Shown here: one piece after another, positions 1 to 64,000 of the stretch
How the letters are laid out: each line of letters begins with the position of its first letter
How positions within the stretch are numbered: the stretch's first letter is position 1
From: Phenylobacterium sp. SCN 70-31
GTDB lineage: Bacteria; Pseudomonadota; Alphaproteobacteria; Caulobacterales; Caulobacteraceae
Direction: 5' to 3'
Assembly (NCBI RefSeq): GCF_001724605.1
Contig: NZ_MEEX01000021.1
Coordinates: 18,501-82,500, forward strand
DNA: 64,000 bases
Position numbers and translations under genes: made by a program
Notes under the pieces: model-generated
The model's database searches: none
What the model was told of the DNA's origin: nothing
The model's input: the letters and a program-made list of their open reading frames with translations, nothing else

Positions 1-215
1 GCGGCCGTGGCTTCCTTCAGCGACTCCAGCGCGGTGGTCTGCACCCCGCCCAGGAACCCCTCGCCCATCCAGGGCATGACGTCGGCGACGTCCGCCGGCG
101 TATAGACACACGCCAGCTCGGCGCCGAACGGTTCGGCGATCGTCTTCGCCGCCGCCACGGCGGCCGCGTCCCCCTGTCCGCCCGACAGCGGCGCCATGAT
201 GCGGGCCCAACTCAT
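1..215 (-). CDS. Universal stress protein (UspA-like), N-terminal part; runs off the window
   Basis: Minus-strand translation MSWARIMAPLSGGQGDAAAVAAAKTIAEPFGAELACVYTPADV... is open to the window edge and has USP-like N-terminal pattern. Confidence 0.6.
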   Translation of the reverse strand, partial: MSWARIMAPLSGGQGDAAAVAAAKTIAEPFGAELACVYTPADVADVMPWMGEGFLGGVQTTALESLKEATA

Positions 216-282
216 GCGCACATCCTCATCTCGCCCATCCTCGCGCCATCTTCGCCGACGACGCGCGACCCCGGATTGATCT

Positions 283-978
283 TTGTCAGTCCCTGGGCCA
301 GTTGACCAATGCGACACTGAAAGGAATGTGCGGGTGAGAAAAGGGCTGCGTCGCACAAAAGAGACGCCCCGGGCCTGGCAACGGATGCTGTCGGGCCGCC
401 GGCTGGACCTGCTCGACCCCTCCCCGATGGATATCGAGATCGAGGACATCGCCCACGGCCTGGCCCGCGTCGCGCGGTGGAACGGCCAGACGGTGGGCGA
501 CCACGCCTTCTCGGTCGCCCAGCATTCGGTCGTGGTGGAGGAGATCGTCGCCCACATCCAGCCCGACATCGAGCCCCGCTGGCGCCTCGCCGCCCTGCTG
601 CACGATGCGTCCGAGTATGTGATCGGCGACATGATCAGCCCGTTCAAGGCCGCCCTGGGCGTCGACTACAAGCTGTTCGAGGAGCGGCTCGAGACCGCCA
701 TCCATGTCCGCTTCGGCCTGCCGGCGAAGACACCGGCGGCGATCAAGGCGCTGATCAAGCGTGCGGACCGCGCGTGCGCCTATTTCGAGGCCGTCCAGCT
801 CGCGGGCTTCAACCCCGCCGAAAGCCTCGACTTCTTCGGCGCTCCGCCCGAGGGCTACGCCCTGAGGATCGATCCTCAGGCGCCCGGCGAGGCCCAGGCC
901 CACTACCTGCGCCGGTTCGAGGTGCTGTCCGAGGCGGCCGGCTACAGCCCCCACGCCCAGGCGTTCGACACCGAATGA
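283..978 (+). CDS. HD-domain phosphohydrolase (YfbR/5'-nucleotidase-like)
   Basis: H...LLHDASEYVIGDMISPFK motif; start codon uncertain. Confidence 0.75.
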   Translation: MSVPGPVDQCDTERNVRVRKGLRRTKETPRAWQRMLSGRRLDLLDPSPMDIEIEDIAHGLARVARWNGQTVGDHAFSVAQHSVVVEEIVAHIQPDIEPRWRLAALLHDASEYVIGDMISPFKAALGVDYKLFEERLETAIHVRFGLPAKTPAAIKALIKRADRACAYFEAVQLAGFNPAESLDFFGAPPEGYALRIDPQAPGEAQAHYLRRFEVLSEAAGYSPHAQAFDTE

Positions 979-1934
979 GCACCGCCCTCGTCATCGGGCT
1001 GTCGGCGGTGGTCGTGGCCATCAAGGACGGCGAGGCCGTGGCCCTCACCGTCCGGCACAAAGGCGCAGGCAGTCTCTCGGGCTTGCCTTTCGGCCCCTTC
1101 GATCCCGACGGCCGCCGGACGTTCGAACTGGCCCTGCGCGCCTTCGTGACCGAGCAGACGCGGTTCGACCTCGGCTATGTCGAACAGCTCTACACCTTCG
1201 GGGACCGGGGGCGCGACGCGCCGCTGGCCAACCTCGGCGACGGCGACGGGGCGGCGCGGGTGATCTCGGTGGGCTACCTGGCCCTCGCCCCCGCCGCGGT
1301 CGACACCCACTTCGCCGGCAGCGAGTGGCGGCCGTGGTCCCGCATTTTCCCCTGGGAGGACTGGCGCGGCGGCCGCCCCCCGGCGCTGGAGGCCATCGGC
1401 CCGGCCCTGCGCGCGTGGGCCGGCAACGACGCCCAGAAGCTGGCGCGGGCGCGCCTGGTGTTCGCCCTGGACGGCGCGCCCTGGAACGAGGAACGCGTCC
1501 TCGAACGCTACGAACTGCTCTACGAGGCGGGCCTCGCGCCCGAGGCCGCCCGCGACCGCGGCGAAGCCTCCCCCGCACGCTCCGAGGCCCTGGTCGCGGC
1601 CGTGGGCGAGGCCATGATCTCGGACCACAGGCGCATCCTGGCCACCGCCCTGGGCCGGCTGCGCGGCAAGCTGAAGTACCGGCCCGTGGTGTTCGAACTG
1701 ATGCCCGACGCCTTCACCCTCTCGGCGCTGCAACGGACCGTCGAAGCCATCGCCGGGGTCCCGCTGCACAAGCAGAACTTCCGCCGCGCGCTGGAACGCG
1801 CCGAACTGGTGGAAGGCCTGGGGCGGGTCGACGCCGACACCGGCGGCCGCCCCGCCGAGCTGTTCCGCTTCCGACGCGAGGTCCTGGGCGCCCGGCCCGT
1901 CGGCGGCCTCAGCCTGCCGCTGCTGCGGGACTGA
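975..1934 (+). CDS. NUDIX-like NAD regulator (NrtR-like) family protein
   Basis: Protein MSTALVIGLSAVVVAIKDGEAVALTVRH...; ATG overlaps the upstream stop; C-terminal winged-helix-like tail. Confidence 0.6.
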   Translation: MSTALVIGLSAVVVAIKDGEAVALTVRHKGAGSLSGLPFGPFDPDGRRTFELALRAFVTEQTRFDLGYVEQLYTFGDRGRDAPLANLGDGDGAARVISVGYLALAPAAVDTHFAGSEWRPWSRIFPWEDWRGGRPPALEAIGPALRAWAGNDAQKLARARLVFALDGAPWNEERVLERYELLYEAGLAPEAARDRGEASPARSEALVAAVGEAMISDHRRILATALGRLRGKLKYRPVVFELMPDAFTLSALQRTVEAIAGVPLHKQNFRRALERAELVEGLGRVDADTGGRPAELFRFRREVLGARPVGGLSLPLLRD

Positions 1935-1954
1935 CCCCGCCGCAAGACAGGGCC

Positions 1955-2881
1955 CTACCGCGCCACGCCGAAATCCGGATCGGCCGTCGGCGCCTCCGCC
2001 GGGCCCGCCGCTCGCGCCTTGATGGCCGCGCTGGTCTCGCGGCTGCCGTCGTGGCTCCAGCCGGGTGGCCCGAAGATGTAGCCCAGCGCGTGGCGAGGAT
2101 GGCGGAGCGCGTCCGTCGCCATCGCGATCCACTCGTGGAACGCCACCCGCAGGATGTTGAAGGTGGCCAGGTTCTTGACGATGCCGTAACGGCACGGCTC
2201 GGCGTCCAGCTCGGGCTGGAAGGTGCCGAACAGCTTGTCCCAGACGATCAGGATGCCCGCGTAGTTGCGGTCCAGGTAGATCGGGTTGCGGGCATGATGC
2301 ACCCGGTGATGCGACGGGGTGTTGAACACCGCCTCGAACCAACGCGGCAGGCGGCCGATCGCCTCGGTGTGGATCCAGTACTGGTAGACGAGACTGATCC
2401 CCTTCTGGATGGCGATCATCGCCGGCGGGAAGCCGAAGAACGCCAGGGGGAGCCAGAGGAGCCAGGTTCCCGCCACGCCGCCGGTCCAGGTCTGCCGCAG
2501 CGCGGTGGAGAGGTTGTAGTGCTGGCTGCTGTGGTGGTTGACGTGCGCCGCCCACCAGAACCGCCGCTCGTGGCTGAGCCTGTGGAACCAGTAGTAGGTG
2601 AGATCCTCCAGCAGGAAGATGGCCACCCAGGCCCACACCGCCGTCATGGGAATCGTGAACAGGCGGTGCTCGTAAACCCAGACCGTCGCCGCGAAGACAA
2701 GGCCGGCTGTGACGAGCCCCGCCAGCGTGGAGCCGAGGCCCATGCCGAGCGAGATGGCCGTGTCCTTGACCTCGTAGTTGGCCCTGGCCCTGCCCAGGCG
2801 CGCGAGAAGGACCTCGAGGATGATGGTGAGGATGAAGAACGGCGTGGCGAGGGCGACCGGATCGAAATCGGTCTTCATCAC
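1955..2881 (-). CDS. Sterol desaturase / fatty acid hydroxylase family protein
   Basis: Histidine boxes HRLSHE, HVNHHSS, HHRVHH plus several hydrophobic segments. Confidence 0.85.
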   Translation of the reverse strand: MMKTDFDPVALATPFFILTIILEVLLARLGRARANYEVKDTAISLGMGLGSTLAGLVTAGLVFAATVWVYEHRLFTIPMTAVWAWVAIFLLEDLTYYWFHRLSHERRFWWAAHVNHHSSQHYNLSTALRQTWTGGVAGTWLLWLPLAFFGFPPAMIAIQKGISLVYQYWIHTEAIGRLPRWFEAVFNTPSHHRVHHARNPIYLDRNYAGILIVWDKLFGTFQPELDAEPCRYGIVKNLATFNILRVAFHEWIAMATDALRHPRHALGYIFGPPGWSHDGSRETSAAIKARAAGPAEAPTADPDFGVAR

Positions 2882-3279
2882 GCCGCCAGGTCCTTGGTCA
2901 GGTTCTCGGGGGGCCAGGACGGGAGGCGGATGGTCGCCGCCGGCGCGGCGATGTCGTCCAAGTTCACATGGAGCCGGCCGTTGCGGAACGTGGCCGAAAC
3001 CGCCTGGGGCCAGGGAATCTGCCGCGCGGCGAAGCCATCGCCCACCCGGCAGAGGACCAGAGCCATGCCCCCCGACTTCGCCAGGGCGCCCGCGCCGTCC
3101 GATGCGGTCCAGATCGCGTCGATGGATCGGGTGGGGAATTCCTCGGCGAGGAGGGCCAGCGCCTTGTGGTCGTCCAGCGGCCGGACCGGCTTGGCGATCT
3201 TGGCCCAGGCGACGATCGCGACGAGCGCGCCCACCGCCGCCGCCGAAAGGGCGAACTGAATGAAGAACGCCTCGTCCAA
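2878..3279 (-). CDS. Conserved hypothetical membrane-anchored protein
   Basis: 133-aa ORF with N-terminal TM; 4-bp overlap with the downstream desaturase. Confidence 0.6.
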   Translation of the reverse strand: MDEAFFIQFALSAAAVGALVAIVAWAKIAKPVRPLDDHKALALLAEEFPTRSIDAIWTASDGAGALAKSGGMALVLCRVGDGFAARQIPWPQAVSATFRNGRLHVNLDDIAAPAATIRLPSWPPENLTKDLAA

Positions 3280-3340
3280 GGCCGCGCCTCCCCTGGTCCC
3301 GTTCCGGGCAGGGTGAGCGCAGGGCGTATCCCGGTCAAGG

Positions 3341-3368
3341 AAAAGGCCATGCGGTCGCCCGCATGGCC
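3341..3368 (-). terminator. Rho-independent terminator of the outer-membrane protein gene
   Basis: GGCCATGCGG-TCGC-CCGCATGGCC perfect 10-bp stem (3345-3368) with a U-run on the minus strand. Confidence 0.75.
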
Positions 3369-3395
3369 CTTCCCTCTCGGTCTATGCCGGACGGA

Positions 3396-3935
3396 TCAGA
3401 ACTTCCGGGAATAGCCCACGGTCCAGACGTTGGCGTCCGGGGCGCTCTTGCCGGTCTCGTAGCGGGTGTAGTCCACCCGCACGCCGTTCACGCCGTCGAA
3501 GTGGTGCTGGGCGCCCACGCCGAAGTTGAACGAGTCCTCGGAATCCGAGGCCGAAAGGCCGGCGGCCTTCACGCGGAACTTGCTCGTACCATAGCCGACG
3601 CGCGCGATCAGGTCGGTGTTCGCGCCGACCGGCGCGAAGCCCACGAGATAGGCGGCCGCCGAATGCTTGAGCCTGGTGGTGACGTCGACGCCGGCGATGC
3701 GATCGGTGTCGCTCTTGATGCCCGCGCCCAGTTCGCCTTCGACGCCGACCCAGTTGTTGAACCGGTAGCCGAGGCGCGCCTGAACGGCCTTCACGTCCAC
3801 CTGCTTGGCGTCGACGATCCCGAGGTTCAGATTGCCGTAGACACCGGTGTTGGCGACATCCTGAGCCTGCGAGGCGGCGGGGACGGCGGCGGCGATCGCG
3901 GCCAGCGAGGCCACGCTGATGAGAGCTTTTTTCAT
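3396..3935 (-). CDS. Outer membrane beta-barrel (porin-like) protein
   Basis: Signal peptide MKKALISVASLAAIAAAVPAASQA, alternating beta pattern, C-terminal aromatic SRKF. Confidence 0.75.
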   Translation of the reverse strand: MKKALISVASLAAIAAAVPAASQAQDVANTGVYGNLNLGIVDAKQVDVKAVQARLGYRFNNWVGVEGELGAGIKSDTDRIAGVDVTTRLKHSAAAYLVGFAPVGANTDLIARVGYGTSKFRVKAAGLSASDSEDSFNFGVGAQHHFDGVNGVRVDYTRYETGKSAPDANVWTVGYSRKF

Positions 3936-4141
3936 TTTTGGGGGAGAACTCCATACTCGTCCTGGACAGCCCGCCCAGTCCCAATCGGGATCGCCTTCAA
4001 ACGCGGCGACGCGCGGCCGGTTCTATGGCGAAGCTGTGGCCGACGGAGTCTGTGACTTTCATGCAACACCCGAACGACCGGGGCGCGTGACCGCCACGCG
4101 GACCGTGCTATGCAGTCCCGCTTTCGTGCGCCGAGGAAACC

Positions 4142-5257
4142 ATGACAGACGCGGTCATCGCCGCCACCGGGCTCTACACCCCGCCCAACAGCCTCTCGAA
4201 CGCCGAGTTGGTCGAGACCTTCAACGCCTATGTCGAGCGGTTCAACGCCGCGCACGCCGACGCCATCGCCGCGGGCGAGGTCCAGGCGCTGGCGCCCTCC
4301 TCCGTCGAGTTCATCGAGAAGGCCTCGGGCATCAAGTCGCGGTTCGTGATCGACAAGACCGGGCTGGTCGATCCCGAGCGCATGGCCCCCAACATCGCCG
4401 AGCGCGGCGACGACCAGCTCTCGATCCTGGCCGAGATCGCCGTCGAGGCGGCCCGGCAGGCGATCGCCCGCTGGGGTAAGGACGCCTCGCGGATCGACGC
4501 GGTGATCTGCGCCGCCTCGAACATGCAGCGCGCCTACCCCGCCATGGCGATCGAGGTGCAGCAGGCCCTGGGAATCGACGGCTTCGCCTTCGACATGAAC
4601 GTCGCCTGCTCGTCGGCCACCTTCGGCATCAAGACGGCGGCCGACTTCATCGCCTCCGGCTCGGCGCGGGCGGTGCTGATGGTCAATCCGGAGATCTGCT
4701 CCGGACACCTCAACTTCCGGGATCGCGACAGCCACTTCATCTTCGGCGACGTGGCCACTGCGGTGATCGTGGAGCGGGCGGACGACGCGTCCGGCGGGTG
4801 GGAGATCCTGGGGACCCGCCTGAAGACCCGTTTCTCGAACAACATCCGCAATAACTTCGGCTTCCTCAACCGCTGCGCGCCCGAAGGGGAAGGCCAGAGC
4901 GACAAGCTCTTCGTCCAGGAGGGCCGCAAGGTCTTCCGCGAGGTGGTGCCGATGGTCTCGGAGATGATCGTAGACCACGCCAACGAACTGGGGCTCGATC
5001 CCACCAGCCTGAAGCGCATGTGGCTGCACCAGGCCAACATCAACATGAACGAGCTGATCGGGAAGCGCGTGCTGGGCCGGGAGCCCACACCGCAGGAGAA
5101 CGTCATCATCCTGGACGAGTACGCCAACACCTCGTCGGCCGGCTCGATCATCGCCTTCCACAAGGCCAACGACGACTTCCTGCCGGGCGACACCGGCCTC
5201 ATCTGCTCGTTCGGCGCCGGCTATTCGGCAGGTACGGTGTTCGTCCGGAAGCGGTGA
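4142..5257 (+). CDS. Beta-ketoacyl-ACP synthase III (FabH family, long form)
   Basis: Active-site Cys in NVACSSATFG, His in HQANIN, Asn in EYANTSSAG. Confidence 0.85.
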   Translation: MTDAVIAATGLYTPPNSLSNAELVETFNAYVERFNAAHADAIAAGEVQALAPSSVEFIEKASGIKSRFVIDKTGLVDPERMAPNIAERGDDQLSILAEIAVEAARQAIARWGKDASRIDAVICAASNMQRAYPAMAIEVQQALGIDGFAFDMNVACSSATFGIKTAADFIASGSARAVLMVNPEICSGHLNFRDRDSHFIFGDVATAVIVERADDASGGWEILGTRLKTRFSNNIRNNFGFLNRCAPEGEGQSDKLFVQEGRKVFREVVPMVSEMIVDHANELGLDPTSLKRMWLHQANINMNELIGKRVLGREPTPQENVIILDEYANTSSAGSIIAFHKANDDFLPGDTGLICSFGAGYSAGTVFVRKR

Positions 5258-5297
5258 CGCCCTACCCGTCCAGTTGCCGCCAGGCGGAGGGCGCGTT

Positions 5298-5327
5298 ATG
5301 TGTAAGATACTCTGAAGAGATACACAT
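5298..5327. promoter_or_regulatory. Operator-like inverted repeat upstream of vapB
   Basis: ATGTGTA-N16-TACACAT directly upstream of the antitoxin ATG at 5329. Confidence 0.5.
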
Positions 5328-5328
5328 C

Positions 5329-5523
5329 ATGCGCACGAACATCGTCATCGACGACGACCTCATGGCCGAAGCGCAGCGGGCGACGGGCCTGTCGACCAAG
5401 CGCGAGACTGTCGACCTTGCGCTTCGCACCCTGCTCGGGCTGAGACGACAGGCGGAAGTCCGCGACTTCAGGGGCAAGCTGGCCTGGAGCGGCGACCTTG
5501 AGGCCATGAGGACCGACGATTGA
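5329..5523 (+). CDS. vapB: Type II antitoxin, VapB family
   Basis: MRTNIVIDDDLMAEAQRATGLSTKRETVDLALRTLL; precedes a PIN toxin with 4-bp overlap. Confidence 0.85.
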   Translation: MRTNIVIDDDLMAEAQRATGLSTKRETVDLALRTLLGLRRQAEVRDFRGKLAWSGDLEAMRTDD

Positions 5524-5918
5524 CGTTGGTCGATTCCAGCGTCTGGATCGACTATTTCCGGGGCGTGGGGACTCCTCAGTCTGATCGGCTCGACGCCCTC
5601 CTCGGGAACGAGCCGCTCGTGATCGGCGACCTGATATTGACGGAGGTTCTGCAAGGCTTCGTTCAGGATACGGCGTTCGAACAGGCCCAGCGGCTCCTGT
5701 CGGCCTTCGAATTGATGTCGATCGGCGGGCCAGACGTTGCCCTGCAGGCGGCGCGGAACTATCGGATACTGCGGGCGCGCGGGATCACGGTCCGCAAGAC
5801 CATCGATACGCTCATCGCCACCCGCTGCATCGAGGCCGGCCTGACGCTGCTCTACAGCGACCGGGATTTCGATCCGTTCGTCCAATACCTCGGACTGGCC
5901 TCGGCGATGGCCGAATAG
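5520..5918 (+). CDS. vapC: PIN-domain toxin, VapC family
   Basis: [13 protein letters not shown]-terminus, acidic residues of PIN domain, coupled to VapB. Confidence 0.87.
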
Positions 5919-6013
5919 CCGGTCCGCAGCGTCAGCGGTGTGTTCTTGCGCCAGCCGAGGTCCTACGCTCCCGCTCAGTCGCCGAGAGGCGCTGCAACGG
6001 GAGGCCTTCAGTC

Positions 6014-6715
6014 ATGGATTTCCGCAAGTACGTCGCCGAGGCGATCGGGACCGCCTGGCTCACATTCGGAGGGTGCGGAGCGGCCGTGATCGCCGCCGGG
6101 TTCCCGGACGTCGGCATCGGGCTGCTGGGCGTGTCCCTGGCCTTCGGCCTCACCGTGGTGACCATGGCCTACGCCATCGGCCACATCTCGGGCTGCCACC
6201 TCAACCCCGCCGTGACCGTCGGCCTGTTCGCCGGCGGGCGGTTCCCGGCCGGGCAGATCGCTCCCTACATCGTCAGTCAGGTGCTGGGGGCGATCGCCGG
6301 CGCCGGCGTGCTGTACGCCATCGCCTCGGGCGCGCCGGGCTTCGACGTGGCGGCGGGCTTCGCCTCCAACGGCTACGGCGAACACTCGCCGGGCGGCTAC
6401 AGCCTGACCTCGGCGCTGATCGCCGAGGTGGTCCTGACCGCGGTCTTCCTTTTCGTGATCATGGGCGCCACCCACGGCAAGGCGCCCGCCGGATTCGCCC
6501 CGCTGGCCATCGGCCTAGCCCTCACGCTGATCCACCTGATCTCGATCCCGGTCACCAACACCTCGGTGAACCCGGCGCGCAGCACCGGCCCCGCCCTGTT
6601 CGTGGGCGGCTGGGCGCTGTCCCAGCTCTGGCTGTTCTGGGTGGCGCCGCTGATCGGGGGCGCCCTGGGCGGTGTCGTCTACCGCTGGATCGGTCCGAAC
6701 CGCGAGACGCCCTGA
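6014..6715 (+). CDS. aqpZ: Aquaporin Z
   Basis: Two NPA boxes ([20 protein letters not shown]) and six TM segments. Confidence 0.92.
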
Positions 6716-6767
6716 TCGACGGGCCTCAGGAGAAGGCGCGCGGCGACCGGCCGCGCGCCGCACCGGC

Positions 6768-9461
6768 CTAACGGTCCTTTTCGCGCTCGCCGATAGCCGC
6801 CTGCGCGGCCGCGAGCCGGGCGATCGGCACCCGGTAGGGCGAGCAGCTCACGTAGTCGAGCCCCACGCCCTCGCAGAACTGGATCGAGGCGGGGTCGCCG
6901 CCGTGCTCGCCGCAGATGCCCAGCTTCACGTCGGGCCGCTGCGCCCGGCCCCGTTCGGCGGCGATACGGATCAGATCGCCCACGCCCTCCTGGTCCAGGC
7001 TGACGAAGGGGTCCTTCTCGAAGATGCCCTTCTCGATATAGGCGTTCAGGAACCGGCCGGAGTCGTCACGGCTGATGCCGAAAGTCGTCTGGGTCAGGTC
7101 GTTGGTGCCGAACGAGAAGAACTCGGCGTTCTCGGCCAGGTCGCCGGCCCGCAGCGCCGCGCGCGGCAGTTCGACCATCGTGCCGACCATGTAGGCGATC
7201 TCGCGGCCTTGTTCGGCCATCACCGCCTTGGCGGTCCGGTCGGTGAGCTGGCGCAGGAAACGCATCTCCTCACCCTTGGCCACCAGGGGATGCATGATCT
7301 CGGGGATCGGCGCCGGGCGCCCCTCGGCGGCCACTTCGCAGGCCGCCTCCAGGATCGCGCGCACCTGCATCTCGTAGATCTCGGGGTACGAAACGCCGAG
7401 GCGACAGCCGCGGTGGCCCAGCATGGGGTTCACCTCGTGCATCTCCTGGGCCCGGCGCAGCAGCTTGGCGGCGTCGAGGCCCGTGGCTTCGGCCACCGCC
7501 TGCACATCCTCCTCGGTATGCGGCAGGAACTCGTGCAGCGGCGGATCCAACAGGCGGATCGTGACCGGCAGGCCTTCCATGATCTTGAACAGCTCGACGA
7601 AATCCTGCCGCTGCATCGGCAGGATCTTGGCCAGCGCGGCCTTCCGGCCCGCCACGTCGTCGGCCAGGATCATCTCGCGCACCGCCGCGATCCGCGCCGG
7701 ATCGAAGAACATGTGCTCGGTCCGGCAGAGGCCGATCCCCTCGGCGCCGAACTGGCGGGCCGTCTGGGCGTCGAGCGCCGTCTCGGCGTTGGCGCGGACC
7801 TTCAGCCGGCGCATCTCGTCGGCCCATCCCATCAGGGTGGCGAAATCGCCCGAGAGCTCGGGCTCGATCATCTTCACCGCGCCTTGCAGCACCTCGCCGG
7901 TCGAGCCGTCGATGGTGACGATGTCGTAGGCGCGAATGGTCTTGCCCCGGGCGCGGAACTCGCCGGCGCGGGCGTCGATATGGACCTCGCCCGCACCCGA
8001 GACGCAGGGACGGCCCATGCCGCGGGCCACCACGGCGGCGTGGCTGGTCATGCCGCCGCGGGCCGTCACGATGCCGCGCGCGGCGTCCATCCCACGGATG
8101 TCCTCGGGGCTGGTCTCCTCGCGCACGAGGATGACCGCCTCGCCCGAACCGCCCAGCTTCTCGGCCTCCTCCGCCGTGAACACCACCTTGCCGGTGGCGG
8201 CGCCCGGACTGGCCGGCAGACCCGAGGCGATGACGTCGCGCGGGCTGGCGGGGTCGATCGTCGGGTGCAGGAGCTGGTCCAGGGACGCCGGCTCGACCCG
8301 CATGACCGCTTCCGACTTCGAGATCAGGCCCTCGCTGGCCAGGTCCACCGCCACCTTCAGCGCCGCCTTGGCCGTGCGCTTCCCGTTGCGGGTCTGGAGC
8401 ATGTAGAGCCGGCCCTGCTCGACCGTGAACTCGATGTCCTGCATGTCGCGGTAGTGCTTCTCGAGCGCGCCCACCACGCCCTTGAACTGTGCGAACACCT
8501 CGGGCAGCGCCTCTTCCATCGAGGGATTGACGTCGCCCATCTCCTCGCGCGCCGCCTTGGTCAGCGGCTGGGGCGTGCGGATGCCCGCCACCACGTCCTC
8601 ACCCTGGGCGTTGATCAGGAACTCGCCGTACAGCTTGTTCTCGCCCGTCGAGGGATTGCGGGTGAAGGCGACGCCCGTGGCCGAACCGTCGCCCATGTTG
8701 CCGAACACCATCGACTGGATGTTCACCGCCGTGCCCCAGCTCTCGGGGATGTCGTGCATGCGCCGGTAGAACTTGGCGCGGTCGTTCATCCAGCTCGCGA
8801 ACACGGCGCCGACGGCGCCCCAGAGCTGTTCCTTGGGGTCCTGCGGGAACGGCGCGCCCCGCTCGTCCTCGACGGCGCGCTTGTAGTCGGCGACCACCGC
8901 CTCCCAGTGCTCGGCCGTCAGGCCGGTATCGACATGGATGTCCAGGCGATCCTTGTGGTCGTCCAGGATCTCTTCGAACATGTGGTGATCCAGGTCGAGC
9001 ACCACGGTGGAGTACATCTGGATGAAGCGGCGATAGGAATCGAAGGCGAAGCGGCGGTCGCCCGAGAGCTTCGCAAGGCCTTCCACGGTCTGGTCGTTCA
9101 GGCCCAGGTTCAGGACCGTATCCATCATCCCCGGCATCGAAGCCCGCGCGCCCGAACGGACCGACACCAACAGCGGGTTGGCCGGATCGCCGAAGCGCTT
9201 GCCGGTGATCTCCTCCACCTTGGCCAGGCCGGCCGCCACCTGTTCCTCGAGGTCGCCCGGATAGCTCCGTGCGTTCGCGTAATAGTGGGTGCAGGCTTCG
9301 GTGGTGATGGTGAAGCCCGGCGGCACGGGCAAGCCCAGCGACGACATCTCGGCCAGATTCGCCCCCTTGCCGCCCAGCAGGTCCTTCATCGACGCATCGC
9401 CGTCGGCCGAACCGCCGCCGAAGGCATAGACCCAACGCGTCTTCACCGTCGTATCGGCCAT
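6768..9461 (-). CDS. ppdK: Pyruvate, phosphate dikinase
   Basis: GGKGANLAEM, ARGGMTSHAAVVARGMG phospho-His site, GICGEHGGDP C-terminal motif. Confidence 0.95.
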   Translation of the reverse strand: MADTTVKTRWVYAFGGGSADGDASMKDLLGGKGANLAEMSSLGLPVPPGFTITTEACTHYYANARSYPGDLEEQVAAGLAKVEEITGKRFGDPANPLLVSVRSGARASMPGMMDTVLNLGLNDQTVEGLAKLSGDRRFAFDSYRRFIQMYSTVVLDLDHHMFEEILDDHKDRLDIHVDTGLTAEHWEAVVADYKRAVEDERGAPFPQDPKEQLWGAVGAVFASWMNDRAKFYRRMHDIPESWGTAVNIQSMVFGNMGDGSATGVAFTRNPSTGENKLYGEFLINAQGEDVVAGIRTPQPLTKAAREEMGDVNPSMEEALPEVFAQFKGVVGALEKHYRDMQDIEFTVEQGRLYMLQTRNGKRTAKAALKVAVDLASEGLISKSEAVMRVEPASLDQLLHPTIDPASPRDVIASGLPASPGAATGKVVFTAEEAEKLGGSGEAVILVREETSPEDIRGMDAARGIVTARGGMTSHAAVVARGMGRPCVSGAGEVHIDARAGEFRARGKTIRAYDIVTIDGSTGEVLQGAVKMIEPELSGDFATLMGWADEMRRLKVRANAETALDAQTARQFGAEGIGLCRTEHMFFDPARIAAVREMILADDVAGRKAALAKILPMQRQDFVELFKIMEGLPVTIRLLDPPLHEFLPHTEEDVQAVAEATGLDAAKLLRRAQEMHEVNPMLGHRGCRLGVSYPEIYEMQVRAILEAACEVAAEGRPAPIPEIMHPLVAKGEEMRFLRQLTDRTAKAVMAEQGREIAYMVGTMVELPRAALRAGDLAENAEFFSFGTNDLTQTTFGISRDDSGRFLNAYIEKGIFEKDPFVSLDQEGVGDLIRIAAERGRAQRPDVKLGICGEHGGDPASIQFCEGVGLDYVSCSPYRVPIARLAAAQAAIGEREKDR

Positions 9462-9516
9462 AACCCTGTCTACCTTCCGATCCTCTCCCGCCCGCAGGCG
9501 GTCTCCCGGGCGGTGT

Positions 9517-11787
9517 CTAGCCCGTAACCTGCGAGAAGTCCGCCACCTGCCCCATCGCGTCGCGCACCCTGGTCAGCAGGCGGAGGCGGTTCTCGCGTTC
9601 CTCCGCTACATCCGAATTCACTAACACCTTGTCGAAGAACGCATCGACAGGCGCACGCAGGCCCGAGAGCGCCCGCATGGCGCCGGCGAAGTCCTCGGCC
9701 TCGAGCGCCGCATCCAGCGCGCCGTCCAGGTCGGACACGGCGGCGATCAGCGCCGTCTCCTCGGGCGCGGACGACCCCATCCGCACCGGCGCGCCGGCCG
9801 GCAGCGCCCCCTTCTTCTCCTCGGCCTTGAGGATGTTCACCGCGCGCTTGTAGCCCGCGAGCAGGTTCGCCCCGTCATCGGTCTTGAGGAACGCATCCAG
9901 GGCGTTCACCCGCGCGACCACCCGCACCAGATCGTCGTCGCCCAGGGCGAAGACCGCGGCCACCAGGTCATGCCGCTGGCCCCGTTCGCGCAGCCAGACC
10001 TCCAGGCGGTCGGCGAAGAAGGCGACGATCTCGGCCGACACCTCTTCGTAGGGCCTGAACTCGAACAGCAGATCGCCGGAGGGCTTCTCGCGCTCCAGAC
10101 GGTCGAAGACGAGATCCACCTCCCGGTCCATCGCCACCACGTGTGGCCGACCGTCCAGAAGCGCCTCGTCGAACTCGCGCAGATAGGTATCGAACTCGCG
10201 GCTCTTGGCGCGGCCGGCGGCGCCCAGGTGGGCCACCAGCTTCGGCGTCGAAACCCAGAGCGCCCGGCCCGGATCGACGTAGCAGCGCAGGGCCCTGTAC
10301 CAGTCGGCCACCGCCGTCCGCAGCGGGATGCGCAGTTCGGAGTTCAGCACGATCCGGATCACGCCCAGGGCCGCTCGCCGCAGAGCGAAGGGATCGCGCG
10401 AACCGGTCGGCTTTTCCCCGATCGCGAAGAACGCGGTCAGCGTGTCCAGCTTGTCGGCCAGGGAGACGGCCATGGTGACGGGCCGGTCCGGGACCTCGTC
10501 GTTCGCGCCGGCGGGCTTGTAGTGGTCGCGGATCGCCTCGGCGACCAGCGGCGAAAGCCCTTCGGCCGCCGCGTAGTAGCCGCCCATGACGCCCTGAAGC
10601 TCGGGGAACTCGCCCACCACCCCGCTGACGAGATCGGCCTTGGCCAGCCGCGCGGCCTGCACCGCCTTGGCCTGATCGGCGCCGACGCGCGACGCCAGCG
10701 CCCCGGCCATCATCTCCAGCCGCTCGACGCGCTCGTACATGGCGCCCAGCTTGGCGTGGAAGGTGACGCCGCGCAGCTTCTCCAGCCGGTCCTCGAGACG
10801 AACCTTCCGGTCCTCGCTCCAGAAGAACCGCGCGTCCGACAGTCGCGCTGACAACACCTTGGCGTTGCCCTTGGCGATCGTCGCCCCGCCGTCGGTGGCG
10901 TCGATGTTGGCCACGGTGATGAAGTGGGGCGCGAGCTTGCCCGTCCGCGGGTCGCGCACGGCGAAGTAGCGCTGGTGAACCCGCATGGAGGTGCGGATCA
11001 CCTCGGGCGGCAGGTCCAGGAACGCCGGGTCCATGTCGCCCAGCACCGGGACCGGCCATTCCACCAGCCCCGATACCTCGTCCAGCAGGCCGGCGTCCTC
11101 GACCAGTTCCAGGTTCCGCGCGAAGCACAGGGTCTTGGCCGCGTCCAGGATGCGCGCCTTGCGCTCCTCCGGGTCGAGCACGACGAAACGCTTCTCCAGC
11201 TTCTCGGCGTATTCGTCGAAGGTCCGGGCCTTGAAGGCCTGGCCCGAGCCCATGAACCGGTGGCCGACCGTGGTGTCTCCGCTGGGGATTCCGTCGATCT
11301 GGAACGGCACGACCTCGCCGTCGAAGACGCACAGGATCCGCCGCAGCGGCCGCACCCAGCGCAGCTTGCTGACGCCCGAGACCATCGACTTCGGCCACGG
11401 GAAATCCCGGACGACCGCCTCGACCATCTCGGCCACGATCTGCGGCGTCGGACGCCCGTGGCGATGCAGGGTGGCGAACCAGACGCCGTCCTTCTCGACC
11501 AGGTCGGACTTCTGGAGGCTGTTCTTGCGGAGGAAGCCCTCCAGCGCCTGGTCCGGGGCGCTGGTGCGCGGGCCCTTGATCTCCTCGTGACGGTCCTTCT
11601 GCGCCTCGGGCAGGCCCTCGGCCACCAAGGTCAGGCGGCGGGAGCCGGCAAAGGTCTTGAGCGCCTCGGGCAGCAGACCCTCGGCCAGCAGGCGCTCGCG
11701 CACCATGCGCTCCAGATCGCGCGCGGCCTGCGCCTGCATGCGCGCGGGAATCTCTTCCGAGAGGAGTTCGAGCAAAAGCTGGGGCAT
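9517..11787 (-). CDS. glyS: Glycyl-tRNA synthetase beta subunit
   Basis: MPQLLLELLSEEIPARMQAQAARDL start, full-length 756 aa, next to glyQ. Confidence 0.95.
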   Translation of the reverse strand: MPQLLLELLSEEIPARMQAQAARDLERMVRERLLAEGLLPEALKTFAGSRRLTLVAEGLPEAQKDRHEEIKGPRTSAPDQALEGFLRKNSLQKSDLVEKDGVWFATLHRHGRPTPQIVAEMVEAVVRDFPWPKSMVSGVSKLRWVRPLRRILCVFDGEVVPFQIDGIPSGDTTVGHRFMGSGQAFKARTFDEYAEKLEKRFVVLDPEERKARILDAAKTLCFARNLELVEDAGLLDEVSGLVEWPVPVLGDMDPAFLDLPPEVIRTSMRVHQRYFAVRDPRTGKLAPHFITVANIDATDGGATIAKGNAKVLSARLSDARFFWSEDRKVRLEDRLEKLRGVTFHAKLGAMYERVERLEMMAGALASRVGADQAKAVQAARLAKADLVSGVVGEFPELQGVMGGYYAAAEGLSPLVAEAIRDHYKPAGANDEVPDRPVTMAVSLADKLDTLTAFFAIGEKPTGSRDPFALRRAALGVIRIVLNSELRIPLRTAVADWYRALRCYVDPGRALWVSTPKLVAHLGAAGRAKSREFDTYLREFDEALLDGRPHVVAMDREVDLVFDRLEREKPSGDLLFEFRPYEEVSAEIVAFFADRLEVWLRERGQRHDLVAAVFALGDDDLVRVVARVNALDAFLKTDDGANLLAGYKRAVNILKAEEKKGALPAGAPVRMGSSAPEETALIAAVSDLDGALDAALEAEDFAGAMRALSGLRAPVDAFFDKVLVNSDVAEERENRLRLLTRVRDAMGQVADFSQVTG

Positions 11788-11797
11788 GACGATCTAG

Positions 11798-11926
11798 CTC
11801 CTCCCCCGCATGCGGGGAAGGTGGCGGCGGAGCCGACGGAGGGGGCGCTGCGGCGCACAAGGCGGAAGGGCCAACGCCCCCTCCACCACTTCGTGGTCCC
11901 CCTCGCCCGCTCGCACGGGGGAGGAC
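11798..11926. repeat. Palindromic intergenic dispersed-repeat-like element between glyQ and glyS
   Basis: Ends TCCTCCCCCG / CGGGGGAGGA are inverted; internal GGAGGGGGCG...CGCCCCCTCC and CCACttcGTGG stems. Confidence 0.65.
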
Positions 11927-11948
11927 CTGAATGTCGTCGTCGCAGCCA

Positions 11949-12833
11949 TCACGCGTTCCCGCCCTGGCTCTCGACCCAGGCTTCCGCGCACATTTTGCAG
12001 AGGTCGCGGATGCGGCCGATGTAGCTCTGGCGCTCGGCCACGGCGATGGCGCCGCGGGCGTCCATGATATTGAACAGGTGGCTGGCCTTCAGGACGTGGT
12101 CGTAGGCGGGCAGCGCCAGCGGCTGAGCCTGGCGGCCCCGCTGGGCGAGGATGCGAGGCACCTCGCGCTCCATGTCCTCGAACTGGCGCTTGCAGGTGGC
12201 GACGTCGGCCGCCTCCAGTTCGAACGCCGAGAACTGCTGCTCGTTGGCCAGGTAGATGTCGCCGTAGGTGAACTCGTCGTTGAAGGCGAGATCGTACACG
12301 TTCTCCTTGTCCTGAAGGTACAGGGAGAGCCGTTCGAGACCGATGGTGAGTTCGCCCGCGACCGGAAACACATCCAGGCCGCCCACCTGCTGGAAGTAGG
12401 TGTACTGGGTGATCTCCATGCCGTCGCACCAGACCTCCCAGCCCAGGCCCCAGGCGCCGACGGTGGGATTCTCCCAGTCGTCCTCGACGAAACGGATGTC
12501 GTGGACCCGGGGATCGATGCCGATGGCTTCGAGACAGCCCAGGTAGAGCTCCTGGAGATCCTCGGGATTCGGCTTCAGGATGACCTGATACTGGTGGTGC
12601 TGGTGCAGCCGGTTGGGATTTTCGCCATAGCGACCGTCGGCCGGCCGCCGGGACGGCTGAACGTAGGCCACCTTCCACGGCTTCGGGCCCAGGGTCCGCA
12701 GGACGGTCATGGGCGAGAGCGTGCCGGCCCCCACCTCGACGTCGTAGGGCTGCAGGATCGCGCAGCCCTGACGGCTCCAATAGTCGTGCAACTTCAGGAT
12801 CAGGCCCTGAAACGAAAGCGGCTTGTCGGGCAT
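11949..12833 (-). CDS. glyQ: Glycyl-tRNA synthetase alpha subunit
   Basis: [33 protein letters not shown] signature. Confidence 0.96.
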
Positions 12834-12881
12834 AGGGCCAGGGAGTCTTCGAGAGGGGCTTCGGCGTGAATTCGCAGGCGC

Positions 12882-12911
12882 AAAAGTCGGCGGACCATAG
12901 GGCCCGCCGAC
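12882..12911 (-). terminator. Terminator-like hairpin downstream of the 12953-13330 gene
   Basis: GTCGGCGG (12886-12893) / CCGCCGAC (12904-12911) stem with a minus-strand U-run. Confidence 0.45.
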
Positions 12912-12952
12912 CTTGGCTTCAACCCGTGTGAACGGCTCCTCGTTCGGGGCCG

Positions 12953-13330
12953 TCAGTTGCCCCGGGCGGCCGTCTTGCGTCCTGTCTGCGACAGGGGCTG
13001 GCCGTACTTGGCGCGGTTCTCGGCCGTATCCGGCACCGGACCGTTGGAGACGGTCGTGGTGGTGACCTGCGCCCCCTGGTCATAGGTGGTGGTCGAGGCG
13101 GACACCGGCGCGGTGACGTCGGTGTCGGTCGCCGCAGGCGCCGGCGTGTTCGCGGCGGGCGCATCCGGGGCCGGCGGATTCACCGAGGTGTCGGCCGCCG
13201 TCGTGCGATCGGGGCCGGCCTGGGGCGGCGAGTGAGTCTGGGTCTGGACCTGGGCCGGGACCTGGGCCTGGGCGGCGCCGGCCACGAGGGCGGCCCCAGC
13301 CGCAGCGGTCAGCAGATGCGAGAGCTTCAT
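12953..13330 (-). CDS. Secreted Ala/Thr/Pro-rich hypothetical protein
   Basis: Signal peptide [23 protein letters not shown] followed by low complexity. Confidence 0.55.
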
Positions 13331-13444
13331 GATCAGAACTCCTGGTTGCGCGGGATGTGCGCCCCCGTCCCGAGTGTGCTCACGCTGTACGGTCCTGGCC
13401 CGGTTTGGTTCCCGCCCCGGGCCAGAAAGCCGCCGCTCCGAAGC

Positions 13445-13999
13445 TCAGCTCGCGGGGGCGGCCGGCGCCTCGGCGTCGCCCTCGCCGGCGACGAGGACAC
13501 GATCCACCACATGCAGCAGGCCGCTGCCGGTGTGGAGGTCGGCCTGGACGATGGTCGCGCCGTCCACCTTCAGCTTGCCGCCCTCGTCGCTGCCGTCGAG
13601 GAGGATGGTGTCGCCGGCGCCCGAAGGAATCGGCCCCTTCGCGCCTTTGATCTTCGACGAGTCGATCGGCGCGTTGACGACGTGGTGCAGCACGAACCGC
13701 TGCATCGCGGCCTTGTCCGACTTGAGCTGAGCCAGCTTGTCGGCCGGCATGGCGGCGAAGGCGGAGTCCGTCGGGGCGAACACCGTAAGGTTCTTGTTGG
13801 TCTTCAGCAGGCCGGTGAGATTGGTGGCGTCGATCCCACCCACGAAGGTGTTGAAACGGCCCGAAAGCTTCAGCGTGTCCACAAGATCGCCTTGGACGGC
13901 GATGGGACCGGCGGCGGGGGCGGCGTCCTGGGCCTGGGCGACCAGCGGGGCGGCTGAAAGGGCGGCCACAGCGGCGGCGGCAAGCAGGAAACGGGTCAT
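13445..13999 (-). CDS. Fasciclin (FAS1) domain secreted protein
   Basis: NLTVFAPTDSAFAAMP and LHHVVNAPI...HVVDRVLV FAS1 motifs with a signal peptide. Confidence 0.88.
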   Translation of the reverse strand: MTRFLLAAAAVAALSAAPLVAQAQDAAPAAGPIAVQGDLVDTLKLSGRFNTFVGGIDATNLTGLLKTNKNLTVFAPTDSAFAAMPADKLAQLKSDKAAMQRFVLHHVVNAPIDSSKIKGAKGPIPSGAGDTILLDGSDEGGKLKVDGATIVQADLHTGSGLLHVVDRVLVAGEGDAEAPAAPAS

Positions 14000-14286
14000 C
14001 GTCGTTCGGTATCCTTGTGTTGTCGGGCCGCGAGCTTTCGCGCCCCGGTGACTACGCAGACAAATCCAGGCGGTTCCCGCCCGGAGGCGCGGGACACTAG
14101 GCTTGGAAGGCGCCGGATTTACGACGCCTCAGGTCGGCGTCAAGAACCGCGACGCCCCTCCGGACACCCCTTTTTGCCTGATTTGAAGGCGCCACCCTCC
14201 TCGTTCGCCCTCAAATTGAGCGGCCGCCGCCTTCTTGACCATACGGGTCGCCCCGGCGGGCCGCCCCTCCCCCAACCCCGACATAG

Positions 14287-14721
<435 letters not shown>

Positions 14722-14741
14722 GGCATCGGGACAAGGGGATT

Positions 14742-16151
14742 ATGAACATGAAAGTCTTTGGAATTCAGCGGCTGACGGGGATCCTCCTCGCGGCCGCGAT
14801 GCTGGGGGCGCCGCTAGCGTCGCCGGTGCTGGCCCAGGAGGCGGCCCCGCCGGCGGTAGAGGCGACGGTGGCCGAAACTACCGTTGTGGAAACCGCGCCC
14901 GAGGCCGCGCCCGCCGCAGCCGCTCCGGCCGAGGAAGAACCGACCCTGGACACCGGGGACACCTCCTGGCTGCTCACCTCCACGGCGCTCGTGCTCGCCA
15001 TGACCATCCCGGGCCTGGCGCTGTTCTACGGCGGCATGGTGCGCGGCAAGAACGTCATCTCGACGGTGGCCCAGTGCTTCGCCATCACGGCCGTCATCAG
15101 CGTCGTCTGGATGGTCGCCGGCTACTCGCTGGCCTTCAGCGAGAACAGCTCCGCGGCGCTCAATCCGTACGTGGGCGGCCTCAGCGCCTTCCTGCTGAAC
15201 GGCATCTCCATGGACGACCTGTCGGGCACCATCCCGCAGTATCTGTTCGTGGTCTTCCAGATGACCTTCGCGGTGATCACGCCCGCCCTGATCGTAGGCG
15301 CCTTCGCCGAGCGGATGAAATTCTCGGCCATCCTGCTCTTCATGGTCCTGTGGTCGCTGATCGTCTACTCGCCGGTCTGCCACTGGGTCTGGGGTGGCGG
15401 CTTCCTGAGCGAAATGGGCGTCCTCGACTTCGCCGGCGGCACGGTGGTTCACATCAACGCCGGTATCGCGGGCCTCGTCTGCGCCCTGGTCCTGGGCAAG
15501 CGCAAGGGCTTCGGCGCCGAGAACATGGCGCCGCACAACCTGGTGCTGACCATGATCGGCGCCAGCCTGCTGTGGGTGGGCTGGTTCGGCTTCAACGCCG
15601 GCTCGGCCGTGGGCGCCAACGGCCTGGCGGCCGTGGCCATGCTGAACACCCAGGTGGCCACCGCGGGTGCGACCGTCGCCTGGATGATCATCGAATGGGT
15701 CGAGCGTAAGAAGCCCGGCATGCTGGGCCTCGCGTCCGGCGCCGTGGCCGGCCTGGTCGCGATTACGCCGGCCGCCGGCTTCGTGACGCCGCAAGGCGCG
15801 CTGATCATCGGCCTCGTCGGCGGCGGCGCCGCCTATGCCGGCGCGGTGTGGCTGAAGAAGGCGCTCAAGTACGACGACAGCCTGGACGTCTTCGGGGTCC
15901 ACGGCATCGCCGGCATCGCGGGCGCTCTGCTGACCGGCGTGCTCGCCAGCTCGGCCGTCGCCGGCGAAGCCGCCGAGGGTGCGAGCATCGTGACCCAGTT
16001 CGTGGGCATCCTGGGCACGATCGTCTGGTGTGCGATCGCCACCTTCGCGATCCTGATGATCTGCAAGTTCACGGTCGGCCTGCGGGTCAGCGAGGACGAA
16101 GAGGTCGAAGGCCTCGATCTCTCGCAACACGGCGAGTCCCTGCACCACTAA
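14742..16151 (+). CDS. amtB: Ammonium transporter
   Basis: ALFYGGMVRGKN, multiple TMs, VFGVHGIAGIAGAL. Confidence 0.95.
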   Translation: MNMKVFGIQRLTGILLAAAMLGAPLASPVLAQEAAPPAVEATVAETTVVETAPEAAPAAAAPAEEEPTLDTGDTSWLLTSTALVLAMTIPGLALFYGGMVRGKNVISTVAQCFAITAVISVVWMVAGYSLAFSENSSAALNPYVGGLSAFLLNGISMDDLSGTIPQYLFVVFQMTFAVITPALIVGAFAERMKFSAILLFMVLWSLIVYSPVCHWVWGGGFLSEMGVLDFAGGTVVHINAGIAGLVCALVLGKRKGFGAENMAPHNLVLTMIGASLLWVGWFGFNAGSAVGANGLAAVAMLNTQVATAGATVAWMIIEWVERKKPGMLGLASGAVAGLVAITPAAGFVTPQGALIIGLVGGGAAYAGAVWLKKALKYDDSLDVFGVHGIAGIAGALLTGVLASSAVAGEAAEGASIVTQFVGILGTIVWCAIATFAILMICKFTVGLRVSEDEEVEGLDLSQHGESLHH

Positions 16152-16211
16152 GGGCTCGGGGGAGAGGGCGTCCGGTCCGGCCTGGTCAGGACGGACGCCA
16201 TCTGGGTGGAG

Positions 16212-16239
16212 ACGGGGGTCCTTCGGGGCCCCCGTTTTC
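16212..16239. terminator. Bidirectional terminator between amtB and ispE
   Basis: ACGGGGGTCC-TTCG-GGGCCCCCGT stem with UUCG tetraloop then TTTC. Confidence 0.75.
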
Positions 16240-16278
16240 TTTGGCCGATCGTCGGACCCGCGCGTCGGGCCGCGAGCC

Positions 16279-17154
16279 TCAGTCCCAGGGACCGCCGAGG
16301 CGGCAGCGACGGACCCACCAGCGGGGCGCCAGGGCCTCGATCCGCCCGGCCAGGGTCCCGGCCTCGATGTCGTCGGCGCAGAGCGCGAAACAGGTCCCGC
16401 CAGACCCCGACACCCGGGCCAGCAGCGTCTCGGGCTCCGCGCGCAGCATGTCCAGGACCGTTCCGACCTCGGGGGCGACGTCGATGGCCGCCGCCTCCAG
16501 GTCGTTGCGTTGCAGGGCGAGCCAGGCCGCCATCTCCTGCGGCGACTCGAAGGCGTCGGGCATGGACGGCGGCGCCACGGCGCCGAAGTCGCCACGGGCG
16601 TCCAGGCGTCGATAGACGGCGGGGGTCGAGACGGGAATCCCCGGATTGACCAGCACCGCGTCGAGGGCCGGAAATCCCGGCGCGGGCGACAACCGGTCTC
16701 CGCGCCCTTCGGCCACGACCGGACGCGCCCAGAGGCAGGCCGGTCCGTCGGACCCGATGCGCGCGGCCACCCGTTCCAGCCGCGCATCGTCGATCTGAGG
16801 GGCGAACACATCCCGGATCAGGCGCAGCACGGCCGCAGCGTCACTGGATCCGCCGCCCAGGCCGCTGGCCACAGGCAGCGCCTTCTCCAGCGACATGGCC
16901 AGTTCGGCCATCGGCCGGCCCAGCTCCTCCACGAAGGCCCGGACCGCCGTCCAGATCAGATTGTCCCGCTCGGGCCCCAGCGCGCGCGCGAACGGGCCGG
17001 ACACCATCAGGCTCCCCTCTCCCAGCTCGATCGCCACCTGGTCGCCCACGTCGGCGAACGCCATCAGGCTGCTCAGGGGATGGAAGCCGTCCGCGCCCGG
17101 AGGGCCGACGTGGAGGAACAGGTTGACCTTGGCGGGCGCCAGCCGCGCGGGCAC
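16279..17154 (-). CDS. ispE: 4-diphosphocytidyl-2-C-methyl-D-erythritol kinase
   Basis: APAKVNLFLHVGPPGADGFHPLSSLM and PVASGLGGGSSDAAAVLR GHMP motif. Confidence 0.93.
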   Translation of the reverse strand: MPARLAPAKVNLFLHVGPPGADGFHPLSSLMAFADVGDQVAIELGEGSLMVSGPFARALGPERDNLIWTAVRAFVEELGRPMAELAMSLEKALPVASGLGGGSSDAAAVLRLIRDVFAPQIDDARLERVAARIGSDGPACLWARPVVAEGRGDRLSPAPGFPALDAVLVNPGIPVSTPAVYRRLDARGDFGAVAPPSMPDAFESPQEMAAWLALQRNDLEAAAIDVAPEVGTVLDMLRAEPETLLARVSGSGGTCFALCADDIEAGTLAGRIEALAPRWWVRRCRLGGPWD

Positions 17155-17155
17155 C

Positions 17156-18838
17156 TCAGGGTCCCGCGACGCGCGGCGTGGGCCCCAGGCCGGACTCGAG
17201 TTTGCGCTCGGAGTCGGCGCGGATCTTGTCGTCCGGATCCAGCGTCAGCACCCGTCGCCACTGGAACACCGCTTCGTCCTTGCGGCCCACCATCCAGTAG
17301 GCGTCGCCGAGGTGGCTGTTGATCTCGGGATCGCCCGCCTCGAGTTCGACCGCCTGTTCCAGCAGTTCGATGGCCTTGGGATAATCGCCCAGGCGATAGT
17401 GCGCCCAGCCCAGGCTGTCGATCATGGCGCCCGACCGGGGGTTGGCGGCCACCGCCTTCTCGACCATCGCCAGGGCCTCCTTGAGCCGCTCGCCACGGTC
17501 GATCAGTCCATAGCCCAGGTAGTTCAGCAGCTCGGGTTCGTCGGGGCGAAGGCTGAGGGCCTTCGACAGGTCGGCCTCGGCCTGAGGCCAGCGCCCCGCG
17601 CGCTCATGCGCCTGACCGCGCGCGTAATAGAGCTGCCAGTCCGGCGCCTTCGCCTCGGCGATGAGCGTGTCGAGCACGACGGCCGCCTCGTCGTTGCGGT
17701 CGTTGGCCCGCAGCAGGTCCGAGAGGGTGATGCGGCCTTCGAAGTCGCCGGTTTCGGCCGCGGCGCGCGCGAGCCTGAGCGCACCCTCCTTGTCGCCCGC
17801 GCTCTGATAGCTCCAGGCGAGCTTGGCCTGGGCCGCGGGAAACGCGGGACTGCCGGGCTTGGGCCGGCCATAGGCGGCGCGGGCCCCCTCCAGATCGCCG
17901 CGCGCCTGCAACAGGTCGCCCAGCATCAGCCAGGCGTCGTTTCGTTGCGGGTCCAGGCTCAGCGACAGGCGCAGATAGGCCAGCGCCGTCGCCTCCTGCC
18001 GGGCGCTGATCATGGTGGCCGCCGGGGCGAGCAACGCAAAGGCGGCGCCTTCCTTCAGCGTCGGCGCCGCCGGCGCCCGGCCGCCGCTGGCCCGGGCCTT
18101 GGCCGCCCTGGCCGCCTGACTGGAGGGATTGCGTCGGAGCGCCCCGTCGTAGAGCGCCAGCGCGTCGGCCTTGCGGCCCCGCCGCTCCAGGAAGCCGCCA
18201 TAAGCCAGGACCGCCAGCTCGTTGGGATTCTCCCCGGCGGTTACGGCCTTGAAGTTCGTCTCGGCCTCGTCGAAGCGACGGGCGCGCTCGAACAGGTGCG
18301 CCTGGCCGATCTGCCCGAAGTAGTCCACCGCCCCGTCGCCGCGAAGCTGGGGTCGCACCACCGTTCCCTCGGTGTCGCCGGCCGCCGCGGCGACCCAGGG
18401 CGCCAGCAGGGCCGCGGCGGCCCGGTGCGGGAAGCCGATGGGGTCGCCGCCCAGTTCGGCCTGGGCGGCCTTGCCCTTGCCATCGCCCAGGAGCGCGACG
18501 GCGCGCACCAACCGTCCCATCCGCTTCGACGGCTCTGAGGCGGTGGGTCCGGTCGGCGCCAGCGTCGCAGCCTTGGCGACCTGCCCGGCCATCAGCGCGG
18601 CGGTGAAGGCCTGTTCGGACACGGCCGGATCGTCGCCGCCGTGCGCGCGGGCGTACTCCAGGAAACGGGCGGCGTCAGCGTTCCGGCCCGCGTTCAGGGC
18701 GGCGTTGCCCGCCAGGAAGAGGCCGTAGGCGCTGTCCGCCGCAGGCGGACCGGCCGGCTCGATCCCGGTAGACGATGTGGTGGCGCACCCCGCCAGGAGG
18801 GCGGCGGGCGCGGCGAGGGCGAATAGGAAGCGACGCAT
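17156..18838 (-). CDS. Tetratricopeptide-repeat lipoprotein
   Basis: MRRFLFALAAPAALLAGCATT lipobox, multiple TPRs; the longer ORF extends past the real start. Confidence 0.85.
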   Translation of the reverse strand: MRRFLFALAAPAALLAGCATTSSTGIEPAGPPAADSAYGLFLAGNAALNAGRNADAARFLEYARAHGGDDPAVSEQAFTAALMAGQVAKAATLAPTGPTASEPSKRMGRLVRAVALLGDGKGKAAQAELGGDPIGFPHRAAAALLAPWVAAAAGDTEGTVVRPQLRGDGAVDYFGQIGQAHLFERARRFDEAETNFKAVTAGENPNELAVLAYGGFLERRGRKADALALYDGALRRNPSSQAARAAKARASGGRAPAAPTLKEGAAFALLAPAATMISARQEATALAYLRLSLSLDPQRNDAWLMLGDLLQARGDLEGARAAYGRPKPGSPAFPAAQAKLAWSYQSAGDKEGALRLARAAAETGDFEGRITLSDLLRANDRNDEAAVVLDTLIAEAKAPDWQLYYARGQAHERAGRWPQAEADLSKALSLRPDEPELLNYLGYGLIDRGERLKEALAMVEKAVAANPRSGAMIDSLGWAHYRLGDYPKAIELLEQAVELEAGDPEINSHLGDAYWMVGRKDEAVFQWRRVLTLDPDDKIRADSERKLESGLGPTPRVAGP

Positions 18839-18906
18839 GGCCCGACTCTGGGCGTCCGCGGCGTCGGCCGCAAGCGCCCAGTCGCCACACGCGAACCGGC
18901 CGTGGC

Positions 18907-20604
18907 CTACATGTTCGGATAGTTCGGCCCGTCCCCGCCCTGCGGCGTCGTCCAGTCGATGTTCTGCGACGGGTCCTTGATGTCGCAGGTCTTGCAGTGG
19001 ACGCAGTTCTGGAAGTTGATCTGGAACTTCGGATTCTGGCCCGCGTCGTCGTACAGCACCTCGTAGACGCCGGCGGGGCAGTAGAGCCGCGCCGGCTCGC
19101 CGAACTTCGGCAGGTTCACGTCGATCGGGATCGACGGGTCGCGCAGATGCAGGTGCGCCGGCTGGTTCTCGTCGTGGTTGGTCGACGACAGGAACACGCT
19201 GGACAGCTTGTCGAAGCTCAGCACGCCGTCGGGCTTGGGATAGACGATCGGCTTGTAGTCCGAGGCCTTGCCGGTGGATTCGGCGTCGCCCTTGGTGTGC
19301 TTCATCGTCCCGAAGATCGAGAAGCCGCCCAGCAGGTGGGTCGACCACATGTCGAAGCCCGAGAACGCCGTGCCGAGCGCGGTGCCGAACTTCGACAGCA
19401 TCGGCTTGGCGTTGCGGACGATGTTCAGCTCCTTCTTCACCCAGGAGGCGTCGAAGGCCTGCTTGTATTCGACCAGCTCGTCGCCGGCGCGACCGGCGGC
19501 GATGGCCGCGGCGGCGGCCTCGGCGGCCATGATGCCGCTCTTGATGGCGTTGTGGCTGCCCTTGATGCGCGGCACGTTCACGAAGCCCGCGCTGTCGCCC
19601 AGCAGCACGCCGCCGGGGAAGTAGAGCTGCGGGACCGACTGGATGCCGCCCTCGCTGATGGCCCGCGCGCCGTAGGCGATGCGCTTGCCGCCTTCGAGAT
19701 ACTTGGCGACCTCGGGGTGGTGCTTCCAGCGCTGGAACTCGTCGAAGGGCGACAGCCAGGGGTTCTTGTAGTTCAGGTGCACGACGAAGCCGGTGGCCAC
19801 GTAGTTGTCCCCGAAGTGGTACATGAAGCTGCCGCCGCCGGTCTTGTCGTCGAGCGGCCAGCCCAGGGTGTGGATCGCCAGGCCGGGCTGGAACACCTCG
19901 TCCGGGACCTGCCACAGCTCCTTGATGCCGATGCCGTACTTCTCGGGGCTCGCGTCCCGGCACAGGCCGTACTTGGCCTTGAGCACCTTGGCGAGCGAGC
20001 CACGCACACCTTCGCCGATGAAGACGTACTTCCCGCGCAGCTCCATGCCGGGCTCGTAGTTGGGCCCCGGCTGGCCGTCCTTGCCGATCCCGAACTCGCC
20101 GACGACCACGCCGACCAGTTTGTCGCCCTCGAACACCGGCGCCGAAGCGGCCATGCCCGGATAGATCTCGACGCCCAGGCCTTCGGCCTGCTGGCCCAGC
20201 CAACGGCAGACGTTGCCCAGGCTGGCGATGTAGTTGCCGTGGTTGTTCATGAAGGGGGGCATCGCCCAGACCGGCAGATCCAGGCTGCCCTGCGGCCCGA
20301 GGACCACGAACTTGTCCTTGGTCACCGGCGTCTCGAGCGGCGCGCCCAGCTCCTTCCAGTTCGGGAACAGCTCACTGATCCCCTTCGGGTCGATCACCGC
20401 GCCCGAGAGGATGTGCGCGCCCACCTCGGCGCCCTTCTCGACCACCGCCACCGTCAGGTCGGCCGAGAGCTGTTTCAGACGGATCGCGGCGGCCAGGCCC
20501 GACGGCCCGGCGCCCACGATGACGACGTCGTACTCCATGGCTTCGCGCTGGACGGCTTCGCTCATCGTGTTCCCCTCGGCGTCTTCCGGGCGAACGCGCG
20601 CCAC
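18907..20604 (-). CDS. Electron transfer flavoprotein-ubiquinone oxidoreductase
   Basis: DVVIVGAGPSGLAAAIRL FAD motif; C-terminal 4Fe-4S NCVHCKTCDIKDPSQNIDW; start may be 20565. Confidence 0.94.
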   Translation of the reverse strand: MARVRPEDAEGNTMSEAVQREAMEYDVVIVGAGPSGLAAAIRLKQLSADLTVAVVEKGAEVGAHILSGAVIDPKGISELFPNWKELGAPLETPVTKDKFVVLGPQGSLDLPVWAMPPFMNNHGNYIASLGNVCRWLGQQAEGLGVEIYPGMAASAPVFEGDKLVGVVVGEFGIGKDGQPGPNYEPGMELRGKYVFIGEGVRGSLAKVLKAKYGLCRDASPEKYGIGIKELWQVPDEVFQPGLAIHTLGWPLDDKTGGGSFMYHFGDNYVATGFVVHLNYKNPWLSPFDEFQRWKHHPEVAKYLEGGKRIAYGARAISEGGIQSVPQLYFPGGVLLGDSAGFVNVPRIKGSHNAIKSGIMAAEAAAAAIAAGRAGDELVEYKQAFDASWVKKELNIVRNAKPMLSKFGTALGTAFSGFDMWSTHLLGGFSIFGTMKHTKGDAESTGKASDYKPIVYPKPDGVLSFDKLSSVFLSSTNHDENQPAHLHLRDPSIPIDVNLPKFGEPARLYCPAGVYEVLYDDAGQNPKFQINFQNCVHCKTCDIKDPSQNIDWTTPQGGDGPNYPNM

Positions 20605-20698
20605 CCGGTCGTCTGGACTCCCCAGTATTCCGGGTCTTATCGGGAGGTCTCGCCGCGATGGTCAAGCGCGAACGCTTCGCGTCTGCGGCGCCGGCCGG

Positions 20699-22141
20699 CT
20701 ACCGTCGCCCTTCGGTCACGATCTTCACCTGCGCGCCGGGCGCGAGGGGTTCGCCCGGTCGCAGGTTGTTGAGCATGAGGAAGCGGGCCAGCCGATCGCG
20801 CTCGGGCGGCATGCGCGCGGACATCGTCTCCGCCGTGTCGCCGGGGCGCACCGTGACCACCGCGATGCGTCGCCCGCCCACCGCCTCTGCGTCGCGGTCC
20901 GAAAGGCGGCGGAACGATTCGTACATCCCGTCGAACACGCCCGCCTGACCGGCCGGCGCCATCGAGACGAAGTGATAGACCTGGTTTCCGCCCGCGGCGT
21001 AGGCCACGACCGTCAGGTCCACCGGCCGACCGGCCGACAGCGCCCGCGCGGGCAGCACCACCGCCGGCATGCCGTTGATGGTGGTGCGCTGAGCCTGACC
21101 CAACTCGTGGCGACCCTGGCGGATGATCCCCCGCATCACCGCGGCGGCGTAAGCCTCAAGCTGCGAAGCCGGCGCCTGGCCCGGAGCGAACTCGGCCAGC
21201 ATGCCCTGCGGCCCGGCCACCCGCACCGCCTGCGGGGTGTTGCTCAACGCGAACCCCTGCGGCGCGTCGAAGCGGATGCGCAGGGCCGGATGCACAAACG
21301 ATCCGCCCCGCACCACCCCCTGGCCGGGATCGTCGCCGAACGGCATCCCGTCCAGCGCCGCCAGGAAGGCGCGCTGGTCCAGGGCCAGGTCCTCGGCGTA
21401 GGCGATCCGCGCGGCCTGCGTCTCGGCCCGCTGGATCCGATCGCCCGTCAGCGGATGGGTGCGGGCCCAGGCCGGGGTCGCCGCCCCGCCCTGCCCGGTG
21501 GTCTGGGTGTTGAAGGCGTCCTCGCGCTGCAGGCCGTCCAGCACCCGCGTCAGGCCCTCGGGCGCATAGCCCGCCATGGGTAGATAGCGAAGCGCCAGGG
21601 TGTCGGCCTCGTACTCCTGGTTCCGCGAATAGCTGAGCGTCCCCAGCTTGCCCACGCGGCCGGCGATGCCGCCCGCGATATCCGACTTTGTCGCCGCCCC
21701 GATCAAGGCCGCGGCCAGACCGCTGAGCGCCTCGGCCTGTTCCTGGCGCTGGGCGTGCTTGGCGGTCACGTGGCCCAGTTCGTGGCCCAGCACCGCCGCC
21801 AACTCGGCCTCGGAGTTCATGATCGAGAGCAGCCCACGGGTGATGTAGACATAGCAGCCCGGCGGCGCGGTGAAGGCGTTCACCACCTCGGAGTTCAGCA
21901 CGGTGAAGATGCAGCGCTGGCGCATCCCCGCCGCCTGAGCCATGCGATCGCCCACACGCTGGACATAGTCGGCCTGAGGCCCCGCGAACTCGCCGCCCAG
22001 GCTGGCCACGAGGCCCATGTGCTCGCGCGCCGGCTGGGCCGCCGCGGGCGTCCCGCCCAACGGAAGCGCCGCCAGCAGAACCACCGCCGCCAGAGCTTCC
22101 ACCCGCCGCATTCCGCCTTCGCTCCGCATCCGGGCTGACAA
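20699..22141 (-). CDS. M48-family Zn metalloprotease
   Basis: LGHELGHVTAKH (HExxH) with signal peptide and C-terminal LysM-like segment. Confidence 0.88.
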   Translation of the reverse strand: MSARMRSEGGMRRVEALAAVVLLAALPLGGTPAAAQPAREHMGLVASLGGEFAGPQADYVQRVGDRMAQAAGMRQRCIFTVLNSEVVNAFTAPPGCYVYITRGLLSIMNSEAELAAVLGHELGHVTAKHAQRQEQAEALSGLAAALIGAATKSDIAGGIAGRVGKLGTLSYSRNQEYEADTLALRYLPMAGYAPEGLTRVLDGLQREDAFNTQTTGQGGAATPAWARTHPLTGDRIQRAETQAARIAYAEDLALDQRAFLAALDGMPFGDDPGQGVVRGGSFVHPALRIRFDAPQGFALSNTPQAVRVAGPQGMLAEFAPGQAPASQLEAYAAAVMRGIIRQGRHELGQAQRTTINGMPAVVLPARALSAGRPVDLTVVAYAAGGNQVYHFVSMAPAGQAGVFDGMYESFRRLSDRDAEAVGGRRIAVVTVRPGDTAETMSARMPPERDRLARFLMLNNLRPGEPLAPGAQVKIVTEGRR

Positions 22142-22195
22142 GCCGCCCGCTTCGCGCCAAGAGTGGCGCAGACTTGTCCGAGAGTGAACAGCCCA

Positions 22196-23041
22196 ATGTC
22201 GGCGGCCGCCGAACCCTCCAACGCCCGCCTGGCCGAAAGCCTGCTGGCCTTCTGGGCCGAAGCCGGCATCGACTCGGTTCTGGCCGACGAAGCCGTCGAC
22301 CGGATCGAGGCCGGGCGCGTGGCGCCGCCACCGAGGCCGCCGCCGCCGGTCACGGCCCTGGCCCCCGCCCCCGCGGGCCGGATCGCGCCCGGCGGCCGGC
22401 CCGTCGGACCGGACGTCGCAACCGCTATCGCGCAGGCGCAGGCCGCCGCGGCCGCGGCCGGGAGCCTGGAGGACCTGGTCGCCGCCATCGCCGCCTTCGA
22501 GGGGTGTCCGCTCCGCTACGAGGGCGCGGCGACCAAGGCCGTGGTCTTACGCGGCGACCCCAAGGCCCCGCTCATGGTGATCGGCGAAGGCCCCGGCGCC
22601 GAGGAGGATGCGCGCGGCGAACCGTTCGTCGGCCGCGCCGGCCGGCTGCTGGACCGGATGCTGATGGCCGCCGGGCTGGAGGGCCGGGTGCTGATCACCA
22701 ACACCGTGTTCTGGCGGCCGCCCGGCAACCGCACCCCGAGCCCGGCCGAACAGGCGGTCTGCGCCCCGTTCCTCGAACGCATCGTCCAGCTGGTTCAGCC
22801 GCGCATGCTCCTGCTGGCCGGAGGCGCATCGGCCAAGTCGTTGCTGAAGCGCGAGGAAGGCATCCTGTCCCTGCGCGGTCGCTGGTTCGAGTGGCGCTCG
22901 GCCGACGGCGCCCTGGAACTGCCCGCAATGCCGACACTTCACCCCGCTTTCCTGCTCCGTCAGCCCGGCGCGAAGAAAAGGGCGTGGATCGATCTGCTGA
23001 CCCTGACCGAAAGGCTTGATCGCCCCGACCGCCCCCACTAG
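22196..23041 (+). CDS. Uracil-DNA glycosylase, family 4-like
   Basis: GEGPGAEEDARGEPFVGRAGRLLDRML and TLHPAFLLRQP motifs. Confidence 0.88.
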   Translation: MSAAAEPSNARLAESLLAFWAEAGIDSVLADEAVDRIEAGRVAPPPRPPPPVTALAPAPAGRIAPGGRPVGPDVATAIAQAQAAAAAAGSLEDLVAAIAAFEGCPLRYEGAATKAVVLRGDPKAPLMVIGEGPGAEEDARGEPFVGRAGRLLDRMLMAAGLEGRVLITNTVFWRPPGNRTPSPAEQAVCAPFLERIVQLVQPRMLLLAGGASAKSLLKREEGILSLRGRWFEWRSADGALELPAMPTLHPAFLLRQPGAKKRAWIDLLTLTERLDRPDRPH

Positions 23042-23117
23042 CCTGCCCCGCGGTGGGACTCGAGAAAAAGGGGTTCGCGTTCAGGGGACGTTAGTCCTCG
23101 CACGCGAATAGGACGGC

Positions 23118-24728
23118 ATGACGCTCAAAAAGCGCCTGCGCGTCGGGGCTTTGTCCCTGTTCGCCGCTGCCTCGTTCGCCGCAACTGCGGCCGTGGCCCA
23201 GCCCAGGCCTCTCTCCGACACCGACGCGCGCGCCTATACCGCCGCCTTCCAGGCCGTGGAACAGGGCGACTTCGTGGGCGCCCAGCTCCAGGCTTCCGAA
23301 ATCCAGGACCGGTCGCTGGACGGCTATCTGTCGTTCCGCGCGCTCATGCACCCCACGGCGCACAAGGCCAGCTTCGAGGAGCTGGCCGGATGGCTGGAAC
23401 GCTTCCGCGACCTGCCCCTGGCCGACCGCGTCTTCTCCCTGGCCCACAAGCGCAAGCCCGGCGAGGCCGCTCAGCTGCCCACGCCCGAGGTCGCCCTGGT
23501 CGACACCGCGCGCAGCGAGGTGACGAAGCCCGCCCGCGAAGCCTTCTATTCCGGCGACGCCCCGACCGCCTTCCGCCTGGCGGTCAACGTCGGCGAGCGC
23601 TGGATCGCGGGCCTGGCGGCCTGGCGGCTCCAGGACTACGCCCAGGCCCAGGACTATTTCGCCCAGGTGGCCCGCGACACCGACGAAGACCCGTGGCAGC
23701 GCGCCGCCGGCGCCTACTGGGCCCATCGCGCGGCCTCGATGATGGGCGACACCGCCTCGGCCCACGGCTTCCTGCGTCTGGCCGCCCAGGCGCCGCACAC
23801 CTTCTACGGCATGATCGCCGAGCGGCAGACCGCCCTGCTCCGCATCGCCGAGGCGCCGACCGGCCAACTCACCCTGGCGGCCTACCGGCCGCCGACCCGG
23901 CCCGCCGTCGAGGTGCTGGGCGGCGAACTGCGGGCGCACCGCGCCGCCGCCCTGGCCCAGATCGGCCGCCATGAGGAAGCCCGGCAGGAGATTCGCGCCG
24001 GCCTGGCCCTGGCCCGCACCGGCGAGGAGCGCGACGCCTGGACCGCCCTGCTGAGCGACTTCGGCCTCTCGGGGGTCTACGGCGGCTCGGGTCGCGGCTA
24101 TCTGACCCTGGGCGACTACCAGGCGCCGCCGCTGTCGCCCAGGAACGGCTTCACCATGGACAAGGCGCTGGTCTACGCCATCGTCCGCCAGGAGAGCGCG
24201 TTCAACCCGATGGCCCTGTCGCACGCCGGGGCTCGCGGCCTGATGCAGCTGCTGCCGACCTCGGCGGCCCTGGCCACCGGCGACCGCAACTTCGTCAAGC
24301 GGCCCAGGACCCTGTTCGATCCGGCGCTCAACCTTCGCGCCGGCCAGGACTACCTCGCCTATCTCATGGACCGGGGCGTGGGCCCCGACCTGCTCAAGAT
24401 GGTCGCCGCCTACAACGGCGGGCCGGGCGCGGTGCTGAGCACCATCCAGAAGGTCGGCGACGACGACACCCTGCTGCTCATCGAATGCCTGCCGGCGCTG
24501 GAGACGCGCAACTACGTCGAGAAGGTCATGGCCGGATACTGGACGTACAAGCGCATGTTCGGCGAGGAGACGCGCACCCTGGATGCGCTGGCCTCTGGCG
24601 CGCGCCGCATCGACGCCCGGCTCGACCTGACGCCCCTAGCCGATCCGGACGGGGCGCAGCCCCAGATCGCGCCGCAGCCGCTTCAGGTCGGCGCCGCGGC
24701 GATGCTCCAGACGGCGTCGTTCGACTAG
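23118..24728 (+). CDS. Lytic transglycosylase (Slt-type)
   Basis: AIVRQESAFNPMALSHAGARGLMQLLPTSA and AYNGGPG motifs. Confidence 0.93.
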   Translation: MTLKKRLRVGALSLFAAASFAATAAVAQPRPLSDTDARAYTAAFQAVEQGDFVGAQLQASEIQDRSLDGYLSFRALMHPTAHKASFEELAGWLERFRDLPLADRVFSLAHKRKPGEAAQLPTPEVALVDTARSEVTKPAREAFYSGDAPTAFRLAVNVGERWIAGLAAWRLQDYAQAQDYFAQVARDTDEDPWQRAAGAYWAHRAASMMGDTASAHGFLRLAAQAPHTFYGMIAERQTALLRIAEAPTGQLTLAAYRPPTRPAVEVLGGELRAHRAAALAQIGRHEEARQEIRAGLALARTGEERDAWTALLSDFGLSGVYGGSGRGYLTLGDYQAPPLSPRNGFTMDKALVYAIVRQESAFNPMALSHAGARGLMQLLPTSAALATGDRNFVKRPRTLFDPALNLRAGQDYLAYLMDRGVGPDLLKMVAAYNGGPGAVLSTIQKVGDDDTLLLIECLPALETRNYVEKVMAGYWTYKRMFGEETRTLDALASGARRIDARLDLTPLADPDGAQPQIAPQPLQVGAAAMLQTASFD

Positions 24729-25082
24729 CACCGCCCAGGGCGAACGCCCGAGCAGTCCACCCGGCCCAAGGCCAGACACGAGGGCCGCGCCGCCACCGGC
24801 CGCGAGATGCGTCTCCAGCGCCTTGATCCAGCCGTCGCGCAGGCGAAAGTCGGCGGGCGCCACGACGAGCCATTCGGCCCTGGCGGCCGCAGCGGCGGCC
24901 TCCAGGCTGTCATGCGCCTCGGCCCCCGTCTCCTCGCACAGCAGATCGATGCCGGCCTGGCCCGGGCCAGCGACCAGAAGCACCTGCCGCACCAGCCCGT
25001 CCACCGCCCCGGCCGTGAGCTGGGCCAGCAGGACGGGCAGCTCCGGAGCGCCCCGCCGCGCATCGATGATCACGGAAAGCAT
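24636..25082 (-). CDS. Short glycosyltransferase-A-like / cell wall biosynthesis protein
   Basis: MLSVIIDARRGAPELPVLLAQL...WLVVAPADFRLRDGWI; overlaps the slt 3' end by 93 bp. Confidence 0.5.
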   Translation of the reverse strand: MLSVIIDARRGAPELPVLLAQLTAGAVDGLVRQVLLVAGPGQAGIDLLCEETGAEAHDSLEAAAAAARAEWLVVAPADFRLRDGWIKALETHLAAGGGAALVSGLGPGGLLGRSPWAVLVERRRLEHRRGADLKRLRRDLGLRPVRIG

Positions 25083-25168
25083 GACCCGACAGACCGTGCT
25101 TCCTCCGCGGCGGTCAAGCCCCGGCCGCGTGTCAGCCGACGCCGATCATGCCGGGATCGCTTCGAGGA

Positions 25169-25528
25169 TCAGTCTGTCGTGGCCCAGGTGCGGTCGGCGT
25201 TGCGATCGTAGCGCAGCGTGACCTTCGAGACGCTGCACAGGTCGAGGCGGTTCCAGACCGCCGGCGTGCCGTCGTCGTAGACCACCTTCAGGTCGAACCG
25301 GCAGCCCTTCGTGCCTCGGGCGAATTCGATGTCCACCGCCTCGCCGTCGGCCAGCACATCGGCTTCCATCACGTCTTCTTCCCAGTCGTCGGCGTTCGAC
25401 GCCGACACATAGACTTCCGAGATGGTGTATCCGGTCTTGTTGTAGACTTGGAAGTCCTGATCGCCCGCCATGACGGGGCTGGCCAGGAGCACGACAGGCG
25501 CCGAGAGGGCCACGATACGTTTCAGCAT
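25169..25528 (-). CDS. Small secreted protein of unknown function
   Basis: Signal peptide MLKRIVALSAPVVLLASPVMAG; FQVYNKTGYTISEVYVSASNADDWEEDV. Confidence 0.65.
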   Translation of the reverse strand: MLKRIVALSAPVVLLASPVMAGDQDFQVYNKTGYTISEVYVSASNADDWEEDVMEADVLADGEAVDIEFARGTKGCRFDLKVVYDDGTPAVWNRLDLCSVSKVTLRYDRNADRTWATTD

Positions 25529-25691
25529 TTTCGTCCCACCTTCTGTGTGATGTCCGCGTTTTCCACGGCAGCCGTAACCATCCCGTAAATTCCCAATATC
25601 GAGACACACATGAATGTGGATAATGGAATCTATACCTCCGAATACTGAAATCACGCTCGCACCCGTAGGACGCGCGGCGCGCGCACCATAT

Positions 25692-25706
25692 GTTCTTGTT
25701 TTGTTC
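25692..25706 (+). promoter_or_regulatory. Putative LexA (SOS) box GTTC-N7-GTTC
   Basis: GTTCTTGTTTTGTTC, 25 bp upstream of the radical SAM ATG. Confidence 0.65.
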
Positions 25707-25730
25707 GAATTCGAGCCCTAGATTGCGGGC

Positions 25731-26807
25731 ATGTCTCAGACCGCTCCCCCGATGCGCGGCCGCGGCGCCCGCTCGAACGCCAGCGGCCGCTACGAGTCCG
25801 AGGTGCGGGAGGCGTTCGACGACGGCTGGACGCGCGACGACGCCGAGGCGACCCCCCTGCGCACCGAGGTCAGCGTCGAACGCGCCCGCCGGATCATCAG
25901 CCACAACGACAGCCCCGACGTCGGCTTCTCGGCCTCCATCAATCCCTACCGGGGCTGCGAGCACGGCTGCATCTACTGCTACGCCCGGCCTTCCCACGCC
26001 TATATGGGCCTCTCTCCCGGCCTCGACTTCGAGTCCCGCATCTTCGTGAAGCCAGACGCCGCCCGGCTCCTGGAGAGGGAACTCTCCAGGCCGAGCTACA
26101 AGCCCGAGCTGATCCACATCGGCGGCAACACCGACCCGTATCAGCCGCAGGAGCGAACCCAGCGGATCACCCGCGGGGTGATCGAGGTGATGCTGCGGTT
26201 CCGGCACCCCTTCTCCGTGATCACCAAGTCGGCGCTGGTCGTGCGCGACCTCGACCTGCTCGCCGAAGCGGCGACGATGAACCTGGCGCGGGTGGCCATC
26301 TCGGTCACCACTCTGGACCGCAAGCTGGCGCGCTCGATGGAGCCACGTGCGGCCACGCCGGCGAAGCGCCTGGACGCCATCGCCCGGCTTGCCGCGGCCG
26401 GCGTGCCCGTGACGGTCATGTTCGCACCGGCCATCCCGGGCCTGAACGACCACGAGATGGAGGCCGTGCTGGAGCGCGCCGCCGGCGCCGGCGCCTCGGG
26501 CGCGGGCTATGTCGTCCTGCGACTGCCGCTGGAGATCAAGGATCTGTTCCGGGAGTGGCTCGACACCGGCCAGCCGGATCGCGCCCGACGCGTCATGTCG
26601 CTGGTCCGCCAGATGCGGGGCGGCAAGGACTACGACATGGCCTGGGGTCGCAGGATGCGCGGCGAAGGCCCCATCGCCGACCTGCTTTCGATCCGCTTCA
26701 AGGCCGCCCGCCGCCGCTACGGTCTGGACCGCGGCTGGCCGCCCGCGGACCTCTCACGCTTCCGCGTCCCGCTTCAGGCCGGCGGGCAACTGGATCTGTT
26801 CGGCTGA
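25731..26807 (+). CDS. Radical SAM protein (PA0069/Rv2578c family, SplB-like)
   Basis: CxxxCxxC motif GCEHGCIYCYARPSH; HIGGNTDPYQPQE. Confidence 0.88.
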   Translation: MSQTAPPMRGRGARSNASGRYESEVREAFDDGWTRDDAEATPLRTEVSVERARRIISHNDSPDVGFSASINPYRGCEHGCIYCYARPSHAYMGLSPGLDFESRIFVKPDAARLLERELSRPSYKPELIHIGGNTDPYQPQERTQRITRGVIEVMLRFRHPFSVITKSALVVRDLDLLAEAATMNLARVAISVTTLDRKLARSMEPRAATPAKRLDAIARLAAAGVPVTVMFAPAIPGLNDHEMEAVLERAAGAGASGAGYVVLRLPLEIKDLFREWLDTGQPDRARRVMSLVRQMRGGKDYDMAWGRRMRGEGPIADLLSIRFKAARRRYGLDRGWPPADLSRFRVPLQAGGQLDLFG

Positions 26808-26840
26808 GCCTCGCACCCACCGCGTGGCGCAATCCGGACG

Positions 26841-28199
26841 CTACCGGCTGAACACGCCCACCAGTTCCACGTGGGGCGACCAGAGGAACTGGTCCACGGG
26901 GAGAAGGCGGTCCAGGCGGAATCCCGCGTCGATGAGGATGCGGGCGTCGCGGGCGAAGGTGGCGGGATTGCACGAGACTCCGACCACGCGCGACGCATCG
27001 GAACGGGCGATCTCGGCCGCCTGCTCGGCGGCGCCGGCCCGGGGCGGGTCGAAGACCACCACGTCCGTCTTCCTCAACTCGTCGGCCAGGACAGGGCGAC
27101 GGACGAGGTCCCGCGCCTCGGCGGTGACGCCCTTGAGACCGGGCGCGGTCGAAAGCGCCGCCCGCAGGGCCGAAACCGCCTCGCCCGACATGTCGGCGGC
27201 GTAGACGGGGGCGATCGCGGCCAGACGGAAGGTGAAGGTCCCCACGCCGCAGTGCAGATCGGCGATCCGCGCCGCACCCGCGGCCGCCTCGCCGACGAAC
27301 GCCGTCATCGCCGCCTCGGCGCCCGGCGCCGCCTGGAGGAAGGCGCCCGGCGGCAGAGCCACCGTCGCCGGGCCCAGCCGCACCTGCGGCGTGCGCGCCA
27401 TGTAGGCCACCTCGCCGGCCAGCGTGACCCGGGCGAAGTCGGCGGCGGCGGCCTGTTCGGCGATCCGCATGCGGGCATCGGCCGAGAGGCCGCCGCTTTT
27501 CGCCTCGACACCGGTGATCTCCACGTCGACGCCTGTGGCCGTCAGGGTCACATGCAGGGTCGGCGCGGACTTCGGATGCTCGAACAGTGGCGCGGCCAGC
27601 CGGGCCAGCGCGGGGATCGCGCCCTGGAGCGCGGGATCGGCGATCGGGCAGACGCCCACCTCGACGAGGTCCCACGAGCGGCGCGCCTTGTAGCCCAGGC
27701 GCGCGACGTCCGGTCCGCCGCGGCGGGCGTGCAGGGCGAGGCGCCGGCGGGCGCCGGGTCCGGCGGCGTAGACGGGCAGCACCTCGGTCTCGATCCGCTC
27801 GCGAGCCAGGGTGCGCACGATCCGATCCGACTTCCAGGCGAGATAAGGGGCATGCGCCCAGTGCTGGAGCGCACAGCCGCCACAGACGCCGAAGTGGGGA
27901 CACGGCGGCTCGACGCGATCGGGGCTGGCGGCCAGCACCTCGGCCAGGTCGCGGCGGTCGCCCCCGCCCGTCACCCGCACGCGTTCGCCGGGCAAGGTGA
28001 AGGGGACATAGATCGGGCCGGCGGCCACCCCGTCGCCCTCGCCGCCTACGGCCTCGATCAGGATCTCCTGCGGCGGGCCAGGCGGCGGACGCGGATCGGG
28101 ACGACGGGTAGGCCCGTGGCCCGGATTCTGGCCCGGATTCTGGCCGGAACGGCGGCGCTGCGGCGCCTTCGAGGATCTCACGAGCGGCCCCGTCGGCAA
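26841..28199 (-). CDS. Class I SAM-dependent RNA methyltransferase (TrmA/RlmD-like, TRAM domain)
   Basis: CPHFGVCGGCALQHW Fe-S motif, VFDPPRAGA, VGVSCNPATFARD. Confidence 0.9.
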   Translation of the reverse strand: MPTGPLVRSSKAPQRRRSGQNPGQNPGHGPTRRPDPRPPPGPPQEILIEAVGGEGDGVAAGPIYVPFTLPGERVRVTGGGDRRDLAEVLAASPDRVEPPCPHFGVCGGCALQHWAHAPYLAWKSDRIVRTLARERIETEVLPVYAAGPGARRRLALHARRGGPDVARLGYKARRSWDLVEVGVCPIADPALQGAIPALARLAAPLFEHPKSAPTLHVTLTATGVDVEITGVEAKSGGLSADARMRIAEQAAAADFARVTLAGEVAYMARTPQVRLGPATVALPPGAFLQAAPGAEAAMTAFVGEAAAGAARIADLHCGVGTFTFRLAAIAPVYAADMSGEAVSALRAALSTAPGLKGVTAEARDLVRRPVLADELRKTDVVVFDPPRAGAAEQAAEIARSDASRVVGVSCNPATFARDARILIDAGFRLDRLLPVDQFLWSPHVELVGVFSR

Positions 28200-28338
28200 G
28201 ATGTGGTGCGGTAAGGCGTGGTTAAGTCGGGATGAACGAACATGAACGAGTTTCTCAACGGCCGTTCAGGTTCGGCGGCGCATCTTCGCCCCTAGCGTCG
28301 CCGTAAGCGACCCGAGAGCTTCGAGAGAGGGATACCGG

Positions 28339-28971
28339 ATGTCCGTCCAAGCCGCCATCGCCAAGGCCGCTGTCGTCAAAGTGGGGGCGTTCGCGCTCGC
28401 GGCCGCGATCGTCCTGCCCGCCGGCGTGGCCAGCGCCCAGCCATACGGGGGCGCGTACGGCCCCGGCTCGCCCGGCTACAACTACGACCCCTGCCGCCGC
28501 GACGCGAACCAGCGCGGCACGGCCGGCGCGCTGATCGGCGGCGGCATGGGCGCGGTCATCGGCTCGAACGCCGCCGCCCGCAACGCGCGAACCGAAGGCG
28601 CCCTGCTGGGCGGCCTGCTGGGCGCCATCGCCGGCGGCGTGGTGGGCAACAAGACCGCGGCCTGCAACTCGCAGTACGGCGGCGCCTATCCGGCCTCGTC
28701 GCGCTACGAGCCCGCCCCGCCGCCGCCGCTCCCGCCGCCGGCCGCCTCGTCCGGCTACTACGACCGCGACGCCTACGCCGATCGCGCCGCCGACCCGCGC
28801 GACGAGGATTGGCGTCACCGCGACGCACCCTATCGCACCGACAGCCGCGGCGCCGACGCCGACGGGTGCACCCTGGCGGAGAGCCCGATCTACATGCCAG
28901 ACGGCCGCACCCAGTCGCGCTTCGTGCGCGTGTGTCGCGACGCGTCGGGCCGCTACGCGGTCGTCGACTGA
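28339..28971 (+). CDS. Glycine-zipper secreted protein
   Basis: Signal peptide; GALIGGGMGAVIGSNAAARNARTEGALLGGLLGAIAGGVVGN. Confidence 0.7.
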   Translation: MSVQAAIAKAAVVKVGAFALAAAIVLPAGVASAQPYGGAYGPGSPGYNYDPCRRDANQRGTAGALIGGGMGAVIGSNAAARNARTEGALLGGLLGAIAGGVVGNKTAACNSQYGGAYPASSRYEPAPPPPLPPPAASSGYYDRDAYADRAADPRDEDWRHRDAPYRTDSRGADADGCTLAESPIYMPDGRTQSRFVRVCRDASGRYAVVD

Positions 28972-29101
28972 CGCCGGTTCCATTCCAAGTCGAGCAAGCC
29001 TGGGGTCGTCCCGCACAGCGGGGCGGCCTCTTTCTTGCGCGCCGGATGTGCGGCGGGCGCCGTCGAAGGAAGCTTCGGGCGGTGTTCGGGCGGCGTCGGG
29101 A

Positions 29102-29809
29102 TCAGCGGGCCGGATTCGTCGCCCAGAGCAGGAATTCTTGATTCCCGTCGCCCCCCGAGATCGGGCTGTCGGTGGTTTCGCGCACGGTCCAGCCAGAGAC
29201 GGCGAGGAAGGCCTTCACGTCCTCCAGCGCGGCCTGGCGCGCCTCCGGATCGGTCACGAGCCCGCCCTTGCCCACCTTCGCCGGCCCCACTTCGAACTGG
29301 GGCTTCACCAGGGCCACGAGGTCGGCGCCCGGCGCTGCCAGCGCGAGGGCGACAGGCAGCGCCTTGGCGAGCGAGATGAAGCTGACGTCGGTGACGATGA
29401 GGCCCGGCGGCTCGGGAACCAGCGCCGGCGTGAGGTCCCGCGCGTCGGTGGCCTCCAGCCGGACCACGCGCGCGTCGCCCGAGAGCCGCGGATGGAGCTG
29501 GCCCCGGCCGACGTCCACGGCGTAGACCCGCGCCGCGCCGCGGGCCAGGCACACCTCGGTGAAGCCGCCTGTCGAGGCGCCGACGTCCAGGACGACGCGC
29601 CCGGCCACCCCGACCGGCCAGAGGTCCAGCGCATGAACCAGCTTCAGCGCGCCACGGCCCACCCAGGGATGGGCCGGCCGGGCCACGATCTCCACATCCG
29701 CATCGAGCAGTTCCGACGCCCGGGCCACCGGTCGGCCTCCGGCCGTGACGCCCCCGGCTTCGATGGCGGCGCGGGCCTTGGCGCGGCTCTCGAAGAGGCC
29801 GCGCGCCAC
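29102..29809 (-). CDS. tlyA: TlyA-family rRNA methyltransferase / S4-domain protein
   Basis: S4-like N-terminus, VVLDVGASTGGFTEVCLARGA, VKPQFEVG. Confidence 0.9.
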   Translation of the reverse strand: MARGLFESRAKARAAIEAGGVTAGGRPVARASELLDADVEIVARPAHPWVGRGALKLVHALDLWPVGVAGRVVLDVGASTGGFTEVCLARGAARVYAVDVGRGQLHPRLSGDARVVRLEATDARDLTPALVPEPPGLIVTDVSFISLAKALPVALALAAPGADLVALVKPQFEVGPAKVGKGGLVTDPEARQAALEDVKAFLAVSGWTVRETTDSPISGGDGNQEFLLWATNPAR

Positions 29810-29846
29810 CAGCAGGACATCGGCCCTCTGCCGCAGCCTCAGGCCC

Positions 29847-31601
29847 TCAAGCGGTCTCGGATTCGAAGAGCTTCTTGAGTTCGCTCTTCAGGATCTTGCC
29901 GTTCGGGTTGCGCGGCAGGGTCTCGTGCCAGAACTTCACCGCGATCGGCACCTTGAAGGCTGCCAGCCGCTCGGCCACGTGGGCGCGAAGCTCGGCCTCG
30001 GTCGCCTCGGCCCCCGGCTTCAGGGTGACCACCGCGGCCGGCTCCTCGCCCAGGATGCGGTGCGGCACGCCCACGACAGCCGCGTCCATCACCGACGGGT
30101 GGTCGTAGAGGACGTTCTCGACCTCGACGCAGTAGATGTTCTCGCCGCCGCGGATCAGCATGTCCTTGGCGCGGTCGATGATGTAGCAGAAGCCCTCCTC
30201 GTCCAGCTTCGCGAGATCGCCGGTGCGCACCCAGCCGTCGACGAAGGTCTGGGCCGTCGCCTCGGGCTTGTTCCAGTAGGCGCGGGCGTTCATCGGCCCC
30301 TTCGACCACAGTTCGCCCACCTCGCCCGGCGCGAGGATCGTCACACCGTCCGCCGGATCGCGGATCTGCAGTTCGGCGACGGCGGCGGCGGGGCCGCAGC
30401 TGTCGGGCCGGTTCTGGTAGTCCTCGCCGCCGTTCGAGGTGACCGTGGCGCAGGTCTCGGTCATGCCCCACCCCTGCCCCGGCTGGGACTTGGGGAACAC
30501 CTCCTTGAGGCGACGAACCAGTTCGGGCGCCGAGGGGGCGCCGCCGTACGAAACGCTCTCCAGCGACGACAGGTCGTAGTTGTCGCGCGCCGGATGCTCC
30601 AGGAGCTGCCAGGCGATGGTGGGCACGCCGCCGGCCAGGGTGACCTTCTCGCGTTCGATCAGTTCAAACGCGCGGATCGGCTCCCACTTGTACATCAGGA
30701 CCAGCTTGCCGCCGCTGAACAGCGTGGGGTTCAGCACCGCGAAGCAGCCCGTGACGTGGAAGAACGGCACCGACAGCAGGGCCGACCGTTGCGGCGCGTC
30801 GGGATCCGGCTGGGGCGGCATTTCGCCCTTGCGCAGGAACACCCGGGCGCCGGCCGCCCCGGCGGTGATGATGTTGGTGTTGATGGCGCGGTTGGTGGCC
30901 AGCGCCCCCTTCGGCCGTCCCGTCGTGCCCGAGGTATAGAAGATGGTGGCGTCGTCGTCGGCCCCGACGTCCGCCGTCGGCAGAGCCGCGTCGGGCAGGC
31001 CCGCCCAGTCGTTCGCGCCGCCCAGGACGCTCTCCAGCTTGACGACATAGGGATGGGCGATCTCGTCCGGCTCGCGGCTCACATAGACCCGCTTGAGGTC
31101 GGGGCAGTTGGCGAAATGCTCGTTGAGACGCTCGTAGCGCTCGGCGTCCATCACCGCGACCTTGGCGCCCGAGTCGGTCAGGCCGTACTCCAGCTCCGGA
31201 CCGGTCCACCACGCGTTCAGCGGCGTGACGATCGCCCCGAGCGACGCCGCCGCATAGAAGGCCACGACCCATTCGGGCACGTTGCGCATGATGACGGCGA
31301 CCCGATCCCCCTTGCCCACGCCCTGCCCGGCCAGTTCGGCGGCGAAGGCGGCGACGGCGCGGTGGAAGGCGTCGAACGTGACCCGCTCGTCCTCGTAGAC
31401 CAGGAAGACCTTGTCGCCGAAGCCCTTCGCCAGTTCGACCACCGCGCGCAATGTCGGCGGCTGATTCTTCCAGACCTTGACGGTGACGCCCCGGATCGTC
31501 TCCTCGGCGACTTCGGTCGGCAGCCCCGGTTGCCCCAAAAGGGCGTGGGCCTGCTGAATGGTCATGGCGGGCCAGCCGGACGGCAACGCGGCCTCGGTCA
31601 T
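29847..31601 (-). CDS. Class I acyl-CoA/AMP-forming ligase
   Basis: FYTSGTTGRPKGA, YGGAPSAPELV, GWVRTGDLAKLDEEG motifs; likely start MTEAALPSGW. Confidence 0.9.
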   Translation of the reverse strand: MTEAALPSGWPAMTIQQAHALLGQPGLPTEVAEETIRGVTVKVWKNQPPTLRAVVELAKGFGDKVFLVYEDERVTFDAFHRAVAAFAAELAGQGVGKGDRVAVIMRNVPEWVVAFYAAASLGAIVTPLNAWWTGPELEYGLTDSGAKVAVMDAERYERLNEHFANCPDLKRVYVSREPDEIAHPYVVKLESVLGGANDWAGLPDAALPTADVGADDDATIFYTSGTTGRPKGALATNRAINTNIITAGAAGARVFLRKGEMPPQPDPDAPQRSALLSVPFFHVTGCFAVLNPTLFSGGKLVLMYKWEPIRAFELIEREKVTLAGGVPTIAWQLLEHPARDNYDLSSLESVSYGGAPSAPELVRRLKEVFPKSQPGQGWGMTETCATVTSNGGEDYQNRPDSCGPAAAVAELQIRDPADGVTILAPGEVGELWSKGPMNARAYWNKPEATAQTFVDGWVRTGDLAKLDEEGFCYIIDRAKDMLIRGGENIYCVEVENVLYDHPSVMDAAVVGVPHRILGEEPAAVVTLKPGAEATEAELRAHVAERLAAFKVPIAVKFWHETLPRNPNGKILKSELKKLFESETA

Positions 31602-31837
31602 ATGAGCGTATCTCCCGAACACGCGCCCGGAGTGATCCCGGACGTCACGTAAGGTGATCAAGCATAACCCAGCGTCAGTGGCAAACCGCGGACGGCGTTC
31701 GGCGAAGCGCGCCGCGTCTCCGTCGGCGGCCCTTTCTCGCGTCCCCAAGCCGCACCAGCACCCCCAAGTGGGGGATCAAACCGGGCCGACGACAATCTAG
31801 ACCGACTCAGATCTTCAAAAGCGCGGCAAGTTTCGGA

Positions 31838-32659
31838 GTGGTGGGAATGCGGACGTTCAACGCTTTCATGTGCGGGCTGGCGGGAGCCTGCGCGATCGGC
31901 CTGGGCGCCGGGTTCGGAAACGCCGCGCACGCAGGCGTCCTGGTGGCGTCCGGCGACGAATGGACGCTGAGCGACTACGCCTACGACGCCGTCTACAAGG
32001 CGGGCACCGAGGCGTTCGTGAAAGATCTGGTCACGACCTTCGGCGGCTCGAACTACCTGCTGCTGACCGGGAACGGCAACGTGCCCCTGGGACAGCTCGG
32101 CCAGCTCACCGCGCAACTCACCGGCCTGGGCAAGACGGTGGCGACCTCGGCGACCTTCGACCTGGCCACCGCCAGCGCCTACGACGCGGTCTTCCACTTC
32201 GGACAGGGCTTCAGCGCGCCGCAGTTCGCCGCGCTCGGCGCTTACATGGACGGCGGCGGCAACGCCTACGTCAGCCTGGGCTCGGGCTGGTACGGCACCG
32301 CGGCCGGCGAGGCCGCGGCGTGGAACCCCTTCTTTGCCGACTACGGCCTGGTCGCCGGCGGGACCTGGTTCTCCGCGCCGGGCTTCGTCAACGTGACGGT
32401 CACCTCGGGCCCGCCGGGGGCCACGAACCTCATCTGGGGATACGGCCAGTCGATCGACAGGCTGCCCGACGGTCCCGGCGTGTCATACCTGCGCGGCAGC
32501 TTCGCCGGCGGCCCGACCGACATCGGCCTGGTCGGTTCGAGCCAGGCGCTGGGCGTCGTGGCGGGCGTGCCGGAACCCGCCACATGGGCGCTCCTGATCA
32601 TGGGCTTCGGCGCGGCGGGCGCCATGCTTCGGCGGCGTGACCGCGTGGCGTTCGGCTGA
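31838..32659 (+). CDS. PEPxxWA-CTERM sorting-domain protein
   Basis: C-terminal VPEPATWALLIMGFGAAGAMLRRR. Confidence 0.85.
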   Translation: MVGMRTFNAFMCGLAGACAIGLGAGFGNAAHAGVLVASGDEWTLSDYAYDAVYKAGTEAFVKDLVTTFGGSNYLLLTGNGNVPLGQLGQLTAQLTGLGKTVATSATFDLATASAYDAVFHFGQGFSAPQFAALGAYMDGGGNAYVSLGSGWYGTAAGEAAAWNPFFADYGLVAGGTWFSAPGFVNVTVTSGPPGATNLIWGYGQSIDRLPDGPGVSYLRGSFAGGPTDIGLVGSSQALGVVAGVPEPATWALLIMGFGAAGAMLRRRDRVAFG

Positions 32660-32689
32660 CGATGGCCGGGCGCGTGGCTTAGGCCCGGC

Positions 32690-32731
32690 GCGCTCGGCCA
32701 GACGCGCTCGGCCAGACGCGCTCGGCCAGAC
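32690..32731. repeat. Three tandem copies of a 14-bp unit GCGCTCGGCCAGAC
   Basis: Exact copies at 32690-32703, 32704-32717, 32718-32731. Confidence 0.9.
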
Positions 32732-32733
32732 GC

Positions 32734-34170
32734 TCAGTTCCGTCCGCGGACCCGCAGGAGGGCCTGCTCGAGCACAATGTCCGCCGCGGTCGCGATCGGC
32801 TCGCGCGCCAGCGTATGGTCGGGCGTCACGCCCTGGAGCCGCTCGTCCCCGTCCGGACGCACGATCCGGCTCTTCGGATAGGTGACGACGACGCCCGAAG
32901 GCAGCGTGAACGACAGTATGGACGCATAGGTCGTGGGGACGTCGGCGGTCTCCTCGCCCATGATCTCCCCGAAGCCGTAGTCCTGGATCAGCGCGGCGAC
33001 CGAGGCGGCGTTCGAGTAGCTGTGGCGGTTCACCAGGACATGGACCTTGCCCTCGAACCTCGGCGCCGGGCGGGGCGGATTGAGCGGCAGGTCGAAATCG
33101 TAGCGGGCGCCGTCCGGCTGCGCCGCCTCGGCGCGGGCCAGGGCCGACAGCGTCGAATCGTCGCCGCCGCCGCCGTCCGCCAGCCTCTGGCGGTACCAGG
33201 CCTTGGCCTGGGGACTGGCCCTGAGGCGGAAACTGGCGGCGAAGCGGAACGGCCGGTCCGCGAACCAGGCCACCATGGGATCGCTGAAGCCGTTGTCGCC
33301 CCCAGGGTTGTTCCGCAGGTCGAGGATCAGGTCCGTCGCGCCGGAGTCGAGGAGACGACCGAAACTCTCGTCGACGAACCGGTGGAAGCCGTCCGGCGCC
33401 TCGCCCGGCGTCTGACCGAAGGGGCCGGGCCGCAGATAGCCGACGCGATCGTCCAGCATCCGGAACTCGCGCGAATTGAAATCGACCGCCAGACGCGGCG
33501 CGCGCGCCGCCAGGGCGCGGCGCTCGGCCGCGGTGACCGCGCGAACCTGCGCGCGGACCAGCCGGCCCTCCGGATCCCGCCCCGTCACCTCGGCCTGGTC
33601 CACCTCCCCCAACAGGAGCCAGAGCGTCGGCGCAAACGCCTGCTCCAGAAGGGCGTGGGTCATGTAGGGCCGCTCGGCGGAGATCAGCACGCCGGCCCGC
33701 TCCATCCAGACCTCGATCGGCTCGCCGTTCAATGTCAGCAGCTCGAAACCGGGAGCCAGGCGCCCCTCGGCGTCGGCGTAGGCGGTGAGCCGCACCCTCC
33801 CCTCGTCCACGCGGATCAAGAGCGGCAGGAACCAGCCGCCCTCCCCCAGCCGCCGTACGAACGCCGTCATGGGGGCATCGATGCGCGCATGGCCCACCCG
33901 CCCGAAGGCCGTGAAGCGCTGAAGCAGGATCGCGGCCTCCAGCCGGTCCATCGGCTTCGTCGTCCGCTCGGAGAGCACCTTATGGAACTGGTCGTACTCC
34001 GCGCGGGTGCGATGGGCGAAGAGATCGTAGTGCGCCGCCTGGAGACCGAGGTAGAGGGCGTCCAGATCCGCCTGGACAGCGCGGGGCTGGAGGGCCGGTT
34101 CGGCGCCGAAGACGCCGGTCGGAGCGATGCCGACGGCGCACGCGAGCACAAGGCCGATGAGCTGTTTCAT
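32734..34170 (-). CDS. S41-family peptidase
   Basis: ATDLILDLRNNPGGDN and VLVNRHSYSNAASVAALIQDYGFG. Confidence 0.85.
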   Translation of the reverse strand: MKQLIGLVLACAVGIAPTGVFGAEPALQPRAVQADLDALYLGLQAAHYDLFAHRTRAEYDQFHKVLSERTTKPMDRLEAAILLQRFTAFGRVGHARIDAPMTAFVRRLGEGGWFLPLLIRVDEGRVRLTAYADAEGRLAPGFELLTLNGEPIEVWMERAGVLISAERPYMTHALLEQAFAPTLWLLLGEVDQAEVTGRDPEGRLVRAQVRAVTAAERRALAARAPRLAVDFNSREFRMLDDRVGYLRPGPFGQTPGEAPDGFHRFVDESFGRLLDSGATDLILDLRNNPGGDNGFSDPMVAWFADRPFRFAASFRLRASPQAKAWYRQRLADGGGGDDSTLSALARAEAAQPDGARYDFDLPLNPPRPAPRFEGKVHVLVNRHSYSNAASVAALIQDYGFGEIMGEETADVPTTYASILSFTLPSGVVVTYPKSRIVRPDGDERLQGVTPDHTLAREPIATAADIVLEQALLRVRGRN

Positions 34171-34322
34171 GCATCTCCCGCAATCCGAAGCGTCGAGGCT
34201 AGCGCAGCAGCAGCGGCGTGCGAAGAGCGCGCGACCGCACTGCGGGAGGAAGAAAATTCACTGCGACTTGCGTCCGGCCCCGGCAAGATGAACCCTGCTT
34301 CTCCACCACAGGCGAGGCGGAG

Positions 34323-34865
34323 ATGCAGAAGGCTGCACGGACCAAGGCGCTCTACGCCGGATCGTTCGATCCGGTCACGCGTGGTCACCTGGACATCGTG
34401 CGCAAGGCGTTGGCCACATTCGACGCCGTCCACGTGGCGGTGGGTACGAACGTCCGCAAGCAACGCGCCTTTGGCGTCGAGGAGAGCCTCCGGCTGATTC
34501 GGAGTTCGGTGATCGAGCTCTGGCCGGAGGCGGCGGCCGCCGACGACGTCCCCCTTTTCGACGGGGCGCTGGAGATCGGCGAGTACGCCAACCAGAGTCT
34601 GATCAAATATGCGCGGGCGATCGGGGCGACGCACATCGTGCGCGGACTGCGTGAAGCCACCAACTTCAACGAGGAGTTCAACCTGCACGGCCTGGCCGAG
34701 CGGATCGACCCTACGATCCCCATGGTCCACTTCATCTGCGACACCCAGTTCCTCCACGTCTCGTCCAGCACGGCCAAGGAACTGGACGCCGTGGGCGAGG
34801 ATATCGGCTGGCTGGTCCTACCCTCGGTGGAAGCGGCGTTTCGCGCACGACGAGATCGGCCGTGA
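34323..34865 (+). CDS. Pantetheine-phosphate adenylyltransferase-like (CoaD family)
   Basis: YAGSFDPVTRGHLDIVRKAL, IVRGLREATNFNEEF, HVSSSTAKEL. Confidence 0.75.
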   Translation: MQKAARTKALYAGSFDPVTRGHLDIVRKALATFDAVHVAVGTNVRKQRAFGVEESLRLIRSSVIELWPEAAAADDVPLFDGALEIGEYANQSLIKYARAIGATHIVRGLREATNFNEEFNLHGLAERIDPTIPMVHFICDTQFLHVSSSTAKELDAVGEDIGWLVLPSVEAAFRARRDRP

Positions 34866-35728
34866 GCCGCGGACCGTTGGACCGCGACCCGGGGCGGCAG
34901 GTTTGCGTGAGGGCTCGGCCGGCCCGGCGGGTTCCGACGGGAGATGACGGAAAGGCGGCGACGGGTCCGCAGATCCTCGGCCCGTTCGCACGCGTGGCGG
35001 GGCTGGTCGCAAGCCTGGCTATCGCATGTGGCCCCGTCCCGGCGCAGGCCATCGGATCCCAGACCTGCGCCTTCCCCACGTCACCCTCCGTGCTGATGGC
35101 CGAGGGAGAGCCGCATGCGGCGGGATCGAAGCTGCTGCAGATGTGGGAATTCGATGATGCGCCGGTGTTCGCCTCCGAAGCCGAGCCCGCAGGCTACGAG
35201 GCTTTCCGCCGGCGGGCCGCGGCGGCCGTGGGCGACACCGATCCCCTACGCCCGCTGCGGGCGAACCCCGGCCGCAACAACGACCTCGTGGCGCGGCATG
35301 CCGGCGCCTGGGTGCGGCCGGCCACCTGCCTTCAGAAGTTGCTGCAAAAGGCCCAGGACGACCGGATCGACACCTTCGCGTCGCCGACCGAGTTCATGGC
35401 CTTCGTGTTGCGCAGCCCGGACGGGGCGCGGCTGCGGGTCTATTTCTACACCGCGAATTTCGACGGGATCGGGCGTGTCGGCCCGGCGGCCGAACCGGCG
35501 GCGCGTGACCACGCGGCGGGCTGGACCGTCCTGGCCGGTGTCCACAACCACAATTTCCATCCGCACGACCCGACCCTGAACGGCGCGGTGGGACCCAGCC
35601 TGCCCGACGCCCAGTTCAATCTGCGCTTTCACGCACAGACGGGGATGGCCGAAGCCTGGATCACGAACGGCCTGCATACCGCGCAGATCCCGGCCGCCGC
35701 CTTCCCGCTGTTCGAACAGACGCCGTAA
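34862..35728 (+). CDS. Putative secreted protein with JAMM-like motif
   Basis: GTG start overlapping the upstream stop; hydrophobic segment; PTEFMAFVL...GVHNHNFH...SLPD. Exact start uncertain. Confidence 0.55.
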   Translation: MSRGPLDRDPGRQVCVRARPARRVPTGDDGKAATGPQILGPFARVAGLVASLAIACGPVPAQAIGSQTCAFPTSPSVLMAEGEPHAAGSKLLQMWEFDDAPVFASEAEPAGYEAFRRRAAAAVGDTDPLRPLRANPGRNNDLVARHAGAWVRPATCLQKLLQKAQDDRIDTFASPTEFMAFVLRSPDGARLRVYFYTANFDGIGRVGPAAEPAARDHAAGWTVLAGVHNHNFHPHDPTLNGAVGPSLPDAQFNLRFHAQTGMAEAWITNGLHTAQIPAAAFPLFEQTP

Positions 35729-35772
35729 CGGGGCCGAACGCCTGCGACGGCCCCGTCCAGGGGCCCATCCTG

Positions 35773-36048
35773 TCAGTTCACCCGCCCCTCGTTCGACCCC
35801 TCTGCGAGGTCGGGATCGTCGCCCTCGACCAGCGCCGTGATGAGGGAGAGTTCGTGGCGCAGGTGGTCCCAGGTCGCATTGCTTCCACTGGCCATCTCGC
35901 GACTCTCGCTCAGGATTCCGGCGAATACGGCCCGCAGGTCCTCCAGCAGATGCTCGTCGCGAAGCGCCAGCAGGACCGTGAGGCCCTTCAGCAGCTTGTC
36001 GTTGGCGTGAACCATCGCCGCGAGACGCTCCGTGTCGGTCTGAGCCAT
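35773..36048 (-). CDS. Small hypothetical protein
   Basis: 91-aa ORF with normal composition. Confidence 0.45.
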   Translation of the reverse strand: MAQTDTERLAAMVHANDKLLKGLTVLLALRDEHLLEDLRAVFAGILSESREMASGSNATWDHLRHELSLITALVEGDDPDLAEGSNEGRVN

Positions 36049-36129
36049 GGATTGGATGTCCTTCCGTGGGTGGCCGACATAACGCCGGCGCCCAGCGGTC
36101 GTTGCAACGACGTCGCGGCGTTCACCCGT

Positions 36130-36522
36130 TCAGCAACGGCGTTGCTTCGTCGCGTTGAACGCCGCGGCGGCCTGGATCAGGGACTGGAAGGCCCCGGCAT
36201 CGAGGAGATCGCCTTCGCGCAGGTCGATGGCGCGGCGCACCTTCCCCTCCAAACTCGCGTTGAACAGGCCCGAGGGATCGGGCAGCGCCGCGCCCTGCGC
36301 GAAGGTGAGCTTCACCACCGCCTTGTAGGTCTCTCCCGTGCAGAGGATCCCGCCGCAGGACCAGACCGGCACGCCTCGCCACTTCCATTCCTCGACCACG
36401 TCCGGGACGGCCTCGTGGATCAGGGCGCGGACGCGGGCCAGGGTTTCGCCGCGCCAGTCGGCGAGCGCAGTGATGCGGGCGTCGATGAGCGTCGCGGGGG
36501 CGTCGGGTTCGGAGGCGGCCAT
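36130..36522 (-). CDS. DUF1801-like protein
   Basis: VVEEWKWRGVPVWSCGGILCTGETYKAVVKLTF. Confidence 0.7.
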   Translation of the reverse strand: MAASEPDAPATLIDARITALADWRGETLARVRALIHEAVPDVVEEWKWRGVPVWSCGGILCTGETYKAVVKLTFAQGAALPDPSGLFNASLEGKVRRAIDLREGDLLDAGAFQSLIQAAAAFNATKQRRC

Positions 36523-36525
36523 GCG

Positions 36526-36972
36526 TCACATCTTCTCGCCGGGCAGCCGACAGGCCTGCCGCACCCAGTCGGCCACCTGGGCCTCGTCGAAGCCCCCGTC
36601 GTGGATGTGGAGATAGCGGGTGTCCTGGCTCTTGGAGGCGACCGGGGGCATGGGCGTCAGCGACCGGCCGCGGAAGAAGGCCACCTTCACGTACTTCGCG
36701 AAGACGTGAAAGCTCAGGAACCAGACGTCCTTCTCCAGGCCGTAGAGAGGCGAGTTCCATTTCACCGCCTTGCACACGCCGGGAACCTCGGCGGTGATGA
36801 GGCGATCGAGACGGCGACCGACGTCGCGCGTCCAGTCGGGCATGGCGTCGATGTAGGCCTGGACCGACGCGTCGCCGTAGCCCTTGGCGATCTGGGGATT
36901 GCCGCCGGAGAGCCGCCTGGGAGCGTCAGGCTTTCGGGCGTCGGACTTGGGCGCGTCGGACTTGGGGGCCAT
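36526..36972 (-). CDS. DUF1801-like protein (second copy)
   Basis: CKAVKWNSPLYGLEKDVWFLSFHVFAKYVKVAFF. Confidence 0.75.
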   Translation of the reverse strand: MAPKSDAPKSDARKPDAPRRLSGGNPQIAKGYGDASVQAYIDAMPDWTRDVGRRLDRLITAEVPGVCKAVKWNSPLYGLEKDVWFLSFHVFAKYVKVAFFRGRSLTPMPPVASKSQDTRYLHIHDGGFDEAQVADWVRQACRLPGEKM

Positions 36973-37085
36973 GCGGCACAGTGGCCGCGATGGGGCGTGG
37001 CCGCAACCTGAGCCGGAAGCCCCGCCGCCTGCTCTTCGCCTCGGTTCCAGGCCCGCCGCCCTCCCCCATCGCTGGTGAAATGCTG

Positions 37086-39749
37086 TCAGACGCCCTCGAG
37101 GCGCGAGAGCGCCGCCTGGAGCTTGTCGCGGGCGGCCTGGGCGTCGGCGAGGCGATCGCGGTTCTCCTCGACCACCTCCTCGGGCGCGCGGGCGACGAAG
37201 TCGGGATTGGCCAGCTTCTTCGCGGTGCGGTCGATATCGGCGGCGAGGTTGGCGACCTCCTTGCCCAGGCGTGCGCGTTCCGCGGCGATGTCGATGAATT
37301 CGGCCACCGGCAGGGCCAGAGTCGCGCCCGCCACCACGTAGGGGATCGCACCGGCCGGAGCCGCATCCACGACACGAACCTCCGAGACCCGCAGCAGGCG
37401 ACCGATCAGGGCGGCGCTGCGCTCAAGCACCGCCTGCTGCGCGCCGGAGGCCTCGACCACGAGCAGCGGCGGCTGAGCGGAGGGCGGCACGTTCAAGCCC
37501 TGGCGCACCGAGCGGCCCTCGGTGATGGTCTCGATGATGAGGCCGATCTCGGCGTCGGCAGCCGGATCGACCAGATTTTCCGGAAGGTCGGGCCAGGGCG
37601 CGGTCATGAGGAAGCCGCCGTGCTTGCGCGCGGCGCCCAGGTCGGCGGTCTGCTCCCACAGCTCTTCGGTGATGAAGGGCATGACCGGGTGAAGCAGGGT
37701 CAGGATCACGTCCAGAACCCAGGCGGCCGTGGCCTGGGTCTCGGCCTTCGCAGCCGCGTCGTCGCCGGTGAGCAGGGGCTTGGCCAACTCCACATACCAG
37801 TCGCAGAACTGGTTCCAGATGAAGCGGTAGAGCCCGTTCGCCGCCTCGTCGAAGCCGCAGCCGGCCAACGCAGTGGTGACGGCGGCGGCCGTGCGCTGCG
37901 TCTCGCCCACGATCCAGCGGTTGAGCGGCGCGGTGACGGCCGCAGGGTCGAAGCCCTCGGCGCGGGCGCAGCCGTTCATCTGGCAGAAGCGCGTGGCGTT
38001 CCAAAGCTTGGTGCCGAAGTTGCGGTACCCCTCGATCCTGGGCTTGGACAGCTTGATGTCGCGCGCCTGGCCCGACATCGCGGTGAGCGTGAAGCGCAGG
38101 GCGTCGGCGCCGAACTCGTCCACGAGGTCCAGCGGGTCCATGACGTTGCCCTTGGACTTGGACATCTTGGCGCCCGTGGCGTCCCGGACCAGGGCGTTGA
38201 TGAACACCCGCTTGAACGGGACCTCGCCGGTGAAGTGGATGCCCTGCATCATCATCCGGGCGACCCAGAAGAAGATGATGTCGAAGCCCGTGATCAGGGT
38301 ATGGGTCGGGTAGAACCGCGCCAGGTCCGCCGTCTTTTCCGGCCAGCCCATGGTGGAGAACGGCCACAGGCCCGACGAGAACCAGGTGTCGAGGACGTCC
38401 TCGTCCTGCTTCAGCGGCGTCGGCCGGCCATAGTGTTCTTCGGCCTTCTTCAGCGCCTCGGCCTCGGTCTCCTCGACGAAGGCCTTACCATCCGGACCAT
38501 ACCACGCGGGGATTCGGTGACCCCACCAGAGCTGGCGGCTGACGCACCAGGGCTGGATGTTCCGCATCCATTCGAAATAGGTCTTCTCCCAATGCTTGGG
38601 CACGAAGACGGTGTCGCCCGCTTCCACCGCCTTGATGGCGGGCTTGGCCAGGACGTCGGCGGCGACGTACCACTGGTCGGTCAGATAGGGTTCGACCACC
38701 ACGCCCGAACGGTCGCCATGCGGCACGGTATGCTTCGTCTTCTCGATCCCTCGCAGCAGGCCCAGGGCCTCGAACTGCTCGATCACCTTCTTGCGGGCCA
38801 CGAACCGGTCCAGGCCGCGATATTCCGGCGGGGCGTTGTCGTTGATCTTCGCGAAGTCGTCGAAGAGGTTGATCATCGGCAGGTTGTGACGCTTGCCGAC
38901 GGCGAAATCGTTGAAGTCGTGGGCCGGCGTGATCTTCACCGCGCCCGAACCCTTTTCCGGATCGGGATACTCATCGGCGATGATCGGGATCGGCCGGTTC
39001 ACGATCGGCAGGCGCACGGCCTTGCCGACCAGGGCCTTGTAGCGTTCGTCGGACGGATGGACCGCCACGGCGGTGTCGCCCAGCATCGTTTCGGGCCGGG
39101 TGGTGGCCACCACGATCTCGCCCGAGCCGTCCTCGAGCGGATAGGCGAAGTGCCAGTAGTGGCCGTCCACCTCGCGCGCCTCGACCTCAAGGTCCGAGAT
39201 GGCGGTCTGGAAGTGGGGGTCCCAGTTCACCAGCCGCTTGTCGCGGTAGATCAGCTTCTCCTTGTGGAGCTGGACGAACACTTTGCGGACGGCGGCGCTA
39301 AGGCCCTCGTCCAGGGTGAAGCGCTCACGGCTCCAGTCGCACGAAGCCCCAAGGCGGCGGAGCTGGTTGACGATGGTCCCGCCGGACTCGGCCTTCCATT
39401 CCCAGACCTTGGCCACGAACTCGTCGCGGCCCATGTCGCGGCGGCTGCGGTTGCCCCGTTCGGCGAGTTGGCGCTCGACCACCATCTGGGTGGCGATGCC
39501 GGCGTGGTCGGTGCCGGGCAGCCAGAGCGCGGCCTTGCCCCGCATGCGCTCGAAGCGGATCAGCACATCCTGCAAGGTGTTGTTCAGCGCATGCCCGATG
39601 TGCAGCGAGCCCGTCACGTTCGGCGGCGGAATGACAATGGAGAACGGCTCGGCGGCCGGGTCGTCGGTGGGCGAAAACGCACCCGAGTTTTCCCACGCGG
39701 CGTAGAGGCGCGGTTCGGCGGACTTGGGGTCGAAGGTCTTGTCGAGCAT
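37086..39749 (-). CDS. valS: Valyl-tRNA synthetase
   Basis: [21 protein letters not shown] and [17 protein letters not shown]; likely start [16 protein letters not shown]. Confidence 0.96.
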
Positions 39750-39788
39750 GGCGGAGGTCTTCTGAACGAGCCGCGGCAGTACCGCAAT

Positions 39789-39827
39789 TCCTCCCCGTCG
39801 CGGGAGGTGGCGCGAAGCGCCGTAGGG
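39789..39827. repeat. REP-like palindromic element upstream of valS
   Basis: CTCCCCGtCGCGGGAG followed by GGCGCgaaGCGCC. Confidence 0.5.
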
Positions 39828-39944
39828 ACTTCCACTCAATAGGCGCCGCGGGCGCGTTTTGCCCAGCGCCACGGCGGACGATCATATCGCCCGAGCGGAA
39901 GGTTCCTTGGTCAGCTTCCCCTGGAAGGGAGCAACAGGGTCGTC

Positions 39945-40511
39945 CTAGCGTACTCGGCCGCGCGCGATGCGTTCGACCTCGGCCTCGACGGCCTGCTGCA
40001 CGATCGACGGCAGGTTGTCGTCGAGCCATTGCTGAAGCAGCGGGCGCAGAAGTTCGCGGACCACATCCTCCAGGGTGCGCCCCTCGGCGGGCATCAGGAG
40101 GCTGGACGACAGGCGGCCGAAGGTGGCCGCTGTCGCGGCCGCCACCGAGGCGCTCACCAGACCGTCCGCAGCGGGCGGCGGCGCGGCGACCGGTTGGGGC
40201 TCCGGCTCCGGCTCCGGCCCGACGGCGACCACATCCAGGTCGCCGTGGCTTTCCACGCGCTGGGTCAGTTCCAGATCGTCATCATCGTCGTCGAGGTCGG
40301 GCGCCGGCTCGAAGCCTCCCGCCACCGCCGGTTCGGGCTCAGGTTCGGGAATCGGCAGCGGGTCGGCGTCGCCCTTGAGGGGCACGGGTTCCGATTCGGC
40401 TGCAGGCAGCTCAGGGCCGCCTTCGGCCGGAGCCTCGTCCTCGGAGATGATCCGACGGATGGAGGCGAGAATCTCCTCCATGGTCGGTTCTTGAGAGCTT
40501 TGCTCGGACAT
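39945..40511 (-). CDS. popZ: Polar organizing protein PopZ
   Basis: N-term EPTMEEILASIRRIISEDEAP, acidic/proline-rich middle, C-term LMPAEGRTLEDVVRELLRPLLQQWLDDNLPSIV. Confidence 0.9.
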   Translation of the reverse strand: MSEQSSQEPTMEEILASIRRIISEDEAPAEGGPELPAAESEPVPLKGDADPLPIPEPEPEPAVAGGFEPAPDLDDDDDDLELTQRVESHGDLDVVAVGPEPEPEPQPVAAPPPAADGLVSASVAAATAATFGRLSSSLLMPAEGRTLEDVVRELLRPLLQQWLDDNLPSIVQQAVEAEVERIARGRVR

Positions 40512-40593
40512 CAGCCTGCCGCCACGGTTGAATCTCGGAACCCGAGCCTAAGCGCCAGCGGCCCATCGTGCAATTTCTGAGGGCGCCGCTCCG

Positions 40594-42165
40594 TCAACGG
40601 GGCGCCGATGGCGCGACGGCCGGCGCCGGCTGGAGGCCGGGCGCGACGGGCGCCTGATCCTTCGGCTCGGACGGGGCGCTCGAGGGGAACGGGGTCAGCA
40701 GGCGGTCGATCACGCCGATCGGCTCCTCCCACGGGACCCAGCCCCAGGTGATGCGCAGTTTCCGGAAGTTCTTCGCGGCGTCGTACTGCGGCTCGCTGGG
40801 AATGAGGTGCTTCGCCTCCAGCCGTCCCATGGTGGCCACCACGTTGGCGGCGGCCACGTATTCGTCGCGGCGCGAACTGACCTGATTCAGCTCGGCCTGC
40901 CGAAGTTCCTGCTCGGCGTTCAGCACGTCGATGGTGGTGCGCAGGCCCACCTGCTGCTCCTGGCGCGTGCCCTCGGCGGCGATACGCGCGGCCCGCACCT
41001 GCTCCTCGCTGGAGGCGATGTTGGCGCGGGCGGCGATGAGCTGGCTCCACCACTGAGTGGCGGCCTGAAGGACGTTGCGGCGCACGCCTTCGATGGTGAT
41101 CCGGTCGGCGTTGTTGCGTTCGGCGGCGGCGCGCACGCGCGAGGTGGTCAGACCGCCGTTGAACAGGGGCACCGAGGCGTTGACCGTGGCCGAATATCCC
41201 CGGCCCCAGGTTTCACGGGGATCCCAGGGGTCGACGACACCCTGGTGGCCGACCTGAAGCTGGGCCGAAACCTGCGGCATGCGCTCGGCGCGGGCGCCGG
41301 CCAGACGCGCTCGACTGGCCATCTCCGTGTATTGCTGGGCGCGAAGCTGAGGATTGAATTCCTCGGCGGCCTGGAAGACCTCGTCGGGGTCGCCGGGCAG
41401 GAGGAAGGCCAGCGAGGGCTCCGGCGCCAGGTCTCCGGGATTCTGCCCGACCAGGGCCGCATAGCTGGCCCGCGTGATGGCGAGTTGGGCCACCGCCTGC
41501 TGATAGAGCGCCTGGGCCTGCGAGAGCCGCGCCTGCGACTGGGCCACGTCGGTGCGGGTCACCTCGCCGACATCGAAGCGCGCCTGGGACTCCTCAAGCT
41601 GGCGGGTCAGGACGCTGACGTTCTCCTGACGGATGCGCAGCGTCTCCTGATCGCGGCGGGTGTCGGAATAGGCCTGGATGACCGAGACGATCACCTGGGC
41701 CTCCACCCGGCGCAAGGTCTCGCGTCCGGCCAGGACATCGGCATTGGCGGCGTTGACGGCCGCCGCGACGCGGCCGCCTGTCCACAGGGGCTGGCTGAAG
41801 GTGAGCGCCGCCTGTCCCACATTGCTGCGGCTGGCGCCGCCCACGAGCGCGCCGGGCGTGTCCGGGATCCCGTCACCGTCGAAGTCCTGACCACGGCCAC
41901 GCAACGGCGTCTGATTCTCGCTCCAGCGCGCGCTGCCCGCCAACCCCAGCGTGGGCCGCCAGCCGCTGCGGGCCTGGACGTAGCTTTCGTCGAGCGCACG
42001 CTGGGTGGCCCGCTGGGCCTGGAGCGTTGGGTTGTTCTGGTAGGCCAGCGCGATGGCGTCGGCCAGGGTCTCGGCCTGCGCAGGCGCGGCCGCCAGAGTC
42101 GCGGCGGACAGGGCGCCCACACACACGGTCGCGGCCAGGAGTCGGCCGCGGAAGGTCATCGACAT
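40594..42165 (-). CDS. TolC-family outer membrane efflux/secretion protein
   Basis: AETLADAIALAYQNNPTLQAQRA and coiled-coil repeats typical of TolC. Confidence 0.92.
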   Translation of the reverse strand: MSMTFRGRLLAATVCVGALSAATLAAAPAQAETLADAIALAYQNNPTLQAQRATQRALDESYVQARSGWRPTLGLAGSARWSENQTPLRGRGQDFDGDGIPDTPGALVGGASRSNVGQAALTFSQPLWTGGRVAAAVNAANADVLAGRETLRRVEAQVIVSVIQAYSDTRRDQETLRIRQENVSVLTRQLEESQARFDVGEVTRTDVAQSQARLSQAQALYQQAVAQLAITRASYAALVGQNPGDLAPEPSLAFLLPGDPDEVFQAAEEFNPQLRAQQYTEMASRARLAGARAERMPQVSAQLQVGHQGVVDPWDPRETWGRGYSATVNASVPLFNGGLTTSRVRAAAERNNADRITIEGVRRNVLQAATQWWSQLIAARANIASSEEQVRAARIAAEGTRQEQQVGLRTTIDVLNAEQELRQAELNQVSSRRDEYVAAANVVATMGRLEAKHLIPSEPQYDAAKNFRKLRITWGWVPWEEPIGVIDRLLTPFPSSAPSEPKDQAPVAPGLQPAPAVAPSAPR

Positions 42166-42338
42166 TCTTTATCCCCGAACTCGCGAGAGACGCAGTCCTC
42201 TTGGAACCCGTGCAGTGTTCAACCTTGTATGCCGTGCTCTGCCGTCTGCTCCAAGCCGCGTCACCTTAAGCTTTTTTCACCCCCACCTTCTCATCCGGGC
42301 GTTTCGAGGGTGTTTCAGGACCGGGGCCGGAAAGCGAA

Positions 42339-42902
42339 CTAGAACGCAAAGCCGGGCGCCGGCTCGAAGCCGGCCAGCACGGGCGGAAAGGCATCGAACA
42401 GGTCGCGGCGTCCGAAACCGTCGGCGGCCTTCACATAGAGCACGGCCTGACCGACCGCCCCGCCGCGCTCGACCACGCCCAGGCGGCCACCCCCGGCCAG
42501 CACCGCCGTCCACGCCTCGGGCGCGCGGGTCACGGCGCCCTCGCAGATCACGATGTCGAACGGCCCCGCGGGAATCGCCTCGCCGGCGTCGGCCTGGACG
42601 ACCGCGCAGCCCAGATCCTCCAGCACCGCGGCCGCGTAGGGCGCCGAGATCGCCAGCGCGCGCTCGCCCGGCATGGGACGCAACGCCTGGAGCAGCTTGG
42701 AGACGTCGCGCGGCTTCAGCAGCCAGCGGCCGGGCGCGTACTCGGCCTCGATGTCGGCGTACGCCAGCGCCCCCTTGTCGGCGGCCAGAAACCGTTCGCG
42801 CGCCACCTTCCGCATGGCGTCGTGGATGCGCACGTCGGTGACGTCCTGGGTGCGCACCTGACTCTCCACCATGTTGAGACGAGCGGCGGTGAAATCGGAC
42901 AT
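42339..42902 (-). CDS. Protein-L-isoaspartate O-methyltransferase family
   Basis: MVESQVRTQDVTDVRIHDAMRKVARERFL. Confidence 0.85.
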   Translation of the reverse strand: MSDFTAARLNMVESQVRTQDVTDVRIHDAMRKVARERFLAADKGALAYADIEAEYAPGRWLLKPRDVSKLLQALRPMPGERALAISAPYAAAVLEDLGCAVVQADAGEAIPAGPFDIVICEGAVTRAPEAWTAVLAGGGRLGVVERGGAVGQAVLYVKAADGFGRRDLFDAFPPVLAGFEPAPGFAF

Positions 42903-43012
42903 CGAAAATCCCTGGGCGCGGAGAAGCCTTGTGCGGCGCGTTATAGGCGCACGCGGCCGGAAGGCAATTGCGGCCGAAGGACCGTTCTGTTAGCACCGCC
43001 GCTCACTTCGGC

Positions 43013-43086
43013 GGCCTGATGGCGGAGTGGTGACGCACCGGACTGCAAATCCGTGAACCCGGGTTCGATTCCCGGTCAGGCCTCCA
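43013..43086 (+). tRNA. tRNA-Cys (GCA)
   Basis: GGCCTGA/TCAGGCC acceptor, loop CTGCAAA, TTCGATT T-loop, encoded CCA. Confidence 0.95.
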
Positions 43087-43133
43087 ACCTCCCCGCCCCT
43101 TCCCGACGCGTCGGCCCGTCAGCCCTCGCCGGA

Positions 43134-44198
43134 CTACGGGCGGCTTTCCGCCTCGAGAACGATGCTGCGCGCCTCGACCAGCCCGGCGGCGACGTTGGGC
43201 AGGCGGTCCTTGAGGAAGAAGACACCGTAGAGCCCGCTGTCGCGGTCGAGCCAGGGATAGGTCCCGAAGGCGCCCGGACTCGACACCAGGCCACAGGCGC
43301 CGTCGGCCTTCACCGTCTCGCACCAGTTGCCCAGCGCATAGGCGTTCAGGCGAGTCGCCCCCGGCGGCTTGTAGGCCATGTCGGCGTTCGCGGTCTGAAT
43401 GCGCTCCATCTCGTCGAAGGCGGCTTCGGACAGGATGCGCACGCCGTTCGCCTGGCCGCGCCCAGCCAGCATGTGCAGGAACGCCGTATAGTCCGCGGCC
43501 GTGGTCCAGACCCCGGCCTGGAGGTTGGGATTGCGGACGCCGGCTGGGTCCAGGGGGCGGGTGGGATAGCCCCAGGCGGTGCGCTTCAGGCCCAGCGGCC
43601 CGGCGATGCGCTCCTGGAAGAGCTGGGCCCACGACTTACCCGTGACCTGCTCGGCCAAGGCTCCGGCCACCTGGAACGAGGGCGCGCCGTAGCGGAAGGT
43701 CGAACCAGGCCGGTCCTTCAGCGGACGGGCCGCGATCAGGCGGGCCGACTCGGCCAGCGTGACGCCCGAATCCTGGCTGAGGTCGACGAAGCCGGTCAGG
43801 TCGCCCTGCCCGGCGGTGTAGGACAGAATCTGGCGCAGGGTGATGGCGGCGGCCTCGCCCTGGAAATCCGGCAGCCGGCGGCCGATCGGCTCGTCCAGGC
43901 TCAGCTTGCCTTCGTCCACCAGGGTCATGATCAGGGCGACGGTCATCCACTTCGACGCCGACGCGACCGGCAGCTGCGCGTCGGGCGCGATCGTCCCGAC
44001 ATCCAGCCGGTAGAGCAGTTCGCCGTCCTTCAGGATCATGGCGGTCAGACCCGGCGGCCCCGAGCGGACCACCTCCTCCAGCTTCGTGCGCAGGGCGGGC
44101 GGGGGATCTGCCGCGGCGGCCTGGCCGCCGATGACCAGGACGAGCGCCCCGGCGGCGGCGGCGCGAACGAGGGTGTGCTTGCGGGCGGTCATCGTCAT
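43134..44198 (-). CDS. Beta-lactamase-family serine hydrolase
   Basis: SASKWMTVALIMTLVDEGKLSLDEPI (SxxK) with signal peptide. Confidence 0.88.
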   Translation of the reverse strand: MTMTARKHTLVRAAAAGALVLVIGGQAAAADPPPALRTKLEEVVRSGPPGLTAMILKDGELLYRLDVGTIAPDAQLPVASASKWMTVALIMTLVDEGKLSLDEPIGRRLPDFQGEAAAITLRQILSYTAGQGDLTGFVDLSQDSGVTLAESARLIAARPLKDRPGSTFRYGAPSFQVAGALAEQVTGKSWAQLFQERIAGPLGLKRTAWGYPTRPLDPAGVRNPNLQAGVWTTAADYTAFLHMLAGRGQANGVRILSEAAFDEMERIQTANADMAYKPPGATRLNAYALGNWCETVKADGACGLVSSPGAFGTYPWLDRDSGLYGVFFLKDRLPNVAAGLVEARSIVLEAESRP

Positions 44199-44484
44199 CC
44201 TCGGCGGAAAGTGGCGGACGGCGCAGGCTATCCCGGCGTCCGACCTCTCGCGCCCCGGCGACAGGGTCTCGCGCGATAGCCCGGAGCTATCCCGCACCCT
44301 TCTCGCCAAGCCTCTCTGCGAGCGGCGTCCGCGGCAGCGGGCCATACGTACCGTCCAGCAGACGGCGCACATTTAATTTACGAATGTCATATGTCAGCCC
44401 CGGCTTCGCCATCCGGCCGCCACGTTCTGGCGGCGAAGCTCGGGCTTCCGCATGCAGACCGGCTGATGGCCTGGAAGGACACCG

Positions 44485-46245
44485 ATGACTGGACGCACCA
44501 GAGCCCAGAGCCTGCCCATCGCCGCTCTGGCTTGCCTGACCACCGCCGCATCCGGCCCCTCCGCCGCCGTGGCGCGCCCCGATCCCGTGGCCGACGGGTC
44601 ACCCACGGCGGAATCCTGCGCGGCCCTGGGCTTCCGTACAGTCCCCCGGCCGGGGCCGGTAGGCATGGCAAGCCCGATGGTGCGTCATCAAGCCCCTCCA
44701 GCGCCGCCACCGGCGCCGTCCTTCAACATCGCCGCCCCGCAAAGGCTCAAGGAAGCGGACATCGTCACAGGCGGCCGCCAGGCGGCTGGCGGCATGATCG
44801 TGACCCCCGGCTTGCCCGCGCGCGACACCGAGCGCTATCCCGGCGCGCCGTCCAACCCCATCCGGCAGACCGCGCAGGAGCCGGTCTCGACCTTCTCGGT
44901 GGACGTGGACACTGCGGCCTATTCCAACGTCCGCCGCTTCCTGAACGAGGGCGCGACGCCGCCCACCGACGCGGTGCGGGTGGAGGAGCTGATCAACTAT
45001 TTCGACTACGGGTACGCGCCGCCCGCCGACCGGACCAACCCCTTCTCGACCTACGTGGCGCTGGCCCCCTCCCCCTGGTCGGCGCAGAAGCAGATCCTGC
45101 ACATCGGCATCCAGGGCTTCGACCTGCCCCGGGCCGAGGCGCCGCCGCTGAACCTCGTGTTCCTGGTGGACACCTCGGGCTCGATGTGGGGGCCGGACCG
45201 CCTCCCGCTGGCGCAGAAGTCGCTGAACCTGCTGGTCGACCAGATGCGGCCCCAGGACCGGGTGTCGATCGTGGCCTACGCCGGATCGGCGGGCGCCGTG
45301 CTGGAGCCCACCGACGGCCGTAGCAAGCTCAAGGTGCGATGCGCGCTGGGAGCCCTCCAGGCGGGCGGATCGACCGCCGGCGGCCAGGGGCTGAAGCTGG
45401 CCTATGACCTGGCGCGGCAGAATTTCGACACCCGGGCGGTAAACCGGGTCATCCTGGTGACCGACGGCGACTTCAACGTGGGAATCGCCGACCCGGCCCG
45501 GTTGAAGGACTTCGTCACCGACCAGCGCAAGACCGGCGTCTACCTGTCGGTCTACGGCTTCGGCCGGGGCAACTACAACGACGCCATGATGCAGGCCCTG
45601 GCCCAGAACGGAAACGGGACGGCGGCCTACGTCGACAGCCTGCAGGAGGCGCGGAAGCTGTTCCGCACCGACTTCACCAGCACGATGTTCCCCATCGCCG
45701 ACGACGTGAAGATCCAGGTGGAGTTCAATCCGGCCCAGGTCTCGGAGTACCGGCTGATCGGCTACGAGACCCGGATGCTGGCGCGCGAGGACTTCAACAA
45801 CGACCAGGTGGACGCCGGCGAGGTAGGCGCCGGGGCCTCGGTGACGGCGCTCTACGAGATCACGCCGGCGGGCGCGCCGGGCTCGGCCGACCCGCTGCGC
45901 TACGGACGGCCGGCGCCGAAGGCCGGACCGACCGGGGAACTGGCCTATCTCAAGATCCGCTACAAACTGCCGGGCCAGTCGCGGTCGAAGCTGATGGAAC
46001 GCCCGGTGACGGCGGCCGACGGCGCGGCCACGCTGGCCGCCGCGCCCGAGGCGACCCGCTGGGCGGTGGCCGTCGCCGGCTTCGGCCAGAAGCTGCGCCG
46101 CGACCCGCGCGTGTCGGATGGCTTCGGCTGGCAGGACGTGGTCGCCCTGGCCCAGGGCAGCCGCGGCCAGGACCCCCACGGCGAACGCGCCGAGTTCGTG
46201 CAACTCGCCCGGGCGGCCGGCGACCGTGGCGCGGCGGGGGAATAG
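44485..46245 (+). CDS. von Willebrand factor A-domain protein (YfbK-like)
   Basis: STFSVDVDTAAYSNVRRFLNEG, MIDAS DTSGSMW. Confidence 0.88.
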   Translation: MTGRTRAQSLPIAALACLTTAASGPSAAVARPDPVADGSPTAESCAALGFRTVPRPGPVGMASPMVRHQAPPAPPPAPSFNIAAPQRLKEADIVTGGRQAAGGMIVTPGLPARDTERYPGAPSNPIRQTAQEPVSTFSVDVDTAAYSNVRRFLNEGATPPTDAVRVEELINYFDYGYAPPADRTNPFSTYVALAPSPWSAQKQILHIGIQGFDLPRAEAPPLNLVFLVDTSGSMWGPDRLPLAQKSLNLLVDQMRPQDRVSIVAYAGSAGAVLEPTDGRSKLKVRCALGALQAGGSTAGGQGLKLAYDLARQNFDTRAVNRVILVTDGDFNVGIADPARLKDFVTDQRKTGVYLSVYGFGRGNYNDAMMQALAQNGNGTAAYVDSLQEARKLFRTDFTSTMFPIADDVKIQVEFNPAQVSEYRLIGYETRMLAREDFNNDQVDAGEVGAGASVTALYEITPAGAPGSADPLRYGRPAPKAGPTGELAYLKIRYKLPGQSRSKLMERPVTAADGAATLAAAPEATRWAVAVAGFGQKLRRDPRVSDGFGWQDVVALAQGSRGQDPHGERAEFVQLARAAGDRGAAGE

Positions 46246-46269
46246 GCCGGCGGAGGGACGACGCGCCCC

Positions 46270-48372
46270 TCAGTCCATCAGGCGCTGGGTCAGATAGGTG
46301 AACTCGAGGGCCTGCCGCATCGCGCGTTCGTTGAGGTTGGCGGCGGCGGCGTGACCGCCGTCCAGGTTCTCGTAGTACACGTAGTCGTAGCCGTACTCCT
46401 TCAGCCGCGCGGCCGCTTTGCGGGCATGGGCCGGGTGGACGCGATCGTCCTTGGTGGACGTCTCGATGAACACCTTGGGATAGGGCTGGCCGGGCTTCAG
46501 GTTCTGGTACGGCGAATAACTCATCAGCATGGCCCGCTCCTCGGGGACGGCCGGGTCGCCATACTCGCCGATCCAGGACGAGCCGGCGCCGATATGGCTG
46601 TAGCCGATCATGTCGAAGAGCGGCACCTGGATGACCACGGCGTTGTAGAGTTCCGGCCGCTTCGTGAGGGCCACGCCCATCAGCAGGCCGCCGTTCGACC
46701 CCCCCATGATCCCGAGCTTCTTCGGGCTGGTGATCTTGCGCGAGATCAGGTCCTCGGAGACGGCGAAGAAGTCGTCGTAGACCCGCATGCGGTTCAGCTT
46801 CAGCCCGGCGTTGTGCCAGCGCGGACCGAACTCGCCGCCGCCGCGGATGTTGGCCACGGCGTAGACGCCGCCCTTCTCGAGCCACAGCTTGCCGACCGTC
46901 GCCGCATAGGCCGGGGTCTGGCTGACCAGGAAGCCGCCGTAGGCGTAGAGCAAGGTGGGGTTGGAGCCGTCGTAGGCGATGTCCTTCGCCCGGACGACGA
47001 AGTACGGGACCTTCGTCCCGTCTTTCGAGGTGGCCCAGTGCTGCTCGGTGACGAACTTCGACGCGTCGAAGCGGGCCGGAAGCGTGCGGAGCTGCTCGGC
47101 CTGGCCACCGCCGGCGGCGTCGGCCAGCCACTGGCTGGACGGTGTCAGGAAGCTGGCGATGCTGAGGATCAGCCGGTCGTCCGCCTCGGACGCCGAGGCG
47201 ACGGCGATGGTCGAGTCCTTGGGCAGTTCCAGGGCCTGGGACGTCCAGGCGCCGCCCGCGCGGCGGAAACTGAGGACCTGGCCCTTCACGTTGTCGAGCA
47301 GGGCCACGACGAGACGGCTCTTGGTGGTCGCCACCTGCTCCACCGCCTGGGACTCGGTGGGCCGCAGGACGAGCGCTGGCTTCAGCGCGCCCGGCGCCTT
47401 CCTGACGGCGGCCAGATCGAAGTCGACGAGGTCGCCTTCCTTCATCCCCCTGGCAGCCCAGTCCTCCTCCAGGCTCACGATCACGCGGCCGTCGAGATAG
47501 CCCTGGATCGAGACCTTTTTCGGGAGGTCCAGGCGAAGGGGACGGTCTCCGGCCAGCAGGTAGTATTCGGCGTTGAAGGTGTCCAACGGCCGCATGATGA
47601 CGACAGCCTGCACCTTGCCCGCCGGATCCCGCAGCACGATCGACTGGACGCCGTAGCCGCCGTCGTTCTTCTGGCCGGCGAACACCTGCCGGGCTTCGGA
47701 GAGCGTTTGGCCACGCTTCACCAGCTTGGCGATGTAGGGATAGCCCGAGGTGGTGACGTCGCCCTTCGCCCACTCGGTCACGATCAGCAGCGTGTCGCGG
47801 TCGATCCAGTCGAAGCGGTGCTTGCCCTCGGGCAGCCGGAAGCCGCCCTCGACGAAGCGGCCGGCCGCGGTGTCGAACTCGCGAACCTCGACGGCGTCCT
47901 TGCCCCCGTCCGACAGGCTGACGAGACAGAGCCGATCCTCGGGCGGCAGGCAGCTGGCGCCCTTCCAGACCCAGTTGGCCTGCTCGGCCTTGGCCAGGAC
48001 GTCCAGGTCGAGGATGGTCCGCCACTCGGGCGCGCCCGTGCGGTAGCTGTCGAGCGTGGTCTTGCGCCAGACGCCGCGGACGTGGTCGGCGTCCTGCCAG
48101 TAGTCCCAGAGGCCGCCGTCGCCCGCGAAGCTCACCCCGGGGATTCGGTCCTTGGCGGTCGCGATCGCCAGGGCGTCGGCGTAGAGGCCGGGATAGCGCG
48201 GATCGTTCTTGAGCTGGGGCAGCGTGCGGTCGTTCTCCGCCTTGGCCCATTCGAGCGCGCGGGCGCCCTCTATCTCTTCCATCCAGGCATAGGGGTCGTG
48301 GTCGGCGTCGGGGGGCGCGGCGCCCATCAGGAACACTCCGGCAAGCGCGGTCGCGAGGGCGGCAAGGCGCAT
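46270..48372 (-). CDS. Prolyl oligopeptidase-family S9 peptidase
   Basis: [10 protein letters not shown] catalytic Ser; [11 protein letters not shown]; start [10 protein letters not shown]. Confidence 0.9.
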
Positions 48373-48468
48373 AGGAAACCTCTCGAAGGCATGTACGGGA
48401 TTGCTAGCCTGCGCGCCCGGCGGCGTCACCATCCGCTGGTCGAGCGGCATCGGTCGGCATGCCGTAGG

Positions 48469-48852
48469 TCAGGGCTCGCGCACGGGCGGTCGAGCGCCCG
48501 CCGCAAGCCGGGCGAACCGTCTGTCGAAGGTGACTAAGGCCTCACAGCCGTCCGCAGCCGCCAGATGGAGCGCATCGGCGAGATCGACGCCCTCCCCGGC
48601 CATCTGCAAGGCGGCAGCCACCCTCTCCGGCTCCTGGAATCGCACGCGCGGCAACCGGCTGAACATCTCCAGGGCGCGAACGATCTCCTGGCGAGCGTAC
48701 CGATGGACGCTCCTCAGCACCCAGTCGGCCTCGAGGACGACCGTCGAGGCGACGAACACCTCGTTGTCACGCACCAGCGCATGCGCCCTGGCCCACTGCG
48801 CCTCGTCGCGGGTCAGGAGACGGACGACGATATTGGTGTCAATCGCGATCAT
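48469..48852 (-). CDS. PIN-domain toxin (VapC-like)
   Basis: MIAIDTNIVVRLLTRDEAQ...DFADALHLAAA-like pattern (VDLADALHLAAADG). Confidence 0.88.
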   Translation of the reverse strand: MIAIDTNIVVRLLTRDEAQWARAHALVRDNEVFVASTVVLEADWVLRSVHRYARQEIVRALEMFSRLPRVRFQEPERVAAALQMAGEGVDLADALHLAAADGCEALVTFDRRFARLAAGARPPVREP

Positions 48853-49132
48853 ATTCGCGCCGGAACATCTCCGCGACGGCCTCGTCCATCTCCTCCACCG
48901 TGGCCGGCGGCCCGTCGTATTTCAGCATGCCCGAGACCTGGTCCAATGTGGTGGGTTCCAGCGCCGGCTCGCGCCGCAGCAGGACGCCGTCGGTCGTCTC
49001 CTCGACGATCAGCCGCGTGCCCGGCGACCAGCGGCGATGTTCGCGGATCGCCTTGGGCAAGATGACCTGCCCCTTGGTGGACAGCACAGTGGTCTGGCGA
49101 GCGTTGGCCACGACGAACTCCGGTAAGATCAT
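48839..49132 (-). CDS. AbrB/MazE-like antitoxin
   Basis: TVLSTKGQVILPKAIREHRRWSPGTRLIVEE; overlaps the toxin gene. Confidence 0.88.
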   Translation of the reverse strand: MILPEFVVANARQTTVLSTKGQVILPKAIREHRRWSPGTRLIVEETTDGVLLRREPALEPTTLDQVSGMLKYDGPPATVEEMDEAVAEMFRREYDRD

Positions 49133-49313
49133 GGTAAGATGACAACGCGCCGCCGATGCGTCGACCTCGCCCTGGTCTGGACGTCCGCGGGATGGCTGGC
49201 GTGCTCCAGCTCATGGGCGTAGCCTCCAGGCATGAAAATCCTAACCCGCGAGGAGATCGGTCGCCTCCGTTCGTCTGGAAGGGCCGCGCCTGAGGCGTCA
49301 CACGGCTCCCGCT

Positions 49314-49448
49314 CTATCGCAGCAGCATAAGCGACAGGACCGGCGACAGGATCATGGCCGCGACGCCCACGGCCTGGAAAAGCGCCCGGCGGCGCTGGCG
49401 CGGGCGGACGTGGGTCTCGAAGAAGGTGGCGTAGTCGAGGGTGTTCAT
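49314..49448 (-). CDS. 44-aa single-TM small protein
   Basis: MNTLDYATFFETHVRPRQRRRALFQAVGVAAMILSPVLSLMLLR; downstream of the WYL regulator. Confidence 0.45.
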   Translation of the reverse strand: MNTLDYATFFETHVRPRQRRRALFQAVGVAAMILSPVLSLMLLR

Positions 49449-49493
49449 CGGGCTCTCCGTCGTTGGACGGACCAAGCCTGAACAGGGGGTACG

Positions 49494-50480
49494 TCAGAAT
49501 CGGACGTGGGCCCGCCACGCGGTGTCGATTTCCGCCGCCATCATGTCCTTCAGCGCCTGGGGTTCCACGATCCGGACCTTGTCGCCCCAGGTGAAGAGGT
49601 GCCAGGCCAGTTCTCGCATCCCGCTGGCCCGGAAGCGGACGACCACCGAGCCGTCCGGCTCATCCTCCACCTTCTGGCGGGCGTGGAAGCGCCAGCGCAG
49701 GGCGTCCTCCCGCCCCTCGGGAAGGATGCGCAGGATCACGTCGTGCGTGTCGTCCTGGTAGATGCCGAAGCTCTCGTCGGCGTAGGCCTGGAGCGAGAAG
49801 TCCTCGGGCCGCTGGGCCGGAACGCCCGTGATCTCAAGATCGCCTATGCGGTCCAGGCGCCAGTTTCGCGGCCCCGTCCCCGCCCCGACCTCCTCGGCCA
49901 CGAGGTAGTTGGAGCGGCCGAACAGGATGCCCAGCGGCGCCACCTCCCGCACCCGGCCGGGCGTGGAGCCGCCCTCGTAGCGGAAGCGGAGCGTGGAGAC
50001 CGCCTTCAGCGCCCCGCGCACGGCCGCCAGGACGGTGTCCTCCTCGAACGGGCGCGGGCCGGCCTGAACGGCGATAGTCTCGGCCTGGAGCAGAGCCTCC
50101 AGGTCGGGCGCGAGCCGGCGGCGGGCCGAGGCACGCGTGGCGGACAACACCTTCTGCTCCAGCGATCGCAGCGCCGCGGCGCGCGCGTGGGCGCCCTGGC
50201 GGTCCATCGCCTCTGCCGAGGCGGAAAGCGCGGACATCTCCTCGGGCGTGGGCGCCTGGAAGAGCCCGTCCAGGCCCGACGGGATGCGGAACCGCTTGCC
50301 GGGCGGATCGTCGACCACTTCCATCTGGGGAAAGACGTCCCAGAGCGCGTCGCGCATGCGCTCCACCGTACGCCGGCCCAGGCCCAGTTTTGCGCTCATC
50401 TCGTCCAAGGTCAGCCCCTCGGCCGTCCCTGCGAGCAACCGCGCCAGTTCGAGAAGGCGAGCACTTTTTTCGTGGCGCAT
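49494..50480 (-). CDS. WYL-domain transcriptional regulator
   Basis: N-terminal HTH (LARLLAGTAEGLTLDEMSAKLGLGRRTVERM), WYL-like core RFRYEGG...PLGILFGRSNYLVAEEV; start MRHEKS. Confidence 0.85.
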   Translation of the reverse strand: MRHEKSARLLELARLLAGTAEGLTLDEMSAKLGLGRRTVERMRDALWDVFPQMEVVDDPPGKRFRIPSGLDGLFQAPTPEEMSALSASAEAMDRQGAHARAAALRSLEQKVLSATRASARRRLAPDLEALLQAETIAVQAGPRPFEEDTVLAAVRGALKAVSTLRFRYEGGSTPGRVREVAPLGILFGRSNYLVAEEVGAGTGPRNWRLDRIGDLEITGVPAQRPEDFSLQAYADESFGIYQDDTHDVILRILPEGREDALRWRFHARQKVEDEPDGSVVVRFRASGMRELAWHLFTWGDKVRIVEPQALKDMMAAEIDTAWRAHVRF

Positions 50481-50497
50481 GACGGGCCTACGTCCGA

Positions 50498-50521
50498 TTT
50501 TGTCGTACCCTACAGACAAAA
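50498..50521. promoter_or_regulatory. Operator-like palindrome in divergent promoter region
   Basis: TTTTGTC-N10-GACAAAA between WYL regulator and 50557 gene. Confidence 0.55.
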
Positions 50522-50556
50522 CCAGAACCATCGACAACCTGCAAGGCGTTCGAACG

Positions 50557-50883
50557 ATGGCTTCCCGTTTCCAGCCCCGCCGCAAGACCGGTTCGGCTTC
50601 CGGCCGCTTCAGCCCCGCCCGCTTCACCACCCGGCCCGTCCAGGCGCCGCAGCCGATCCGCCCGCCGCCGCCGCCCGCCGCGGTGGTCGACGCCGTGCTG
50701 CGCTATCACGACGTGACGCTGGACCAGGGCGGCCAGCGCAGCCTGCTCCGGCTCTCGGAAGACCGCCTGTCCGACGCCGAGGTGGTGCGCGCCCTGGGCG
50801 GCCAGACCGACCGCGCCCGCCGCGTCGCCATTCTCTGGAACGAGCGCGAGAGCGAGATCATCCGGGTGCTGGAAGCGGCCTAG
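50557..50883 (+). CDS. Small basic/Pro-rich hypothetical protein divergent from the WYL regulator
   Basis: MASRFQPRRKTGSASGRFSPARFTTRP...; convergent 4-bp overlap with the next gene. Confidence 0.55.
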   Translation: MASRFQPRRKTGSASGRFSPARFTTRPVQAPQPIRPPPPPAAVVDAVLRYHDVTLDQGGQRSLLRLSEDRLSDAEVVRALGGQTDRARRVAILWNERESEIIRVLEAA

Positions 50884-51239
50884 AGACTTCCCTCGGGCTT
50901 GTAGTTCGGCTGGTCGATGGCGAGCTGGTTCCGCGCCATCACCGCCAGCGCGGCCAGGAGGCCCGGCGTCTCGACCGTGAAGTCGCCCGAACGGATTCGG
51001 TCGCAGAGCTCGCTGTTCAGTTCCGCATGCCCACCCTCGCGGTCGAGCAGGCCCGAGACGAGACGCACGGCGTCGGCCTCGGCGTCCGGTCCATGGGTCA
51101 GTTCGCGGTGGACCGTCGCCAGCGCGTTCGCGGCCACGCGGGCCAGGAAGGCGTTGCGGGGATCCAGCGTCGGCCGGATCTCGTCGATCCAGAGGCGGAC
51201 GGATTCCACCAGCTCCTCGGTGCGGGGATGGGTGATCAA
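50880..51239 (-). CDS. Hypothetical protein coupled to APH-like gene (TTG start)
   Basis: ITHPRTEELVESVRLWIDEIRPTLDPRNAFLARVAANAL; TTG overlaps upstream TGA. Confidence 0.6.
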   Translation of the reverse strand: MITHPRTEELVESVRLWIDEIRPTLDPRNAFLARVAANALATVHRELTHGPDAEADAVRLVSGLLDREGGHAELNSELCDRIRSGDFTVETPGLLAALAVMARNQLAIDQPNYKPEGSL

Positions 51240-52231
51240 AGGCCTTCCTCCAGCAGCGCGACCAGGTCCGCCTCGGTCTCGGAGACGCGGCGGCCGATCA
51301 TCGGGCGCTCGACCGACTTCACCATGCCGTCGCGCCAGGACAGGTACATGGTCAGGCACATCACGCCCCAGCGCAGCGAACCCAGCATCTGCCAGAAGCG
51401 CACGCGCGAGAGTTCGATCGGACGGCCGCCGGCCGAGGCGTAGCCGGCCAGCAGGTCGTCGTAGTCGCCGAAGCCCCCGACCGGACGATCCGGCCGGCCG
51501 AAGCGCCAGGAGTTGGTGCAGATCCAGCCCATGTCCTCGGCCGGATCGCCCAGGTGGGCCAATTCCCAGTCGAGGATGGCCGCGACCCCCTTTTCCGGGT
51601 CGAACATGATGTTGCCGTTCCGGAAATCGCCGTGCAGCAGGACCGGCGCGACGGGCTCGGGCGTGTGGCGGCGCAGGTACTGGAACGCCAGTTCCAGGAT
51701 CGGCCGTTCGGCCCCCGTGGCGCGATAGACCTCCTCGTAGCGGTCCAGTTCCTGAAGGCCATCCACGGACTTGAGCTTCGCGCCCGGCGGCGGGGTGGTG
51801 CGATGGATGGCCACCAGCGATTCCCCGCATTGGCGCGCGAGCTGCGGCCGGATGGCGTCGAAGCGCGCGTCGCTGGTGATCTTGCGGCCCAGGGTCTCGC
51901 CGTTCACCCGGACCATGACATAGGCCTCGCCCAGGCCGTCGGCCGCATCGCAGACGTGACGCACGTCGGGCACCCGCGCGCCGTTGGCGCCCGTGGCCCG
52001 GATCAGCGCGGCTTCGCTGGCCAGGCTGATCGACCGGGCGGTCTCCTCGTCGAACGGAACGCTGCGGCGACGCAGGATCAGGTCTTCGCGGCCGCCCGCG
52101 CCGTCGATCCCGAAGGCCCAGGTCTCCATGCTGGCGCCGCCCGAAAGGCGCTGGGCCTCGGCCAGCTTCGCGCCATCTCCTCCCAATCGTTCGGCGAGCT
52201 TCTGAAGGCCCGCTCGCACATCGACTTCCAT
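51236..52231 (-). CDS. Aminoglycoside phosphotransferase-like (ACAD10-type) kinase
   Basis: VLLHGDFRNGNIMFDPEKGVAAILDWELAHLGDPAEDMG. Confidence 0.9.
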   Translation of the reverse strand: MEVDVRAGLQKLAERLGGDGAKLAEAQRLSGGASMETWAFGIDGAGGREDLILRRRSVPFDEETARSISLASEAALIRATGANGARVPDVRHVCDAADGLGEAYVMVRVNGETLGRKITSDARFDAIRPQLARQCGESLVAIHRTTPPPGAKLKSVDGLQELDRYEEVYRATGAERPILELAFQYLRRHTPEPVAPVLLHGDFRNGNIMFDPEKGVAAILDWELAHLGDPAEDMGWICTNSWRFGRPDRPVGGFGDYDDLLAGYASAGGRPIELSRVRFWQMLGSLRWGVMCLTMYLSWRDGMVKSVERPMIGRRVSETEADLVALLEEGL

Positions 52232-52360
52232 GACCCGGCGGAACCTCCCTGCTGGTCTAGAGTGCGCCCGATGTGGCGGGCTCGGCGGTCGGTTGTAAAC
52301 CGGTCCCGCAGCGTCAATCCCGCAACAACACCGACGACAAGACCGCTGGGAGAAACGGCC

Positions 52361-53722
52361 ATGGACTTCGACATCCCCAAGGACATCCAGGACTACCTGG
52401 GCGAACTCGATAGGTTCATCGACGACGTGATCACGCCGCTTCAGCGGGCGGACGATAACGACCGCTTCTTCGACCATCGCCGCGAACACGCCCGCACCGA
52501 CTGGGACAACAACGGCCTGCCGCGCAAGGAGTGGGAACAGTTGCTGGCCAAGAGCCGCAAGCTGGCGGACGAGGCGGGACACCTGCGCTACGCCTGGCCC
52601 AAGGAGATGGGCGGCAAGGGCGGCTCCCAGCTCGCCATGGCCATCATCCGCGAGCACCTGGCGGCCAAGGGTCTGGGCCTGTTCAACGACCTGCAGACCG
52701 AGCATTCGATCGTCGGCAACAACCCCTTTATCCTCATGTTCAAGGAGTTCGCGACCAACGAGCAGTACGACCGCTATGCGGACAAGCTGTTGAACGGCGG
52801 CATGCGGACGGGCTTCGGCCTGACCGAGCCCAACCACGGCAGCGACGCCACCTGGATGGAGACGCGCGGGGTCCGCCATGAAAAGGACGGCAAGCCCGGC
52901 TGGCTGATCAACGGCGAAAAAATGTGGACGACGGGCATGCACGTGGCCACCCACGTGATGTGCTTCGCCCGCACCAGCGGCAAGGACGGCGACGCGACGG
53001 GCATCACCTGCTTCATCGTCCCGGCCGACTCCCCCGGTCTCAAGATCGAGGAGTACCTGTGGACGTTCAACATGCCGACCGACCACCCGCGGATCAGCTT
53101 CACCGACGTCTGGATTCCCGAGGACAGCTACTGGGGCCAGATCGACCGGGGACTGGGGATCGGCCAGAGCTTCGTCCACCAGAACCGCATCCGGCAGGCG
53201 GCCTCGTCGCTGGGCGCGGCGCAATACTGCATCGACGAGAGCGTCAAGTACGCGCGCAACCGCAAGCCGTTCGGCAAGCCCCTGTCCGACAACCAGGCGA
53301 TCCAGTTCCCGCTGGTCGAACTCCAGACCCAGTGCGAGATGCTGCGGCTGCTCATCCGCAAGACGGCGTGGCAGATGGACCACATGGAGCACAAGGAGAT
53401 CGAGCGGACGATCTCGGACAAGGTCTCCATGTGCAACTACTGGGGCAACCGGCTGGTCTGCGAGGCCGCCGACCGGGCCATGCAGGTCCACGGCGGCATC
53501 GGCTATTCGCGCCACAAGCCCTTCGAGCACATCTACCGCCACCACCGCCGCTATCGCATCACCGAGGGCTCGGAGGAGATCCAGATGCGCAAGGTGGCCG
53601 CCTACCTCTTCGGCTACCTCGGGCCCAAGCGGGAGCAGTTCCGCGAACTGAACGAGGCCGAGAAGGCGGCGAAGAAGGGCGAGTACGTCCAGCCCGTCCC
53701 GGCGCATGGCGGCGTCCGGTAG
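52361..53722 (+). CDS. Acyl-CoA dehydrogenase
   Basis: GFGLTEPNHGSDAT, MQVHGGIGYSRHKPFEHIYRHHRRYRITEGSEEIQ. Confidence 0.93.
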   Translation: MDFDIPKDIQDYLGELDRFIDDVITPLQRADDNDRFFDHRREHARTDWDNNGLPRKEWEQLLAKSRKLADEAGHLRYAWPKEMGGKGGSQLAMAIIREHLAAKGLGLFNDLQTEHSIVGNNPFILMFKEFATNEQYDRYADKLLNGGMRTGFGLTEPNHGSDATWMETRGVRHEKDGKPGWLINGEKMWTTGMHVATHVMCFARTSGKDGDATGITCFIVPADSPGLKIEEYLWTFNMPTDHPRISFTDVWIPEDSYWGQIDRGLGIGQSFVHQNRIRQAASSLGAAQYCIDESVKYARNRKPFGKPLSDNQAIQFPLVELQTQCEMLRLLIRKTAWQMDHMEHKEIERTISDKVSMCNYWGNRLVCEAADRAMQVHGGIGYSRHKPFEHIYRHHRRYRITEGSEEIQMRKVAAYLFGYLGPKREQFRELNEAEKAAKKGEYVQPVPAHGGVR

Positions 53723-54080
53723 CGAGACCCGGCTGGCGGTCTACGGATCGCTGGCGCCCGGCCAGTCCAACCAGGGCGAACTGGCCGGGTTGGCCGGCGA
53801 CTGGCGACCCGGGACCGTACGCGGCTGGAAGGTCGAGTCCGGCTGGGGCGCGGCCCGGGGCTATCCCGGCCTTCGCCCCGACCCGCACGGGCCGGAGGTG
53901 GCGGTCGAGGTGTTCACATCCGACGACCTGCCCTCGCACTGGGCGCGCCTCGACGCGTTCGAGGGCGAGGAATACGCACGGACGACCGTGACGGTGGCGA
54001 CCCTGGAAGGCCCGTTGGCCGCGCAGCTCTACGCCCTGCGCCCCGCCCCTCAGGCGGCCGCCTCCTCGGGCGCGCCGTAG
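53706..54080 (+). CDS. Gamma-glutamylcyclotransferase-like protein
   Basis: LAVYGSLAPGQSN motif, LDAFEGEEYARTTVTV. Confidence 0.8.
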   Translation: MAASGSETRLAVYGSLAPGQSNQGELAGLAGDWRPGTVRGWKVESGWGAARGYPGLRPDPHGPEVAVEVFTSDDLPSHWARLDAFEGEEYARTTVTVATLEGPLAAQLYALRPAPQAAASSGAP

Positions 54081-55468
54081 AGACGGTCGAAGATCGGGGG
54101 GAGCTTGTGCGGCAGACCCAGCAGCGGGCCCGAGGAGAGCAGCAGGACGGCCTCGTCGCCGGAAAGTCCGCTCAGCTCGGCGATGGCCGCCTCGGCGGTC
54201 TCGACACCCTGGACCGGCACGCCCGTGGCGGCGATCCGGGCCAGAATCTCCTCGAAGCTCGACTGCTGGTGCGAGCCGGCGCCGTGGGTGGGCGGGGGGA
54301 CCAGCAGAACGCGCGCCGCGCCCTCGAACACCGTATCGTACCAGGCCAGGGCCTCGCGATTGCGCCAGGAGAAGGTGTGCGGCTCGAACACCACCACCAG
54401 GCGCCGTTCGGGATAGTGCAGGCGCATGGCCGCGATGGCGGAATGGGCCTTCTCGTAGGACGAGCCAAATCCCTCCACCAACGGCATACGCGAGCGGGAA
54501 GCCAGGCGGTCGAGACGGCGGCGGATGCCGGCGAAACTCAGCACCGCCCGGGCCAGCGCGGTCTCGTCCACGAGGCCCCGCTCCAGGAGATAGGCGGCCA
54601 CGCCCACGATGTTCTCGACGTTGTGGGCGCCCAGCAGGGTGGTGGCGAGGGGGATGCGCCGTCCCCCGGGGCCGACGAGCGTGAAGCGCGTGACGTCGCC
54701 GAAGACGACATCCTCGCTGTACCAGCCGTCGCAGGGCCGGGTGTCGTACCAGACGACGCGCGAGACGGCCCGGGGCGCGATCGCGCGGATGGCCGGATGT
54801 TCTCGCGCCACCAGCAGCCCTTCGGCCGGCAGCAGGCGCAGCAGCTCCCCGAAGGGGCGGACATAGTCCTCGAACGTCGGGAAGACATTGACATGGTCAT
54901 GGACCAGCGACGTCAGCAGGACGTCGCGCGGGTGATAGAGGACGAACTTCGATCGGCGGTCGTCCGGCCCGACGATGTACTCGTCGCCCTCGAGAATCAC
55001 CTCAGGCGCGCTGCCCCAATGGCCGGTGTCGGGCAGCGACGGCGAGATGGCGCCGATCATCCAACCGGCGTCGCGCTCGCTCTCGCGCAGCACATGGGCC
55101 GTCAGCGCCGCGCAGGTGGACTTGCCGAACGAGCCGGCCACCACCGTGTTGCGGCGCGTGGCCGTCGCCTCGCCGACAAGCTCGGGAAAGGTGGTGACCC
55201 GCACGCCACGGGCGCGGGCGGCGCGGACCTCGACGTTCCCCTCCCCGCCCAACTTCGCGCTGGCCCCCAGCACCAGAAGATCGAGATCCTGCGGCAGGTT
55301 CGCCGGATCGAATCGCCAGCGCACCGGGAAGCCCAGGCCCTCGACATAGGTGGACATGGGCGGAAAGGCGTCCTCGTCCGAGCCCGACACCGCATGGCCG
55401 GCCTCGCGCATCATCAACGCCGCCGCCGCCATCCCCGCGCCCGCGATTCCCGTGAAATGGATGCGCAT
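54050..55468 (-). CDS. mpl: Mur ligase family, UDP-MurNAc:tripeptide ligase (Mpl-like)
   Basis: MRIHFTGIAGAGMAAAALMMREAGHAVSGSDEDAFPPMST; VVAGSFGKSTCAAL. Confidence 0.85.
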   Translation of the reverse strand: MRIHFTGIAGAGMAAAALMMREAGHAVSGSDEDAFPPMSTYVEGLGFPVRWRFDPANLPQDLDLLVLGASAKLGGEGNVEVRAARARGVRVTTFPELVGEATATRRNTVVAGSFGKSTCAALTAHVLRESERDAGWMIGAISPSLPDTGHWGSAPEVILEGDEYIVGPDDRRSKFVLYHPRDVLLTSLVHDHVNVFPTFEDYVRPFGELLRLLPAEGLLVAREHPAIRAIAPRAVSRVVWYDTRPCDGWYSEDVVFGDVTRFTLVGPGGRRIPLATTLLGAHNVENIVGVAAYLLERGLVDETALARAVLSFAGIRRRLDRLASRSRMPLVEGFGSSYEKAHSAIAAMRLHYPERRLVVVFEPHTFSWRNREALAWYDTVFEGAARVLLVPPPTHGAGSHQQSSFEEILARIAATGVPVQGVETAEAAIAELSGLSGDEAVLLLSSGPLLGLPHKLPPIFDRLYGAPEEAAA

Positions 55469-55499
55469 CTTCCGTCCGTTTCCCGCAGCCTGCCGCCCG

Positions 55500-55723
55500 G
55501 TGATCAGCCGATTGGCGGGCGCCGTCCAGTCCCGAAGGCTTCAGCCACCGCCTGAAGCGCCTCGGACGGCAAGCTACGCCGCAGGCTTAAGAAAAGCTTG
55601 CCGCCCGGCCGTCGAAATTTACGCGCGCTTAACCACAACCTTCGACCCTCGGGATGTCTTCTTCGAAGACACCCCACCATCACCGACTTTTTCCGGCCCG
55701 ACGTCCGCGTCGGGCCGTTTTTT
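55500..55723 (+). ncRNA. Candidate small RNA ending in a strong intrinsic terminator
   Basis: Non-coding, three inverted repeats, T6-tailed hairpin; nothing upstream on + strand that needs termination. 5' end not determined. Confidence 0.35.
55694..55723 (+). terminator. Rho-independent terminator
   Basis: CGGCCCGACG-TCCG-CGTCGGGCCG-TTTTTT. Confidence 0.9.
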
Positions 55724-55845
55724 CACGAAGGTCGGTGCGGGCGGCCTCCGACGGCGCCGGGGGATCCAGAGGGATCTGCGACACCTTCCCGCAACCCTTG
55801 CACAAGCCGCCGGTGCGGCGTATACGCCCGCCCTCTCGGTGCTGA

Positions 55846-55921
55846 TCCCCGATAGCTCAGTTGGTAGAGCAGCCGGCTGTTAACCGGCTTGTCGCAGGTT
55901 CGAGTCCTGCTCGGGGAGCCA
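55846..55921 (+). tRNA. tRNA-Asn (GTT)
   Basis: TCCCCGA/TCGGGGA acceptor, loop CTGTTAA, TTCGAGT T-loop, CCA encoded. Confidence 0.96.
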
Positions 55922-56010
55922 CCGGAGACCAATTTTCCCCTTTTCCTTCCGTACGTTAGGCGGATTTGGCCCGCAAGCCGTCCGCCTTCACGTCCTAAAC
56001 GGAAGGCCAC

Positions 56011-56484
56011 ATGCCTCGCTATGCATCCGAAACGACCGTCTCGGTCGAGAAGTCCCGAATCGAAATTGAACGGACGCTCGCGCGCTACGGCGCTGACGCG
56101 TTCGCCTACTTCGCAGAAGCCAATCGGGCGATGGTCGCGTTCCGCATGGCGGATCGGCAGATCAAGTTCGTCCTGACGCTCCCTGAGCGGAACCTTCCCG
56201 AGTTCACGCATCACAGCCGAGGGCCGCGAACCGCCGAGGCGGCGTTGACCTCCTGGGAGCAGGCCTGCCGCCAACGCTGGCGAGCGCTCGCGCTAGTCAT
56301 CAAGGCGAAGCTCGAAGCAGTCGCCGCCGGAATCACGACCATCGAAGACGAGTTCCTGGCGCATACCCTCCTGCCCGACGGCTCGACCGTGGGCGAGTGG
56401 GCGAAGCCTCAGCTCAACGAGGCCTACCAGCTCGGCCACATGCCGACCACGCTCCTTCTGGCGGCTCCGGCAGGTGAAGCATGA
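56011..56484 (+). CDS. Phage-type hypothetical protein
   Basis: 157 aa, first ORF after tRNA-Asn, 4-bp overlap with next. Confidence 0.6.
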   Translation: MPRYASETTVSVEKSRIEIERTLARYGADAFAYFAEANRAMVAFRMADRQIKFVLTLPERNLPEFTHHSRGPRTAEAALTSWEQACRQRWRALALVIKAKLEAVAAGITTIEDEFLAHTLLPDGSTVGEWAKPQLNEAYQLGHMPTTLLLAAPAGEA

Positions 56485-57326
56485 CCACCCCCGAACCCTC
56501 CGTAGCGCCCGCTGAACCTGCTGTAGTGGGGAGGCTGACGAGAGAGCGTCCGATCCTCATGAGCGCCCCGATGGTGCGGGCGATCTTGGACGGGCGGAAG
56601 ACGCAGACGCGGCGGCTATTCAAGGTCTTTCCGGGCGACCGGAGCGGCATCACGTCCCCGCGCGAGGAAGTGCAGCGCTGGGAGGACGGATCATTCCATT
56701 ACCTGTCCACAGCAGGTTTGAGCGGCCCCTACACATGTCCATACGGCGACCCCGGCGACCGGTTGTGGGTGCGGGAGGCGTGGAAGACCTATTCCACGTT
56801 CGAAGCCGTGCCCCCGCGCAGTATCCCCGACACCGCGCGCATCTGGTACATGGCCGACACCGGATACCTCCCAAGCGGGAGCCGAGGACGCCCCGGCATC
56901 CACATGCCGAGGTGGGCGAGCCGGATCACGCTCCAGATCACCGGCGTCCGGGTCGAGCGGCTGAACGACATCAGCGAAGCGGATGCGATAGCCGAGGGGC
57001 TATACAAGTCCTACCCCACTGATGCCGACCGTGAGTGGTTTCGCGACTGGACCCACGAGCGTACGTTTGCAGAGCCAACCGCCGACGAGTGGGCCGATTT
57101 TGAATGCGGCGTCTGGAGGGTCCCCGGCGTGCCTCAAGGCTGGGGAATGTCCCCGGATGAACGGCGCCAGGACAGATGGGCGCCCACTCCGGAGTTCGCC
57201 TACAGGCTCCTTTGGGAGCACATCAACGGGGCGCAGTCGTGGTCCGAGAATCCGTGGGTGTGGGTCGTTGAGTTTGAGCGCGTTCCCTCCGGTCTCGCCG
57301 CCCTCCAATCAGGAGAGAAGGGATGA
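56481..57326 (+). CDS. ASCH/PUA-like phage protein
   Basis: RPILMSAPMVRAILDGRKTQTRRLF and YGDPGDRLWVREAW patterns. Confidence 0.75.
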   Translation: MTTPEPSVAPAEPAVVGRLTRERPILMSAPMVRAILDGRKTQTRRLFKVFPGDRSGITSPREEVQRWEDGSFHYLSTAGLSGPYTCPYGDPGDRLWVREAWKTYSTFEAVPPRSIPDTARIWYMADTGYLPSGSRGRPGIHMPRWASRITLQITGVRVERLNDISEADAIAEGLYKSYPTDADREWFRDWTHERTFAEPTADEWADFECGVWRVPGVPQGWGMSPDERRQDRWAPTPEFAYRLLWEHINGAQSWSENPWVWVVEFERVPSGLAALQSGEKG

Positions 57327-57631
57327 GCGGAACCGCCCCTCGCCCTGAGGCGCAATTCGAGCCGGCCAAACACCCCGCGCCGCCGGACAAGGACGCGCCC
57401 GTTCGCGCGCTCTGTGAGGCCGCCGGGCCGTTGTGGACGAGAGGCGGAAAGCACTTCGAACGAGCGCGGCGGATCGTGGCTGGAAAGCTCGGATGGCGCT
57501 CGGCGGATGTCCTGGATTGGGAGGTTCGATCATACCTGCGGATGGATCGGCCGGCCTGGGCGGATCGCGCCGGCCTTCCGCTAGCCGAAGCGGATTTGTC
57601 CCCTCTCTCGACCAAGGCCACCACCCCATGA
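57323..57631 (+). CDS. Phage hypothetical protein
   Basis: 102 aa, 4-bp overlaps on both sides. Confidence 0.55.
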   Translation: MSGTAPRPEAQFEPAKHPAPPDKDAPVRALCEAAGPLWTRGGKHFERARRIVAGKLGWRSADVLDWEVRSYLRMDRPAWADRAGLPLAEADLSPLSTKATTP

Positions 57632-57816
57632 CCCCCGAAGAGATAGAAGCGGTGATGTCAGCCATCGCCGATCTTGTGCCTCTGGAGGACGGCAGCCTGT
57701 GGTCGCCCCTTCACTCGCCCTCGTGGCCCGGCGACTACTCAACGTCTGAACGGCGGTTGCGTCGGTCTATCGCCCGCGCCGCCATCGAGGCTCTAGATCG
57801 GGTGCGGGGGAAGTGA
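57628..57816 (+). CDS. Small phage hypothetical protein
   Basis: MTPEEIEAVMSAIADLVPLEDGSLW; overlapping operon. Confidence 0.5.
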   Translation: MTPEEIEAVMSAIADLVPLEDGSLWSPLHSPSWPGDYSTSERRLRRSIARAAIEALDRVRGK

Positions 57817-58187
57817 TGAAGCCTCAGCGCATTCAGTTGAGCCGGGCCAAGGGCTGGCGGATGCCGCCCAACACCGCGAAGGTGGATCGCTCGACGCGGT
57901 GGGGGAACCCGTTCGGGCGGGAGAACGCCATCGCCAGCGGCTACGCCACCGAGACCAACTGGCGCGCCTTCGTGGTCGAGTGCTTCCGGGATTGGATCGG
58001 ACCGACCCAGAGAGGCCGGGACTGGTGGCAGGGACCCGAGAGCGACCGCCGCCGACGTTGGTTCGTGGAAGAGATCGACCAGCTTCGCGGCAAGAACCTC
58101 GCCTGCTGGTGTCCCCTCGGCTCGCCCTGCCACGCCGACGTACTGCTGGAGCTGGCCAACGCCCCTTCTGAAGAGGGAGAGGGGTAG
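57813..58187 (+). CDS. DUF4326-domain protein
   Basis: RIQLSRAKGWRMPPNTAKVDRSTRWGNPF; NLACWCPLGSPCHADVLLELAN. Confidence 0.85.
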   Translation: MMKPQRIQLSRAKGWRMPPNTAKVDRSTRWGNPFGRENAIASGYATETNWRAFVVECFRDWIGPTQRGRDWWQGPESDRRRRWFVEEIDQLRGKNLACWCPLGSPCHADVLLELANAPSEEGEG

Positions 58188-58459
58188 ATGCTGCGGGCCG
58201 GACTGGATACCGGCTGACCGGGATTACATGGCGCGTAGCACCCGGCCGCTCTCTCACCGCTGTGCATCTATCTGCACCGCCGCAGCGCCGGGAACCTAGC
58301 ACTGTTCGGCCAAGAGGGTAGATGCTGCGGAGGCCGGACCCCGAATGTCCCGGCGAACTATCCACTGGGGCGACGGCCTGGGGATTTACCGCGTCGCTCC
58401 GCAGCCCCTCCAGAATCCCACGTTACGCCGGCCGCCGCAACGCTTGACTCCGACTTTAT

Positions 58460-58474
58460 GTTCACTCTTTGTTC
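58460..58474 (+). promoter_or_regulatory. Putative LexA (SOS) box GTTC-N7-GTTC
   Basis: GTTCACTCTTTGTTC; 32 bp upstream of ATG 58507, downstream of TTGACT (58444-58449). Confidence 0.65.
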
Positions 58475-58506
58475 GATCTCCGACGAGATCAGACAAGGAG
58501 CATCCG

Positions 58507-59001
58507 ATGGTCCACCGAACATACGCCGGCCTTGGGTCGCCCGACCTCGCCATCCCGGCCTTCAACAAGCTGACGCCCTGGGCCAAACGGCTCTTGGAAC
58601 TCCAGGGTCAGTTCGACCGCTTCACCGCCGGTTGGCTCGCGTTCGGCATCGCAATCGAAGCGCTGGAGACCACGGCTTACCACTTCACGCGGCGTCCCCG
58701 CTTCTACGAGCGATTGAGCGAAGAGATGACGCCTGCGCCTGGCACCAGCCTGCTCGGCCAGCCCGCGGAGGTCATCAAGACCTTCATCGGCCTCACGCCC
58801 TACCATGACGCGCTGATCTCGATGCTCCAGCAATGCCGACCGATGGGGCGGGACTACATGGCTATCCTGATCGCGAAGGACGGCCTCGACTCCGCCGCCT
58901 ACCACTTCACTCGCGAGGATCGGTTCTTCGCGCCTCGGTCGGACAGCACCGGCCCCATTCGTGGACCGGCCGGCCATGTGCTTGCGGCGTCATCGGCATG
59001 A
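58507..59001 (+). CDS. Hypothetical protein with internally duplicated AYHFTR motif
   Basis: 164 aa; start chosen by position behind the LexA-like box; two copies of ...AYHFTRxxRF. Confidence 0.65.
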   Translation: MVHRTYAGLGSPDLAIPAFNKLTPWAKRLLELQGQFDRFTAGWLAFGIAIEALETTAYHFTRRPRFYERLSEEMTPAPGTSLLGQPAEVIKTFIGLTPYHDALISMLQQCRPMGRDYMAILIAKDGLDSAAYHFTREDRFFAPRSDSTGPIRGPAGHVLAASSA

Positions 59002-59177
59002 CCGCCAACCTCCCAGCCGATCCCTACGCCCGCTGGGCGATGGACGATCTCATGGCGGTCTGGGACCTCGCCCACCGCGACGGCGGGGCGGTCGATCCCG
59101 CCCTCGCCCGCCGGGTGGCTGGCCTCTGCGCCGAGAGCGACGCGCTGCTGGACCGCGCCGAGGGCGAGAAGGCGTGA
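58998..59177 (+). CDS. Small phage hypothetical protein
   Basis: MTANLPADPYARWAMDDLMAVWDL; ATGA overlap with upstream gene. Confidence 0.5.
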   Translation: MTANLPADPYARWAMDDLMAVWDLAHRDGGAVDPALARRVAGLCAESDALLDRAEGEKA

Positions 59178-59183
59178 GCGCCG

Positions 59184-59381
59184 ATGAAGTTCGAGACCCT
59201 CGGCAACATGCTCGGGCCCTCCGAGACGCTGAAGGTCAAGTGCCGGGCCTGCGGGCGCGTGACGGCGTTCCCGGTCAAACTCGCGATCCGCGCGTTCGGC
59301 CCCGACGCGACACCCTACGACGTCCGCCGCAAGGCCCGCTGCACCGCCTGCCGCGCCCGCCATCCCGACGTCTGGATGTGA
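59184..59381 (+). CDS. Small zinc-ribbon-like protein
   Basis: KCRACGRVTAF...RCTACRARHP (two CxxC). Confidence 0.6.
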   Translation: MKFETLGNMLGPSETLKVKCRACGRVTAFPVKLAIRAFGPDATPYDVRRKARCTACRARHPDVWM

Positions 59382-59423
59382 ACCCAACTTGCCGGGCAGC
59401 CGCAGCGGCGCGAGGGTGAACCC

Positions 59424-60089
59424 ATGTGCAATCTCTACACCCTCGCGCCCGGCCTCGACGCCCTGGCGGCCGACTTCGAGAAGCTCGGGATCAAGCTGCG
59501 GCTCACCAGCCCGCAGGCCTTCGACAACCAGCCATTGAAGCCGTACGTCGCGCCCAAGGGCCTCGGGATCTTCGCCCGGCCCATCGACCCCGCCGCCCCG
59601 GCCGAGGGCCTGGAGCCCGTCGTCGGGACGTGGGGCGTCATCCCCTTCTTCCACAAGGGTCCCGCCAAGGCGTGGAAGTCGGCCACGAACAACGCCCGCT
59701 CCGAAGACATGCTGACCAAGCCGACCTGGCGCGGGATCGTGAAGACGAACCGCTGCATCATCCCGGCCGATGCGTTCACCGAGTGGACCGGGCCTAAAGG
59801 CGCGAAGACCAAGCACGCGATCACCCGTGCCGACGGCCAACGTCTGTTCTTCGCCGGGCTCTGGGCCGACCACACCTGGGAGGGCGAGCGAACCGAGAGC
59901 TACACGATGGTGATGCAGGCCGCAGGCGGTGACGACGACATGGCCCCGTTCCACGATCGACAGCCCGTCGTGCTCGACCGGGACAGCGCCCGCCTCTGGC
60001 TCGACCTGTCCGCCGATCCGCTGGCCGCGATCCGGCCTCCCCTGCCCGGTACGTTGGCGTTCGACCCGCCGGAGCCGGCGGCGGCTTAG
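59424..60089 (+). CDS. SOS response-associated peptidase (SRAP/YedK/HMCES family)
   Basis: MCNLYT N-terminal catalytic Cys, NNARSE, RCIIPADAFTEW, TTxxxxH-like region. Confidence 0.93.
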   Translation: MCNLYTLAPGLDALAADFEKLGIKLRLTSPQAFDNQPLKPYVAPKGLGIFARPIDPAAPAEGLEPVVGTWGVIPFFHKGPAKAWKSATNNARSEDMLTKPTWRGIVKTNRCIIPADAFTEWTGPKGAKTKHAITRADGQRLFFAGLWADHTWEGERTESYTMVMQAAGGDDDMAPFHDRQPVVLDRDSARLWLDLSADPLAAIRPPLPGTLAFDPPEPAAA

Positions 60090-60262
60090 ATCGTCCGTCG
60101 CTCAGGAGGGACCCGCGCTCGAAGCTCCCGCTCTCGCTCCTCGGCCATCAACTCCCACTCGATGGCCATCTTCTCAAGCTGGTCGCGGTGCGCGGCGGGC
60201 ATCTGCTCGGCCAGGTCGCGGCAGGCCTGGGCGTGCTCGCGGAACGTCATGACGCGCTTCAT
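60086..60262 (-). CDS. Small hypothetical protein, antisense to the phage operon
   Basis: MKRVMTFREHAQACRDLAEQMPAAHRDQLEKMAIEWELMAEERERELRARVPPERRTI. Confidence 0.5.
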   Translation of the reverse strand: MKRVMTFREHAQACRDLAEQMPAAHRDQLEKMAIEWELMAEERERELRARVPPERRTI

Positions 60263-60337
60263 GCAGTCATCACGGGTGAAGGTGGGCCTGTGGTCAAGAC
60301 TCCGGAGCCCACGCCGCGCCGCGCGCGTTCACCCGCC

Positions 60338-60541
60338 ATGCGCCAGCCGAACCGCGTCACAGTCTACATCGCCGACCAGGCCTGGAATGGCCATTGGGAA
60401 CTGGACGGCCGCGACCTGCGCCTGTTCAGCGCCTATGGTTCGGCCCGCACGCCGCTCGGGCGGCGGAAACCCGAGACGGTCGCCAAGGCCGAGATGACCT
60501 CAATCGTGCAGGCCTGGCGTCAGGGGAGACCGAGGCCATGA
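60338..60541 (+). CDS. Small phage hypothetical protein
   Basis: MRQPNRVTVYIADQAWNGHWELDGRDLRLFSAYGSARTPLG. Confidence 0.5.
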   Translation: MRQPNRVTVYIADQAWNGHWELDGRDLRLFSAYGSARTPLGRRKPETVAKAEMTSIVQAWRQGRPRP

Positions 60542-60648
60542 CGCTGCTCTGGGCGTGGTTCGCAGGACTGGTGACGGGCGGCGCCGGCGTCGCCGCGCTG
60601 GCGGTGTTGTGGGTTCAGGCGCGGGAGCGGGCGAGTCCCGACGAGTAG
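60538..60648 (+). CDS. 36-aa single-TM phage protein
   Basis: MTLLWAWFAGLVTGGAGVAALAVLWVQARERASPDE; ATGA overlap. Confidence 0.45.
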   Translation: MTLLWAWFAGLVTGGAGVAALAVLWVQARERASPDE

Positions 60649-60895
60649 GACAGTCAGTCATCCGATCTCATCGGACAACTGGACCCGAGCCGCCCTCATG
60701 ATACCGGCGGCGCGAGCGTGCGCCGCCGGGTTTCGGTGGCGAGCGACGTGATACTCGGCGCCCTGGACCTCGCTCAAACCGAGGGCCAGACTGCTTCGGC
60801 CGCCAGCACTTCCCCCCGGTTGTACGGCGGCCGTCAGTGCTCCGGCCGGGGGTCGGCCGGGCGCTGACGAAAGGATAATGGTCGATAATGGTCGA

Positions 60896-61174
60896 TCATC
60901 GACACCCCGTGCTCGCCGCCTCCAGTCCTGCGATATAGCCGTCTCTCTGCTCCCGTCCTGCCAGGAGTAGGCGGACCCGCTCTGCGATGTCAGGGGCGCC
61001 CTTGAGGGCTGACGGGCTGTCGGCGTAGGTCGGTCGCGGCGGGGCTTCGGCGGCGCACGGGACGGGGATAGGGACCTTTACCTCAACGGTGCGGATCGTG
61101 GGCTCGGGCGTCGTGGCGCAGGCGGTGAGGGTCGCCGAAACGACCCCCACCAGGACGATGCGGTCAGGCCGCAT
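60896..61174 (-). CDS. Rz1-like outer-membrane spanin lipoprotein
   Basis: Lipobox LTAC, Pro-rich PIPVPCAAEAPPRPTY; last gene of lysis block. Confidence 0.65.
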   Translation of the reverse strand: MRPDRIVLVGVVSATLTACATTPEPTIRTVEVKVPIPVPCAAEAPPRPTYADSPSALKGAPDIAERVRLLLAGREQRDGYIAGLEAASTGCR

Positions 61175-61568
61175 GGGTTCCCTCGACACCGCGGACCATA
61201 CGGGCTCGGGTTCGGGCGCCGAGCCACTGTTGCGCCTCCTCCAGCTTCGTGAGCGCCAGGGCATTCTCACGGCAGGAGAAGGGGCCGGCCTGGAAAGCGC
61301 GGAGCCGGTCCACGAGGATCGCCAGCAGCGCCTCATGGGTGAGGCCGTTGACGCCCACCTCGCCGATAGGGCCGTTCTGGAACAGGATCGTCGAGTGCTC
61401 CGCCGGCTGGCCATGCCGGGCGGTCCACGGATCGGAAGGGTTCGACGCGCTGTTGAACCCCGTGATGTGGTACAGGTGACAGGCCCCGCCGGAGCCCGGC
61501 TCGTCCAGCACTTCGATGACGAGCTTGTCGTTAGCCGGGTTCACCCGGTGATCGGTGAGCGTGCGCAT
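61164..61568 (-). CDS. Phage protein with Acb2/Tad1-like hairpin C-terminus
   Basis: MRTLTDHRVNPANDKLVIEVLDEPGSGGACHLYHITGF...LFQNGPIGEVGVNGLTHEALLAILVDRL...CRENALALTKLEEAQQWLGARTRARMVRGVEGTHAA. Confidence 0.7.
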   Translation of the reverse strand: MRTLTDHRVNPANDKLVIEVLDEPGSGGACHLYHITGFNSASNPSDPWTARHGQPAEHSTILFQNGPIGEVGVNGLTHEALLAILVDRLRAFQAGPFSCRENALALTKLEEAQQWLGARTRARMVRGVEGTHAA

Positions 61569-61636
61569 GCGGCACTCCCTTCATTCGCCGGCAGATGGCG
61601 GCCGACACGCCTTCGCGGCAGGTTCGCCGCAGAACT

Positions 61637-62032
61637 TCATTCCCCGTACTGATCGATCAGCCGCGCGGCCTCGGCGCACTTGTCCGGCCCGATCCGCTCG
61701 GACAGGATGCGATCCACGTTCCGCCGATGGCTCTCTGCGACAGCGCGGGCCGCCTGAGCCGCCTTTCGGCTTTCGGCCACTCTGGCGTCGGCTTCCCGCT
61801 TGAGCCCGTCCACGGCCCGGTTGTGGGCGGCTATCGACGCCTCCAGGCCGGCCCGGTTCCGCTGGCAGGCTTTCGTCTCGTCGCGGGCGGCGTCGCGGGC
61901 CTTAGCGGCAGACGCCACCTCCCCCTTCAGCCGATCGATCCTCGCCCCCGGCCCTACGAACGGGGTGACGTGGTACAGGCCCACGGCAAGGGCCGCGGTC
62001 AGGGCGTAGGGGGCAAGGCGGAGGGCGATCAC
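61637..62032 (-). CDS. Rz-like inner-membrane spanin (GTG start)
   Basis: N-terminal TM then long coiled coil, GPDKCAEAARLIDQYGE; GTGA overlap with lysozyme. Confidence 0.75.
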   Translation of the reverse strand: MIALRLAPYALTAALAVGLYHVTPFVGPGARIDRLKGEVASAAKARDAARDETKACQRNRAGLEASIAAHNRAVDGLKREADARVAESRKAAQAARAVAESHRRNVDRILSERIGPDKCAEAARLIDQYGE

Positions 62033-62502
62033 GCGAGGCCCTCCATGCAGAGTTTGCGTTCGGCCGCACGCCGGTTGACCAGGCCGCGCATCTTCTGGCC
62101 GCCCGCGTACACCCACTTCGACAACTCGGCGCACGCGCCCGGCAGGTCCCCAGACCTCGCCTTCCGCGACAGGGTGGACGCGCAGAACTTCGTCGCCCCG
62201 ACGTTGAACCCGAACGAGACGAAGGCCGCGTGCGTCTCCAGCGGTAGGGTCTCCGGGAGGCAGGGGGCGATATCGAGCCCGTGCTTCACCACGTCGTCGG
62301 CGAGCATGCCGACGCACTCCTGCTCCGTGTATCGCTTGCCCAGCACTACGCCCCTGGTCGAGCCATAGCAGGCGGTCGGTAGGTTCACGCCAAGGGCGGG
62401 GTCGGGATAACCGACCGGGACATAGCCCTCGAATGCCGCGATGGTACCGACGGCGACGGATGATGCCGCCAGGACCCCAGCTAGAACCCTGACCCTACTC
62501 AT
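62029..62502 (-). CDS. Phage lysozyme (GH24, SAR-type N-terminus)
   Basis: FEGYVPVGYPDPALGVNLPTACYGSTRGV; hydrophobic weakly charged N-terminus. Confidence 0.85.
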   Translation of the reverse strand: MSRVRVLAGVLAASSVAVGTIAAFEGYVPVGYPDPALGVNLPTACYGSTRGVVLGKRYTEQECVGMLADDVVKHGLDIAPCLPETLPLETHAAFVSFGFNVGATKFCASTLSRKARSGDLPGACAELSKWVYAGGQKMRGLVNRRAAERKLCMEGLA

Positions 62503-62552
62503 GTTGGCGTTCCGTTCTGGTTTTCGGGACCGCTTCGCGATACGCTCCGCCC

Positions 62553-63248
62553 ATGGCGAAGAACCCCCGACTGATTGACATGACAGGACTGCGCTTTGGC
62601 CTTTGGTCCGTGCAGGAGAAGGCCGGGAACAGCCCAAGAGGCGGCGCGCTTTGGACGTGCAGATGCGACTGCGGCCGCTCCGGTGTCGTTGCGGGATCTG
62701 ACCTTCGCGGCGGGAAATCCACGAACTGCGGTTGCGCGAATCTGAACCGCCTCGGCGACCTCCGCCGAACGCACGGCTCTACAACTACCCGCCTGTACGG
62801 CATCTGGCAGAACATGCGCGCCAGGTGTCGCAATCCCCGCAACCCGGGTTACGTCCACTACGGCGCTCGCGGAATTTCGATCTACCCCGAGTGGGAGGAG
62901 TTTTCCGCATTCTCCGAATGGGCCGAGGCCGCTGGCTACGCGGACAACCTGTCCATCGAGCGGGTCGATAATGACCGCGGCTATAGCCCAGAGAACTGCA
63001 TCTGGGCCGACGCCAAGACGCAGGCGCGAAACCGCAGCATCGTTCGACGTGCGCCAGACGGTAGATCGTGGGCCGAGATCGCGGAGGTTAACGGGGTTTC
63101 GGCGCGAGTCCTCACGAACCGCATCAACGCTGGCGGATGGCCGCCGGAACTCGCCGCGACGTGGCCAGTCGGTAAGCGATTGAACCCCAACGCCACGAAT
63201 GCCCTCGGGCAGTTTGTGAAGCGCGAGGCTCATCTTTGGCGCCGATAG
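62553..63248 (+). CDS. Phage HNH-like / homing-endonuclease-type protein
   Basis: Zn-ribbon WTCRCDCGRSG..NCGC, RLYGIWQNMRARCRNPRNPGYVHYGARGI, LSIERVDNDRGYSPENCIWAD. Confidence 0.75.
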   Translation: MAKNPRLIDMTGLRFGLWSVQEKAGNSPRGGALWTCRCDCGRSGVVAGSDLRGGKSTNCGCANLNRLGDLRRTHGSTTTRLYGIWQNMRARCRNPRNPGYVHYGARGISIYPEWEEFSAFSEWAEAAGYADNLSIERVDNDRGYSPENCIWADAKTQARNRSIVRRAPDGRSWAEIAEVNGVSARVLTNRINAGGWPPELAATWPVGKRLNPNATNALGQFVKREAHLWRR

Positions 63249-63300
63249 GCGCTGGCGGTCAGCAGGCCGACGATGGCCGCGATGGAGGCGCGAGGGGCGC

Positions 63301-63645
63301 TCATATCGCAGTCCCCATGAGGAACTGATGCGCCGCCGCCGCGATGGCCGCCCCGAACCGGTAGAAGATCACGATGCCGCTGGCCGCCCCGAGGATCGTG
63401 AGCGCCAGCTTCCCGTGCTCCATCCACCCCATCGACGCCTTCACGGCCGGCGGGCCCTTGCTGAACAGGTCCGTCAGCGTCTTCACCGAGCCCGCGATCT
63501 CATCGACCTTCTTCGCCAGCGCGTGGATGCACTCGTGCGTAGCGTTCTGACCGTCTGCGAGGTCCTGCAGGGCCTCCGGCGTGCGCTTGCCGCGCGTCTC
63601 AACAGGCTTGAAATCCACGTCGGCCCTCACTGCTCTCGGTGACAT
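63301..63645 (-). CDS. Holin-like phage membrane protein
   Basis: 114 aa, C-terminal hydrophobic LALTILGAASGIVIFYRFGAAIAAA; in lysis block. Confidence 0.55.
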   Translation of the reverse strand: MSPRAVRADVDFKPVETRGKRTPEALQDLADGQNATHECIHALAKKVDEIAGSVKTLTDLFSKGPPAVKASMGWMEHGKLALTILGAASGIVIFYRFGAAIAAAAHQFLMGTAI

Positions 63646-63812
63646 GAAGTTGCTTCCGCTTGCTGGCGCTGCGCCGCCTCGGTGAGCAGGATTTGCCCGC
63701 GCTCTGCGATGTCCTCGCCAAGGCGCGACGCCCGGTTGACCTCGATCCCCCAGAGGTCGCCGATGGGCCGGTCAAGGATCACCTCGCCCCATTGCCAGTC
63801 GCTGAGGGACAT
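63627..63812 (-). CDS. Small phage hypothetical protein
   Basis: MSLSDWQWGEVILDRPIGDLWGIEVNRASRLGEDIAERG; overlaps holin-like gene. Confidence 0.45.
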   Translation of the reverse strand: MSLSDWQWGEVILDRPIGDLWGIEVNRASRLGEDIAERGQILLTEAAQRQQAEATSCHREQ

Positions 63813-63846
63813 CGCGGCTCCTGTCGGATCGGATACGGGGAGAAGG

Positions 63847-64000
63847 TCAGGCCAGCGCCGCGCGGGCGGCCTCGACGCGCAGCGCCAGGGCGTCCCGCTC
63901 GCCGATCACCTCGGCCAGGCGCCGCACGCCGGCCGCGGACCCGCGGGATGCGCGGATCGCGGACCTCGAGGTGCGCGCGGCCGAACTGGCGGCGCGGGCG
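63847..64000 (-). CDS. C-terminus of phage hypothetical protein (truncated by window edge)
   Basis: Open minus frame ...RRLAEVIGERDALALRVEAARAALA*. Confidence 0.4.
   Translation of the reverse strand, partial: ARAASSAARTSRSAIRASRGSAAGVRRLAEVIGERDALALRVEAARAALA

Follow-up and report, generated by a model that had tools for sequence, protein, structure and literature searches.

The analysed window, a 64,000-nucleotide stretch of a Phenylobacterium sp. SCN 70-31 contig (NZ_MEEX01000021.1, positions 18,501 to 82,500), contains a tRNA-Asn gene at 55846-55921 (+), followed on its right by a prophage-like region with PHROG-family genes, an endolysin gene (62032-62505, minus strand) and an HNH nuclease gene. 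The contig ends with the window, and the far end of the element was therefore not seen. Within this region, an exact GTTC-N7-GTTC motif, GTTCACTCTTTGTTC, is present at 58460-58474 (+), 32 bp before an ATG that heads four tightly packed genes convergent with the endolysin gene. A DUF4326 gene (phrog_464, 57816-58187) lies just upstream of the motif. A TTGACT sequence at 58444-58449 (+), 10 bp before the motif, is a possible -35 element, and TTGACT was found 5-19 bp before the motif in several relatives; however, a generic promoter scan found no sigma-70 site in 55600-61000, and the promoter remains putative.

The first gene (gene 1; 58507-59001, +) encodes 164 amino acids and is preceded by a clear ribosome-binding site, with AAGGAG ending six bases before the ATG. 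Gene 2 (58998-59177, +) overlaps it at ATGA and encodes 59 amino acids. Its composition is coding-like, but the loci searched with it gave no relative outside the window's own locus. Gene 3 (59184-59381, +) encodes a 65-residue zinc ribbon with cysteines at positions 20, 23, 53 and 56 (CxxC-x29-CxxC), and matches Zn_ribbon_4 below the cut-off. The fourth gene (59424-60089, +) encodes a 221-residue SRAP (HMCES/YedK-type) protein with a Pfam SRAP (PF02586) score of 118.3 bits against a cut-off of 27.1. Cys2, Asn90, Arg92, Glu120 and His177 are present, matching residues shown to matter in YedK, including Cys2, Glu105 and His160 (PMC9436759). Arg77 also has a role in YedK. The protein starts MCN, whereas E. 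coli YedK starts MCG, and its sequence match to solved members of the family is only 47-50 bits. The first-pass annotation, which had described a perfect GTTC-N7-GTTC ahead of four packed genes ending in an SRAP gene, was thus correct in what it observed.

GTTC-N7-GTTC is the LexA operator of C. crescentus (PMC9578287, PMC12700426). By motif counting alone, the site is not beyond chance in the window, as two exact sites were present and 40 of 100 shuffles (mean 1.48) reached two. The second site, at 25692-25706, is also in a promoter position, 24 bp before a PA0069-family radical SAM gene (25731-26807), and the site at 58460 is the only exact one in the window to the right of 55800. In the window's own genome (4.89 Mb) the motif is enriched, with 170 sites against 46 for the reversed pattern. 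Seven of the listed sites (C3, C6, C9 and C13) share GTTCGTTCGCGGTTC, several in inverted pairs, and are probably copies of a repeat element, so that the figure of 170 is slightly inflated. At this density, the chance of a site within 60 bp upstream of a given start is near 0.2%. The host circuit is present in the same genome, with a box 39 bp before lexA and another 19 bp before an imuA-like ORF of a cluster with imuB and dnaE2 (ImuA and ImuB were identified by eye).

To address whether the box is conserved in homologous loci, a condition on which the first-pass annotation had staked its reading, relatives of gene 1 were collected. A first search with the gene 1 protein found relatives in 19 of 249 genomes of the family, at 20 places, including a paralogue in the own genome, and all 20 had an exact box, in either orientation, within 350 bp upstream. 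A profile search then found relatives in 44 of 390 genomes, the named hits being Phenylobacterium, Caulobacter and other Caulobacteraceae. Among 44 distinct proteins, 40 had an exact box within 400 bp upstream and none had the reversed motif, while the corresponding figures for other genes of at least 100 amino acids in the same loci were 37 and 2 of 256, a control that includes neighbours sharing the same box. The four exceptions were locus L238, which has a one-mismatch box, L247, L248, where the box lies 636 bp upstream before the first gene of its operon, and L070, for which the analysis covered only 234 bp. Loci L240, L250 and L251 had no callable gene-1 ORF and are not in these counts or in the neighbourhood counts below, and L253 and L255 are likewise left out.

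More distant relatives, selected by protein alone, mostly showed the box as well. A weak profile hit in a phage contig (L164, E 1.8e-5) had a box 16 bp before its start. Its relatives were found on 10 of 72,556 plasmid records, from the Rhodobacterales Phaeobacter and Ruegeria; in the three examined, the box lies 23-30 bp upstream and an annotated SOS response-associated peptidase follows directly downstream. The hhalign comparison joined this branch to the Caulobacteraceae branch at 97.4% (E 1.2e-11 over 68 columns). A second phage relative, L290, has no box. Methylobacterium plasmids gave three more relatives, with an exact box 31-32 bp upstream in 3 of 3 and an annotated SRAP within 2.5 kb in 0 of 3. 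A broad search of the class found 9 of 385 genomes, including the own genome; of the other eight loci, six have the box upstream of the gene or of its operon, and two (L300, a fragment, and L302, the weakest hit) do not. Class searches of the same size with narrower profiles gave 4 of 385 and 1 of 385. Single-protein scans of named genome and viral contigs with gene 1 found nothing, and profile searches were needed there; gene 1 had no match among the phage and plasmid records. A profile of the double unit, as well as an SRAP scan, found nothing in viral contigs.

The gene neighbourhoods were examined in 42 loci with a callable gene 1, using a custom gene caller retrained to exclude misleading antisense frames. 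Zinc ribbons of the types seen here were present in 15 loci, an SRAP within -1.5 to +5 kb in eight (four on the same strand), a DnaE2 in three and an MmcB-like gene in two. However, 31 of the 42 had no SRAP, DnaE2 or MmcB-like gene nearby, and 25 had none of these nor a zinc ribbon, so the partner link is not universal. In the three DnaE2 loci (L214, L216 and L218), dnaE2 lies directly behind gene 1 (overlap of -3 bp), with no other gene called between box and dnaE2, and is followed by two zinc-ribbon genes. DnaE2 was confirmed in one locus (1408 bits to NF004225). Each of these three genomes has a second DnaE2 over the cut-off elsewhere, while the seven others tested have one. A DUF736-like gene, confirmed by Pfam in one locus, lies before the box and suggests an integrative conjugative element. 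The MmcB-like genes, confirmed by Pfam in one locus, follow a gene-1 relative behind a box in two genomes of the Caulobacter genus, at spacings of 1 and 10 bp. In one genome (G113), the window order, box-gene1-zinc-zinc-SRAP, is repeated between host metabolic genes. The paralogue in the own genome (L212, 4158-5307, C4) lies behind a box with a 53-residue leader ORF, next to a relaxase-like gene with DUF3363 and an SRAP on the other strand, and looks like part of a mobile element.

The association was also examined from the SRAP side. SRAP relatives were present in 87 of 101 genomes of the genus. Of the nine closest fetched loci other than the window (L173-L181), seven have an exact box within 1.5 kb upstream and eight a zinc ribbon; of the next 20 (L182-L201), none has either upstream, although two have a box downstream. 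In wider stretches, one of the two others has a box about 2 kb upstream and one a single-mismatch box. The first gene between box and zinc ribbon differs from operon to operon (L202-L210), as if this were an exchangeable slot.

Gene 1 had no match in Pfam, NCBIfam, PHROGs or PADLOC and defines an unnamed SOS-associated family; one distant member had only sub-cut-off coiled-coil-like Pfam matches. The family is built on a unit of about 65 residues, present once in small members and as two tandem copies in the window protein. The single unit is predicted as three helices (pLDDT 86.5), and the window protein as a plain helical bundle with lower confidence (pLDDT 73.1). Fold comparisons with the PDB and with viral models gave no informative match. 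A recurring weak likeness to Dps/ferritin-like four-helix proteins reached only Z 6-7.7, within the noise for helical bundles, and residues about 14-54 of the unit showed a non-significant likeness to the fingers of a B-family DNA polymerase (5mdn_A; profile E 0.43, Foldseek E 1.7); both likenesses stand only as leads. The gene-1 profile did not match ImuB.

Taken together, we consider with reasonable confidence that this is a LexA-repressed, DNA-damage-inducible operon carried as cargo by a prophage. In this view, RecA on single-stranded DNA would trigger LexA cleavage, the box at 58460 would be freed, and gene 1, gene 2, the zinc ribbon and SRAP would be made together; SRAP would then form its covalent link to abasic sites in single-stranded DNA at stalled forks. 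The zinc ribbon and gene 1 would most likely be accessory proteins of the same job, handling lesions on single-stranded DNA and governing which repair or bypass enzyme acts there. Gene 1 would in this way behave as a shared accessory part of SOS damage tolerance, being paired in different replicons with SRAP, DnaE2 or MmcB-like nuclease. The analysis itself establishes the sequence, the gene order, the conserved box and the presence of the catalytic residues, whereas LexA binding, damage induction, SRAP cross-linking and the functions of genes 1-3 are inferred. The interpretation in the first-pass annotation, that host LexA controls the operon and that its three unnamed proteins may act in DNA damage processing with SRAP, is therefore partly supported: LexA control is well supported by sequence, far beyond this prophage, and a shared role in damage processing is supported by gene neighbourhood for gene 1 and the zinc-ribbon gene, but not for gene 2.

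A broader reading is possible but tentative, and we regard it as less likely than not. Gene 1 may found a previously unnamed SOS family of Alphaproteobacteria, spread by phages, plasmids and ICE-like elements, that acts as a general adaptor at damaged single-stranded DNA, partnering SRAP at abasic sites, standing in the place of ImuA/ImuB beside a mobile DnaE2, and partnering MmcB-like nuclease, so that mobile elements would carry their own LexA-timed lesion-tolerance kit.

Two alternatives appear unlikely, although neither is excluded. Gene 1 could be an SOS-induced checkpoint or growth regulator, such as a division inhibitor or a modulator of the SOS response itself, sharing operons with repair genes only because they share a LexA promoter. 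It is a small helical protein, most members stand behind the box without SRAP, DnaE2 or MmcB-like gene, and SOS regulons commonly hold division inhibitors (PMC9578287). Against this, the tight coupling with SRAP in Ruegeria and Phaeobacter, the overlap with DnaE2 and the close spacing with MmcB-like genes recur in unrelated replicons. Similarly, the operon could serve the phage, being timed by host LexA at prophage induction to protect phage DNA or blunt host functions, with SRAP as a tool of the phage. Consistent with this, it lies in a prophage-like region convergent with an endolysin gene, another family member in a Caulobacter genome (L242) is also convergent with an endolysin gene, and a phage contig (L091) carries a member behind a box. 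However, the G113 copy lies between ordinary metabolic genes, and the operon is not a fixed part of related phages: in 80 phage loci related through the neighbouring gene at 56481-57326, the box was at background (37 against 29 reversed) and no SRAP was found. A chance match without LexA control is very unlikely, despite the window count and the negative sigma-70 scan, given the conservation before homologues in several alphaproteobacterial orders with differing spacers and the absence of the reversed motif in all 44.

SRAP in SOS operons is already known. SRAP genes have been described beside mutagenic polymerases and zinc-ribbon genes, and with two zinc-chelating domains (Aravind et al. 2013, PMC3765255), without mention of the gene-1 family in the text consulted, and SRAP genes are induced together with SOS genes in another alphaproteobacterium, Sphingopyxis (PMC6472365). 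Here, prophage, plasmid and ICE-like copies in Alphaproteobacteria have gene 1 as the leader gene. The imuA-imuB-dnaE2 mutasome is likewise a LexA-boxed operon with DnaE2, but in the three genomes described above a second DnaE2 lies directly behind gene 1. mmcB is an SOS gene of C. crescentus thought to work with translesion polymerases (PMC9578287); the window operon has SRAP, not MmcB. The new part is the gene-1 family, an unusual and apparently undescribed leader gene family. A literature search returned no paper that we recognised as describing it, but this is weak evidence of novelty, as subscription papers were mostly not covered.

SOS regulons hold many unnamed small proteins. A family that sits behind a LexA box almost wherever it occurs, and that in part of its loci pairs with SRAP, DnaE2 or MmcB, is a concrete candidate for a missing accessory factor of bacterial lesion tolerance, although the functional reading of gene 1 rests on the company it keeps. 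The finding also points to mobile elements carrying DNA-damage functions whose timing, as inferred from sequence, is set by the host.

Follow-up and report, generated by a model that had tools for sequence, protein, structure and literature searches.

A full-length Tad1 homologue between the spanin-like genes of a Phenylobacterium prophage lysis cassette

Tad1 (Thoeris anti-defense 1) proteins are reported to act as hexameric sponges that take up gcADPR and cyclic di- and trinucleotides and leave them intact (PMC12043709). A beta domain has been described for Tad1 that is absent in Acb2 (anti-CBASS 2), a short helical protein (PMC12043709). The Tad1 of phage phiKZ, which is delivered into the cell with the phage (PMC13282480), has been reported to act against both CBASS and Thoeris (PMC12043709, PMC13282480). 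Here we describe a gene in a 64,000-nucleotide stretch of contig NZ_MEEX01000021.1 from Phenylobacterium sp. SCN 70-31 (hereafter the window) whose product is a full-length Tad1 homologue and thus a new member of an already known family. We hold with high confidence that it is a prophage-borne nucleotide sponge of the Tad1 family. The gene lies on the minus strand in the order endolysin, i-spanin-like gene, tad1, and o-spanin-like gene, within a probable lysis region comprising the following features.

60896..61174 (-), o-spanin-like lipoprotein of 92 aa with the lipobox LTAC; phrog_3580 at 1e-18
61164..61568 (-), tad1 homologue of 134 aa, identified by ORF, homology, and fold
61637..62032 (-), i-spanin-like protein of 131 aa with an N-terminal TM segment and a coiled coil; PHROG 3774, function unknown
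62029..62502 (-), endolysin (phage lysozyme), Pfam Phage_lysozyme at 1.8e-31; 4-base overlap with the i-spanin-like gene
63301..63645 (-), possible holin of 114 aa, upstream of the others, proposed from sequence only by its C-terminal hydrophobic segment

A first-pass annotation of this DNA had proposed a 134-aa ORF at 61164-61568 without naming its strand. The ORF is present, on the minus strand, and both quoted segments, CRENALALTKLEEAQQWLGARTRAR and VNPANDKLVIEVLDEPGSGGACHLYHITGF, occur in its translation. A good Shine-Dalgarno-like site (AAGGGAG) lies 5' of the ATG, and the ORF was picked in its stretch by a host-like codon-position pattern matching that of the surrounding genes. The protein had been described as ending at the quoted motif; the motif is in fact internal, and the C-terminus reads MVRGVEGTHAA, a conserved tail belonging to the family signature in an alignment of 40 relatives.

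Searches against PDB sequences revealed similarity to solved Tad1 proteins far beyond chance. With the single sequence as query, phmmer matched CmTad1 (E 8.3e-22, residues 56-132), CbTad1 (E 3e-16, residues 17-132), and the phiKZ-type gp184 of PDB 8Y6V (E 3.7e-18), and beyond Tad1 proteins and gp184 it returned no meaningful match. A family profile built from the 40 relatives recovered the same seven distinct PDB sequences and strengthened these scores (CbTad1, 7e-36; CmTad1, 9e-30; gp184, 2e-26). In both searches, homology to characterised Tad1 proteins spans the beta domain as well as the hairpin. Recognition of an Acb2/Tad1-type hairpin in the first reading of the sequence was therefore right at the family level, as judged from the Tad1 matches in the PDB, the fold, and the context. 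The proposed check against a hairpin profile gave a mixed outcome: Pfam PF24729 (Acb2_Tad1_hairpin) does match, at E 2.3e-5, with a score of 24.9 bits that falls slightly below the curated cut-off of 27 bits. NCBIfam offered no model for the protein, and every PHROG family it matched is without a known function (phrog_2428 at 1e-30).

The predicted structure agrees with this assignment. An AlphaFold monomer model computed from the same 40 sequences (mean pLDDT 93.2, pTM 0.82) places strands first and two long helices after, the Tad1 architecture of an N-terminal antiparallel beta-sheet followed by two long C-terminal helices; the helical hairpin that had been looked for is thus part of the predicted fold. 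The beta domain covers approximately residues 1-63, the helices residues 78-94 and 100-126, and the conserved VEGT tail follows. Foldseek against the PDB gave 20 matches at E<=0.001, every one a CbTad1 or CmTad1 chain, with noise below; they include gcADPR and cA3 complexes, and the top match is 7uaw, a 1''-2' gcADPR complex (1.3e-10, TM 0.76/0.81). As several Tad1 ligand complexes have already been solved, the function of the family is not unsettled, as had been supposed. The ~90-aa N-terminal domain highlighted earlier is indeed not found in Acb2 (PMC12043709), but it is no extra domain; it is the standard Tad1 beta domain and aligns with that of CbTad1. Likewise, the suggested larger, two-domain form of sponge reduces to ordinary Tad1 architecture, a beta domain plus a C-terminal hairpin.

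An enlarged Acb2, in which an Acb2 hairpin acquired a new N-terminal domain and acts mainly against CBASS signals, is a highly improbable reading. The Pfam hairpin model common to Acb2 and Tad1 speaks for it, but no Acb2 chain was retrieved from the PDB up to E 10 by phmmer or the profile, none appeared among the best 50 Foldseek matches, and the alignment with CbTad1 takes in the N-terminal domain as well. We rejected a new enlarged Acb2 on the evidence of sequence, model, and Foldseek, no match to Acb2 having been obtained within these limits and the beta domain being present.

Residues of a putative signal pocket are among those conserved in the family. Q64, G75, N102, R119, R123, V128, and G130 are invariant in the 40-member alignment. 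In the profile alignment, N102, R119, and R123 correspond to N92, R109, and R113 of CbTad1, and F82 of CbTad1 is retained as F92. These four CbTad1 residues presumably line the pocket for the gcADPR signal. Five close Tad1 relatives with 53-71% identity (at L004, L005, L007, L015, and L031) differ at the start of the second helix, where CRENALALTKLEEA has given way to another sequence or is heavily altered (ASPDNQEALDAMRTAQ in L004, for instance). All five keep the N and the RTxxR...VEG tail; the changed helix start perhaps reflects altered trinucleotide binding.

Within the lysis cassette, the endolysin assignment is strong. Both neighbors of tad1 are best termed spanin-like, on the basis of their anatomy, their position, a weak match of the lipoprotein to the Rz-like spanin family phrog_456 (4.8e-4), and an adjacency repeated in relatives. 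Gene order and anatomy thus bear out the earlier placement of the ORF between Rz-like and Rz1-like spanin genes, with the qualification that these are spanin-like; the 3' end of tad1 and the o-spanin-like gene have 11 bases in common. A 92-aa TM protein at locus L075 is placed like the 114-aa possible holin. An antisense HNH endonuclease gene (62553-63248, +) separates the putative holin-like gene from the endolysin. It has the look of a further insertion, given that in the related genome G178 the endolysin closely follows a small TM protein gene.

Among 299 genomes of the host's bacterial family, relatives of the o-spanin-like gene occur in 44 and relatives of the i-spanin-like gene in 11, the host's own genome included. 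The two genes are direct neighbors, no more than about 90 bases separating the matched stretches, in at least seven genomes (G178, G214, G022, G053, G204, G239, and G071), and in G178 the endolysin, i-spanin-like, and o-spanin-like genes follow one another in that order without tad1. Since the spanin-like genes adjoin without an insert in these related genomes, tad1 looks like cargo in a late operon, and its insertion into a pre-existing lysis cassette is the simplest history. The arrangement is mildly unusual: among the loci examined, only this prophage has tad1 between i-spanin-like and o-spanin-like genes. Tad1 relatives have diverse neighbor families, RecE, RecT, integrase, and terminase being some of the commonest. 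We tested and rejected the idea that the wider Tad1 family has a conserved place in lysis cassettes, as the lysis genes of the window recur at no related locus.

The position of the gene, between spanin-like genes and overlapping the start of one of them, would also suit a Tad1-fold protein that lost its sponging activity and was recruited to lysis, for example to adjust spanin function or timing. We give this idea very little credence, given that the protein keeps the residues conserved across its Tad1 relatives, that close relatives adjoin recombination, integrase, terminase, and other genes and not this lysis cassette, and that related cassettes exist without tad1.

Tad1 relatives were found in 123 phage records, including Agrobacterium/Rhizobium, Bacillus, and Pseudomonas jumbo phages, and in 60 viral contigs with identities of up to 73%. 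Those from Agrobacterium/Rhizobium phages share about 50% identity across the whole length, and one RefSeq phage record among the relatives carries the annotation Tad1. Few bacterial genomes have a relative; within the host's family, tad1 is confined to this genome (1 of 299). The contig and the window share their right end, so the prophage is incomplete. A tRNA-Asn (55846-55921, +) bordering the phage-like genes on their left is a likely prophage attachment site. Plus-strand accessory phage-like genes (56011-60089) face the lysis operon and encode phrog_17260, phrog_874, and phrog_464 proteins and an SRAP (SOS response-associated peptidase) protein.

For the sponge reading, the following mechanism can be proposed. 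Once its gene had been taken up as cargo between the two spanin-like genes, the Tad1 homologue would assemble as a hexamer of three dimers. Six pockets, each formed by N-terminal loops and the C-terminal tail of one subunit against the helices of its partner, would hold gcADPR, the Thoeris signal, and some cyclic dinucleotides, while cyclic trinucleotides may sit at two trimer interfaces. TIR or CD-NTase alarms of the host would then be unable to activate their effectors. Most likely, the protein sequesters gcADPR and/or cyclic di- or trinucleotides and blocks Thoeris or CBASS, the ligands and the blocked defense being predicted by analogy. Because the genes overlap or lie close together on one strand, tad1 probably shares a transcript with the lysis genes, and its product would be most abundant late.

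Late expression would fit defenses triggered by structural proteins; ThsB1, for instance, recognizes a phage major head protein (PMC12043709). That a sponge made together with the lysis proteins serves to quell alarms raised by the capsid protein or other late products is an unlikely extension; if true, host cell death would not pre-empt programmed lysis. A cognate defense system was sought in the same genome and not found; the STALD search, which matched no control, carries no weight here. The host genome yielded no CBASS SMODS cyclase and a single ThsB_TIR match, near recA.

G000:C7:190193-190519 (L073 4071-6092) (+), TIR-TPR protein of 673 aa with the ThsB_TIR match

No ThsA-like neighbor of this protein was recognized. 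The ThsB_TIR family search also gives matches in Caulobacter vibrioides.

The locus adds a prophage member to the Tad1 sponge family in a host whose family-level relatives almost all lack tad1. Its predicted mechanism is unremarkable, and no new mechanism is opened. What it illustrates is that the junction of the two spanin genes in a lysis cassette can take up Tad1-type genes as cargo; short anti-defense genes that lack annotation might be looked for there.

Among known systems, gp184 of PDB 8Y6V, presumably the phiKZ Tad1 (the product of orf184), is a 230-aa protein whose C-terminal ~110 residues are homologous to the window protein; the latter lacks its N-terminal extension. The phiKZ Tad1, compared with the window protein through gp184, is injected along with the phage (PMC13282480). 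Acb2 has in common with the window protein the helical hairpin and the name of the Pfam model, but is short, helical, and devoid of the beta domain that the window protein possesses (PMC12043709). The best matches in both sequence and fold remain CbTad1 (7UAV, 7UAW, 8SMD, 8KBE-H) and CmTad1 (8KBB-D), which share with the window protein their length, the beta domain and two helices, the C-terminal VEGT/VLGT tail, and the aligned putative pocket residues. Identity to CbTad1 is about 36% over the fold alignment, and the loop leading into the last strand (around residues 37-57) is longer in the window protein. Unlike CbTad1 and CmTad1, it is encoded between spanin-like genes.
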